A stretch of DNA of 64,000 bases from Sanghuangporus weigelae. Taxonomy: Eukaryota; Basidiomycota; Agaricomycetes; Hymenochaetales; Hymenochaetaceae. Positions within the stretch are counted from its first letter, which is position 1. Each line of letters opens with the position of its first letter. The translations under genes were made by a program, and so were the position numbers. The stretch is taken from positions 186,001 through 250,000 of the forward strand of contig CP137324.1 in NCBI GenBank assembly GCA_033182465.1, read 5' to 3'. Below the pieces are notes generated by a model that was not told the DNA's origin, did no database searches, and saw only the letters and a list, made by a program, of their open reading frames with translations. Positions 1 through 64,000 of this stretch are shown here, piece by piece.

Positions 1-1018
1 AAAGTGAAATCACAAACAAGATGTAATATCAAGCGGGACCAAGGCCTTACGAGGGCCAACGCAAGTGGAATGCGATATTGCTGCCTTTTTTTTGCGCGAG
101 GGTGCTGTCCATACGGCTGGGAGTGCGAGTATCTGCATCTGTTGCCTGACGAGTCATGGACGCTGCCTGACGCGTCTAAGGACTGCTTCGCACGAGACAA
201 GTTCGTCGATTATCGGGACGATATGGGTGGTGTAGGTAGTTTCTCGAGACAGAATCGGACTTTGTATATTGGGAGGATTAAGGAGACGGGTCCTGGGCCT
301 GAGACGGAGGAGATCGTCATCAGGCATTTTAAAGAGTGGGGTGCTATAGAAAAAAGTACGTGTCGATCACTTTTCATTCTTTCAGCCCAAGCTAACATAC
401 ATCTTTTCATTCCTCACAGTCCGAGTCCTTCAGTATCGAAGCGTCGCATTCGTAACTTACGTCTCTGAGCTCAACGCACAATTCGCAAAAGAAGCTATGG
501 CCTGTCAATCATTAGACAATGACGAGATCCTCAACGTGCGGTGGGCGACCGAGGATCCGAACCCGACTTCGAAAGTACAAGAACAATGGCGTATATTGGA
601 TATGGGCAAGCGAGCAATACAAGACCGCATGGACCCGAAGATGATCGAAGCTATGCGATCTGTACGTGCACTGGAAGAGGGGGTTGAGCTGAAGGGTGAC
701 GAAGACGGTGAAGGGAAGGATGGAGACGATTTGGAAGCGGAACAGCGAAAAGAACTTGAAGCGCTCACAGGTAGCGACGACTACTCAGACGAAGAGGACG
801 AGCAACCCAATTCGAAACGAAGACGTCTTAATAACTCGGCCGATTCAGGCGATGCTGTCCAAGCGAAAGGACTACTTAACGCTGATACTATCGAGGGCCT
901 CAAATATTTTGCCGAGATTCGAAAGCGACACGAGATTACAAATATCGTGAAGCAAGTTGCCCCGCCCAAGCCGTTAGCATCGGGACTCGCATTGGACTAT
1001 GGGAGTGATGAGGACTGA
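1..1018 (+). CDS. CWC2: Pre-mRNA-splicing factor Cwc2-like (5' end outside window)
   Basis: RNA-binding subunit of the Prp19-associated (NineTeen) complex that contacts U6 snRNA in the active spliceosome. The window opens inside the coding frame. Two exons are visible, 1-355 and 420-1018, with an intron 356-419 (GTACGT..CACAG). Together they give 317 residues plus a stop. A CCCH zinc finger lies in the first 45 visible residues (the run FFARGCCPYGWECEYLH holds three of the cysteines and the histidine). It is followed by the family signature RDDMGGVGSF and an RRM whose RNP-like strands are LYIGRI and VAFVTYV. The RRM is interrupted by the intron and reads through cleanly only when spliced. The C-terminus is acidic and ends LDYGSDED. 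The domain order fits fungal Cwc2 and animal RBM22. The start codon and N-terminus lie upstream of base 1. The gene converges on the next one with a 222-base gap. Confidence 0.93.
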
Positions 1019-1240
1019 GGGCCGCTTTGTATTTTATTCATTGCTGTAATGCTCACTGGATGAATTTTGATCAAGAACGCACGAAGTTTGAGTGAAGGCC
1101 GCTTTCGAAGACATCATTGAGATCAATTTACTAGGGAATACAATCCCCTGCAGCTAATCCTACAACAACAATGCGATGCGTTTACTTCTATCTGAGAATC
1201 TCTAGTTGAACAAAGTATCGTAATGCATCCTACAGCCTCT

Positions 1241-2210
1241 TCATACAAATCCAATCCTCCTCATGCGCTGAATCGTCGATAGGTCTGGTCTAGCGCCCTT
1301 TTCCAGAAAGTACTGCACAATATCTCGTGCGTCAGTCTCAACGGCCAATCGCAACATCGCGGTCGTCACCTCCACTCTATCCTCCACACGTCGACGTTTC
1401 GCGCTCCTTCTCCTCTTTCTCTTCATATCCGCTTCTCTCGCGTAGCTCCCGACGGCGACAGATTGAACATGATCGGGACAGGCTTCCGAAAATACCGTCT
1501 CGAATTCATCCTCTGCATCACGCTCAATCAACGTCCTGACAAGTTCCAAATCCCTTTTCTTAACCGCAATGCGTACAGCTAGGGCTTCCTTCAAACTTGG
1601 CTTCGCACCTTGCCTCAGCAAGAACATCACCAAATCCACGAATCCTGCATGCACAGCCCGACATAATGCGTAACCATCGTGTGCATTTGGGTCCGGTAGA
1701 CGAGGGTGAATTTGAGGGTTGGTGTAGAGGTAATAAAGAAACGGGAGAGGTGCAGAGGTGGGGGAATATGGAGACAAGGAGGGACGAGGGCCTAAAGATT
1801 TGAATAGTCTTTTAGGTAAGAGAGGTCGAGGACCTTTGTCGAGCGTGAGCTGGTTTCTCGCCACGAGGCGCAATAATGCATCAAGAACCTCTTCTGTGCA
1901 TAGAGGGTAACGAAGAGCATAAGTGACTAGGTCGCCTCGTGTATATGATGTGGACGTAGTGTTCGAGGCGGATGAGATGTAGCGTAGGTATAGATAGTCC
2001 GCTCGACAAGTCGCATGCGTAGCTTTGAAGATTCCATGAGCTCGTTTATTGACGACGGGTAGCGACTCGCTCAGCGCACAGAGCTGGATTTCGTATATTA
2101 GCTGAAGCACTTGTTAACATTCGAGTATGGTATTAAAAAGACAAGCAACGAACTTCAACAGGAAGTCTTTCTAGCAACGAGTCCTCATTTCCAATCGAAT
2201 GGGATTGCAT
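1241..2210 (-). CDS. Ankyrin-repeat-like protein of unknown role
   Basis: Two exons: 2210-2154 and 2101-1241, with an intron 2153-2102. The start is the ATG at 2210, giving MQSHSIGNEDSLLERLPVE and then LIYEI. This resembles the opening of an F-box (LPxELxxEI), but the rest of an F-box is not obvious. The C-terminal half has ankyrin-like helices, for example AVHAGFVDLVMFLLRQGAKP and AVETDARDIVQYFLEKGARP. Between them is a basic run rich in K and R (KRKRRRSAKRRR) that could be a nuclear localisation signal. About 305 residues in total. I do not recognise a named family. Fungal genomes hold many such F-box/ankyrin proteins, so a role as a substrate adaptor is only a guess. Confidence 0.7.
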
Positions 2211-2457
2211 GTCAGAAGGAAGAAAAGGTAAACGAAAGAATTTTGCCTTAGAATACGTCGATCCGTCGGAGTTTCAACTATGACATGTCTTCTGCCTGAG
2301 GAAGATCGACGCACTTTTGGATGCACAAGAATGAATCAATATTTCGTAAGATACATAGTCTACAGATGCTCCTAGTTTTAAAGAAGACCACAAGACGAAT
2401 GGTGGAGATCGAGTGGTGAGGAAAAGAATGTTGACATATGAATGAGTGCGTAAGGCA

Positions 2458-3735
2458 TTAAGATGGGGTAAGGTACAACATGTTGTAAAAATGACATAAA
2501 GAACGTGAAACATAATCGATCAGCGGGAATTCATAACTGTGAACGTAAGATTGTGATACTATACTCTTGATGCGATGCTGATTGAACATGGAAAACACCA
2601 GAAATTCAAAAACGGGACTTAGAGCAGACCGTCTACCATACTTTGAGTCGCGAGTGCATTCACAGAAGGCATCATTACCGAATGTCAAGCACACGAGGCG
2701 GGATGATGGAGGATCGGGGACGCAGATAGATTCGGCGAGTTGTGTCAGGCTCGCGGCGTAGCAGGCTGTCGAAACGTGCATTGCTAGGCAGCGAATCTGC
2801 ACAATGGGCTGGCCCAGGGCTGTGGAGCTGGTATTGGCCTGTGCAGCTAAAGTCTCTATGTGAAGAGATTTCGAGGTGAGCGCTAATCAGTCTTGAGGGA
2901 TGAGAAGATAGACTCACCCGAAACACAGGAAGCGCTTGATGAATGATGCTGGTGCCCTGAGGATGTTGCCCCTTTTCTCCGAATGTTTTTCTGCCAAAGT
3001 CTGAAATTTGTATAACGAAAAGATTGTGAGTGATAGCAAAAATATACTACCGATGAATATGACTCGCCCAAGTATCTGCAGAAGAAGCTGATTCGGGGGT
3101 CAAGCAGCGCAACTGCACACGCCGCGCGTCCTGGAATTAGAAAGTATTTAGTCATTCCGGAATATAACGTCAAATAAAAGACGTTTTACATTCGGTCCTC
3201 CAGCGACAAGCACAGGATTGACAGGCGATTTCTCCAGAACGGAAGCCTTATTATTCCTTTGGGTGTTAATCTGGACCTGTATAGGCTTAGCCTCATGCGA
3301 GGGTATAGGGCCGCGTGAAAGTCTAGAGGCATAACGCCTGGTTCTAATGTCGTTGCTGGGATTACCGTCATTGCTGCGGTCATAAGCGGTCCGTGGACCT
3401 CGGAATCTAGGCCTTCGCTCCCTCGCCGCGTTCGCTGAGGCGCGCAGTACGCCGACTTGCGTCAAAAGGTCATCTGCTGAACGAATGCTCGCGCTGGTAG
3501 CGGTAGTTGCATTCGTGTCTCTTCGTTGGAAAGCCGGTCTCGGAACATCCTCCGGAGGGACCGGAGGAAGGGGTTTAACGACGTCGCGTGGTTCCTCGGC
3601 GCCGATCGTGTTGATCTCGGTTGATGAAGAACTAAACCCTTCGGTTGATGTACTTGACGAGGCACTCGGGTAAATTACCGACGGGGGAGACGAAGAGGTC
3701 GAAGGGGGAGTAACAAGTATCTTGAGAGCGTGCAT
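2458..3735 (-). CDS. Ser-rich hypothetical protein; 3' part of model uncertain
   Basis: The first exon (3735-3190) encodes about 180 residues. It is rich in Ser, Thr, Pro and Arg, starts MHALKILVTPPSTSSSPPS, and looks disordered. A consistent splice chain follows: intron 3189-3131 (GTAAAA..CCAG), exon 3130-3051, intron 3050-3001 (GTAGTA..TTTCAG), exon 3000-2918, intron 2917-2856 (GTGAGT..CATAG), and a last exon from 2855. The frame stays open to a stop at 2458, but the last 50 residues look poorly protein-like, so the true end may be earlier through another splice. A rival reading of exons 2-3 in a different frame (with FFCRYLGESYSS) would need a weaker GTCTTT donor. No domain recognised. Confidence 0.4.
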
Positions 3736-4282
3736 TACGATAGCAGTGAGTATGTAAGTTCACAAGTATGGGGGCAGAGCAGTTCAGCTGGGGAGACTAT
3801 ATATTGCACCGTCTTGCCCAGAAATATGAATGCACAGGAACGAGCAGAGGAGAAAGAGAAGATAAGTAGCGGAAGTTAAGAGGACCATTCGCTCCGAGGA
3901 CTCAATATTTAATCATTTTGTAGTAAGGGGCTCATATAGATCCAAGCCACTCGCGCCGGGACAACACGTGTCAGAACACAATAGTATCCAGTCGCGCAGT
4001 TCTAGCGCGTTTGCCACGAAAAATGCAAGAATTTATATCCGAAGAAGGCCACAATCGCAGACGCAGAGTACCGATAATAAACCGGATCGAGAGGAGTCAA
4101 ACAGCTCAACAAGCGCTCCGGGCCTGGCATGAGGACTAAAAGAAGATCAAGAAGACGACGGTTTCAAAAACAGCATGCGTCGCGGGTGCGGCACAACAGA
4201 GTGCCGTGACAAATCGCGTTTCTTTTGTCACAGATAGCGTTACACTTGGACATTGTGGCTTGACTTATATCACGTGCTCAAA
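3736..4282. promoter_or_regulatory. Divergent intergenic region (Ser-rich protein / COQ4)
   Basis: About 550 bases between two divergent start codons, so it should hold both promoters. No open frame with coding character and no repeat is seen. The last 60 bases before the COQ4 start are moderately pyrimidine-rich. No specific operator can be named from sequence alone. Confidence 0.5.
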
Positions 4283-5301
4283 ATGCTTCCTTTCCTCAAA
4301 CCTTCACACTCAACGGCCAGCTTTGGTCGCGCGGTGATAGCATCGTCCACAAGGCCATTAGCAGTGCATGTATCTGTGATCTACCCGAGGCGAAATGCCA
4401 GCACGAAGCCTTCGTACGAAGGCCATACACCTCTGAACTGGTTTGAGAACGCATTCCTCGCTGTAGGCTCAGGGATCGTCCTCCTCACCAACCCAAATCG
4501 AGCTGGTACGCGCCCTTCTTTGTCTTCCGGCCACAACTCCTCGAAGTTTGAGCCTTTTAATTTATTAATTATGTAAAGACTTGGTTGCTGCGCTTGGCGA
4601 AACGACAGCAGGGCCGGCTCTACCGCGCCTTCGAGACCGCATGTTGGAGAGCGCTGAAGGTCGACGTATTCTGAAGGCGCGTCCTCGTATAAACACGCAC
4701 ACCGTTGATATGGCAGCCTTGTCAGCTCTTCCGGAGAACACGCTTGGACGCACGTATGTCTCGTGGCTGGAGCGGTGCAATGTAACTCCTGACTCACGCG
4801 AGCCTGTAAGCCGATCCCATCTCCCTTTCTTCTCTCCGTCTCTCCTCCGTGCTGATATAGAAAACGCGTTTTTAGGTACACTACATTGACGATCCTGAAC
4901 TCGCATACGCGATGCAGCGCTATCGCGAATGTCACGATCTTTATCACGCTTCTATTGGCCTGCCCGTTGATGGACTCTCCGAAATTGCCGTCAAAGCGTT
5001 TGAGTTCGCCAACCTCGGTCTCCCAATGACCGGTCTTGCTGCTGCTCTCGGGCACCTCCGTCTTTCAAGCGCTCGTCGAGAACGCTACTTCAAGGAGTAT
5101 CTCCCCTGGGCGCTTAGGTGTGGAGGCTCTGCTCGGAGCTTAATAACCGTATATTGGGAGGAGCGCTGGGAACAGGATATCGGAGAGCTGAGAGACGAGT
5201 TGGGCCTTCTAGAACCTCCTCCGACCAAATGGAGGACGCCTCGCAAGCCTGTGACTAACGAGGAACTTACGAAGGCGAGCGAAGTAGCTACTCAAGCGTG
5301 A
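4283..5301 (+). CDS. COQ4: Ubiquinone biosynthesis protein Coq4
   Basis: Mitochondrial matrix-side protein of the coenzyme Q synthome. It organises the Coq complex and has been implicated in C1 decarboxylation/hydroxylation. Three exons: 4283-4505, 4579-4805 and 4876-5301, giving 291 residues. The start is the ATG giving MLPFLKPSHSTASFGRAV. The first 45 residues are rich in Arg and Ser with no acidic residue, as expected of a mitochondrial presequence. The conserved body begins TPLNWFENAFLAVGSG. The zinc-binding signature is intact: HDLYH, then eleven residues, then E (HDxxH-x11-E), followed by KAFEFANLGLPMTGLAAAL. The C-terminus carries WALRCGGSARSLITVYWEE. Length is close to the family norm. 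The gene converges on the large minus-strand gene after a 660-base gap. Confidence 0.96.
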
Positions 5302-5963
5302 TCCCCTTTCTCTATCGTCACAATCATTTCGTAAGAGTAAATGTCGCCCTGCTCCGTTGATCGAGTTATCACCTGTACGTATAAATTATAATAATATGCG
5401 TTACAACATTCCACTATATGGATAGCCGTACGACAGACATGTTTCCGGACGATGCGTTCTGCGAGTATACGTATGTGATTCGCAAAGTACGCGATATAGA
5501 AAGCATTGAGAATCCGATGCGACAGCATAGTGACAACAATCCGTTTGCGACAAAAAGAAGCCCTTGAAAAACAGACGACGGAAATGCGACGGAGCAATAC
5601 AAAGGCGAAATGAATCTATGAGAAAAATCGTAAGGTAAGAGTTGGAAAGTCATCCCTATCCCTCAGAGATCTACTCGTAGATGCATCACGAGCTTTCTAA
5701 TGAGGGAATGGAGATAATGCAAACACCTTGCAAACGCCAGGCTCAGAGAAACCGGTGGGGGTAGGAATCCCATTCGACTACACGATGACATCCAATACAA
5801 AAACCTTGAAAGAGACGAGACCTTGACGGAACGATACAATATCTAACACCGATCACGGGGAACATAAGAAAGGGGCTTCTCCTTGAACGAGCGAGTAAGA
5901 GATCCGCGTCTTTTCGAGATCCGCTAAGCGATCGAAACTTGCTATTGTGAGAGCAGGAGATCA
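5302..5963. other. Convergent intergenic spacer, no gene seen
   Basis: About 660 bases between the 3' ends of COQ4 and the Ser/Pro-rich gene. Short open frames occur on both strands, but none has splice partners or a recognisable product. It should hold both 3' UTRs. Confidence 0.5.
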
Positions 5964-8076
5964 TTAAAATCCCTTGCGGGCACCCGGTCCAGGGATCCTG
6001 CTAATAGACTTCGATGGAGGAATTGGCAAGCGAGACGTCGAGACCATGCTGGAGCTACTCGAAGTCATGAATGACGAACGAGAGAAAAGTCCAGACGAGA
6101 CGGATGTAGTCCGGCCAAGTGTTCTACTCTTAGAGCTAATAGATGTGGAGCTCATTCTCACAGGCGAAGTTGCTTTTGGCCTTGAAGTGTTTCGACCCAG
6201 AGTTTCCGAAACACCCGAAATTGGGGGACGTTGAGGACCGGTTTTTATTTGTAGATTTGGGGCACGGGGCTTTTGCTTTGGAGATTGAACCTCGGTTATC
6301 GTCGGCTCGTTTGCTTTGAACAATGGCGCAGTAGCTGTAAGTGGCACGCGGCGAGCCCCTCCCAGACGCCCCGTCGTTGCAAAGTTATTCGTTTTGATAG
6401 GTGTTGGCCTGGACGATACAGACACGGAAAGTCGTCTCGCATTCTGGGCCAGTGAAGTCACAGGTCGTTTCTCGCCCTCGACTTGAGCCCTTGTGGAGAC
6501 TTTTGGTCTTGTCGGGGACAGACTGTATCCAATGCTCGGGCGTCTTCCGACTGAAGGACGTGAGAGTGACGCGCAGCGCCCGATATCAAGAGCCTCGTTG
6601 TTCGAAGCAGTCACGCCTGTTTTCTTTACACCAACTGACAAAGACCTGGCGTGCGATTTTATCTCCACAGACGATGGGCGACGACGTAGAGGTCCTGACT
6701 TTGCTGTTTGCAGCTCATCTGCTTTGGTTTCAGATTGATCTTTGACAGTACTCGCGACGCGAGCACTTGTGCTACTTGACATCGTCGTAGACCTGCGAAT
6801 TACTGTCTGTGGCTTCTTGGGCGCAAGTGCCTGTCCTCGTCTAGCCATTCCGCAGATTGAAGGTGACGAGGAAGGTGTACGGGGCTCCAGGTTGACGGGT
6901 GATGAAAGTATCATTGAAAGTTCCTCATGTCTCGCTCCAAATGTCAATCCAGAATGCGACGATGAGCGACGAAAGATATCGTTTCGAGCTGGAGTCTCCA
7001 TGTTGGTTCGTCTGTGCATTTCACCTTGCGTAGAATGAGTTTCCTGAAACGCTTCCGCCGTCTGCAGATCCTCTTCGATCATAATGCAAATAAGCGACAA
7101 CTATCACCAGTACTATAAACCAATGCTCACCGTAGTTCTTCGGAGCTCCCGGAGACGAACCGCTTGTCCTATCTGAATAAATACAGTGTCCAAAGTCCGC
7201 TAGCGAATCGTCCTCAAGGCGTTCAAGAAATGATAGGTCATCATTAAGAAGATCTCCTGAAAATTTCGTCTTCTTAAGATTCGATTGTTCCTGGATGTCA
7301 AAAGACGAGCTGACGTGGCCCGACGGAGGATCATGAAATGCTGGGATAGGATCGAGGGCCGGAGTAGAACTGAGCAAAGATGGTGAGTTGGATGAAAATG
7401 GAACCGTAGGAGCAAGATGCACGAGAGCAAAAGCTGCACCATTACTATTAGGTGGAGTCCCGTGGACAGCGGATGCTTTACGAGGGCGTGAAGAAAATGG
7501 GGAGGTCGTAGGCGATTCGTACTTTTCGATACCAGCAGCGAATTTTCGAAGGCTCTTTGGAGTAATGGAAGGAGTGTCGAGGTTAATCAACCGCTTGTCT
7601 TGTGCCACGCTCTGCGGTGTTCTGGTATTGCTATTAGACGAAACAAGGGAGATCTCTGAGAGAGGTTCCCGCAATCCATTTCCGCGCTGCAAGATGTCCT
7701 CGGAGTCCGCGATTTTACATACGTTGTCAAGCTCATCCTGAAGCCGGACCAAGCAGAGATTTGACGATTCGTCATCCTTTGGTTCTAACGAAATCGACTG
7801 TCCAAACAAGTCTATCTCCGTTCTTTGAAACTTGCCCACATCTATCTCCACAAGTGGGCCAGCGGTACACATGGCTTGAGCATCCGAGACTACCTCACCA
7901 CATGCCCTAGTCCAACTGCCTTTTGGCGTGTTTGAAGTAAAGTTCTCCTTGTCTGAACCTGACTCCAGATATGAGGATGGAGAAGAAGCATCGCGTGTCG
8001 GTGTCGACGGCGAAGTCTCTGAGTTGACGAGAGGGTCAAAAAGAGCGAGGAGGCTCGGGCGCGGACGAATGGCCAT
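5964..8076 (-). CDS. Large Ser/Pro/Arg-rich disordered protein of unknown function
   Basis: Two exons, 8076-7131 and 7072-5964, joined across a 58-base intron (GTGAGC..GATCGAAG), giving 684 residues. The start ATG gives MAIRPRPSLLALFDPLVN. The protein is mostly low complexity, with many SP and TP sites. Near the middle of the N-terminal half is a more structured stretch (ITPKSLRKFAAGIEKYESPT). The C-terminal half is basic and Ser-rich (ARSLSVGVKK, GRRPSIGYSLSPTRPK) and ends SRIPGPGARKGF. This composition resembles fungal cytoskeletal or cell-cycle phosphoproteins, but I recognise no domain. It diverges from XRN1 across a 573-base shared promoter region. Confidence 0.8.
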
Positions 8077-8649
8077 GATGGTGAACAACGTCTTGGTTGA
8101 ACAATCTGGTTCCGTTGGATTCGCGCCTTGCCGGTTTGGGCCTGCTCGTGACTTGCACGCGTTCAACTCGTGTTATTGAGGCTCCGATTCAACTTCCGTC
8201 CAGGTTGATCTTAGCTTGCAGGGAGAAAAGAACAGAAGGTCCGAAAAAAAGCCAAGCAAGACAAAGACCGCTTTCAGCTTTTCGGAATCTCTTTTTGTCC
8301 TATGCAAAACTTGAGCATCGATAAGGCCGTTTTGTAGCGCAAAAGAAACGGAAGTACTCGAATATATGACATACTATGATCCTCTCGCAACATAAAGTTG
8401 AATCAATCCATGTTTCCTAAACGTTTATTTAGAGAGAGAAAGAGGATATGACTCTGAATGAGTTTCCGTGAATTTCGTCACTTGTGAATTGAAAAGCATA
8501 ATTAATTATGTCACTTTTCCAGAAAAGGAAGTACCCAGGGTCCAGGCTTGCGTGCCATTTCTTCTCTGTCTGTAAACGCAACTTGACTCTTAACATTACC
8601 AATCCCCCTCCACCACCCTTCTACCTCTATTGTAGAAAAACTTAGAAAT
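8077..8649. promoter_or_regulatory. Divergent promoter region upstream of XRN1
   Basis: It separates the starts of the minus-strand disordered protein and XRN1. The 60 bases just before the XRN1 start are strongly C/T-rich (for example CCCCCTCCACCACCC around 8606-8622), a common feature near fungal transcription starts. No coding potential seen. Confidence 0.5.
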
Positions 8650-11600
8650 ATGGGTGAGTCGTTGTTCATCTCTTTGTAGGTTATCTATCTAACATGTCGT
8701 CTTAGGTATTCCAAAGGCATGGCGTTTTCCTTACTCATTCTTGAGTGCATACTGACAAGGGTGTTCTGTGCAGTTCTTCAGATATATTTCGTGAGTCATC
8801 TAGTTCCATTGGCGTGTGATGACTTTTCAGACCTGACTGAGTCCTCAGGGAACGCTACCCGATGACATCTCAACTCATCGAGGAAAACAAGATTCCTGAG
8901 TTTGGTACGAATCAACTGGTTGCCACCCGCTGCGCAGCAACTCACTGTGATTCTTGCAGATAATTTTTATGTTGACTTTAATGGAATCATTCACGCTTGT
9001 AAGCCGAATTGATCTTATTTGGCCTACCGGTCTGACCTTCAGCAGGTTCGCACCCGAACGATGGCGACGCTCACTTCCGCATGTCGGAAGAGCAGATTTT
9101 CACGTCTATATTCTCGTATGTTGATATGTTGTTTGGGAAAGTGAAGCCAAAGAAGCTATTTTTCATGGCCGTCGATGGTGTGGCACCACGCGCAAAGATG
9201 AACCAACAACGCAGTCGACGATTCAGGACTGCGAAGGAGGTAAAAGAAGTGCGAGAGAAGGCTGAGAAGAAAGGAGAGAAGCTACCAGATGAGAAGGCTT
9301 TTGATAGCAATTGCATTACGCCAGGTATGTCCGTTTCAATGTGAGATTGGTGCAAGGCTCTTATGCCATCGTAGGAACGACGTTCATGGCACGATTATCT
9401 GAACAACTCCGGTATTTCGTAAACAAGAAGATGACTGAAGATGCGAACTGGCGAGAGTGCCAAGTCGTGCTATCCGGTCACGATGTTCCCGGAGAGGGTG
9501 AACACAAGATCATGGAGTACATTCGTCTGGCGAAGGCACAGCCGGACTACAATCCGAATCTACGACATTGTCTGTACGGTTTGGATGCAGACCTCATTAT
9601 GTTGGGTCTGTTAAGCCATGATCCTCACTTCTGTCTCCTGAGAGAAGAAGTGAAATTTGGTCCTGCGGCGAGACGCAAGAAAGAGACTAAGTGGGTGAAG
9701 CACTTCTTCCGTCGTCATGTAACTAATTTGTTTCAGTTTGGAATCAATCAATTTTTATCTTCTCCACCTTTCGCTTATGCGGGAGTATCTCGATCTTGAA
9801 TTCCATGACATCGAGCCGACGCTACCATTCCCTTACAATCTTGAGAATATCATCGATGACTTCATCCTATTGGCGGTCTTCGTCGGGAACGATTTCTTAC
9901 CAAATCTGCCGGATTTACATATACATGAGAATGGCTTAGAGCGCCTTTTTGAAGTGTACAAGAAGGTGCTGCCTTCCATGGGAGGCTATATGAACGAGAG
10001 CGGCGTCGTCAACACAAGCCGATTACAACTTGTGCTGGATGAAATGAACATCTGGGAACAGGAGGTGTTCGAGCGGGAGTATGCAGATTTGAACTGGTTC
10101 AAAGGGAAACAAGCAAAACACGTAAAGGAGATGGAGGGAGCTCGTCGACGAAACAAGCTTGGTAGGTTGTGTACTCTGCTTTTCCGTCAGATATCCCTAA
10201 CATTTTCATAGTCCTCACCGCTCCTCAACGCATAATCTTTGAGGAAATCAAGACATTCGTCTTATCTCATCGCAAGTCGCGCACAGCATCGTCGACCGAA
10301 GAGCCCCTGGACGCACTTAGGATGCCGAATACATTCCCCGCTCGTGAACGCAGATTTATTGCGGATCTTGCTGCAGAGCTGCATTTAGAAGTTTCTTGGG
10401 ATGAATATGACGACGAGGATCAGAATCTTGTTGTCTTTCGCCTTCCGGGAACAACTGAGCCAGCCAAAAATGCAAGTGACGAAGATGTTATTGAAGAGAA
10501 TGGTGGGGATGATGATGGTGATGAATGGGTGGACGAATCTGAAGAATCGGATGATCCGGAGGCGGTCGCTGCGGTAGACCGTGTTTTGACCAAGTATGAG
10601 CGTGCAAAAGTCGTTGAAGAAGAGGAAGATGACTTCGATACTCGACATACTCGTGCGGTCCAGGAGCGTATGGACGAATGGAAAAGGAACTATTATCGAG
10701 TGAGCTGCTCGGTGAAACAGGCTGCAAGTAGCCTGACTGACGGGTCGATTTCATTAGGAAAAATTAGAGATCTCGTATGACGATCCCGAGGAGATGCACA
10801 AATTTGCTTACCGCTACGTTGAGGGTTTGCAGTGGGTAATGCACTATTATTATAGCGGAGTTGCGTCTTGGGGATGGTTTTACAACTACCATTATGCTCC
10901 TCGTATATCTGGTTTGTGTCATGAATTTGCACTTGAAGTCAGGGCATACTGATGACCTTGTGACACACAGACTTGAAAGGCGTCGACAATATGGAATTCC
11001 ATTTCGAACTGGGAACGCCCTTCCGACCATTTGAGCAGCTAATGGGTGTGTTACCGTCAGCCAGCATGGATCTCATTCCTTTGGCATACAGGGTAACTAG
11101 AAGTTAACGAGGAGTTCAGCATTGTATTAACTGCATGTATACAGGATCTGATGATAGACGTGAATTCTCCTATTCGTGATTTCTATCCCACCGAGTTTGA
11201 GCAAGACTTGAATGGGAAGAAACAAGAGTGGGAAGCAGTCGTTAAAGTTCCATTCATTGACGAAGCTAGGTTATTGAAGGCGATGTCTTGTAAGCATAGA
11301 ACTTTATCTTGTTTTGAAACGCTTCCGTCAACATTATATTTTCAGCTCGGGAACACAGGTTGACAGAGGAAGAACGAAGGCGAAATTCATTCGGGTCCAG
11401 CACACTCTTTAGATACAACCCTGGACAGCCAACCTTCTACCAGTCTTCACTTCCAGGGTTCTTCCCGGATCTTGTTCGCTGCCAAGCGAGCATGGAACCA
11501 TTCTATCTTCCGACTCTCGATGGGCTTCATCTCGTGCCTGGTCTCTGCGAGGGCGTGTTCCTCGGAGCAGAAACACTCGCTGGCTTCCCAACCTTACAAA

Positions 11601-14033
11601 CCCTACCGCATACTGCGCAGCTTGGATACCATGGCGTGAACGTGCACGGTAGTGAAAGCAAAAACAAGTCTATGATCGTGCATATCCAGAACCCTAAAGA
11701 AGGCGAGAAGACGGAGAAGATAGCGAAAGATATGGTTGGTCACCGTGTTTTTGTTGGGTGGCCTTTCATTCGGGAGGCGATAATCGTAGCCGTTTCCGAC
11801 TGCTTATTCAAATGCGAGAAAATCAAGTTCGGAGACGGACGCGAGTCAAGGGTGCTGAGCAATCCGCACTCACCTCAAGCAATAAATTTCTGGAAGTCCA
11901 AAGCGGAGAAGATCGAACATTATTACTCGAAGCGATTGGGAGTCATGACTGGCCCAGTTGAAGTTCTTTTGCATGTTCGTCCGCTGAAAGGTGCGTTTCT
12001 GTGAGCCTTTTTTATGCCGAATCCTGAAGTGTTTTTAGGACTGAAGCGACTCGACACCGGAGCTTTCATCAAGGAATATGAAGGACAAGACAAGGAATTT
12101 GAGCAAGCTCTTCAGATGGTACTACCTGAGGTTATTTCCGAGGATCCGCGTTTCGTGGAGAAGGATGCACCACCATTATCTGAAGAGTTTCCTCCAGGTA
12201 CAAAGGTTTTCTTTCTCGGTGATCATGCCTATGGTGTTGCGGCGCAAGTATCGGAAACCACGAGCGCTTCTATTTCCGTCATGCTTGCGGTAAGCTTTTC
12301 GTTGATTAGACTAAGTTTTCCTCTTAATTGTTGCTCTTTCAGTTCTTCCCGAATGAAAGAACAGAGATCGACAAATTCAAGTCCATTGTTGCGAACCGAC
12401 TTGACCTCAAATACTACCCGTCGTACAAAGTCGCAGAGAAAGTTGGTATTTCTGGACATGCACTGTCTAAAGTCACTGCGAGCTTCATGGTTGTCACCTC
12501 GGATGGCCAGAAAAGTAACCTCGGCTTGAGTCTCAAGTTCGAGGCAAAGAGTTTGAAAGTCATCGGATACTCGCGTAAAAACGGCCGGTTCTGGGAGTTC
12601 AGTGAAAAGGCAATTGAGCTGATCCAAGAATACAAGGTGTGACGCTTCAGATGCGCCTATTTGTGAACCGGCTGACACGGCAACAGAACGAATTCCCGGA
12701 ACTGTTTGAGAGGCTTGTTGGTTATGGGGATCGTACGTAGCACATATGTCCTCTTCTGCGTTGACCTGACAATACGCTCTTTCTTGAAGAATTCGCCCAA
12801 GCCTCAGATATTTTTCTAGACAATCCGGATGCCAAAGTAAAAGAAGTCAAGACTTGGCTGAACAAGAAGGGCGTCCGAGACCTTGAAGCAGTCTCGCTTT
12901 TCTGTGATCAACTCGACAAGGAGTGTGTTGGTCAAATCGTTACCTTGGAAGATGAATGTCAGCAGAACAAGTCATCGAAAACGATCAAGAAGGCAATTGT
13001 CAAAGGCATTCCGCGACAGGCCATCCTGAAACCCTCTCATGCTGTTTATCGGTTGCAGAATCAGACATTTTCGCTTGGCGATCGGGTAGTGATGGTGAAA
13101 GATTCTGGCAGCGTACCGCTGGCGGTGAAGGGTGTTGTGGTCGGAATCAATGCGAAAACTCTGGATGTTGTGTGGGATGTCCCATTTATGTCTGGAATAA
13201 CGCTGGATGACCGGTACGTCCCAGAGTCATTTCAAGGACGCTTCCTGGTTTTTTTACCTATTCCTGTTAGCTGTCCGACGTATCGAGGATCATCAGTCGA
13301 GTTCAACACATGCTTGAACTTGACTAGACAACAGTTTATCGTATCCACAAATCCCAATACTCATTCGACACAGCACCAGAATAGTACTATGATGCGTCCC
13401 CGTCAGCAGCAGCCGAGAATCGGGCCTTATCCGGCTGTCCAGCCTCCACCGGGTCAAGCTCCTGCAGCTGATTTCCATCCTGTTTCAACGAGGCAAGTCT
13501 CTTGTCGAGATAATAGAAAATGCCGCTGATATTTTCCGTATAGGGGAGGAGCTACAGTACGCATCATGACGAACCCCAATCGCGGGAGAGGCGGTGCTTT
13601 TCATGGAAGTGCTTGGAACATCAACGGGCACTCGCATACAAATGGCACCGGCACCGAGACAACCAACGGAGTGCCTAATGGTGTACTCAAGCAACCCAAC
13701 CAAGCCCAAGACCACCATGGAGAAAGTGAAGCCAATAATGGTCTCAGACAAGAAACTACCTCATCCAACTCACGTTCGTCGAATGGCCCCCAACGTTCTC
13801 GAGGTAGCTTTCGGGGTGAGCGAGGACATCCGCGCGGGGCCGCAACGCATATGCCCACGCAGGAACCTCCCCGTACGTTCGGTCCCCCGAGAGGATTTAT
13901 CAACGCTCGTGGTCGTGGCTTCGGTCGTGGACGTGGGTTTGCACCGCGCGGAGCACCTTCGGGATATAGAGGACGGGAGCGTGGACGAGGAGCACCAACA
14001 TCTGCTCCAAGCCCCCAGGAGATCACTAGCTGA
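8650..14033 (+). CDS. XRN1: 5'-3' exoribonuclease 1 (Xrn1/Kem1)
   Basis: Cytoplasmic 5'-3' exonuclease that degrades decapped mRNA. I trace 19 exons: 8650-8653, 8706-8716, 8774-8790, 8849-8904, 8960-8998, 9046-9324, 9375-9690, 9737-10161, 10212-10699, 10758-10911, 10971-11092, 11145-11289, 11346-11990, 12039-12289, 12343-12636, 12687-12732, 12790-13213, 13271-13492 and 13544-14033. They total 4428 bases, or 1475 residues; yeast Xrn1 is about 1.5 kb of codons. The N-terminus reads MGIPKFFRYISERYP, the Xrn1 (not Rat1) form, followed by the acidic-site block [18 protein letters not shown], then [15 protein letters not shown] and [13 protein letters not shown] mid-region SH3-like domain is seen near [12 protein letters not shown]. 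The tail is rich in Gly, Arg and Pro. Introns 2 (donor AAAG|GCATGG) and 18 (donor AG|GCAAGT) start with GC. Confidence 0.97.
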
Positions 14034-14289
14034 ACGATAGTCAAATTTCGATTTTGTGTACTCTATTGGTAAATCGCGCGCGCATATTGCTGTATTACGA
14101 GTTCCTGCATCCAATGTACTTTCAAGGATTATTTCTGTCTGCGATTATTGCGCGGATCTTATCTTATCTCGGATGTGATTGGGTGAGCTCCATAGAATTG
14201 AGTCACTGCTCGTCTTCTTTACCAACTGCCACTGCCACTATTGATTATATCGCGTTCATTGGTACATTAAAAAGTGCTAAAAAGGCGCA

Positions 14290-16342
14290 ATGACTGAGAT
14301 TCATGATCAGTTCGATACAATCCTGATTCTTGATTTCGGGTCTCAGGTTCGTGCCATTTCGCTTTGGGCGACAAATGACTTGAGCTCACGACATCACTCT
14401 TCTTAGTATAGTCACCTAATCACAAGGCGGTGCAGAGAGCACAACGTTTACGCTGAACTACTGCCATGTACACAGAAAGTTGCGGAGCTTGGTTGGAAGC
14501 CGAAAGGTACGTGCTATGAAACAATTTCTTGTGTGCAATCGCTTACTCCGCGTTCTGGCAGGCGTTATCCTCTCTGGTTCTCCATATTCCGTCTACGATG
14601 ACGATGCACCTCACGTCGACCCCGATGTATTCGAACTGAACGTTCCAATCCTTGGGATTTGCTATGGACTGCAAGAGATGGCCTGGAATATGAAGGGCAA
14701 AGTCGCTAAATGTGACCATCGTGAATATGGCTTTGCACAGCTAGACGTTGGTAAGGATGATGATAATGTCGACAAGCTATTTGAATCGCTTGGAGAAGAG
14801 ATGCAGGTGCGTCGATATAAGTTCTGCAATCTAAACTCAAATAACTGATAATGACTGCGTTGACCAGGTCTGGATGTCTCATGGTGATCAGTTGTTGGAA
14901 TTGCCACCCGATTTCCACGTCGTAGCCTGTACACGAACGGCACCGTACGCCGCTATTGCACACGATTCAAAACCTTTCTGGGGTATTCAGTTCCATCCTG
15001 AAGTGACACATTCACCTATGGGGAAGGCTATCATTGGTCGCTTCATACTTGAAATATGCGGTTGCAGAGCTCATTGGACCATGGTGCGAGATTCTTTCAA
15101 ACATAGATACTCTGGAGCTTACGTATCATATAGGAAGAATTCATTGGAAAAGAGATAAAGCGGATACGAGAGATGGTTGGTACGACTGGACGCGTTATCG
15201 GAGCAGTCAGCGGAGGAGTCGATAGCACTGTCGCTGCCAAACTTATGCATGAGGCAATTGGCGATCGGTTCCATGCCATCATGGTAGACAACGGAGTGTT
15301 GAGGTTAAACGAGGGAAAGACAGTATACGATCGACTGAATCGCGATCTTGGAGTCAATTTGACTTTGGTCGATGCATCAGATCTCTTCCTTTCGCGCCTT
15401 GCGGATGTCACGGATCCGGAGCAGAAACGCAAGATCATTGGCAATACATTCATAAACGTATTCGAGGAGGAGGCTCACAAGCTTGATGCAGAGGTTCAGA
15501 AGAAGGGTGGCGGGTCGCAGAAGATTGAATGGCTGCTTCAGGGGACGCTTTATCCTGATGTCATTGAGAGTATCAGCTTCAAAGGCCCAAGTGCTACCAT
15601 TAAGACGCACCACAATGTTGGGGGTCTGCTCAAGGACATGAAACTCAAGCTCATCGAGCCTCTCCGAGAACTTTTTAAAGGTATTTCTCTCACATGCATT
15701 TCTCTTCATCTTACGTTAACCGAATAATCTCTCGCTACAGATGAAGTTCGAGTGCTTGGTCGGCTCCTAAATATCCCGAATCATCTCGTCCAAAGACATC
15801 CATTCCCTGGTCCGGGTCTTGCGATTCGTATTCTAGGCCCCATTACTCGGTCGCAGGTTCAAATACTCCAAAAAGCGGACCACATTTACATAGAAGAGAT
15901 TCGCAATGCGAGATTGTACGACCAAATTAGCCAGGCCTTTGCTGTGCTCTTACCCGTACAGGCTGTCGGTGTCATGGGAGATAAAAGAACATATGAACAG
16001 GTATATGCCCCGATCCTTCTTCACATACATCTTTTCTCATAAGATCTGGTCCACAGGTCATCGCAATTCGCGCGGTACAAACAGAAGATTTCATGACGGC
16101 GGACTGGTAAGAAATAGGAGGATTTCTACATTGACATAGTCTTATATGTTTTTAGGTATGTCTTCCCTCCGGATGTGCTTCGCAAAATCTCGAGCCGAAT
16201 TACGAACGAGGTGGAGGGTGTCAATCGAGTCGTATATGACATCTCGTCGAAGCCGCCCGCAGTACGTCTGGGCTATCATACGTCCCTTGTGTCCCGACTT
16301 CTAATACTTCGCCTTCTTTTTTAGACCGTTGAATGGTTATGA
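14290..16342 (+). CDS. GUA1: GMP synthase (glutamine-hydrolysing)
   Basis: Converts XMP to GMP with ATP and glutamine, in the cytosol. Nine exons: 14290-14346, 14407-14506, 14562-14806, 14868-15083, 15134-15680, 15741-16000, 16057-16106, 16156-16261 and 16325-16342, totalling 532 residues. The class I amidotransferase domain opens [15 protein letters not shown] and has the nucleophile loop GICYG (Cys near residue 86) and the His/Glu pair in QFHPEVTHS (near 177-179). The ATP pyrophosphatase P-loop SGGVDST lies near 232. The XMP-binding C-terminal domain includes [15 protein letters not shown] and ends PPATVEWL; the last exon is only 18 bases. All expected catalytic motifs are present. It starts 256 bases after the XRN1 stop on the same strand, so its promoter is compact. 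Confidence 0.97.
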
Positions 16343-17390
16343 AGTGAACATGGCCTGCTAAACACGGATCGCTTGGAGGTTATGATTACAAATAGATCGT
16401 TTATATAGATTGCGTCAATGTGACTTTTCGACCTGACATCCACTCCCCATATTACAGGCGATTGATTCATGAGAGGAAGCCTGGTCTACTTCAAATTGTC
16501 ATCGAGAGAATCGGTATTTCTACCGTGAGACTTCAGTAATTACAACTCCGAGCTCTCGTACGTCGACACGTGAACGTATTGTAATTTGTTTTTTTCTCAC
16601 ACACATCTTTCAAGTTCGCAGGTCGTGGTAAGCCAGGTGCAGCCGAAGATAACAGTGCTTTGGATAAAAGGATGAACATCTTTCTTACTCATGCTGAATA
16701 CTGCAAGATCGCATCAACTAGTCTGCTTCAGTTTGCCGTGCCGTCTTTTGCACCAAACTTTGGATCTCTCCCGCGACTGATAACCTCCAATAACATGAGT
16801 ACACGAGTTGGTCTCTCTGCCAAGCCCTTCTTTACGCCTTCTTCCACATGGAATTTCACAGTTGCGAGACGGTGATGACGCACGATCCCAGAGAATTCTT
16901 CCCGACTTCTTGCTATTATAGGAGTTCTTATCATGGCAAGCAGAATTCGCGTGCAAACCGATTGCGTATCATTCTTTCGACGCCTTTCCAAGTGCTCTTT
17001 TGGAAAACTTCCTCTGCTCTTATCAAAGCTCATCCACGGGATTGCGTGTCTCGATCAGAAATGGAACAGATTTCCTCCGAGCCACTGCGTGCCGATGCAT
17101 GAAGGAAACGGGATTGATATTTATTTTAGTCGGAAAGCAATACGCCACGGCTTTGGAGAAGCACTCGCTTGTGTATTCTATGCATGCCTCCTAATTTTAC
17201 CCTTGTCTGACCTTGTGCTCAGCGTTCCTCAGTCTCTTCGAGGAGCATGCTGCTTCAGAGGTAGATTCTCACCAAGGTCTAATGATAATCTTTTACTTGG
17301 CCAGCCTTCATAAAGCTGGTTCTCAGGAAGTGCTCTGCTGTCAGACCTGAAGGATCTCCTGGCATTTCGTCAAGCAATTACACCGTCATC
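16343..17390. other. Intergenic region, promoter of the fungalysin gene
   Basis: About 1 kb between GUA1 and the metalloprotease. Several short open frames occur, but none has good codon character or splice partners. The last 150 bases should include the protease promoter. Nothing else recognised. Confidence 0.45.
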
Positions 17391-20300
17391 ATGGTCATCT
17401 TTACCTATCTCGCTCTAGCAGCACTTTTGCTGACTTCTACGCTCGCTGCACCCTGGCCTGCATCCATTAAGCACGCAACCCACCAAGTTAGGAGCTTGCC
17501 GAATGGTATTGAGGTGTCGACTTTCAGTCCACCGTCTCAGTTCGAGGTTTGTGCCAATGTTATCTCCAATGCCCGATTCTCAAGACCATATATGTTCACA
17601 GATCTTCGGAACGGGTATTGATCATCCGTTTTCCAGAAGGGCAGAACCTGCAGATATAAACGATATTTCTGTATCGTTCGTATCCTCTCGACTCGGGATA
17701 AGCGAGGATGAAATCTCCTTCAAGAAAGCATTCACTGGCCAAACCGCAAAACATGCTTTCTTAAAGCAGAAGATTGTATGTTTGATACTATACTTTGACG
17801 CAATGCTTGCTAATCGAAAAGTTGCTAGGATGGTATTGAAGTTGCAAACGCGGTTGCTAACGTTGCTCTCAATTCCGATGACAAAGTCGTCACATTCGGC
17901 GCCAACTTTGTTAAACCTAGTACGGCTGAAGGTCTCTTCTAGGTATGCCTGTCGAGCTGACATGGCGTAGAGAGCGTTTCTTCGACAGAACCGAAGATTT
18001 CCGTGGATCAGGCCATTGCGGCGGCCGAGCAACGCCTAGGCGGAGCTCACAATGAGATCCCGACCAGTCTTGAGTTTTATGTAAAGGACGACAACAGCGC
18101 CGTTCTTACCCATGTCGTACAAGTTGAGAGTGACCATCTGCTTGAGGCATTTGTTGATGCGGAGTCTGGGGAGGTCATTGCCGTGAACGATTTTACGGCT
18201 GACTCGGCGGTGAGTTCTATGCTATACTGGTTCACAAACAGTTTACGGAGACAACGGTTCTTTGCAGTTTCTTGTGATTCCAATCAATTTACAGGATCCT
18301 AGGGATGGGCAACAAGTAATTGAGAATCCCGAAGATCTTGCTGCTTCTCCCGACGGATGGAACACAGGATCCACTGGTACTGCGTACGTAGAGCAAGCCA
18401 TTCGCAGCTGTCGCATCACTTACTTCTCATACCTAGTGGGAACAATGTCATTTGTGAGCTACTAATGCTTGATTTAAACTCAAATCGCTCAATTCCGCTT
18501 AGCTTTCAGGCGTTCTCAGTCCTCCATCACTCAAGAATCATCGTCGGGACTAGTATTCAATTATCCTGCCGATGATACGATTGCACCTACGGCTGGTACT
18601 AATATTGATGCCGCCCGTACGAATGCCTTCTATGGTGAGGTATCAGTCTAATAAGAGAAATCGGATACTTATGTCTTCCGTAGTGTCCAACACAGTACAT
18701 GTAAGTCTTTGCTCCGATCTTTCCTGGAACGGTTTGATAACGGCTCCATAGGATATTACCTATCGTTACGGTAAGTTTCCTGGTCTTTCGTAATCATGAT
18801 AGCTTATATTTCGACCTACGGCAGGATTTACGGAGTCTGCCTTCAACTTTCAGAACGACGATTTCGGAAATGGCGGAGTCGGTAACGACCGCGTAACTAT
18901 TTCCGTTCAAGACACTGCCGGTACGTTTGTGAATTTTTTGCGACCTCCATTCTAAATAAATTGATCTTGCACTCTCAGGAACGAACAACGCAGACTTTAC
19001 GGTAAGTGCATATTTGTTTATGCAAACAACTTAGGAAGCTAGGCTGATGCCTAACAGACTCCACCCGAGTAAGCGCGGATATATGCATAATAGTCTGCGC
19101 GTTTCTGATGTTTCGTTCGTCCAGTGGTCAATCAGGTAGAATGCGGTAAACCTGTTTCCAAAAATGTTTGTAGTTGTGCGTTAGCTGATGATACTTTCAG
19201 TATGTTCCTTTGGACTTTCGTGAGTTGCCTTCATTGAGTCTACTATTTGTATCACATTTACTAATTGGCTTGACCTGAATTTATTCGGGATCAGACGAAT
19301 GTATGTCTTAACTTCGTCTACTGCTGCTTTTACCAAGCAAACTCTTTCTTCTTTCTAGCCTCAGCGTGATGGAGCTCTTGAGAATGATATCGTCGCACAT
19401 GAAAATACACACGGATTGTCAAATCGCCTCACTGGAGGCGGTACTGGACGGTCAGCAGCTTCCGTTCTCCAATTTTGATCTGGTCTTGGACTGAATCCTC
19501 GTACATCGTGACAAGCTGCCTTCAAACCAGAGAATCTGGAGGCATGGGCGAGGGCTGGTCCGATGCTTTTGCAGAATGGACTGAACAGACAGCTGACATC
19601 CGTGATTTCACACTGGGGAGGTGCGTATCCTTTGAGTCTCTACCATTCATTACAGCCATAGTAATCATAGTTTCTATTGTTCAAGCTATGTAACAGATGA
19701 TCCTGCCGGTACGTACAGATGGTTTTGAACATAACGTCGGCACGCACGCAGTACAACTGAAAAGAGACTTACCAGGCATTCGCTCTGTCCCCTATAGCAC
19801 AAATAAGTGGGTCCCCGCATTTTCTAAAGGGGACATCGTTCTAATATGGAATTATGCATAGGAACGTTAATCCACTTATGTACTCGGACTTGCAGACACG
19901 TACTGAAGTCCATGGTCCGTGTTTTCATCCGTATTTATTCGTCTACAACTCGTTTATGCTGTGATGCCTTATAGACATCGGAGAGATCTGGGCGACGATC
20001 TTGCACGATGTTCTAGCAGCTCTTGTTGATGCACAGTAAGCTATACTCTGGGCCATGCCACTTGGAAGAACAAATTGACATGGTTCCTCAAATTAGCGGT
20101 TTCTCAACAGAGGCGAACACCAATCCTGAGTAAACTTTGTTCATAATGCCAAAGGATGCTACTTCGCTAACTTTCCTGTCAGCGGCACCGAAGGCAACGT
20201 TGTCTACCTGTACTACTTCTTTATCATGCGTTAATTGAGTATATATACTCATCCGCAAATTTCAGGCACTTGTTCGTCGATCAGCTCGCGCTGCAACCGT

Positions 20301-20521
20301 GCAACCCGACGTTCCTCCAAGCACGCGACGCGTGGATCCAAGCAGACGTCAACAGGTTCAACGGAGCAAATGGGTGTTTGCTTTGGCGTGTACGTCCTAG
20401 TTACTATTTCAGACTACGTCAGTGATAATCATCAAAAAACCTGTAGGCTTTTGCTGGTCGTGGACTGGGCGTCAACGCTGCTAATCACGAGGATGATGCT
20501 ACAATTCCATCCGATTGCTAG
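17391..20521 (+). CDS. Secreted M36 metallopeptidase (fungalysin)
   Basis: Zinc endopeptidase, secreted as a proenzyme. I trace 25 exons: 17391-17546, 17602-17775, 17829-17919, 17989-18209, 18268-18383, 18437-18453, 18503-18634, 18684-18700, 18752-18770, 18825-18920, 18979-19001, 19058-19068, 19125-19145, 19201-19219, 19295-19300, 19359-19450, 19516-19620, 19686-19708, 19776-19806, 19862-19914, 19975-20035, 20097-20129, 20183-20209, 20266-20389 and 20447-20521. They give 1743 bases, or 580 residues. A signal peptide ([19 protein letters not shown]) is followed by the fungalysin/thermolysin propeptide region (around [16 protein letters not shown]) and the catalytic domain. The catalytic domain has the HExxH motif HENTH (about 387-391) and the third zinc ligand Glu in GMGEGWSD (about 416). 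A 6-base exon encodes Thr-Asn. All splice sites used are GT..AG. Nothing suggests inactivation. Confidence 0.95.
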
Positions 20522-20714
20522 GCATAGATTCAGCTTAGAGGGAAGGAGAGAAGGGCGCGAAGGCATGCAGAATTAGACCAAGAATCGTCCAGCATGTTGT
20601 TTTCATTTTCAGTGGAATGAGAATCAATTATGAGGCTAAAGCCATGAACCACTTCTGACGCTTGCGAGCGGAAGTTCGGGTGAATTTCCAGATCCAGAAA
20701 GTCCTTTTTCACAG

Positions 20715-20840
20715 GCACCTTTTCACCGACCAATTCGCGCCGCAGCCATGCCATCCGACACTCCTGCAAACACGCAATGCGTAGATCCAGGCGGATGTCA
20801 ATAGATACCGGTGCAAATAGTTGCTTACTCTGACGTGTAC
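20715..20840 (+). pseudogene. Relic of a second fungalysin copy (exon 24 equivalent)
   Basis: This stretch aligns base for base with exon 24 of the intact fungalysin just upstream (20266-20389), with about three quarters of positions matching by eye. It includes a preserved acceptor (ACAG just before 20715) and the donor-side GTGTAC at the end. In the matching frame it reads HLFTDQFAPQPCHPTLLQTR, against [20 protein letters not shown] in the intact gene. The Trp codon that follows has become TAG, and a 2-base deletion a little later shifts the frame. Neighbouring exons of the copy are not recognisable. It is best read as the eroded remainder of a tandem duplication. Confidence 0.85.
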
Positions 20841-21591
20841 ATCTTCTTTACCTTATCCTTTCATTCGTACGTGACAATGTTGGCACATTGTCCATCCAAG
20901 GCTTTTAAGTACTTTTAGGGAGACGAGGCCTAAGGTGATTTCGGCTTGGGTTGAACGAAATTCGAGAGCCGACTTTCAATACCTCTCTTGGCAAGGCAAG
21001 GATCAAGATCAGGAAAACATGTTTTACATGCGTTCGTGCGGCGCCGGAATTGTATATGATGCTCGTGTCGTGTCGATTGTCATAACACATATGCTAAGTA
21101 AGAAAACAAATTGTAAGCAAGTAAGCATCAACCAATCCCGAACTGATCAGTATCGGAGGACAACATACGTATATCCATGCAATTCGAAGAAATTAAAATG
21201 AACTACGACAAAGGGGTAAGAAAGAGAAGGGGTGTAAGGATAAGAACAGGGAAATGAGGAATAAATGTGTGGAGTAGAGTTCGCATCTGTCCGAGTTCAT
21301 GAAAAAGCAACTGTCGAGTAAGCATGTACACGTTGCAACAGCAACCTGAGGGAGTCTGTCCATGTATGAAACACCAATCCCAGCATCAATCAAATAATAT
21401 GTAGTCCGTTTGTGCCGCAACAGCTGATACAGCGCAACATCCGACTTCGGCTTCGGCCAGCTGGATGCATGTTGTGTCAAACTGTTCCGCAGTGTCGACA
21501 GGACTTGCCAAGCACCGATTCAGGATCGATCGAACCTCTCTTGTGTCCCTCATTTGCAACAGCCGACAAAACCTGACAGATCGTGCCGATA
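20841..21591. other. Intergenic region, no gene seen
   Basis: About 750 bases between the protease relic and the secreted protein's 3' end. The open frames here are short and unconvincing. Base 20900 onwards has six bases matching the start of fungalysin exon 25 after an AG, too little to extend the relic. Confidence 0.4.
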
Positions 21592-22436
21592 CTACAAGAG
21601 AACGAGCCAAGCGCCCCCTAGCGTTCCGGCAGCTACCGCCATAGCACCTGCCCAGAACTGTTTTTGTTGGAGTAATCGTAAGGGCTGATGAGCACTTGAA
21701 ACGGCGTCGAGGCCTGTTGCGACTGTGTTGGTGCCTACGAGTCCGACCCAACTGCTGTAGTCGACGATTGTACCTGCGAACGTCAGTGCGGACGCCGTCG
21801 TTACGTGGGATCTAAAGATAGCGCAAATAACAAACAAAGGATAAAGATAGAAATATGAGTGGGGTGAGAGAGAGAAAGGAGCCGTCAATATCAGATTCGG
21901 AAGAGAACGAGCTGCAGAGAGATTAGTACATACGTAGGCGTATAGACGTCCTGGAGCACCTGCGTGTTACCCGCAGCGTCAGTCGTGGTATATTCATAAG
22001 CCGTTACACCCGCTTGTGTCGTTGCGGGCGGCTGGCCTACAGGTCCCTGATTTAACTGAGTCGTCGTTGTGCTCGTGCTCGTGCTCGTGCTTGTCGTGCT
22101 TGTCGAAGTATCAGTTTCTGTTTCGTCTTCGGCATCTAAAGTTTGTCTACAAAGGTCATCAAAAGTGATGTCAGCGACCAGAACCATTTTGTCAGAGGGA
22201 ATGATGCATGTAAACGCACAAAGTCTGCGTCGTTGCTATTCCTAAGGGATTCAAAGTGACAGCGACAATGACTGTCTCTCCAAATCTATATCGATGAGGT
22301 GTGAGTACGAGCTTTACAAACTCGGCTGCGGATGAGAAATAATCACGTACGCATCGACAAGTGTCTGCGTCTGCGCGCCTACGCGAACGAGAGCTGCCGA
22401 TAGACAAACGAGAAGCAGCGAGACGGAATACTTCAT
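21592..22436 (-). CDS. Small secreted Thr/Ser-rich protein, probably GPI-anchored
   Basis: Four exons: 22436-22351, 22285-22220, 22146-21934 and 21811-21592, totalling 194 residues. The start at 22436 gives a classic signal peptide, MKYSVSLLLVCLSAALVRVG, with cleavage likely near GAQT. Next come a short conserved-looking strand (FGETVIVAVTLNPLGIATTQ) and a Thr/Ser linker (TSTSTTSTSTSTST) encoded by a hexanucleotide-like repeat. The C-terminal hydrophobic segment (FWAGAMAVAAGTLGGAWLVLL) ends at the stop with no charged tail, as in GPI-anchored precursors. A single-pass membrane protein is the alternative. The function is unknown; cell-surface location is an inference from the two hydrophobic ends. 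Confidence 0.85.
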
Positions 22437-22683
22437 TTCTCCTGCTAGGATGAAGGTGGCGATGAAAGCCGACGTTGAGCGTCGACGAGGACGAGGACGA
22501 GGACGAGGAAAGAGGATGGCGGTGACTGTGAGAGTGAATGAATGTTAGTAAGGTCAGGATGACGTTAGCAATTTCTAAGGGGAGAAAGTTAGGGTTTATT
22601 ACGGCATCTTGTGAGCGACATATAAAGACATTTGCTCTCACGATTTTCTTTTCTTTCGCCTTTTACTTGTTCAAGCAACTGAA
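22437..22683. promoter_or_regulatory. Compact bidirectional promoter (secreted protein / OLA1)
   Basis: Only about 250 bases separate the two divergent start codons. Around 22483-22510 is a short ACGAGG-type hexanucleotide repeat, read as CCTCGT on the minus strand, which falls in the expected 5' UTR or promoter of the secreted-protein gene. Confidence 0.55.
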
Positions 22684-24774
22684 ATGATAATCGCAAACTT
22701 CCTTCGTCGTCCACCACCAGCATATATTCTAAGATCATTTCTCGTAACCTCTAGCTGTACTCGTTCATTCTCTAGCTCGTCGTGTATCCAAGCAAAGAAG
22801 AGGATGGCACCCAAAAAAGCTGATGCTGGGAAGGAGAAAAAGGTGTTGCTGGGCAGACCAAGCAACAACTTGAAGATCGGTATCGTAGGTATGCATTTCA
22901 ATCTTGTTTTTCTCTATAGATTCTCATCTAATGTTAGTTTGATCCCTTATAGGTCTACCGAACGTCGGCAAATCGTCGTTCTTCAACTCCCTGTCAAACA
23001 CAGGCACGTAACGATGAAAATTGGATGTATTTACTAGGCGCTCATCTCCCTTGATCCTTTGAATAGATTTGGGTAAAGCTGCCAACTTCCCTTATGCGAC
23101 TATCAATCCCGAGGTAAGCTGCTAAGCTCTTATGGACGTGTAGGTCTGGATAAATGGCGCTCCAGGAAGCTAGGATACCTGTCCCCGACCCACGATTTGA
23201 CTGGCTCTGTAATCTGTACAAACCAGCATCCAAAGTCCCAGCGTTCTTAACGATCATTGACATTGCCGGGTTAACTGCTGTGCGCCACCTTCGATTCCTT
23301 CTGAGTCTCCTCCGACTTAATCTAAACAACGCGTTTAGGGCGCATCAACAGGTGCAGGACTAGGCAACGCCTTCCTATCACACGTGCGCTCCGTTGATGG
23401 GATCTTCCAAGTCGTCCGAGCATTCGACGATGCGGAAGTAACTCATGTCGAAGGAGACGTTGATCCTATCCGTGATATGGAGATCATCCAGACGGAACTC
23501 AGGCTGAAGGATATTGAATGGGTCGAGAAGCAACTTGACGGACTTAAGAAGACGTCGAGGTCTCTGGGAAGTTCGAGCCTGGCGGATAAGGCGAGGAAGG
23601 AAGAAATCGTGAGTGTCTTTGCGTCTATCTTGAGGGTAGCTCTTAACCTCGATGAGTTTCTGACGATCATTTAAGGCGATCGTCGAGAAGGTCCTCAAGT
23701 GTATAAATGATGACCAGAAGGATGTGAGGAAAGGTGAATGGAACAACAAGGAGGTTCGTACCAATCCTTGCAATCTTATTTAGAATCCACTACTATTCTT
23801 CATTCCTTTATGAACATTTTATGATGAGAAAGAGCGCTACGCTCGATTTAACCCAGCTCGTCGAGGAGGGAGTAACGCCCCACATTCCTTTGAGATACCT
23901 TTTCCTTCTGATTTCCCTTACGTTCATCCGCTGTCCTTCAAGCACCCCTTACTAGAGGACTAATGACTAACGTAGATAAAATTTATAGATCGACGTGATC
24001 AATAGTCTCATGCTTCTAACTGCAAAGCCTGTCACGTATCTCGTCAACCTGAGCGAACGGGACTACGTCCGGAAAAAGAACAAATGGTTCGTCTTTCTCT
24101 CTGTATCTCGGTAATCGTATCCTTTCATCCATTGTCTCTCTATAGGTTGCCAAAAATCAAAGCCTGGATCGACGAACACAACCCTGGCGACCCGCTCATC
24201 CCATTCTCCGTCGCACTCGAAGAACGCCTCGCTCTCATGGAGACACCAGAAGAGCGAGAGGAAGAGCAAAAGAAGATCGGCGTGATTAGTGCTCTGGGCA
24301 AGATCACGCAGGCTGGGTATGTCAGTCTTGATGTACGTTTTCAATTTTTGGCATCATGGATGAGTACTGATGATTCTTACTCATTGATGATAGCTTATAC
24401 GGTATTTCACGTGTGGGCCCGACGAAGTACGCGCCTGGACGATCCGCCGGGGTACTAAGGCTCCTCAAGCAGCTGGTGTCATCCAGTACGTTATGTTGTT
24501 CCTTTCTCTCTCGTTCTTCATTCTCAAAAAATTATCTTCTAGCTCGGACTTCGAGAACAAGTTCGTCTGCGGTGAAATCATGACTTATGAAGACTTGCAT
24601 GAGTATGGGAGTGAAGCGGCCGTCAAAGCAGCCGGTAAACTCAGACAGCAGGGGAAACCTTACGAAAGTCAGCATACTTCTCGTCATTTCTCATCGTCGA
24701 AAGTGGGATTTAACTCATTAATCTCTTGTATAGTGGTCGACGGGGACATCGCGTACTGGAAATCTGGCGCATAG
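22684..24774 (+). CDS. OLA1: Obg-like ATPase 1 (YchF family)
   Basis: Ribosome-associated P-loop ATPase of the TRAFAC class. Eleven exons: 22684-22888, 22953-23003, 23067-23113, 23166-23279, 23339-23608, 23676-23753, 23989-24086, 24146-24332, 24394-24485, 24543-24667 and 24734-24774. From the ATG at 22804 ([13 protein letters not shown]) the protein is 395 residues, the normal eukaryotic length. The upstream in-frame ATG at 22684 adds 40 residues with no acidic residue and a RSFSSSS run, like a mitochondrial presequence. Motifs: P-loop [19 protein letters not shown], and a base-recognition segment around YLVNLSE in place of the GTPase NKxD, as in YchF proteins. The C-terminal TGS domain ends [11 protein letters not shown]. 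Intron 2 has a GC donor (ACAG|GCACGT). The intron 23754-23988 is unusually long (235 bases). Confidence 0.96.
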
Positions 24775-25070
24775 TCTTTAACCCGTTCGTTTCGTTCACT
24801 AGGTCTTCTGGGGGCGTTTATCTACTTGTGGAATAGATGAAACGATGGCAATTTGTAGGATTGTAGAAGTGTATGCCGCTGTATTGTGCTGATACGAATA
24901 AACAAAAAAGCAAGGCAATCTTGGCTGTCTATACAAACAATACTCTAGCGTTTGTAAGTAGGACCATCCGTTATTCATCCTCCGCCTCTAGCAATCCGGG
25001 TATCATAGTCAGACACAAAATCCAGCGTCACGATCTCGAAAGCAAGGAATAGCCGGTCAAAGAAGCAAGT

Positions 25071-27379
25071 CTACCATCCTCCTGGCATCGGACTACCGTT
25101 GCTACTCCTACCTGAATTCCTATCTCTACTGCTCTGCCTCCTCACTTTCTCAAGTACATCAGAATTCAACTCCCTCGCAAGCCTCCTCGCAAGCTCCTCG
25201 TCCGTCTCTTCAACGGTAGATGCTCTAGCCTGCGCAGGTCGCTTCATCTCCACACGTTCCTTCTTCCTCCTTTCTTCCGCCTTTTCTTCCGCTAGAGCTT
25301 TCTCTCTTTCAGCTCGCATTCTGGTTTCCGCTTCCGCTTCCTCCTCAGCTTCTGCGGCTAGTCGACGTGCGAGCTCTGCGTCCGCTTCTTCTTGCCGCAG
25401 ACGTTCCAGTGCAAGACGTTCTCTTTCAAGATACGATTCTGGTGCGCGTGAGGGAGATGGACGGGGCTCTGTCGGAGTTGATGGTGCATGCTTTGCCACT
25501 GAACTCGAAGTCTCCGGTACGGTCTGGTGTTGGTGGTACTGAGACTGGGGAAGTTCATGTCTTTGGCTTAGTTTAGGACTCGGGCTTGCGCTCTTAGTAG
25601 GAGGACTTTGAGCGGGTTTAGGAGGCGGCGGCGGAGGACTCGCGCCAGGAGGTAGAGGCATGGGTGAACTATATCTCGTTTCCAATCGCCTCTGACGTTC
25701 TTCCTCCGTCTCACCTGGGAACAACGCACTCGCGGTGGTAGGACGCACCACAGGCGAGTATCCTCCGCTTGCAGGCGCAGGAGAAATGCTCGGCTCAGGG
25801 AACGACAAATGCAACGAGCCTGCAGACAGCACTGGGACTGCTGGGGCTGTTGAGGGCGGCGGAGAAGATGTATACGCCGAGAGTGGTGGTGGGTCGTACG
25901 AAGGATTGATAGGTGGGTACGGTGCTGACCCAGACGAGACAGGTGGATAAGGTGAGTATGTACTTTGGTGATGAGGGGCGTAGGTTGTCTGTGGATGACT
26001 CGGAGCAGACGAAGGTGGGTGAGAAGACACCTGACTATGTCCAAGCGAGGACACAGGTGGATATGCGGGAGGATAAATCGGTTGGCTAGGAGCGGACGTA
26101 GGTGGATGGGCAGCTTGTTGATCTCCGCTTCCGGGATATGACGAGCTGTATGTCCGCTGGTGAGTATGATCCACCGGCGGAAGAGTGGCATAGTCGTTTC
26201 GTGGTGAAGTCATAGTAGGTTGAGCTGGAGGAGAGATAGGCGGTCGTATAACATGATTGTCGAGCGGAGAAGTGTATGCTGGTTGACCGGGAGGCGCTGC
26301 AAGACCGTCTGAAGGTTGAGAGCCATACGCAACTCCAGGGCTTGCTCCAGATGACGGAAACTGGTAGTTTGTATGGGCAGGAGAAGTCGGCAAAGAAGAC
26401 GAGTGTTGTTGCCGTTGCGCACCAGGCCCCCCAGGACGAAGTGCAGCTGGGATAGGCACAGGATCCGTCTTGGGCGACGTTCCTGCACTTCCAGTCTTTC
26501 CAGCAGATGCTCTTAATAGCGCGGGCTTCAGTGCAGCGGGTACTTCATCCTTAGAAGGCGGCAGCGGCGGCTCCGACCGCGAAGAAGGCGATTGCGAGCG
26601 CGATTCGCGGGGCGGAGCCAAATGAGACGGCCTGGTGGATGCCGATGTAAACAAAGATGTAGATACCCCTAGCTCAGTTGCATAACGTGAAGGGGGTGAG
26701 TTGTAAGGAGACGTCTTTGGAGGTGTTTGCGGCGGCCGCCACAGTCTTTCACTAGGTGCCATCTTGGAGGGCCTACGAGTAAGAGACAGAGGCCCAGCAG
26801 CGAAAAAGGTCATTTCCAGGTATACTTCGCCGCGATACGTGCCATCTATCTCCAGCTTCACCCAGTCTACATAAGACGCATGATGTGAGAAACAGGTTAA
26901 GGGAACTGAAATTTGAACTGGAAATACCATCGAACTCTCCGGTCTTCAGCGTCTCTTTAATGTCGACTTCTCCAGCTCCAATCTGCTCATCGCCTTTAGG
27001 TTCTTTAGCGAAACACGATACTTTCAAAGTTCGATTCTCTTTTGTTTCTTGCGACAGGACTTTCAGATGAAGATCTTCGTCCCTGAACCATTAGACACCG
27101 TAAATAAGAATTCTTGTGGCAGACGATAAGCAGCCTACCAAACGGGATGCTGTCCTCCCCTTTTATCAATATTGGTCTGCTCCTTGAAAGGTCCAAGCTG
27201 TATGACGGTATAAGGATCTTGCTTCGAGAAAGTATGTTTATCTGGCAGATTGCGCTGGACAAACAACATAACTTAGTGACTAGAACTCATAATAAATGAA
27301 TTGATGGAGGCTCGCATACCGCTTTCAAGACCACAACCACTAAAACACCGAGCTCTTTCGGATTTGTTGCTACAGCCAT
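25071..27379 (-). CDS. C2-domain protein with Pro/Ser-rich tail (Inn1/Fic1-like)
   Basis: Four exons: 27379-27320, 27254-27139, 27082-26928 and 26866-25071, totalling 708 residues. The N-terminal 130 residues form a C2 domain: ELGVLVVVVLKARNLPDKH, then KQDPYTVIQLG, then GGQHPVWDEDLHLKV. The long middle is rich in Pro, Ser and Tyr with many PPxP motifs and looks disordered. The C-terminal 150 residues are a charged coiled coil with two similar motifs, EADAELARRLAAE and ETDEELARRLARE, which resemble ubiquitin-interacting motifs. An N-terminal C2 plus PxxP tail is the layout of yeast Inn1 and fission yeast Fic1, which act in cytokinesis at the division site. The assignment rests on architecture, so I give no symbol. 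The gene converges on OLA1 with a 296-base gap. Confidence 0.85.
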
Positions 27380-27918
27380 CGTGGTTGGAGTTCAAAGTGT
27401 TTTCACTGACATGGGTGATCGACACTTTTTTATCTCTGCTCTGCTATAATCCAGTGCTAGATGGATGATCCAGTGCTGTTCCCAGATCGGCAAACGTCCG
27501 GCGCTGATCTCCACACTACTACACAGGATCATGGCAGTGTTAACAAACAATTCGTCCAAGAAGATACTACTTCCTACTACTATACAACAAATACAGCTAT
27601 GTATACAAGTTCTAAGATTTTGTATGTGATTGTTACCTACGAACTAGAAAGAAGAGAAAAAGGAATAATAAATAATGCTTTACTGCATCTGACCGAACCC
27701 TATCTCATTTGGAGATTTCTCTTAAAGCGCAAGAGAAATCGCCGAGTGAGGTAGTGTTCGATCAGACAGAGAAAGTCCTTGAACCTTTTCAACCTTTTCA
27801 GAATGACAATCCAGAAATAGCAAGCAGAACAGCACCAATAAAGGAATTAATGTAAAGAATTGGTATAAGTAAAGCTTGCCAAAATCCTGAGCCGATTGCG
27901 CGCTAATATGATACATTG
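27380..27918. other. Intergenic region between PSD2 and the C2 gene
   Basis: About 540 bases holding the PSD2 3' UTR and the promoter of the C2-domain gene (both minus strand). No convincing coding frame. The part from 27440 to 27720 is A/T-rich. Confidence 0.5.
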
Positions 27919-30900
27919 CTACGGTTGGACAATGGGCGTTCTCGCTCGTGAGCTACTTCCACTGCCGCTGGAATTTGCTGGACGTCGGGCGCGTCCGATG
28001 CCCATACCAACTTGGACAAGAGTCTCAAGGCAAGCTCTGCCGTTGATCAATAGATCTTCGTCCCACTCGACAACACCCTTTTCAAAGAGGCACACAATAG
28101 TTGACCCGCCTGCAGGACAAGAGTAAGCAAAAAGCATTTAATGATTAGATAGAAAAGTACCGAAGGCGAAGTATCCAAACTCTTGGCCACGCTTAACTTC
28201 TTCACCCTCCTGCACCGTGGTGATAATGCTTCCGACCATCATAGCCCCGATACAGACAGCCATGACCCGCCCAAATGTAGGGCTGTCGATGGGAACGATC
28301 TTCCTCGCATTTTCACCATAAACATCAAGCGCTGTTCGAATCGCTTGGGGCTAAACGATTGCAAGAGTTGTCAATGACGACGATCGCACTGGACAGTCGT
28401 GCAGAGGAAACCCACATTTACAGTGTAATACTCTCCGGGGATGTAAGTCATAGGCCCAATCTTACCGTCGACAGGAGAATGGAATCGATGGTAATCCTGG
28501 GGTGCAAGACGGAAGATGCAGAGCGCGCCTCCATTGTACTTCTCCCACTGGTCGCTATAAGCTTCTCCGAGTAAACGAGCCACGCTGAATTCGCGACCCT
28601 TGATCCATAGGCGCGTTGCCTCATTTACGGTCTCAAAGACCATCATTCGGCAGTCTGCTGCGCTAACAAGTCGCGACGGATTCTCGGGCTCTTCGACAGG
28701 TCTTGCATCCGTTTTCAGTTTTCTGCAATTTCATCTGATGAGATTATATGTTTCTTTCGAGAGCAAGATCCAGCGTACCGATAAAAGAACTCATTGAAGG
28801 TTTCTGTATCGCATATATATAAGTAGATCTCGCTAAAAGCTATGGACACTCACTGAATGAATCAATAGGGTCCAGAATTTCTTCTACTTTGAGCTTGTGG
28901 AACTGGATGAACGCGGGTATTTCACTGGCAGATTCTGGTGCATCATATTTCTGGCCTTGCTTGATAGTCAATGATTTCAGAAGTCGACGAGCTAGAAAGG
29001 GTTTAGTAACTCGCTACTACAAAGGTTATAAAGTCTAATTACCTCGCGCTCCTTCCATTCGACCTTTTGCTCCCTAGCGTAGGAGAATATCAGATATGCC
29101 ACAGTAACCAGGATTGACTGGTGTACCTTGTAGAGAAGTCGGATACCAAGACGAACATATACTTGCATCTTCTCTTCCTCGAGCTGTCCAGTCCTCCTAT
29201 TTTGCACGATGATGTTGGCAGAGTTCTTTTGAAACTGTCAGTCAATCAAATAATGACCACCTTCCGGACGTGAACATACCGCTCCAAGCTTGTAGTTCCC
29301 CGACGAAACCTTAGAAATGACCTTAGTGTACCACTTCCTTTGGGCTTGACTGGCAGTCACATAGTTATTGACGACGATACGATCCACGCGACCCCAATCC
29401 TGACTTGCGCATACAGCCAAGTGAGTGATGATATCCACCTCCGCCCTCTTATTGATCCTCGGCCGGTGGCATAGCGGGCAGTTCTTCACATTAATGATAC
29501 GTTCAAACGTTTCATCCGAGCTGGGACTGGAGGATTCGTCATTGTCGTTATCGGAAGAGGATGAAGAAGAGGACGACGTTTGGTGTTCGATGGCACCTGC
29601 AGCTTGATAACCGGCAGGTACACGTGTGGAAGCAGAATCGATGATAGGCTGTATAATACTTGCCAAAGGCCGCTGATTGGGCTCCGTTGGATGAGCAGAT
29701 AGTGCTTGATCTTGAGCTGCCTCCTCCGTCAACGTGCCTTGGCGGCGCGCAGTGGGATGGGTTGGCGCACCAGAGAAATCGATACTGTCAAGTCCGAGAT
29801 TAGGAGTTTGACCTCCGCCATTCCTATTATTCACCATGGTAGGCGTAGGAGGAATGCTCGTATCCGGCCCGCCCGCATCCTCGGTACTGAGGCGTTTCTT
29901 CTCGGCGGATGGTCGGCAAAGCTCCTCTTCCAGACACTGAATCGCTTCGTTCATCGTGATCTCATCTTCCTCTGGTTTCTTCCCGTGACGAGCAAAGAAT
30001 GAATCAATTGTCTCCTTCGAGAGCGTAGAGCCCAGAGAATCCAACATGGAAGTGATCTCTAGTCGAGATAGCGTTCCCGTATCATCGGTATCATATTCCT
30101 TGAGATATTCGCGCCAGAATTGTTGACGCAACAAATCATAAGGTTGATATTTCGCGCTGCGCACAAAGTCAGTTCATCAGCCTAGAGGAAACATGACATA
30201 GACTAGAATACCCACCGCACGGTCAGCACCGGATTGTGCTTTGTCTCCCAAGGCATTTCCTTCTCAGTGCTCAAATTCAACTCAAAGTCCTGCATCTCAC
30301 TCTCCAACTTCCCAGCATCCACGGGATATAGACTTGTAGCTTCATCTCTCTTCGGCGCATTCTTGATCAGCTCATTGACGTTGAAAATCGCATCTCCGAC
30401 GTGATCATTCGAAGACAATTTGTCCCAATCCAGCACTGAAAACTGCAACTTGTAGTTTGTTTCGTACCGACGAACGTGGAAGAACAGCTTCTCGTCCCAA
30501 ACGGGATTGAGGGAATGCCGAATGACGCGAGTTCGGAAGACCTTTTTGCCGAAGGAAACGACGACAAACGGGTCCATATCCCATCCGATTCGAGTCACTG
30601 AAACTTGATTAGCAAAAGGTCAGCTGAGTGACGTATTACAGTGCTTACTGTTTTTCAGCTTGGGCAGGTCTGTTGCGCCTTTGATCTCAAGCATGACGAT
30701 ACCAAGAATATCGTGCGCTGCATTGAAATTGAAATCTGCTTTGCGAGATTTCCACTTGCGCGGAAATTTACTACGTTTCGCCGATCCGGGCGCTGCAGCG
30801 GAAGGCGTTCCAGGCGTACTCGGACGCGAGAGTGATGAGGAAGCGGGTGACGGAGTGCCTGTGACTGACGATGCACTGCTAACACCTGAATCTGTCGATG

Positions 30901-32135
30901 GCGTAGTCGGCAAGCTCGGTCGCTTCTTGAATACGCGGGGGATCTTGGCTCCAAGCGAAGGCTTTGATACATATACAGGCGCCACCGCTGCAGGCGGCAA
31001 ACCCGCCGTTGGCGATGGAGCAATAACGTTGACGCCAGGTACCGGAGTAGACTCTGCCTTCGGTGTCTCGGTACCCGAACTGGACGCTGGTGCTGGAGTA
31101 CCAGGAGGAGATCCCTCGAGTCTTATGGGCAGACCTTCATATTCTTCACGCTCGTCGTCTTCATCTTCATCTTCGCTACCTTCATCAGAGCTCAATCCGT
31201 CGTCTTCGTAGGCTGGAATCGCATCATTGGAGCGGACTGTGCCAATACCTTCTGTCTGTGGTTGATATTATTGTTAGTTTATATTTAAAATAATTACAAT
31301 AGAAATCGCGGCATGGTTCGTCAATGCCACGGAAGCAAAAGCGAGTACATACCGGAGGCGCCGATACCAGACTCGTACGGGCACTGTGAGCGCGACGTAG
31401 CAACTCACTGTATATTTCATTGAAGCCTAAAAAGTGGTTCACGTTTTCTGGGCGTACGAAACCGAGCTTAACTTGAATAGAGCCGGAAGCAGATGTATTC
31501 GCTCGAGTCGATATGATATTGACTGTGATTAGCTGTGGCGATTTCAGCATTGTTTATTCCATCGTAACTAGCGACGAAAACGTACTTCGACGCGCGCATC
31601 ATTGAAATCTTTCGGTGATCCTTCCTTGAACCAGCTGTCCAGCGGAAGCGATGCTTCTCCGAGGTAATCTTTCTTTAGCATATCCTTATCCCAGACAATA
31701 AGCTCAAGGACGCCGAGTCTACCGGCGAGAGATAGATAGATAGGAAAGTCAAACGTCGCATCCTTCGCCACAAAGACCGGATTGAGAGTTCTCTTCACCA
31801 CGGGAGTCGAATTCCTGTTCCGCGCTAGTGAAACGACGACGAACCTGCGGAGCACGTGCGAGATCTTGTCAGTAAACAAAGCTAACCTGGACAATTGGTC
31901 AAGTTCTTTGAGAAGAAAAGACATACGGGTCGCTGGTGCCACTCTTGTCCTTCGCAAGTAGATCACTGCATCCCAAGATCTGGACACGAAGGAGGACGAT
32001 GGGCAGCTCACCCGGTATCGGATTCAAGATGTTCCTTCCGTTACCCCGGATTGCCGAGACGCGTACCCGCTTTGGGAGGCTGGCGGCACTTTTGAGAGCC
32101 TTTTTTATCTTGAACACCTGCTTTTCGCGAGGCAT
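27919..32135 (-). CDS. PSD2: Phosphatidylserine decarboxylase, PSD2 type with two C2 domains
   Basis: Makes phosphatidylethanolamine from phosphatidylserine in the endomembrane system. Thirteen exons: 32135-31927, 31844-31586, 31532-31353, 31255-30649, 30597-30216, 30156-29280, 29225-29127, 29073-29043, 28991-28854, 28803-28779, 28722-28416, 28350-28161 and 28109-27919. They total 1164 residues; yeast Psd2 is of similar length. Order: first C2 (about 45-170, [22 protein letters not shown]), acidic and Ser-rich linker, second C2 (about 405-530, [16 protein letters not shown]), an EF-hand-like loop ([12 protein letters not shown], about 566), a CPLC..H..C cluster (about 772-795), then the decarboxylase domain ([21 protein letters not shown]). 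The self-cleavage motif is FGGST, with the pyruvoyl-forming Ser at about 1104. Catalytic residues look intact. Confidence 0.96.
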
Positions 32136-33027
32136 GATGAGCGTCGGGAAGAAGGGGCCTCCAACCTCGTCTTGTTATCGACAACTTCTGGCAAATATGA
32201 AGGCACGTGGTTATACCTAACCTTTCTATTTGTGGAGGTGTATCGCCGAGACGGGTAACGAGCGCTGCTTTCGATGAGTAACCACAGGTAGGCTATGTTG
32301 TCGCTGTGCAAGACGTTGTCGACAATCAGATCCGGTAGAGGGAGGATTCGGGGATACTTGTCAATGTCTGACTCCAATCAGGCCGTTTTAGTCTGAGCGC
32401 TGGTAGTCATGATCCAGGTACAATTAGCTCTCGGACTCGTCCTCTTTCCACGAGTCAGACAAGCTTCGTAAAGTGTTACTGTATCCAGCGAGCCTGTTGT
32501 GCTGCGCTGCAAAGGGACTGCAGTGATTTACGTAATATCTAGACTCCTCATGGTAGCGGAATCTTCCAGCATTCGTCTTAGCTTCTCCCGACAGTCCACA
32601 AGTCCGTGAGGAGACACTGATGCCCTGGTCATTTCGGCCTTTTGGACGGCGATGCCGAGTCTTGCCAAGGCCAAGAGAGATATTATTATTGGTTGGTAAT
32701 TACAACTGTAAGCAAAGATGGATCATTGACAACGATGGTCGCTTTAGGTATCAGTGGAATTTGTATAATGAAATGAAATGATTGCCTTTATCTGACCGTT
32801 TAATCACATTCGTATTATCATTCAACCAGACTGGTTTGTCTCAAAACCAAGTCATTCATTCTTATAAGTATCACTCATAAAGGCGTGAATTTAGTGGTAT
32901 CAGAACTCAGGCTGACTCGGAATTGTCGATCCATTGCTGAAGACTGCCGAGCGTCGATCAATATTCTCACGAGGATTTATATCTTTTCTGTTTTGCAACA
33001 TTTTCTCTTACACAGATCTGTTCGACA
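32136..33027. promoter_or_regulatory. Divergent intergenic region (PSD2 / acidic protein)
   Basis: About 890 bases between divergent starts. It should contain the PSD2 promoter. No coding frame, repeat or RNA gene recognised. Confidence 0.45.
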
Positions 33028-33588
33028 ATGTCGATAGCTCAACTATCTGAAGAATCGCATGGAATGGAGGACGAAATAGCATTAGATGATGCCGAAAACG
33101 ATGATGCTGAAACTACTAGCGAAGGAAGCGATGTCGAAGAATCTAGCGAGTTTGACTCGGACGAGGACGAGGACGAGGAGCTCACTCGCAAGCTCAATGA
33201 ACAACTCTTGGAAGACATCCGCCGTGCTCGCGAGGCTGCTGCACCACCTACATCACCCACAACAAGTCGGTCGCCCAAAGAAGAAGCAGCATTGGCAACG
33301 GTCAAGACTGTGCTCTCGTTCGCTATGTCAGATTCCGTCGTACAGTCGACACTTGCGAGTACGGAAGTACCAGGCTACTCGAATGTTCTTGAGATGTTGA
33401 ACAACATCACTGAAGAGGGTCGCATTTCCCCTCACCTTGCTGGTACCCTGAGCCATGTTCTGGTCAAGCTCGCCAAGTCCGAAGAGTTATTCTCGCCACT
33501 TCCTTCTGTTCCCCAGGAGACGTTGAAAAGGAAGCGCGACGAGGCAGAGGAGCAAAATGGTACCAGAGAAAAACGTGCAGCAACGTGA
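33028..33588 (+). CDS. Acidic hypothetical protein, probably nuclear
   Basis: A single-exon frame of 186 residues starting MSIAQLSEESHGMEDEIALD. The first 60 residues are very acidic (DSDEDEDEEL). The middle has a plausible helical domain (TVKTVLSFAMSDSVVQSTLA, then VLEMLNNITEEGRISPHLAG). The C-terminus carries a basic cluster, KRKRDEAEE and REKRAA, that could be a nuclear localisation signal. The stop at 33588 sits next to possible donor sites, and a downstream frame after an AG near 33679 reads on for about 40 residues, so further exons are possible. No family recognised. Confidence 0.6.
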   Translation: MSIAQLSEESHGMEDEIALDDAENDDAETTSEGSDVEESSEFDSDEDEDEELTRKLNEQLLEDIRRAREAAAPPTSPTTSRSPKEEAALATVKTVLSFAMSDSVVQSTLASTEVPGYSNVLEMLNNITEEGRISPHLAGTLSHVLVKLAKSEELFSPLPSVPQETLKRKRDEAEEQNGTREKRAAT

Positions 33589-34518
33589 TTATTGGTACGG
33601 ATGGCCTTTTTTTCTCCGGCCCTTTGTCTGAAGTGCATGAAACTCTGTAACGCACTTTAACTGTCAGGCCAATTTCTAGGCGGCGCGCCAAAGATGGGTA
33701 AGAAGAGTGCATCGCGGCAATTAGGAACCGTCCCTCATCTTCAGCTCTTGAATTCCCTGGTATTCCGGTGCAAGCAGATCGGTGATGCATCATGTTGCGA
33801 ACGAGAGAGATGATCAGACCTTTGGCGCGTGTTTGTCTTGCCTCCGATGAAGGTTGGTGTTACTTCATACCGAAACGGATTAGCTATGAACTGAGAGTTC
33901 GTCAACATTGTTATCCTCTTTGGCGTTGCCATGATCCTAGTTGATGCGGATGACTGGATCTCTAAGGAGACAAGGACGAAGTCGGCACGCAAGGTGTACT
34001 TCGCCTGTTTCGAGAAGTCTCGGGCGTTTTGGCACCTTCATCGGTGAACTTGGTGGAACAGTTCGTTCACGGAGCTTTTCCTGGGTCTGGGACTAAGAAA
34101 GGACGAGACAACACGCCGTTTGAAGACGACTTACGGTGCTATGGCGACAACATATGCAAAGTTATTTCGATAGAGGTTGCATGCTCGTGCAGCTTCTGAC
34201 AAAGCAGCTCACCTCAAGCAGAGAGGAATCATGGACGGAGACTGGGATACCACGGAAGTCTATGTGCTGAGCTTGTGTATGTGTCATCTTCATCTGCATT
34301 GATAGAAACTGACCTGTTGCGGAATATCCTTAGTTTCGCGTTTTGCAGCAATGTTGTCTCAGTTTGGACAGTGAGACGCAATGCTGGTCAGGCGTGCTCA
34401 GTTTGCAATATAAACGCACACCAGCTCTCGCAGCATGGACATTCTTGGAACCGTTTGCTCCGGACGCTCGATTATCTTCTTTAATCCCTGCAATTCCTCG
34501 TATTTCGGTATTGGAGCG
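33589..34518. other. Intergenic region with faint coding-like fragments
   Basis: About 930 bases. Short plus-strand runs between 34050 and 34270 look protein-like (for example ASDKAAHLKQRGIMDGDWD) but are broken by stops. No start or splice chain could be fixed. It may be extra exons of the upstream gene or an eroded gene. Confidence 0.3.
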
Positions 34519-35895
34519 ATGGCAGAACTTGCTGATCGAGGGCGTGTTTCGGATTGGAGTACGACACTTGCATCTTTACCAGATGAACTATGGACGAACA
34601 TATTTTTCTACGCGCTTCCGGACAATCCGAGCTTTTCCCTTCTTGAGTCTCCACTTCTTGTAACCCATGTCTGTCAATCATGGCGGCGAATTGCTGTTTC
34701 GCATCCGATGCTATGGTGCAGAATTTCACTAGCGTCATCCTACAATAATGTCTCAGTCGGAACGGTTGAGCTTATTGACCTATGGCTTCAGAGGTCCAGA
34801 AATTGTCCGTTGGACGTAGACCTACGTCTTCCGTTTGACGTACTTCCCTGGTCAATCGCCACTAATGACAAAGAGCACAAAGCAATCCAACAGATCCTGT
34901 CCCTCCTTTGCAAGCACTCTTCACATCTTCGAACTTTACTTCGCGGTTATCCTGAAATCCTACACAGGGTCCTTCAAGCCGAACATCTCCCACTGCTTGA
35001 GTTGTTCATCGTCGATCCACCGGAAGGCGACCTCTGCATTTTCTCAATAGATACTCTTCCCCGCAACCTCAAAAGTTTTGCGACATTCAATACCTACATT
35101 CACTTCGCGCCGACGACGGTTTGGCCAAAGTTGGAACATCTCGAGCTTTGGCAAACGGACGCTGGATTTTCTGGACTCAGTGCAAGGGACTGTCTGGATA
35201 TCCTTTCTCAGCTGCCCTCACTTCGTGCGGCCGGTTTTCATGTTTCAGTAGACGATGGCCAGAGCAGAAATGAAACTCCGCCGACAGTGGAACTGCCCTC
35301 GCTTCGGTGTCTTGTCATCTCGGCCTTCCCAGAACATGACATTAGCCTTCTTCTCAGCAACCTCTCCACACCTAGCCTCGAAGCTATTGGTCTCGACGGA
35401 TGCGCTAAGCGCACGCTCACAGACAATCTTCCAAATTTCTTCAGACAATGTTCGCGTACGCTACTGTTAGCTGTATTAGGCCAAGTCGGCATCATCGATG
35501 TGACGCTCCTTGGCGCTCTGACCTGCGCACCATCGCGCTCACGCATCGCTATCTGTTCTTCCTCGTTTGACGGTCACGTTGCTATGCGCGTCGGGCGGAC
35601 GCGCATGAACCAGCGCAGTATTTCTCATGAAGATCGATGGACTAGTGTAGGCTCCCCTGGCCATTTATTGAGCCTCGCGTACACTTCTGAAGACATGTGG
35701 TCCAATCTAAATACCCTGGACACAACATTCTTCTTTCCATATTGGACGTATCGTGATTTGGAACGATGGATGCCAGCTGCTATTCGCGCAGATGACAGTC
35801 CTTCGGAAGACACGGGCCCAGAGAGCATTAAAGTTTCTATTTGCAAGGGACAATCAGTTTCGCATAGATGTTTCTCGGAAGCTTGGTTGTCATAA
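34519..35895 (+). CDS. F-box protein
   Basis: Single exon of 458 residues from the ATG at 34519 (MAELADRGRVSDWSTTLASL). An in-frame ATG at 34435 would add 28 residues. The F-box lies at about residues 17-70: LASLPDELWTNIFFYALP, then LLVTHVCQSWRRIAVSHPML and W. Such boxes bind Skp1 in SCF ubiquitin ligases. The rest has loosely spaced Leu-rich segments (LPLLELFIVDPPEGD, WPKLEHLELWQTDAGF, PSLEAIGLDGCA), typical of the expanded agaricomycete F-box/LRR families. The substrate is unknown. Its stop is only 64 bases from the stop of the convergent dehydratase gene, so the 3' UTRs probably overlap. Confidence 0.88.
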   Translation: MAELADRGRVSDWSTTLASLPDELWTNIFFYALPDNPSFSLLESPLLVTHVCQSWRRIAVSHPMLWCRISLASSYNNVSVGTVELIDLWLQRSRNCPLDVDLRLPFDVLPWSIATNDKEHKAIQQILSLLCKHSSHLRTLLRGYPEILHRVLQAEHLPLLELFIVDPPEGDLCIFSIDTLPRNLKSFATFNTYIHFAPTTVWPKLEHLELWQTDAGFSGLSARDCLDILSQLPSLRAAGFHVSVDDGQSRNETPPTVELPSLRCLVISAFPEHDISLLLSNLSTPSLEAIGLDGCAKRTLTDNLPNFFRQCSRTLLLAVLGQVGIIDVTLLGALTCAPSRSRIAICSSSFDGHVAMRVGRTRMNQRSISHEDRWTSVGSPGHLLSLAYTSEDMWSNLNTLDTTFFFPYWTYRDLERWMPAAIRADDSPSEDTGPESIKVSICKGQSVSHRCFSEAWLS

Positions 35896-35959
35896 ATTCG
35901 GAATTAAACTATCTGCTATCATGGACCAATGTTGTCATTCAGCATACTTTATACATACA

Positions 35960-38015
35960 TCAGCTGCTCTGGCAACTTGCTGTTAACCAGTCGAAGTCAG
36001 CTCCCAAATTTGCCTGCTGTACAGTTCTCTCATAAAGTCCCGCGTATCCTCTCTTCGTTCTTTTCCTTGTGTGGTTCTCCTCCCATTCCTTCATTCTCCT
36101 TTTCATTTCTTCGTCCGCGATCTCGACCCAAATCCTCCCTTCCTCCACGTTTATCCCGACTACATCTCCATCACGCACAAGCGCAAGCGGTCCTCCTTTC
36201 GCAGACTCAGGAACAACGTGCAATACGACGGTACCCTGTGCCGTCCCACTCATCCTCGCGTCACTTACTCGGAGCATATCTTTCACACCTTGTGCCGCAA
36301 GTTTCTTTGGGATCGGTATGAGACCCGCTTCGGGCATCCCTGGATGTCCTACGGGACCTGTACCTTGCATTATTAATACCGTCTCGGGAGTCACAGACAG
36401 ATCGGTTGAATCAACACGCGCCGCAAGATCTGCGGCAGAGCTGAAGACTATCGCAGGCCCGTGGTGTTTGAGAAGGTTAGGTGAAGCCGCAGATGCCTTG
36501 AACACGCATCCGTCCGGCGCCAGGTTGCCTCGAAGCACTACAAGTGACGAGCGTGGGTATAATGGATCAGAAAGTGGACGAATGATGTTTTGTGCGAAGG
36601 TTCCGTGGCGCTGTGCTGCAGGATGTGACGCAAGCGCCGCGCCAAATGTAGGAGCTTCGACTGTACGCGCATCTAGATGCAATAAACCACCTTTCGCAAG
36701 AACCGAAAGAAGAGCAGGAACGCCCCCGGCTCGATGAAAGTCCTCCATATACCCTTCCCCGCTCGGTTTTAGGTCTACCAGAAGTGGTGTGCGTTTTCCA
36801 ATTCTGTCAAAGTCATCAAGCGTTATTCCTGTGGCTTCTGTCGGGCCTAACCCTGGTACGCGGCCCGCTATTGCAAGAAGATGGACGATAGCATTCGTAG
36901 AGCCACCTATCGCCTGTAGGACGGTTATCGCGTTCTCAAATGACTTACGCGTAAGAACGTCTTGTGGTCGCAGAGGCGTTTCGAATGCAAGGGAGTTGGA
37001 CACTATCAGAGATCCAATTTGCGAGGCTATGCGGAGACGAGCTGAGGATGGTGCGGTTGGCGTTGCAGATCCAAGAGGCGCAATACCTAACGCTTCAAGA
37101 ATGCACGCCATGGTGGATGCCGTTCCTTTGCGTCTGTGAATAAATGAAGAGAACCAGGCAGATGGAACAGCAGCGTACCCATAACTCCGCATGTCTATTC
37201 CATGCTTTATATCAAGTTTCATAATGAATTCGAAGTATTGAGTACATACCCCGACAGAAGGTACAAGTTCGTCGTTCACCCTGACGATATCCTCAATATC
37301 AATTATTCCCGCACGATAGTCCTTCCAATAGCTCCTGCAATCAGTGCATGCTCCGACACGTTTTCCTTCATAAGAGCCGGTAAGCATTGGTCCAGTGACC
37401 AGTGAAATGCATGGGACATTTGCAGAAATTGCACCCATGAGTTGAGCTGGGACAGTCTTTGAATATCATTTTGGATAGTAAGTTTCATGAAAGTTGCTAT
37501 TGAAATATCTCAAGGCGCACTTTGTCACAACCACCAACCTGTACGCGTCGTCAATAAACGAACGGGATTAAACCATTAAACGCACCAAAACAACACCATC
37601 CATCGGCTGTGCTTTCACCATTTCTTCCGTATCAATCGACATCAAATTCCGTAGATACATACTCGTTGGGCTTGCAAAGCTCTCGTGCAAGCTTATGGTC
37701 GGGAAGCGCACCGGAAGTGCCCCAGCAAGTAGTATCGAACGCTCCACGGCTGTGAGAAGTGCAGGTACATTTCCATGGCAGGGATTGAAGCCTGAAGATG
37801 TATCTATGAGACCGATGATAGGACGAGCAAGAGCGTCGTCGTTATATCCAGCGCCTTTTATGAAGGCTTTGCGCAGGAAAAGAGAGAATTCATCGTCGCC
37901 GCTGCAACTGAAGTCATAATGTGTTCTTATCAACAGATCTACTTAATGAAACTGACTATGAAGTTAATTTCGAGCGTAGACCAGTCTTTTGATCTGATAG
38001 CCTTTGATCCTCCAT
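35960..38015 (-). CDS. IlvD/Edd-family dehydratase (dihydroxy-acid or sugar-acid dehydratase)
   Basis: Fe-S dehydratase. Six exons: 38015-37957, 37901-37586, 37538-37521 (18 bases), 37456-37250, 37194-37179 (16 bases) and 37125-35960, giving 593 residues. The start ATG at 38015 gives MEDQRLSDQKTGLRSKLTS, with no mitochondrial presequence. The three expected cluster cysteines are present in FNPCHGN, GGCDK and SVGTCGVMGTASTMA. Other family blocks: FPTISLHESFASPTSMYLRN, GACTDCRSYW, IGGSTNAIVHLLAI, GPVGHPGMPEAG and SDARMSGT. The N-terminal form (YGDDEFSLFLRKAFIKGAGY) and the lack of targeting signal fit the sugar-acid dehydratase side of the family better than mitochondrial Ilv3. That is inference, so no symbol is given. 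Length is normal for the family. Confidence 0.93.
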
Positions 38016-39718
38016 ACTTTGGTGGAAACCGTTAGAGGCAAGTTAGGTAGAGCTTGATAGTCTTTGGTTCACATGACGAGCAATGTGAGATAGATTGAAC
38101 ACGGTCCGGAGAGAACCAGCGTGGGTGGAGAAAGCCAACCAACTATGCCTTGTTGCTAAATAGCAATCCCAAGGAGATTGCGTGATAATCTAAGTCGAAG
38201 CACGCAAAGTTTGAACAAACCAGATGTACGGTCCATTAGGAAATCAAAGCGAACCCAGCAAGGTTTGGTAGCCAAAGCCGTTCAGAGCCAATATCAGATA
38301 CTAGTACATAGTCGTGATGAAGCAGGAAGATACCAGAAATTTCGACAAGGGTGGCTTGTTGAGCCGGAGAAGCTCTTCCACTTTACAGACCACAATATCA
38401 ACTTTTTCCGTACGCAAGAAGGGAATCTTACAGTCACGACTCATGAGTTAACTGATCTTGCAATGAAAAGTATGAGATATCATATCAATAAGTTAGAAGG
38501 ACAAAGGCTTCGGCTTTTGGTCCGAAATTCAACAAGATAAAATCACCTGTAAATGTGGTCTCTCCACCCGAAAAGATCAGGGTAGACGTGTGGTGATACA
38601 GATCTTGCAAAAAGATAAGGGAGAAAAAAAAGGATAAAAAAGAGGATAAAAATAAAAATAAAATGGTATTTAAATTTGACGGACCCCAGATACCGCACGT
38701 GTCTCCGAAGATGAACCTTATATTCTAGATAGATAAGGAGAGTTGAAACGGGGATTGATTCCGCTCACCAACTGAACCTCTCCGTCCATTTACGTTCAGA
38801 TATCTCGTGTCGGTGTCGCTTGAAATTCTCCTTCAAAACAGTTGTGCCGTTCAAGACATGTAGCAAGGCACATTGATATGTCGCATGTTTTGCTTCTTAT
38901 TACAGGTTTTTACTAATGATGATATCCATTGATGCGATTGCAAGATAGCCTAGAGAAGTTCGTCCTTTAAAACCCATAACCTCGGCCTGATGAGACTGGC
39001 GAAGCATGCTTTAGGGCTGTCAACGATCATGCCAGTGTGAGCAGATCGATAATGTACTTTTTACGTTGATCGGGGAAATCGGGAGGAGTATTCACTTCCG
39101 GGCGGAAACCAATGAACGCGATGAGTAGCGGAATCGTAATTGGTATGTCCGTCTGAGACATAATTGGCCCTCAATGGTGCTCTCGACGATCCTGCGGCGC
39201 CGCCTTAACAAGGATACTCACGCTGTCAAGCTCAATGAAAAGCCGATCCGGACTCATCGTATCCGAGTGCGACGGGATCCCACTCGTTGCATCCATTTAC
39301 AACGAAGTCCGCACCGTTGCTTCGACTTCGCTCTGGAGATAATGAGTCATCTAGCCTGAGTGTAGGCCTATCAGGTTTATCTTACCTTTGCTTCGTTCAC
39401 ACGCAACCGATGCGAGGCGCATGGGCTCGCCAATACGTGTGTACGTGTGCGTAAGTGCGCACGCTGCGTATGCACGAACATAGATGTCCTTCTCTCACCT
39501 CCTTAGACTGAATGATAACACTCTCATAGCCTAATTTGGATTTATGCTCTTATAGCTTAGGCCGTCGTGGCGGTGATCTCTCGTCGCTTCCCGGCGGTTA
39601 ACTATTCACCGGTCGGACCGATACCCAAGCACTCAATGGAGCGACTTTTATGGCAGCGGAGAGCTCGACAATTGCGAAAGAATTGGTTTACTGTCATGAA
39701 TAACATATTGACTTCCGC

Positions 39719-40340
39719 TCAAATAAGTTTCAAACCAGGTCTGGAGACGATCACCATTTCCACCAACCCTGATACGGGCTGTTTCTGCCTGAATTTCTGC
39801 CCGAGCTGTCTGAACATCGACTGTCTACTCATCAACACGTTTACCGAAGCCCAAGCAAGATACATCTCTGAAGCGTCAGGCAAGTCCATCCAAATCTCCA
39901 AAAGATCTAGGAATTTTTCTAGGCAGGTCTTCTTCTTGGCAGTTAGCAACGTCTGTAACTTACTTATCTTCATGCGACCTGGAGAAACGACAAAGTACTT
40001 TTTTGTACTTTTCCGCTTCCGGTGCAATGAGACCCACAAATTCAGTAGTGATCGCGTCGGCAGGGTAAACAGGGGTAAATATTTGATTTGTGTATGGCAC
40101 TAATGGTTGACCAGTTTGCACTAGTCTAGACGGAGTAAGTCGAAAAAAATCGAAGTTCTGATCGGGAGTGTGAATGATCACGGACAGAGAGGCACACGGA
40201 GACTCACACAGGATAGAAAGATAGAAAAGGTGGTAGAAAAGTCCAGATCTCATTTGAGGCTCAGGGAAGAGTTGAAACGAAATAACTGTTAGGGCTGAAG
40301 CAGACTGGACAGAAACTGGACTTTGGTCCCGCTTCTTCAT
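39719..40340 (-). pseudogene. Possible unrecognised gene or relic
   Basis: On the minus strand, one stretch ending near 39970 reads RLVQTGQPLVPYTNQIFTPV followed by PADAITTEFVGLIAPEAEKY. An overlapping frame further on reads LLEIWMDLPDASEMYLAWAS and then MFRQLGQKFRQKQPVSGL before a stop at 39719. Both look more protein-like than random, and the second is charged and helical. A GTAAGT donor-like site lies between them, but I could not fix a start or a clean joined frame. No family recognised. It could be a small two-exon gene or a decayed one. Confidence 0.25.
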
Positions 40341-41651
40341 TGATCTTCTTCATGCACAGATCTGTGTAGAAGCGTGATAGACAGGAGGCCAGGAAGTTCC
40401 AGTCGTTGTTATGGAAGAGATCACTGAAAACAGGAGAGGAGGCTTCATAAACTCCGTCAGCAAGATGCTTTTATGTACAGCACCTATCAGGTCACTGTAT
40501 TATCCGACTTACGGTGACCTTCGCGCATTATCATATCATGCAGGAAATGTAGGTAACAAGCAGCGTTGCGTAACGCTAACCACTTCAACTAATTACACTT
40601 GAATTGTTTTGCGGGAGCATTATTACCAAAACACGGGTGTTGGCATGTGTTGGCACAGTCCTCGACGTCCAAATCCTCGCTTGTGTTTTGCTGTCCCCCG
40701 TGAACTGCGCAGAAAAGCAGAATAACACCAGTCACTACCCCGTAAGTGCACTGCTCCTTGCGGATCTATTTGCTTCCGAATTTCCGGACCCTTGTCTCGC
40801 CAACTCATCTGCGTCTTGGTAGAAATAGGTAAGAATGCGGGAGAATTCAGGGCTCCCACTTTAGCGTATATACTACACATTAAGTACTGTAGTCATGCGC
40901 AAATGCACAATCATTTGACCAATTACTTATGAATTCTCCTATGTTACATGACGTACTCAGGCGAAGCTAGAGATCTGGGAACCAGATATTATATTGCTGT
41001 GTTCGAATAAACTAGGAAGGTGCATTGCTTTCTCTCTATATTTAATATTATTGAACAGACCAGCGATCACCGTTAGTCTTTGGGTTCAACATAAAAACTT
41101 ATCTTCTAAAAGTTCTGCATCGAATCAAGTTTGATACTTCTCCACGTAGATGCGAGAAGAAACCCTAAGAAACCATGTTCCAACCATGAAGCAAGCACGT
41201 TTCCGAATCATTCTTATTCTCTATACGAAATAGGATTTCCAGATGCTTAGGGTGGTGCTCAGGCAATGCGTACGAGACATATACAGTATCAAGCGACACA
41301 GATCGTTATCACGTAAAGCGGACATGTAGAGCATACCAGTGTAGCTTCAGTCGGAACCTCCAAGAAATATACAACAGGTACTGTGCATGCAAACTCCATT
41401 CGGACGCACGTCGTATGTTCACATACGTCATAAGGCCAGCCATACCCTGGCAGGATTCGAGTCTGGATCTCGAAGTGAAGTCTCCCCATGGATTCGTACT
41501 TGTTCAGGATACTCGACGATAAAGCATGTATGCGTGGGGGAAAGGCAAGTGCGTGGCCGAGAAAGGAATTCTCCTCCCGCTCCTTGCTTCTCCACTATCT
41601 AAGCCTCGCAGCCGAGTATCCAGTTTAAGAACAGAAGCAGTGCAAATCAGG

Positions 41652-41677
41652 AGTCGAACGCAGTCGAACGCAGTCGC
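41652..41677. repeat. Short 10-bp tandem repeat
   Basis: About two and a half copies of a 10-base unit (AGTCGAACGC). Non-coding context. Confidence 0.6.
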
Positions 41678-44600
41678 AGAAGAGATAGCAAATCCTGTCT
41701 GATACTCGGAGAAGGCCCCTTTCCGCGAGACGACCAAAACCTTCTCTAAACCCAGGAATAGCCTCGAGCGTGCTTCATCTCTCAGTAGGAGACCTAAGAA
41801 TAGTCCGTAGTCCGTTCAGTACAGCTCCGTTTACGGCAACTGGCTGGGAAGTCTATTTTGTGCAGGCAAAAATAACTTGAATGCCATGAGCGGAAGCAGG
41901 ATAAGAGGGGGGTCGTAAGGCGGGACTGCACTTTTACGATACGGCGGAAAATCGTACTGTCGAGTCACCACCGAGTCCTGCGGCTGGTTTTGGATACGCC
42001 CTGTACTAGAAGATTCATTTCAACCATCCGCTTCGAGTCAGGTTATTTCAGCCAGTTGACTAGTGGCGACTCTAGACCAATGTAGTTTGCTTCAATTCAT
42101 GATCCAAATTCGTCGCCGCCACTGATTTGGAAGCTTCACCAGTCTCGCAAGTATAACAGAAACCCCATGAATAGAAATCTCCTGAAGCCCATCTGATGCA
42201 GGTAACCAATGGTTCCCAGTAAATCCATGGTGGCCGGAGTACTGAAGATAAGGCATAGTCTAGTCCTTCTCAGTTGCAGTTTCGGAAGATAGGGGGATCG
42301 CGGCCATGCTTGGAAGAATTACGAAGGAGTAAAATTGCTAATAACCTCACGGAAGCAAAACCGTCACCTACATTGCACTAACTAGTGGCACATTCACAAC
42401 GTAAGAGCACCATCCCAAATCCACGAGCCATTCATTTCAAAGCATCTAGTGTGCATGCATGTAGGCAGACTATCCGTGGCCACCCGACTAGGCAAGAATA
42501 CAAATTAGTCCTCGCGTCGGAGGGACTCTACACCCATTCGTATCGTTGAACATTACAAATACGAGTGTAAGTCCTCCTGTACTCACTATTATTACCAACC
42601 AACACGTACTCCGTTCGCGTCGGGTCAGTATGTATACAATTCTATCAAATCACCAGCATTACCGCCTTGCTTCTTGAAGAGTAAACAAGTCGCCGCAACA
42701 AGAAATCTGGAAGCAGAAGTCAACACCCCGAAGCACACTATCTGAGTATCTCCATCTGCATATTCTGCAGTTATCTGATCGGACCGATATCCAACGGAAT
42801 TTCCTTCCGCCTCAGAAGTCCGAAGAGGAGCGATAATCTTGCGAGATTAGCATGTGATTTGACATGCACCGAGAGCAGCTGCTTCTCATTGTGTAAAATT
42901 AACGGCCCGTCTAATCAGATTGATTGACCTAGTCGGTGGTAATAATCGTGAACGATTTATGTAGCTAAGTAGAGTTAAGTCCGACAATACAGGTAAAATT
43001 TGGCTCCCCCTCTTCTCACCTTGCATATCTTACACGTGTAATTCCAGCCAGAGAAAGCTCTCGCTGTTAGCACCAGACAACCCGATTTATTCAATCGTAT
43101 GACGCAAGAATTATCGCGGAGAACGAATTGGCATGCATGCATGCGCATAAAATTCCACGCCGAGAACGACTGGAAGATTGTGCGGGTTTAAAAAAGAGGG
43201 TTAGCACCGATTAGCCCTGCGGCCGAAACGTACGTACATCTGCATACATCGCAGACAAGAAAGAACCTCTCTATCGAGGAGATAATCATTCCTGTGGGAA
43301 ACAAATGAGAATTACTATAAGCATTCCTACTACTTCGATTGGGGAAGATACTTCGGAAGGCCATCGATGGATTGATTGAACAGTAGGGAGTTCCCAGAAC
43401 CTGCGAGCATCGGAGTGGCGGAGTGGCTTTCTTTTTCGATGGGGCACATGAGACAACACTCGATATCGCCGAGTACTCCTACCGCCATCGAATTCTTCTA
43501 TCTTTGACTTGCTTGGTGTGTATACTGTAGAGCCATATAGTGGAGGAAAGCAAACCTAAATCAAAGCACGTTGAGATAACTTGGATTCTCCCTCCAGGGT
43601 TGAATTCTGATACGTACCCGCTCGTTGTCCTTCCCAAAGCTTGAGAAACTTAGCAGGGATGTGAGTGGTCCTGACAAGAATTGAGATAACGCCGTCTGAG
43701 AGCTTTGTGAGCCGTGTCCCGTTTCCCATCGCTATTCCCTAAACAGAACACATCAGTATAGTATCGTCTCTCATACAGAAACAAAAAATTCCGAGAGTCA
43801 TCCTATCCAAGGCCAAAAGGGAACTGATTCTCACAGCAACCAATACCAATATCATCAGTCCCACGGCCACCGAACCGCATTCCTAACCTAAATGTTCACA
43901 GGCTCCATGGATGTACGTATCGCAACGCCGGCATCCAAGTCTAGCCAAGCACGAGTATCAACCAAATCCGACATAAAACCTGTCGTATATCCCTCACGCT
44001 CGTTCGTGAGTTCGTTCGTTATCTTTTCCCATGTCAAACTAAACTAGAACAGAACGTGAACTCGCTAGAACGCCCGAGTCCGTATCAATCCACGCACGTA
44101 CGTATGCGAGTAAGCATCGAGACCATCTACGACGATCCTCTTCGCGTGCTTCTCCAAGCGTAATATCAGTATATAAAAAGCCAACACACCCAATCGTTAT
44201 CGTTAACTGATTCACGCACGCACTGACCAACCCGATGACGCAAGACGTAAAAGAACGGCGGGCTTCCGACCTCCGAGAATGAATGAAGACCGTTAACATT
44301 GTTGTGTTGGTCGCTCGAAAAACGAAAAGAAAAAACGAATACATGTATAGTCCTGGCCCGGGCGGGTGTCGAGAGTCTCTGATCTGCTGCCAGCCCAGCG
44401 CCACATGCCACATGGGTGAGGGAAAACCGTTATTGCCTTTTACGCTCGGACCGTCCCTCCGTCGGAGGGCCTGGATTGGCTGACTGGGTCGAGAACCCAC
44501 TGAGAAGAAGGGGGGTCAACACACCAGAAAGGTAATGAGCCAACGAGCCAATGAGGTGGCAGGATAGGAGCTTAGCCTTCGTCCCGACCCATCCCGAGGG

Positions 44601-46233
44601 TGCCATGCTCATGACCAATAGACGTACATGAAAGCTCATGAATGTTCATGCGTAATCTCGTAGACGAAGTGAGCAGACGAGCGTGATAGTTGCTGTGAAT
44701 CAGCTGAGCGGAACCCGGGGGAACCACAGGCGTCAGGCGTGCCATGCACGCACCTCGCACGCAATGTGAATTTTCATTACAATATTCAATTAATTATCAC
44801 GATACTTACTTCATCAGTTTCTCTTCTCTCAATGCTATATAATGATCGATCACGCTCGCGCCGTTTTCCTGGGGGTCGTCCACCTGGACCGACGTTCCCG
44901 AGCCCGACTTCTTACCAGTCTTCAGTCCTCCGAGACGGGAAAGACTCTTCCCATCCCCATCCAGCATCACCTCCACAAGTCAAGTCAAACCTCGGCGAAT
45001 TCGAAGTACTCGACTCCTTTATTAAAAAGACACTTCTGAAAGCTTCTCGCATTAATATTATTAATATTTACTTAATTTTAATATTGATACACTCACGGAG
45101 CTTCTAACTTGACTTGGCTTGCCTTGACCTGTGACTTGTACTCGACGACTCTGCTATATCCGATGCTCGAGCCCGGATTGTCGACAGAAGAAATCGCATG
45201 CGGATTTGAATTGACTCCAGCCAGATAAACCCCGAGAAAGCTCCCGAAGGGGCGCCGGTGAACAATGCAAACCTAACAAAAAAAAAGAGGAAGACAAGAC
45301 ACTGCAACCTCGAAGAGACCGAGGTTCTTCCGACAGCGCGAGGGATGAAAACGGTCGAACAGACATACGATCATCCTACACGCGCATCTGTACGTCCAAA
45401 GAGCAGGAAACGGACCGATGCACTGCTCTATATCGATGAAATCCCCGGCGTACCTTGGGCGTGTGGACGGTACGTCAAGAAGCACAATAGACATAGATAA
45501 CACGAATAGACGATATGAGTAATTCGGTCGCCTGCTGAGCTGGCAGGAGCAGGAACAAGACAAAAGGTACGTTAAGTAACGACAAGCACCGACTCGAAAC
45601 GAAGCGGACTTCCGATTGACGTACGTACAGTACATACATATATGCAAATGCCTGATGAACAGCGTGCGTCCGTGTCACGCGTACGGCTCGCTATATATCT
45701 ATCTCCGATTTCTACCTGTGTTAACCGCCATCTTACCGAGACACGAGACGAACATGCCGGACAAGCATGCCAGTGCTGGTATTAATGAATCGGGATCGGG
45801 ACGGACATGACCATCGATGACGTTTCTTTTGAACCTCCGAAGAACCAACCACTTCCTCTTTGATTGAAGTTTAGCCTATACACCGCCAAATGTGTGACCT
45901 ATATGACATGACGAATCCGGAGTTTTATTTGGTCGATACATTTAAATTTAGCAGAGAATATATGTAAACCCTCACCTCGAAGAAAGTTTCGTAAACAGAT
46001 GGTCCCATCCGTGAGTAAGAGACGGGACGCATTTGTTTTGCTGTTCGAAGCCTTCTAGCCGTCGTACGAGGCGGCGGTGTATACGCAATCCAAAAAAAAA
46101 AAATCGATACAAATCCCGACGACAAAGCCGAGAGTAGGAAGAAACAGCAAAAACATTGGAAAAATAGCGGTGATATAGCAAGCAAATCAATGTATGTAAA
46201 GAGCGATGAAAGGCAGTAAGTAAAGAAAGAACG

Positions 46234-46857
46234 TTAGTCATTCAGTAACTCCGCGAGCTCGTCTTCTGTCGGAGCCGGTCCTTGATCTGGGGGAGCTCGT
46301 TCGTCTCGTAACATTCTGAAAGCGCAGAACACATGCAGGACGATAAGATAGGACAGACGCAAGATGAGGAAACGTGGACGTTACCGAGAATCTTTCCGTA
46401 CGTCATCTATTGGGACGGCCAGTACAGGCTCTTGAGGCGTCTCCGCCGGAAGCACCTACACCCAACAAAACACGCAATGCAACATCCCCATTAATATTAC
46501 CGCCAACATGCAGCCCTCAAAGATCTAGAGCACACACACGCACATAATGATTATCGCAATACGGACAATACTCGTCGCTCTCCTCATACGCGCTCACGTC
46601 CTTCCTGAACGCCCTGCGGCACTTCTTGCACAGGAACACCATCTCCATCGTCTTCGCGAGCTTGTGGCTCTGGCCTTGCTGCTCGGCGTGGCACTCCGCG
46701 CAGTCGTACCACTGCCGGCAGCAGGGCGCGCGGATGGCGACTTGCGCGTTTAGGACGTGTTTGCTGTGTAGATGGGGGATTGTTTGATTGATCGATTTTG
46801 ATTGAACTACATCGGTATGACATGGCTGTGCGGTGCGCTTGCTAGGACTTACCACAT
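46234..46857 (-). CDS. CHY-type zinc-finger protein
   Basis: Four coding exons: 46857-46853 (5 bases, ATGTG), 46763-46544, 46455-46385 and 46315-46234, totalling 125 residues. Splicing the 5-base exon gives MCKHVLNAQVAIRAPCCRQW, matching the usual start of small fungal CHY zinc-finger proteins. Without it the frame has no sensible start. Cys/His pairs follow in order: CCRQWYDCAECH, a His in SHKLAKT, then FLCKKCRRAFRKD and EYCPYCDNHYV, all expected zinc ligands. The acidic C-terminus ends DELAELLND. The family includes the zinc-binding Hot13 of mitochondria and uncharacterised fungal proteins; the role here is unknown. It stands alone in a gene-poor region. Confidence 0.92.
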
Positions 46858-48872
46858 TGAACAGAAGTGTAGGTCTAGATAGATACTTGCCAGCAGAAGA
46901 AGACAAGCTACAGGTGTTTCGATGAGCTTCGATGCTCGTTCGACGCGAACGACGCCGACGCGTGAAATCTACGGCACGTGTCGATCACTGATCAGTTGTT
47001 CCCGTCGATCCTCTTCAGCCACCATTTCGTATTGCTCCAACGAACGTTATCATTCGTTCTTAGACTCCGAAGCAGCACTAGCACACTCTCCAGCACAGAA
47101 TACTTCAGTCTTCCCTCCAGCATCGCATCCAACTCCCCACGATCGCTGCGCACTCCGAGTCGGCTACCCACGGCGTCTGTCTTTTCCTCGGCATGGAGCT
47201 TCCATCGTATTTAGCTCTAGTTCTGGAAGAAGCCGTTCAACTACCTGACTCGTTCCCCGCCATCTACTTCACACGCCACGAACCCTGACATTTGTATAGA
47301 AATTAACATTGACATCTCGACAAATGTCCACTAGCACTAGTTGCTGTCAGAAGCTTATATCCCCGCATATGCCGCACCCAATCATCGTCGAGCGTACCTT
47401 ATAACACGGTCTGCGTCTGTCGGCATCGGCATCAACATCGGGGCGAGTCCCCACGTCCACGTCCGGCAAGTACTACTTACTAGTGTATACAGACCTTAAC
47501 GCCGCACAGAACAGAATAGAAGAACGAGAACGACCAGCATCGAATACGTACGTTGAGTGGTTCTGTTCTGTTCTGTCTATTCTCAGGGCCGCCGTGCGTG
47601 CTGCGTAGAACTATGCAGCCTCGTGCCTTCCTTCCTCCGTATTTCTTTCTCTGTCATGGTAATCCTAATTCGACTGACGACTGCATGTCAAGACTCACGT
47701 CTTGTCTTTCATTAATCGGAATCGACGGTAATTCAAATTGAGCAAATCGAGCAAATTACAAAAGTAAAAGTAATAATAATAGGGGGTTGAATTGTATGTA
47801 TGCATTGAGGCCTCCTAGACGACCTGCATACCATACCAATTACCAATTACCATTCACTAACAATTGCCATTCAAACGCCTTTGTAGCGCTTTTCGTTCCG
47901 TTCCATTGCTCTTGTCTCCCTACTACCCCTGAGGTCATCCTTCCTTCCTTCCCTCCTTCCTATTTGTCTACGCCATCGAGAGCCAATGCGAAACGAAGTA
48001 AATAATCATTGCACGTATTTTGTGTGCATGCGTACATAGGAATCGTGAGGTCAGACCAATCAGCTCTCCCGCCTGATGAAGAAGAGCACGAACAAAAGGA
48101 AATGAAAGAATTCCAAAGCAATACTGCAGTTTGTACATTGTATTGTATTGTATTTGTTTGTCTCGAGCACCGTCTTTATTACCATGCATTACATTACAGT
48201 ACAGTGTAGCATAGCGATCTAGACATCACCAACGACAGCCCCCTTGACACCGACGGAACCAAAACATTTCTTTCCGCTGGTCTTTCTTTCTTTCTTACAT
48301 TACAACTTGAACTTGAACCCTATCGGCGGCCGATCGTCGTGTACTCGTCTCGTATTGACGAAGACGAAAAACTGTTCGTTCACGTTCAACACCGTCGCCC
48401 CCTCAAAAGTTATCTATCTATCTGTAAGATGAGCAATCATTCCATCCGGTTCGGAGTTTTTCTCCTCGTGCACCCTGCATATCATAATTATTATCTCAAC
48501 CAACCAGACAGTATTTTTTTTTCTTTCGTCGTCTAGTTGCTGTGTCGTCGAAAGAAAACTCCCCTTTTCACAACAAACACAAGCCATACATTGCGCCATA
48601 TGCCATACATACGCCGCGCCTCGATTCCAGTCGGCGCGGCCACATTTGCCCTCCGAGGGCCCCTCATAAATAAATATCTTTCTTAGCCCGCAGTAATTTT
48701 CGAGTACATGTACACTGCTCCACACAAGGCACGCATGCACACGTTCTCTGCTCTGCTCTGCACAAGTTTTAGTTTTCTTTACTCGGCTCGGCTCAGCGTA
48801 GAGTAGAGTAGTTTCTCCGTGCTCGCTCAGCGTACGTACGTACAGCAGTTGTTTCTCCGTGTTTCAAGGGGT

Positions 48873-48885
48873 GGGTTAGGGTTAG
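48873..48885 (+). repeat. Two-unit interstitial TTAGGG motif
   Basis: Reads GGGTTAGGGTTAG, about two units of the fungal/vertebrate telomere repeat. At this length it may be chance. Confidence 0.35.
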
Positions 48886-49594
48886 CTAGGCAAATAATGC
48901 GGGCGGGCACATGCCATGCATGCACACGCACACGAACGCTTGCAGTAATATTGTTGTATGTAAGTATGAGCGCTCCGAAAATCCCGGAGGACCGCTTTTA
49001 TTCATGATCGATCATTCATTCATTCATTCGCATTGAATAGCTAAGAGCTGGTGTGGTTTGTTTAACTGCAGGCTAGAGCAGAATACTAAAGACATAAGTA
49101 AGACAAGGGTAGGGTATTAGGAGGACGGACGGTATCCGACCGAGAAAATCGCTCTGCTGAGCCTGTTTTGATTTCAAATGAATGAGTGAGTGAATATCAT
49201 TATGAACCTAAGAACTCACTACCCTACGTACGTCCGTATTGTCTCAAAGCCAAAGAAGCCAGGGGATTTCTCCTTCACCTTCTTCGCCTTCTTCACCTCC
49301 GTGTCTTCTGTTCTTCCGTTCGTCCGTTCGTTCGTGCGCGAAGAAAATTGATCGACGTACGTACGTAAGTAAGTAAGAGAGAAAAAAAAAACTTCCTCCC
49401 TCCGTCTGTCTGTCTGATATCTGAGTAAGAACAACTCGGGTACTCGGGGAATTCCACATGATCCATGTACTCACTCAGGGCCCGACTTCCTCCGATCCTC
49501 TCTCCATCTCTCCATCTCCATCTCTCCATCTCATCTCATCGGACAGTATTTCATCATTCATGTTCAAATTCAATGCGATCAGCCCGGCCGGAAA

Positions 49595-49636
49595 TACAAC
49601 ACAACACAATACAACACAATACAATACAATACAAAT
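49595..49636. repeat. ACAAC/ACAAT pentanucleotide microsatellite
   Basis: A run of about eight 5-base units alternating ACAAC and ACAAT. Confidence 0.85.
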
Positions 49637-49680
49637 ACGAACGAATGCCATGCCATGCCATACCGATGTAAGTAAGATGC

Positions 49681-49710
49681 TTTACTTTACTTTACTTTAC
49701 TTTACTTTAC
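49681..49710. repeat. (TTTAC)6 microsatellite
   Basis: Six perfect copies of TTTAC. Confidence 0.95.
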
Positions 49711-49978
49711 TTGTGCGTGTAATTCGGACTCGGACTCGGGCATGAAATGAGCGAAATGAATGAAATGAAAAAAAGGGCATATGAACCCAATCCAGTGTGC
49801 ACGCGAGTCCGAAACAAAAGTCAAGTTCGGTTCGGTTCGTCAGACGGTCGGGACGGACGGACGGTCAGGACGGTCGGGACTCGGCTCAGAAAAGAAGAAA
49901 TGAATCCATTTCATGTTCGTATTCGTATTCGTATTCAACTAATAATACACACGAAAAGAAAAGATTCCTTGCTCCGAG

Positions 49979-50258
49979 TTCAAGTTCAAGTCCAAGTCCG
50001 AGTTCAGGTTCAAGTATCAAGTCCAAGTCCAAGTCCAAGTTCAGGTTCAAGTATCAAGTCCAAGTCCAAGTCCAAGTTCAGGTTCAAGTATCAAGTCCAA
50101 GTCCAAGTCCAAGTTCAGGTTCAAGTATCAAGTCCAAGTCCAAGTCCAAGTTCAGGTTCAAGTATCAAGTCCAAGTCCAAGTCCAAGTCCAAGTCCAAGT
50201 CCAAGTCCAAGTCCAAGTCCAAGTCCAAGTATCAAGTATCAAGTATCAAGTATCAATT
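49979..50258. repeat. Compound minisatellite: 37-mer, 6-mer and 7-mer arrays
   Basis: Copies of a 37-base unit start at 50011, 50048, 50085, 50122 and 50159. Each is built from CAAGTATCAAG plus three TCCAAG hexamers and TTCAGGTT. The last copy runs into ten perfect CCAAGT hexamers (50171-50230) and then four ATCAAGT-type heptamers (50231-50258). The flank 49979-50010 holds degenerate hexamers. Because 37 leaves a remainder of 1 on division by 3 and no unit holds a forward-strand stop, all three forward frames stay open. Confidence 0.95.
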
Positions 50259-50452
50259 GCAAAAGAAAAAGATATATACAATACAATAACACAGCGTTAC
50301 ACGAAAACAATGCCCGACAAAATCATTTTTAAAAAAAAGAAAAAGAAAACGCGCGCGGGGGGAGGTAAAATTGACAATAAGCAATAAGCACAGGCAGGAT
50401 TGATCGATATTGGTTGACATTGATATTGATTGCAAACAAAGGCTAAAACGAT

Positions 50453-50474
50453 GCGTTGCGTTGCGTTGCGTTGC
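50453..50474. repeat. GTTGC pentanucleotide microsatellite
   Basis: About four copies of a GCGTT/GTTGC unit. Confidence 0.85.
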
Positions 50475-50822
50475 AGTAGTGAATGAATGAAATTCGTGTG
50501 AGAGAGATAGAGAGAGAGAGAAAAGAAAAAACGAGAAGAGATATGGAACGGAAAAAGAACTAGCAGTACTAGTACTAAGCAGTAGTATCGTATCGTAAAT
50601 CGGCGTGAGGTAGTACACAAGAAGAAAAAAAAAACCAGAGTTACATTCATTCGGAAAGAGGAGTAGAGGGAAAGCGAAAAAAGGGGGGGTAGATCGAGAA
50701 AAGTAATCGAGGACAGAACCGACAAAAAACTAATGAACAGGAGGGGAAAATAACACGTAAAAAATGAGAGATATATCCCGAGGTGAAAGACAGAGAGAAG
50801 CGAAAGGTAAGGGATGAACAGG

Positions 50823-50857
50823 TTCGTTTCGTTTCGTTTCGTTTCGTTTCGTTTCGA
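50823..50857. repeat. GTTTC pentanucleotide microsatellite
   Basis: About seven copies of TTCGT/GTTTC, the last one changed. Confidence 0.9.
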
Positions 50858-51249
50858 TTCGTCGAGCGAGGCGATTAAGATCCAGCGCGGAATGGGGTAG
50901 GGTAGGGTACGGGTATTCGAAAAAGTCCGAGTAACGGGGCGGTGAGGGGCAGCGGAAGCGAGTCGAGGCGGGCTACGGGTGGGTCCACGGTCCGAGAGTT
51001 ATATGTATATGCGCAGTAGGGTATCCAATAAGTCAAGGGCGTATGTTCCGGTATGTGCGTTGTTGCGGTGAGAGACAAAGACAAAGACAAGAGGAATGAG
51101 ATGATGTAAAATTATCGATACAATATTAACACAGATATATTCTTTTGCTTGGTCTGCCCTGCTTTCATGCGAAGCGGAATCGAGGTGATGATGAGGTATG
51201 CATCGTACGCGCGCATCGTCGACGACGAAGAAGAAGAAGAAGAGCCTGC

Positions 51250-53459
51250 CTAGACCTTCGCACCACCGAATAAGAACAGTTTCTTGCGCTCAGGGATCGC
51301 CCGGACCTCCCACTCCTTCTCGATCCACCAGCCCGTGCGCCCCTCGTGCTGGCCCCGCCTTCTCCCCAATTCCCGGATCGGTCGACGAGAGAGCTCGTTG
51401 TCGCGCTTATGCAAAGTAGAAATCTTTATGTAGCGACCGACGTGCTCGTTCTCGAACGTGGTTGCGGGAGGGTCTTCGCTAGGGAGAGGATCGGGGATGA
51501 AGATTTCCTCATAGCGCGTTCGCGTCTCCGGTAGCGGAGGCACAGCGTCGAAGAGCGGGCCCCTACTATCGTAATTCCAAGCCGTAGGTGCAGCTATTCA
51601 ATCATCAGCTTCCATCCTCAAGTGACGAAGATAAGAGGGAAACAAAACTCACCCTCAACGAAAGGCCTCTCCTTCCCGCTACTGCTAGCCCGGCTCTTTC
51701 CCTTCTTATCTCTCCCACGCCGCTCACGCTCGCTGGTGCTCGAATGGGTAACGCTACTCCGCGAGTCTTCGCTGCCCTCCTCCTGGCAGTGCCAAACCCC
51801 ATTCTCCATCTCCTCATTCTCCTTCACCGCACCCAAAGTGCTCGCGCTCCGCCCGCTCTTCTTGCCCGACACGCTCGCCTCGCTTCCGCTTCGCCTCATC
51901 ATCTCTGTCGAGGAACGAGGCGCCCGCGGATCGGAGCCAGAGGGCAGCGAGCTGCTCAATTGAGCACTCGGTGGACGCAGGAGAACGTCAGGGAGGCACA
52001 GCTTCCCTTCCAGACCTTCCGCAATCTGCCGGCGAGGTCCAGCAAGTCGCTTGCCGGCGTACAACTCCGGATCTACACCAGGCAGTGTCAACGCACTCGC
52101 ACCTGGCGTCCTCGCCGTAGCCCCACTCGTCGCAGAGCTCCTCACGGAATTCGATGATGACGAAGCGGTCGTGATCCCGTAAGCGGGTGCGTAACTCGTC
52201 GCAAGCGATGCACTCGATTTCGTCGCCTTCCCGCTCGTGTTCCCAGAAGCAGAACGAACGAAGAGAGGGTACTTCGCGTACAGCTCGAGTGCGCTCTGGG
52301 TGCGATTCGGCGCATCTGGTGCCCGGACAACCTTCGAACGCTCCGCATCCGATGCACGCCGGTGAGTGGAGGGGATCCCAGCAGAAGCTGGGGAGGGGTT
52401 GGACGAGGTCGTCGCGTTGTATTGGTAAATCGCCTCGGTCCATCGCAGCGGATCAAATTTCTGTTCTTCTTCCTTCTTCTGCTTCTTCTCCCGATCATTG
52501 CTACTCGAGCGCGATATCTCGCCGGTGAAATCCCACCTCCGCAAACGCTCCGACTCCCTCCTCTGCTTCTCCTCCCTCTCCCTCTTCTCCACACGTGTCC
52601 GCTCATCATCCATCACATCCGACGCGATCATCTCTTGTAAGCGCTTGGCGGTCATCATGACCCCTCTGTCATACTTCGGTACTTCATTGTTATTGCGATT
52701 TGCTCCCGGACGCGCGACGGGTGCACTTGGTCGATGTGGGTGCAGAGGCAGAGGCATTAACGGTGGTGGTTGCGGATCGGTGTAGAGATTTGAGTTGTCG
52801 TTTATATCGAACTCGTCGACCGGCGACCGATCCGACGCGGTAAAACTCGTGCCGGTTGCACTCGATGAATCAGAGTGCTCGTCAGCCTCCTGGATAAATG
52901 CGCTCAGATCACTCGGACTGAGTTCACCCTTGCGCGACTTGAAGTTCATCGGTATCCGCAACGAGTTGGGTGGCACTGGCGGCAACGTCGGGCTGGGTGG
53001 GGGTGGAGAGGCGCAAGCGGGGTTAATCAAAGAAGGGTGTGCATCCAGCCGCACTCGGGACGGTCGTCGCGAAGAAGGGGCGTCCAGCACAGCGTGGGCT
53101 GGTGGTTGAACAACGGGCCACGAGTCCTCAAGGTCCTTCAGTCTGCATTCCTCGCTGCAGTACAAAGGGGTCGGCTCGGGGTCGATGACGGTCCGCATTC
53201 GAACGGGTTCGTCGACGACTTGGGGGACCTTGCCCCTTGTCGAGTTGGCGCGGTTGAGAGCGGGGCGGACGCGGCCGGTGCCCTGGAGGAGGCCTGAGCG
53301 GGCCTTGATAGTGCCGTTCTTCCCTCGGGTGGTCATGCTGCTCTTGACAGCGGCACCCGAGATGAGGGCAGCAGGTGGTAGAGAGACCTGCAGGCGCCTT
53401 GGTGGTATTTCGCATTCGCACACAGGACACCAAGAGGTGTCGAGATGGATGTCGGTCAT
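51250..53459 (-). CDS. Ecl1-type (life-span regulatory factor) domain protein with long tail
   Basis: Two exons, 53459-51653 and 51593-51250 (intron 51652-51594), totalling 716 residues. The N-terminus, MTDIHLDTSWCPVCECEI, has Cys at 11, 14 and 16, and the second half-site PLYCSEECRLKDL has Cys at 101 and 105. This CPxC..YCSxxCR pattern is the Ecl1 zinc-binding domain, found in fission yeast Ecl1-3, small proteins that extend chronological life span and respond to starvation and zinc. The remaining 600 residues are disordered, rich in Ser and Pro, with a charged helix (RTRVEKREREEKQRRESERL) and a more structured C-terminal block (YEEIFIPDPLPSEDPP, ENEHVGRYIKI). A CTTGCAG acceptor-like site lies about 15 bases before the ATG, so a 5' UTR intron is possible. 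The zinc-binding role is inferred from the motif. Confidence 0.82.
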
Positions 53460-54365
53460 TGTATGTTATTCTGCAAGGGAGAGGATGGGGTGGTAAGCGA
53501 TCGTGATCTTAAGTTTATATAAGAGAGTGGAATGGAATGGTGGCAGGAGAGAAAGAGAAAGGAATGGAGGGAAGAGGAGAAGACAAACAAAGGCGGGCGG
53601 GCGTTGTTTAAGTACGTACCAGAATGATCGCGTGCAAAGGGGAGCAAAGAATACAGTCCAAGTCGTGCAAAGCAGACCGACGCGTCGTGTGTGGGTGGGA
53701 CGTGGACGAACACGAACAGCGATGGGGTAGGCTATATAGTGAGGGCGATACATATATTATTATTATGTATACTTCTATATATGTATATCCACTCGGTGCG
53801 ACTTGGCCCGACCTATTTATTCCAATAAAGGCAGTCACTCACTCACAGGCACGCGTTCCTCATCTCCGCGGCACCACTCCTTTGGGTCCAGACCTCCCTC
53901 TAGTCCAATCGGCTCTCCTCTCGCACTCCCTGGGGTCCCCACTTACTCCCATTGGTTTACCTTTCATCCCGTCTCGCCTCCCCGTCCCGTTGCCACGCGT
54001 ACGTCGCTGGTACGGTGTGTGTTGCAATACACCCCGTCGACCACGTCCTGCATCTCCTGTGCTTCACTCGGGTCAGCCACCGTGATCACCTGCCACATCC
54101 ACTCATCGCATCGTATCCCGTGCCGTGCGGCGCTATCGGTTTCCTCATCAAATCAGCGTATGCGGCCGGTCTCTTCGTTGCCTCCGCTTCTCTTCTCTTT
54201 TCCATTCATTCGTCAGCCCAGCGTCCGTCGGACTCTCACTCCCTCCGCTCCTTACCCTTCTACAGCACCTTCAGCACCTCCTCTACTCGTTCTTCAAGAT
54301 TAGCTAAACTCCCCCAATCAGCAGCTTCTTATCTACAAGTCTTAGAAATCCACGGCCGGCCAAAG

Positions 54366-54408
54366 GCTGACTGACTGACTGACTGAACGACCGATCGACT
54401 GACTGACA
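54366..54408. repeat. CTGA tetranucleotide repeat
   Basis: Two blocks of CTGA/GACT units separated by a changed stretch. Confidence 0.85.
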
Positions 54409-55281
54409 TACCAACTAGCCCGTTTGGCGCCAATCAACCACCACCACCACACACTCTTCATACAACCCAGATCCAGTGTATATGCTATATGCATCCACCG
54501 ACTCGGATACATTCCCGATATGAAGTTACAAGCGGCGGACGCGAATCCGCGAGTCCGCTTCTCTTTGATGCCTCATATTTACTTTTTTTATTTTGCTTCT
54601 GTTGCCATAACTCGTCTCGTCTTGTTGTCCTGCCTGCTCCCGATCATGTCGCGATCGATCGCTTGAGACCTTCTGTGAACTCAAATCTACTTTGGTGTTG
54701 AGTTACCGGAGACTCCTATCCCATCCCATCCCCACCCTATCCTGTCCCATATACTATCTCTCTGGGGACAATACTTAAGGTGAGGAGTCGGCGCTACGCG
54801 ACGTTAAGTTTAAGCCTGTCCTGCATTCATTCATTCAATTCGCGTCAGGACGGATATGCATCGAATCATCGAACGATAATCCGAAACGACCTTCCCCGCG
54901 AATTCACCTCCCCGGGGAGGGTCGTCGCGTGGTGTACGCGTGCAACGCGTGCAATATTAATACTAGCATAGACTCGACTTGAACCTGAACTCGAGGCTGA
55001 CGCCTCCATCAAATCTAACATCCGAAGCAACACACAGTACTTACTCGCTCCTGGATTCTTGGCTTCTCGACTTCTATCCTCCTACCTACTTCTTTTCGTC
55101 TTCGTCATCGACAAAAGAGAGCACCGGCCTTCCGACGTCCGTCGTATCCTTGGCTTGAGCATCAAGCGGTTTCTCCTGAACAACGCAACACACTTCGATC
55201 GTTTCTTTTCATTATTTACTCTTCATCCGACTCGGGAGGTACGTAGCCCCGCGAAGAGTCGAGAGTCGAGAGTCAGCCGTA

Positions 55282-55313
55282 CCATCTCCATCTCCATCTC
55301 CATCTCCATCTCC
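55282..55313. repeat. CATCTC hexanucleotide microsatellite
   Basis: About five perfect copies of CATCTC. Confidence 0.9.
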
Positions 55314-55830
55314 ACTGTTCGTTCCCTCGCTTCGCTTCGGTTCTCCTCTCCCGTTTTACTTTTACTTTTTTTTTCCGACTCCCAGTCTCAAGACGAGATA
55401 TTTAGGCGTTTAATTGCGCGCTGGACGACGGACGGACATCTTCCCCCCCTCTCCCGTACATCGATCGTACATGTATTTCGTATTTCGCGCTTACTGCTTC
55501 CCTCTCCGGTCCCCGCGCTTTCGGGTCCGCGAAAAGCGACAGTATACACTGTAACGCCTGCTTCTTTTTACGAGTACGTATGCCTTATCGTAAACGTAAA
55601 GTAGCCATATTTATTTATATATATATCTACATATATCTACATAGGGATCCGACGATCGAGCGTCATATCATATCATATCAGTTTTCGGAAGCAAAAAAAA
55701 AAAGAAGGAAGGAAGGAAGGAAAGGATCAGGAAGTCGGAAGAGAGTCAAGATCGGCTCTGTTGCGTCCTGTTGCGTTGTCGCCTTGGCATCCCGTTCCAT
55801 CTCGTCTCGTCTCGTCTCCTAGTAGGCTCC

Positions 55831-55849
55831 CATCCATCCATCCATCCAT
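55831..55849. repeat. CATC tetranucleotide microsatellite
   Basis: Nearly five copies of CATC. A short TCTCG run lies just before it. Confidence 0.85.
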
Positions 55850-56049
55850 TCGAACAAACGAACAAGAACACGTTTCGGATCGAACCGTAGCTTTCCAACG
55901 AGAGGTCCGACCTCACCTACCATTGCTATTTCTCCTGTTCTCCTGTTTCGGACACAGCAAGGGAGGATAGTTTGAGGATCCCCTCTCTCAGTGTGTGCTT
56001 GATGGTCTCCGAGGACAAGAAGCCAGTTTTTTTAATCAAGAGCCACATA

Positions 56050-56072
56050 TCATAATCATAATCATAATCATA
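56050..56072. repeat. CATAAT hexanucleotide microsatellite
   Basis: About four copies of TCATAA. Confidence 0.85.
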
Positions 56073-56930
56073 TCCCGCGATATCTATTCAGCCGCAGCCG
56101 ACTACTCGGAAGCCCTGGATGAAAGCGAAAGTGAATGTGTAATTTGTTTTGATTACGCCCGAGGAATTAATGTTTTATACATACGTACATGCTAATTTAG
56201 TACTGTACCTATTATCCGTATCCCTATATATTGTATACTCCTGCTGCTACTGCATCTACTAGTATTAGTATACTGTTATCACGGGCCAGTACCATTGATA
56301 TTGATACCCCAACCTGTAGACGAATTCGGGCTTTTTTTATTTTTTTCTCGTAGGGTATGGCATATGATATGATATGATATCCCGAACGAACGCCATTACC
56401 AGTACTGTGTTTTGTTTTGTTTTGTTTTTTGCGGTCTTGGAACCACCCCACGATTCACATCATTTTACACATCCCACATCCCACATGCATATGCATATGC
56501 ATACGTACTACTCATCCTATCCTTATCTACCCCACTCCCCAGCACCAGAACTAGAACTAGAACTTCCATTACTAGTACCACCGTCAAACACTCACCTCAC
56601 CCCCACCCATACTCGGCAGGAAGGGATCCAACGAAAAAAAAAAAACAAGAAAAAAAAAAACGGCCCCGCACTACCCCGCACGTCAAACACAAGCAAGCAA
56701 CAACGTAATATTAATACCTAAAAAGTCATCGAACATGAGTTCATATCCTTTGTTTCTATCTATGAATACGTATTTCCAAGTACTCGAAAGCGCACTGATG
56801 TCACCATAGGCTATATTAGCATTAGCATTACAATTAAACTACATTGCACCCGTTCTATTTATAGAACGCAAGTATCCGAGTCAGCGCTGGTATATATTCT
56901 AGTGAGTTCTAAGCCACGGTCTAGTCCTAC

Positions 56931-56968
56931 ATACATACATACATACATACAATCAATCAATCAATCAT
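56931..56968. repeat. Compound CATA / ATCA microsatellite
   Basis: CATA units change directly into AATC units, both tetranucleotides. Confidence 0.85.
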
Positions 56969-57762
56969 AAAGCGGTATCCGTCTGTGAAGTATCGCGGAA
57001 CGGAACAGTTTGAGCGCTCCGCTCCCCAAGAAAAAAAAGAGAGAGAGAGATCTTGGTGGTACTATGTGGAATTGAAAAACAAAAACCCCACGGGGAAGAA
57101 ACGCTCCGATCCAATCAATCAGTCATGCAAGCATAGATGCATGAATGAATACTCTGATCAGTCGTTGATCCGTCGTCTACCGTCTTTCCCCTACGTATGC
57201 TCATCTCATCTCATCTCTAGGAGTCAATAACCACTGAGATCCCCGCGCGCGATTGAATCAAATCATTGACCTCCTCAGAAGAAGAAGAAGAAAGTTGGAA
57301 TGGACTTAGAAATGGAACAGACTAGACCATCACCAGAATTGCTGCAATTCTAGTTTCCAAGGTAGACCACATACAATATGCACATAATAGTGAATGACCA
57401 CGTAGTAACGACCTCTACGGCTTCCCCCGCGCGCATACTTTGTATAAGTAAACTTGTATCATTATCATTACAGAGATACAAACTCAAGATCCTCTAAGAG
57501 AGATTTAAGATCTATTCGTTTTCGCTCCTCGGATTTTGAACTGTAAGCGAATTGACTCTTTGCTCGCTACTTTCCTTTCTCCGAATTGCTACGAGCATTT
57601 TACAGTGCACTACGGAATCAAATTGGCCTGAGCTCGGAGCTTGAGCAAATTTTCTCATACATCACCAGAAGTATATTCGATTCGATATTCCATGGGCTTC
57701 CCTGCAGTCGTGCATACAATACAATACAAATGCATACCATTGAGTGCCTAGACCTCAAAGCG

Positions 57763-57781
57763 AAAAAAAAAAAAAAAAAAA
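57763..57781 (+). repeat. Poly-A tract (19 bases)
   Basis: Uninterrupted run of A, following GCG. Confidence 0.9.
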
Positions 57782-57887
57782 CGCATAGCACATACGAATT
57801 CATCCCGCACTGTGTAAACAAGGAGGAGAAGAAAGCTCTCAGGAGCTTTTGCCAATACGCGGGTACCTCGTCTGCCGACCTGCAAGC

Positions 57888-57914
57888 AAAAAAAAAAAAA
57901 AAAAAAAAAAAAAA
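57888..57914 (+). repeat. Poly-A tract (27 bases)
   Basis: Uninterrupted run of A, 106 bases after a 19-base A-run on the same strand. Confidence 0.9.
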
Positions 57915-58520
57915 GACAACTCCCGCTCGCCTGTTCCTCGCCGTCCCGCCGCAGCTCCCCCCCTGCATCCCATGGTTATGGTTAACCGCTATGGGGACTC
58001 GACTCGAAACTGGAACTCTCGCCCCCCGAGTCGGCTTTATCATGTCCCCTGTGGACCACGTCAGTATTTACCTGCACGTAACAATATTCGATTCGCCTGG
58101 TCCATCTGCACTTTGCTCCGTCCTGCCTGTCCATCTGACTCTGCATTCCATATCCCATAGATAGATAAAAGTCAGCTGCGCAAAGCCGTTGTGCTGTCCA
58201 TTCTATTCTTAGCTTGTCATTTCCCCTTATTTTGCCCCCGCGACCCGAGTCCACGAGCGACTGTTTATATTTAGTAACCCGATGGGATGCTGTTATCATC
58301 CATGCCGAAAGTCGAAGACGCAAGGAGACTAGCCTGAGGGCGGGGGAAAGACGGCGTCGAGCAGAGCTATAAAAAAGCTCGGCTGAAATATACTGCCCGT
58401 TGAGCGGGCGAATAAGCTGTTCCGCGATCACCGTGATCAACTCTGATATGACCCCCGTTCCTTCCTTCCTTTCTCGAGGAGATGGTTTGCCGCTATGTGC
58501 GACGCCGCGAAGAAGTGAGC

Positions 58521-58545
58521 GTATGTATGTATGTATGGATGGATG
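58521..58545. repeat. GTAT / GGAT tetranucleotide microsatellite
   Basis: Four GTAT units followed by two GGAT-type units. Confidence 0.85.
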
Positions 58546-58837
58546 CATCCTTCCCGGGGGACCTACAGGGGCAAAGAGGAAGAGAAGAGAAAAGATTGAA
58601 CACCGGTTTGTTGTTGCGTATCAGGAAGGCTGATGCTTCCTTCCGACGAGATCGACCATCAGTAATCAATTTATTTACCTACTGTCGGAAGTACATGTGG
58701 ATGTAGATGCGGATGCGGATGGATATGATCGTAGAGAGCCAAGGTATGATTGTTGTTTGTTGGAGTTCCTGTCCCTGTATCATTCACTGTGCTGAAGCAA
58801 ATCAAAAGGTCGAAAAAACCTGGTATGCATCTTTTGT

Positions 58838-59490
58838 TTAAAGTTCTTCTCCGAGTTCCTTTGTCATGACTGTCTGATCTGGTTCCTCAAAAGAAATGAT
58901 ATGATACACTTCTAGTTGGAGCTGTAGAGTTCTGTCGAGTTTCATGTTAAAAGTGAACTTGAAACACCGTACATACGAAGATTGACCTGACTCCTCGAAG
59001 CGAGGGGGAGCCTTCCATGTGGCTTCGCTTTCTTCCGCGACGGACTGATCATTGATCATTGATTCAGGAGCTATCTGCGCTCGGGCGTTTCATTTCGCGC
59101 ATAAGGTGGTCAATCTTCACTGCACGCTCAATGACGAAATGCCCACGTTGTCGTGATGTTTCAATGTTGTCTATTACACATAGTTCCGACCTTGCCTCCT
59201 TGTTATCTGCATTCGGTGCGATCTTGGCCTGTGCTCCTCGAGTCGGAGGTTCTGGAACGCTCCCTCGGTAAGTCACTTGCCCTGGTGCTCCTCGTCATCC
59301 GTCCAGGCCACCTCTCCCCGCTCCACAACGTGTGAGAATCATGTAAGTAACCGCTGCATCGAGAAGAAGATAGGTAGGAAACAAAAGGGTGTCTAGAGTC
59401 TGATGACTTACCACTTTACCCAGATCGGCAGGACTGTACCTATGAACAAACGACCCCACGGGGAAATATATGTGCCAGTGCAAAAACATG
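58838..59490 (-). pseudogene. Weakly coding-like minus-strand segments
   Basis: Three minus-strand frames in a row look more protein-like than their surroundings. They are one around 59489-59400 (FPVGSFVHRYSPADLGKV), one at 59276-59064 (rich in charged residues, for example HFVIERAVKIDHLMREMKRP) and one at 59059-58838 (FKFTFNMKLDRTLQLQLEVY). Stops and the lack of clear donor/acceptor pairs prevent a joined model. No family recognised. It may be an eroded gene. Confidence 0.22.
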
Positions 59491-62242
59491 CCGAGGCATT
59501 CGACCTTGGAGACTTTTACCAGTTCTCAAGTCATTTATAAATTCCGCACTTGTATATGTACAGTATTCTCTGTAAAACAAACAGCTACACAAAATAAATA
59601 ATGCATTGAATCAAAAATTCTGTGTACATAGCAGATACCAAAAATAAGCACATCGTACCTCGACCTGCTTCACCTGTCCTGGCGTGCCGAAGCGTATGCC
59701 CTATCCTGCCGCATTGGCGCTGGCGCTGAAGTCCTTGCTTCAGAACCATCTGCTACTCCTGATTAATTTCTGATTGATCTCGGAGAATTGTCGGTCGTTC
59801 CTTGAATATTTTTGTTAAGCGGGTACCGTGCACAAATGAGTTGTCCAGGTAGATCCTGGGTTGACAATCAATGTTTTCTTCAGACCTCCTTCACTCCGTC
59901 CGCAGCTTCCGGCCTGCGTGGAGTGTACGCGAAGAAAGCTAAATACCGAAATACCGTTGAATAAAGCGTTCGCACGTCCTGTTCCACGGTAACGGCTATA
60001 GAAAGGCCGTCATGTCACAAGACGATCCACGGTACGGGGGGTATATTCCGTAGCTTCGGGTCCTGGGTAACCAAACACCGTCCGACATGGAGTGAACAGA
60101 ACATATCTTTCCAATTGGATGGCGTGTAAGCGAATACGCGACGCTAGATTTGATGCCTGAAAAAAATGGAAAAGAAGAGTAAATAATAAATTCAGCCAGT
60201 CGTGGGTCCGTGGGTACGAAGCGATGAAGTGAAAATACGAACAAAACGGGACAAGAAAAAGGTAGATGAGAAGAAGCTTTAGGATTTCTGGATGTCTTTG
60301 GACACGCATAACGGTCTGACCCCCGGAAGAAGTCGGTTTTCATCAGTCATGCTTGCTGGTGCATACGCATATCGGCTGTTGTTCATCCTGGACGTTTCTT
60401 CCCAATCTTTCCATTTGCTTAGCGGGGAGCCGTGCTCGGTATGTAGACGAGAAGAGGTATCAGCCACTCACGCAATGTCCACGAGACTCGCTTGCATCCA
60501 CACGCACACACACGCACACCACGAAACCCATCCATGTTCTGAGTCTTCTTCCATCTTCTTTCTGGCTGAGTTGAAGCGCGACATCACCTCGATCCATGTA
60601 ACCTTGCTTGACTTTTTCTCTCAGGGCTGATCAAAAGAAACTCGATCGATTCGGAAGAAGAATACTAGTACTCATTCAAAAACGGCTCAATCAGCGGTCG
60701 ACGTGGGGTTGAAGGTGGAGCACGCTGATCTGATCGTCTGTATTCTGCTAAAATGAAGGCCACACGAGGACAAGTAGCGGGCGTCTCGGGCATCTGTCGT
60801 TGAGAATCGAGGATCAAGATAGATGAGCATTGACGTTGATTCTGGGGGATCACTTGGTGGGACCCACGTCCGCTGATCACGGTCTTGCCATATCTAGTGA
60901 TTTTCAAATTCAGCACCAACTCTCACCTATTCTAATTTCGTAAAGGAACGACGAGCAAATAGACGTCCAGACGACGACATATCCGATCATACCAAAACAC
61001 GGGGCTAACCAATAGGCTCAAGAGTCAAGCGAATCTTCTTCATCACGCCTCATGATTTACCACTCACCGCCTATCCGCCTAATCATCGTCCGTAGCGTAC
61101 GTCAATATTAATTCTGCTTCCGGTGAGTTTCTATGGTACCTATGAAGGGCCGTCGCCAGGATCAAAGCCCTGTCTTAGTTTCCGTCGTATCGTATCATCC
61201 TGTATGCCGACCAGTCGGCAGCGAGACAGCAACGGAGTATGGAGCACGCGTGGCCCGTCCAATGATCCTGAGCGCACCGACCTTCTCCAACTCTCACAGC
61301 GCGTTGATTTGACATCAATCATACCCACGTTCCGTGAATCCACGATGTCGAATACTCGTATGTAGAACATGGTGTCCGTTGATCGGTTCTTCCAATGGTA
61401 ATTAATATTCTTCTGAACATAGGAGAGAAATGGAAGAAGAAGAAGGAGAGCCCGCATAAAATGGTGTGCATTTATTATTTTACGTCTCAAGCATTCCGTT
61501 TCATCCTTACAACGAGTTAGTAAGTGAGTCCGCGCTATATATGAATTTCAAATTTCACATTCAAGTAAGCGCCTGTGTATCACCGCTGCAAATCAGCATC
61601 ATCACACATAGACCAATAACACCTTATGTAGCATCGGTATTACGGCGCTGCATCTCGATGGCGCGCGCGCCGGGCGCCCCACGGGGTTGTGGCTAGAGCT
61701 ACGGTGTTTGCTTACCCCGCAATTTTATTGTATTGCTATCAATCTTGCCACTCTCTCTCTTCACGTTTCATCCATCTAGAATTCCGATTACTTACCTCCG
61801 CGCAATCTGGGAAGGCGATTAACTAATGGGTTATGTGCTACTTCCAGGCTGCGGATGCCGCTGAGCGAATACCAGCTTTGGGTTAGTTGCAATGTTGTTT
61901 AGCTACTGGTCTACTGGACTGCCTTCAGGGCGTCTCTTCTAAAGGAAACGGGCAGCCGAGAAACCACTTGGACCGGCTATTCTGGCATCGTACACCAGGT
62001 GTCGAATATACGGCAAGGATATTAATTGCAAGCGCACTGCACAGGGACCTAGTGAGTATTCCATTCTATCCTGTCGTCCTGTTGTTATGAAATTCAAACA
62101 CAACGCGTCTCTGAACCTACACGTCCTACTCAGAAAATAATACAGGAATCTTCTTTCAACGGTGTCCTTGGGTCCTCTCTCGATTATACTCCATGCTGTC
62201 CCAATCTGTGTCGAGAACAGGATTGACTTGTCATATGGTCTG

Positions 62243-62470
62243 TTATCCATTATCGTGACTCGGCGGCTTCAGCCACAGGGGTGCGGTCAGTAGACCGTCC
62301 TCGAGGAACCCGCAGTCATCGGACAGGACAGCCTTGACTCGAAAACTCTGAACGGTCTCCTGACCTGCGGTCACGGAGTACAGAGTAAACAGACGCCCAT
62401 CGCACAGACTGTGGTCTCGCGACGTCGACTCGATTCGGGATGCGACGGCTATGGACGGACCCTTCGGCAT
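62243..62470 (-). other. Possible coding exon of unknown gene
   Basis: A minus-strand frame of about 75 residues with coding-like composition: IAVASRIESTSRDHSLCDG, then VQSFRVKAVLSDDCGFLEDG. No partner exon found on either side. Confidence 0.2.
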
Positions 62471-64000
62471 TCCCTACCCCACTTGGAAGGAACTAAAAGC
62501 TAAAATTAGCTTCCTTAAGCAGGGAAGACGCCTTGCCTTTCAGTCTGTATTGGCATTGGCATTTACTTAGTTCGATTCTGCTTTGGTAAAGGACAAACTT
62601 ACTTACGACGTGCGAGGTTTGGCGGATCCTATTCAGTCCAACGGGCGTTCTTCTGTGTCGAGGAGGAAGGCGGCTTTGTGTTCGGTTCGTCGTTTGCTTC
62701 CGCGTTGCCAGTGCTGTGCTGCAGTGCACTGCACCTTGATCTGCACGCGTCCTAGCTTTAGTCTGCTCTGCTCATGTCCTGCACGAGGGATTGAACTGAT
62801 TATAGTTTATTCGCCCGTTAGCAAGACCGGCTTCAGGCGAACACATCCATCCGTGCATCTCGTATACTAAACTAGAATCTCCCTGGATGTACGAGTGTCT
62901 TTCTGTGGCAATATAGATGCTCCTTCGGCCTAAATCCCAAATGTCGATATTCGCCCGTTCGGTCGGCCGCACATAACAGGCTCAGACGACCTCGGGGTGA
63001 TTGATGATGATACGGTATGTACGGCGAAGTACGGCTATATGACGTAGGTGGACAAGCAACTTGAATGCGAGCACGGGTCTCCACAGCCAGGTTCGCTGTA
63101 ATCTGGAAGTTTCGCGACGTCTTGGACCAGGTCTAGGTCTGTACAGAATGGTTATCTCGCGAGGTTGATCTGGGTATCCTTTATTCTTCAAATAGGTTGG
63201 ACCTGAAAGATATATTATTGTAAGAGTCAGATGCACGATGATGCAAATACAAACGTGCTTATCATGGAATACGGAATAGTAGTAATAAGGTCGACACCAC
63301 TAGTACTCAAGGATTTGTGGATATCTATGGGGGAAGGCGTCATCGTTGTTTGTCGGCATTAATGACATCATTCTTGATCTCGGACGGACACATGCACAGG
63401 CAGATCACGCATGCGAACAAAGGCGCTCAGACGGCTGGGATACTTCCGCAAGGGTACGGAATCGGAAATGAGATAGTTCCTTGCACGCATGAATGCAGGA
63501 CATGAGGCGAAGATGCGGATATCAAGACAGGAGAACTCTTGAGTGCATGCAGTGGGTCGCTTCGCATTCATTCAATTTGAAGACCTATGCGAAACCATAA
63601 GTCTCCTTTATCGAATTTAGGAGAAATAATAACAAACAACGATATCTTTCAGGGGACGCTCAAATCTCAGATAATATTAACGATCAAGCCGAGCTGTACA
63701 TATGTAGCAATTGCATACTGACTCTTTGGCTCCGTGAACACCCTATCTGGCGTCTTTCTATTATAACCATGCGTCCGGAGAAAGATTAAATAGACCCTAG
63801 ACGGGCGTCTATCACGACTAAAGAGCATGGCCAGGTATCCTCAATATGAGGTAGCGCTTGTCGCGCCCTTGTGGCCGTTCTCGTGACGAAGCCTGAAACA
63901 AGAGCGTCGACCCGCACGAGCACAAAAGGCCAACGCGGGGGTTGATAGGTAGCAACGGAATCAAATCGACCCATTATGTAAGCCTAGTGATCGGGGTCTT

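What the first reader, a model, noticed from the sequence alone, without database searches (positions are those of the whole stretch)
19295..19300. A 6-base internal coding exon in the fungalysin gene
Between exon 19201-19219 (ending ..WTF) and exon 19359-19450 (starting PQRDG) lies ACGAAT, flanked by AG on its left and GTATG on its right. Including it gives WTFTNPQRDG, which fits the (T/S)xPxRDG block that precedes HExxH in M36 peptidases. Skipping it would also keep frame and delete two residues two codons before that block. An exon this short is hard to define with normal exon-definition rules, so it is either a remarkable constitutive microexon or a switch between two protease forms.
Basis: partly seen in the sequence, partly recalled or inferred. 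Interest (0 to 1): 0.8.

Follow-up and report, generated by a model that had tools for sequence, protein, structure and literature searches.

The report
Six-base exon in mushroom protease gene
A protease gene of a medicinal mushroom appears to contain an exon only six bases long; comparison with related enzymes indicates that its two amino acids belong to the normal protein, although a deposited protein record for this gene leaves them out.

Summary
ACGAAT at 19295-19300, between AG and GTATGT, fits as exon 15 of 25 in an intact 586-residue fungalysin (M36) gene, 17391-20521 (+). Without Thr-Asn the model is identical to a deposited Sanghuangporus weigelae protein (P0001, ACEPAI_7326). Of the 120 listed homologs (best of 1424 hits) 116 have both residues, TN in 57 and TS in 50. 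So do 4 of 4 solved catalytic chains and the genome's second M36 gene, where the stretch is one exon. Of 32 open splice products, inclusion fits a homolog profile best: 990.2 bits against 978.7 for skipping. I read it as a constitutive microexon missed by annotation. The Coniferiporia weirii record P0004 lacks the same two residues, which suggests an older exon missed there too. The 'switch' idea has no positive support, but the weak acceptor before the exon (19th of 24) would allow some skipping. No cDNA was available. A 6-bp exon is already reported among Phanerochaete P450 genes (PMC1184071): new member of a known kind, modest interest.

The parts
17391..20521 (+). Fungalysin (M36) gene, 25 exons, 586-residue product
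   Evidence: Own model, intact frame; equals P0001 except for Thr-Asn.
19201..19219 (+). Exon 14 (19 nt), ends ..MFLWTF, phase 0
19220..19294 (+). Intron 14 (75 nt, GTGAGT..CAG): longest of the gene's 24 introns, donor ranked 18 of 24, acceptor 19 of 24
19295..19300 (+). Exon 15, the 6-nt microexon ACGAAT = Thr-Asn
   Evidence: residues present in 116 of 120 listed homologs
19301..19358 (+). Intron 15 (58 nt, GTATGT..TAG), donor ranked 12 of 24, acceptor ranked 1 of 24
19359..19450 (+). Exon 16 (92 nt), PQRDGALENDIVAHENTHG.., carries the HExxH zinc motif

Best explanation
ACGAAT is a constitutively spliced 6-nt coding exon of a secreted fungalysin metallopeptidase, most likely of Sanghuangporus weigelae. 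It supplies the Thr-Asn of the conserved W-x-x-[TS]-x-P-x-RDG segment, 13 residues before the HExxH zinc motif. Shown: the sequence, frame and splice signals, the near-universal presence of the two residues in listed relatives, and their absence from one deposited protein that is otherwise identical to the model. Inferred: that mature mRNA includes the exon, and how it is spliced. The likeliest route is intron definition, with the 58-nt intron 15 (strongest acceptor of the gene) removed first, so that ACGAAT becomes the 5' end of a 98-nt exon, and the weaker 75-nt intron 14 removed second (order about 0.55). The deposited skip form is most likely an annotation error.
For: Inclusion is the best of 32 open products of 424 enumerated splice paths, 990.2 bits against 978.7 for skipping. 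116 of 120 listed homologs have both residues, T first in 114, N second in 58. 4 of 4 PDB catalytic chains align through the segment without a gap, with P0003 as query. The second M36 gene reads WNTAQPYRDG inside one exon. The model minus Thr-Asn equals P0001 letter for letter. Only 1 of 20,000 shuffles holds a comparable site. Skipping would need a 139-nt intron; the gene's introns are 49-75 nt.
Against: No cDNA. P0001 and P0004 lack the residues. The acceptor of intron 14 is weak (19th of 24) and so is its donor (18th of 24). The profile was built from rows that have the residues, so it measures fit to the family, not what the cell makes. BRAKER3 can use RNA-seq, and the paper does not say outright that none was used.
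Confidence: 0.9

Rival explanations
1. Regulated switch: the exon is included in some conditions and skipped in others, giving two functional fungalysins that differ by two residues.
For: In frame either way; weak acceptor of intron 14 beside the strongest acceptor of the gene at intron 15; fungal precedent of a regulated 20-nt microexon (PMC11121469).
Against: The two residues are present in 116 of 120 listed homologs and in 4 of 4 solved catalytic chains; no RNA evidence of two forms; the records lacking exactly these residues are two deposited proteins, P0001 and P0004.
Confidence: 0.06
2. The deposited record is right: one 139-nt intron (19220-19358) is removed and ACGAAT is never coding.
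For: P0001 and P0004 are deposited in this form; the profile score stays high, 978.7 bits; the Pfam M36 score of P0001 is 475.8 bits.
Against: 11.5 bits worse than inclusion; deletes two near-universal residues; intron nearly twice the longest of the gene; a coincidence of site and residues occurs in 1 of 20,000 shuffles.
Confidence: 0.02
3. A longer version of the exon, 19295-19315, using a downstream donor at 19316 and giving TFTNVCLNFPQRDG.
For: Second in the enumeration at 979.5 bits.
Against: 10.7 bits below the 6-nt exon; adds four residues that the listed homologs do not have there; the GT at 19316 is not among the ten best-scoring GT of the region, whereas 19301 ranks third.
Confidence: 0.01

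Closest known systems
Microexons of Phanerochaete chrysosporium P450 genes (PMC1184071; passages seen)
   Same: Basidiomycete genes with many small introns and exons; shortest exon given as 6 bp (2 aa)
   Different: Other gene family; the passages do not say whether the 6-bp exon itself is backed by cDNA
Conserved plant microexons of 15 nt or less (PMC8831610; start of abstract and passages seen)
   Same: Tiny coding exons that are conserved and often missed by annotation; reads over a 1-nt exon were not mapped by STAR without its annotation
   Different: Plants, with RNA-seq and RT-PCR proof; none available here
Trichoderma Xlr2 20-nt microexon switch (PMC11121469; abstract, outline and section 2.4 seen)
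   Same: Fungal microexon missing from a gene model
   Different: Condition-dependent by RNA-seq, 20 nt, in a transcription factor of an ascomycete; no sign of regulation here
Fungalysin M36 enzymes with solved structures, 4k90, 7z6t, 7qfy, 7qp3
   Same: Same family, same segment length before HExxH
   Different: Only the proteins were compared; their gene structures were not

Membership tests
Peptidase family M36 (fungalysin) | Peptidase_M36 domain above the Pfam cut-off, with propeptide motifs | tested here: met
   Draft product containing the microexon: PF02128 475.6 bits (cut-off 23.3), FTP 25.0 (21), PepSY 25.2 (24)
Peptidase family M36 (fungalysin) | HExxH zinc motif (motif recalled) | tested here: met
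   HENTH in exon 16
Coding microexon | Very short internal exon between canonical splice sites | tested here: met
   6 nt, CAG before and GTATGT after, introns of 75 and 58 nt
Coding microexon | Encoded residues conserved in the family | tested here: met
   116 of 120 listed homologs; 4 of 4 PDB catalytic chains
Coding microexon | Presence in mature mRNA | not testable with these tools
   No cDNA or RNA-seq reads held; four short unnamed contigs with 104-312 nt beside the frame carry the residues, but their sample type is not shown
Coding microexon | Exon boundaries conserved in related genomes | not testable with these tools
   No genomic DNA of relatives reachable; only protein gaps in P0001, P0004 and P0007
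Regulated (switch) microexon | Condition-dependent inclusion, or both forms conserved | tested here: inconclusive
   P0001 and P0004 lack exactly the residues, but both are deposited protein records; RNA not testable

The most novel reading that the evidence does not exclude
The 6-nt exon is conserved across Hymenochaetaceae and partly skipped, so that the fungus secretes two fungalysins differing by two residues before the catalytic motif; the weak intron-14 acceptor set against the very strong intron-15 acceptor would tune the ratio.
Probability: 0.06. Interest if true: 0.6.

Novelty: new member of a known kind. Interest (0 to 1): 0.3.

Why it matters
It shows how a conserved stretch can vanish from a deposited protein because a 6-nt exon is hard to call: the deposited product of this gene lacks two near-universal residues close to the zinc motif. 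The run of five exons of 23, 11, 21, 19 and 6 nt, separated by introns of 55-75 nt, is a compact natural test of how small an exon basidiomycete splicing tolerates. If cDNA confirms it, it argues for homology-guided re-annotation of tiny exons in mushroom genomes, as was done in plants.

Tried and rejected
Switch hypothesis: I looked for skip forms among the 120 listed homologs. P0001 and P0004 lack exactly the two residues, P0007 lacks a longer stretch and P0105 lacks eight residues. All four are deposited protein records, so I did not take them as evidence of a second form.

Transcript evidence from short contigs: I hoped that the close relative P0003 (contig of 3243 nt) was a transcript, but 1482 nt remain beside its reading frame, enough for all introns of a gene like this one (1370 nt here), so it cannot be called one. 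Of the ten lgn/jgi proteins compared, P0009, P0030, P0067 and P0082 leave only 104-312 nt and carry both residues; they look like spliced sequence, but the type of sample is not shown and they are only 58-60% identical.

Structure: AlphaFold models of P0002 (with the residues) and P0001 (without) had pLDDT below 50 over residues 323-382 and 324-385, which hold the segment; no conclusion drawn.

Second copy in the genome: a DNA search with 19125-19620 found only itself (the tool skips very common words). A repeat scan of 17300-21000 gave no family of 25 bases or more.

The searches used the draft, which contains the microexon. A phrase search for '6 bp exon' with 'basidiomycete' listed no paper. 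Searches that could have shown a published description of this exon; none of the titles or abstract starts listed named it, and the library holds open-licence papers only.

Intron conservation in Coniferiporia and S. sanghuang is inferred from protein gaps alone.

Full report
Gene and organism. The window is G000:C7:186001-250000 of a 33.87-Mb genome in 13 contigs. The fungalysin gene runs 17391-20521 on the + strand with 25 exons, 24 GT-AG introns of 49-75 nt, and an intact 586-residue product. Removing Thr-Asn from the final product gives exactly the 584 residues of P0001, ACEPAI_7326 of Sanghuangporus weigelae. A published S. weigelae assembly has 33.96 Mb in 13 contigs (PMC10803629, start of abstract in listing).

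The microexon. ACGAAT at 19295-19300 stands between CAG and GTATGT, with a 75-nt intron before it and a 58-nt intron after it, both phase 0. Exons 11-15 are 23, 11, 21, 19 and 6 nt long, and 12 of 25 exons are 33 nt or shorter. The 6-nt exon is thus the extreme of a pattern in this gene.

Are the two residues part of the family? In an alignment of the window draft product with the 120 listed homologs, 116 of 120 have both residues: TN 57, TS 50, TT 6, SN 1, TD 1, SS 1. Without both are P0001 (S. weigelae), P0004 (Coniferiporia weirii), P0007 (S. sanghuang) and P0105 (Hohenbuehelia grisea). The listing shows the best 120 of 1424 hits among 7997 scored candidates, so more distant members were not counted. 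The four catalytic PDB chains found align through the segment without a gap when P0003 is the query; a fifth hit, a 215-residue chain of 4k90, matches only propeptide residues of the query. The second M36 gene of the same genome, on C11, reads WNTAQPYRDG inside one uninterrupted frame.

Splice-path test. I enumerated every path of zero, one or two introns (GT or GC to AG, 40-160 nt) between 19201 and 19450: 424 paths, 32 distinct open in-frame products. They were scored with a profile of 113 homologs; 8 of 121 rows were dropped beforehand (the window and the four rows lacking the residues; P0005, an abnormal 829-residue record; P0024 and P0075, which have extra residues before this segment). 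Inclusion of ACGAAT came first at 990.2 bits; the 21-nt version 979.5; skipping 978.7. The profile was built from rows that have the two residues, so the test asks which product fits the family, not which one is made. In 20,000 dinucleotide shuffles of the 139-nt stretch, 78 had an AG-6-GT coding [TS][NSTD], and 1 had it with both sites scoring as high as the real ones.

Why the record lacks it. The paper whose ACEPAI locus tags match annotated structures with BRAKER3 --fungus; its annotation section names no RNA data (PMC12001456, section 11 read), and 'RNA-seq' occurs in its text only in the title of the BRAKER3 reference (passages). That does not prove that none was used. The other S. weigelae paper combined AUGUSTUS, GeMoMa and PASA transcript predictions (PMC10803629, passages); I could not identify its model of this gene. 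P0001's two-residue gap is best read as a prediction error. [quoted passage not shown]

Age. The Coniferiporia record P0004 lacks exactly the same two residues, which suggests that its gene also has both flanking introns, so the microexon may predate the split of these genera. P0007 runs from DFT directly to PQRDG, as if exons 12-15 (57 nt, in frame) had all been passed over. Fomitiporia P0002 has TS; how its gene is split there is unknown. These are inferences from protein gaps.

Mechanism. Leave-one-out matrices from the gene's own introns rank the acceptor of intron 15 first of 24, its donor 12th, the donor of intron 14 18th and its acceptor 19th. Both introns hold YTNAY branch-like sites; intron 15 has no CTRAY. 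Skipping would need a 139-nt intron, nearly twice the longest of the gene. The likeliest route is that intron 15 goes first, merging ACGAAT with exon 16, then intron 14; six bases can hardly carry complexes for both neighbouring sites at once (reasoning from general knowledge, not tested). This order is inference (about 0.55). The weak acceptor of intron 14 beside the strong acceptor of intron 15 is the best argument that some skipping might occur; such a product would lack two near-universal residues 13 residues before HExxH and is expected, not shown, to be impaired.

Known precedents. In the Phanerochaete chrysosporium P450 genes the shortest exon is given as 6 bp, and microexons of 2-10 codons are said to be spread over the families (PMC1184071, passages). 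A 20-nt switch microexon is described in Trichoderma (PMC11121469, section 2.4). No listing or 49 named this fungalysin exon. The finding is a new member of a known kind.

Limits. No RNA. Splice-site matrices come from one gene. Structure predictions were too uncertain in this segment to be used.

Noticed in passing
19058-19068: Exon 12 of the same gene is only 11 nt (ACTCCACCCGA, TPPD) and, unlike the 6-nt exon, is kept in P0001.
   Followed up: partly
20712-20851: Fragment downstream of the gene, 104 of 142 aligned positions (73%) identical to 20263-20404 (start of exon 24 into intron 24), with 2 gaps; a family match there has one stop. Looks like a decayed partial duplicate of the 3' end.
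   Followed up: partly
protein P0007 (Sanghuangporus sanghuang), against window exons 12-15 (19058-19300): The deposited S. sanghuang protein (501 aa) runs from ..NNADFT directly to PQRDG, as if the four tiny exons (57 nt in total) were missed; other parts of it are also irregular.
   Followed up: partly
proteins P0024 and P0075 (Pleurotus), P0105 (Hohenbuehelia): P0024 and P0075 carry extra residues between GxMR and FLW, and P0105 lacks eight residues there: possible unspliced or missed short pieces at the place of intron 13 and exon 14.
   Followed up: no
49973-50244: Array of about 7 copies of a 37-bp unit, also seen as about 42 copies of a TCCAAG hexamer.
   Followed up: no
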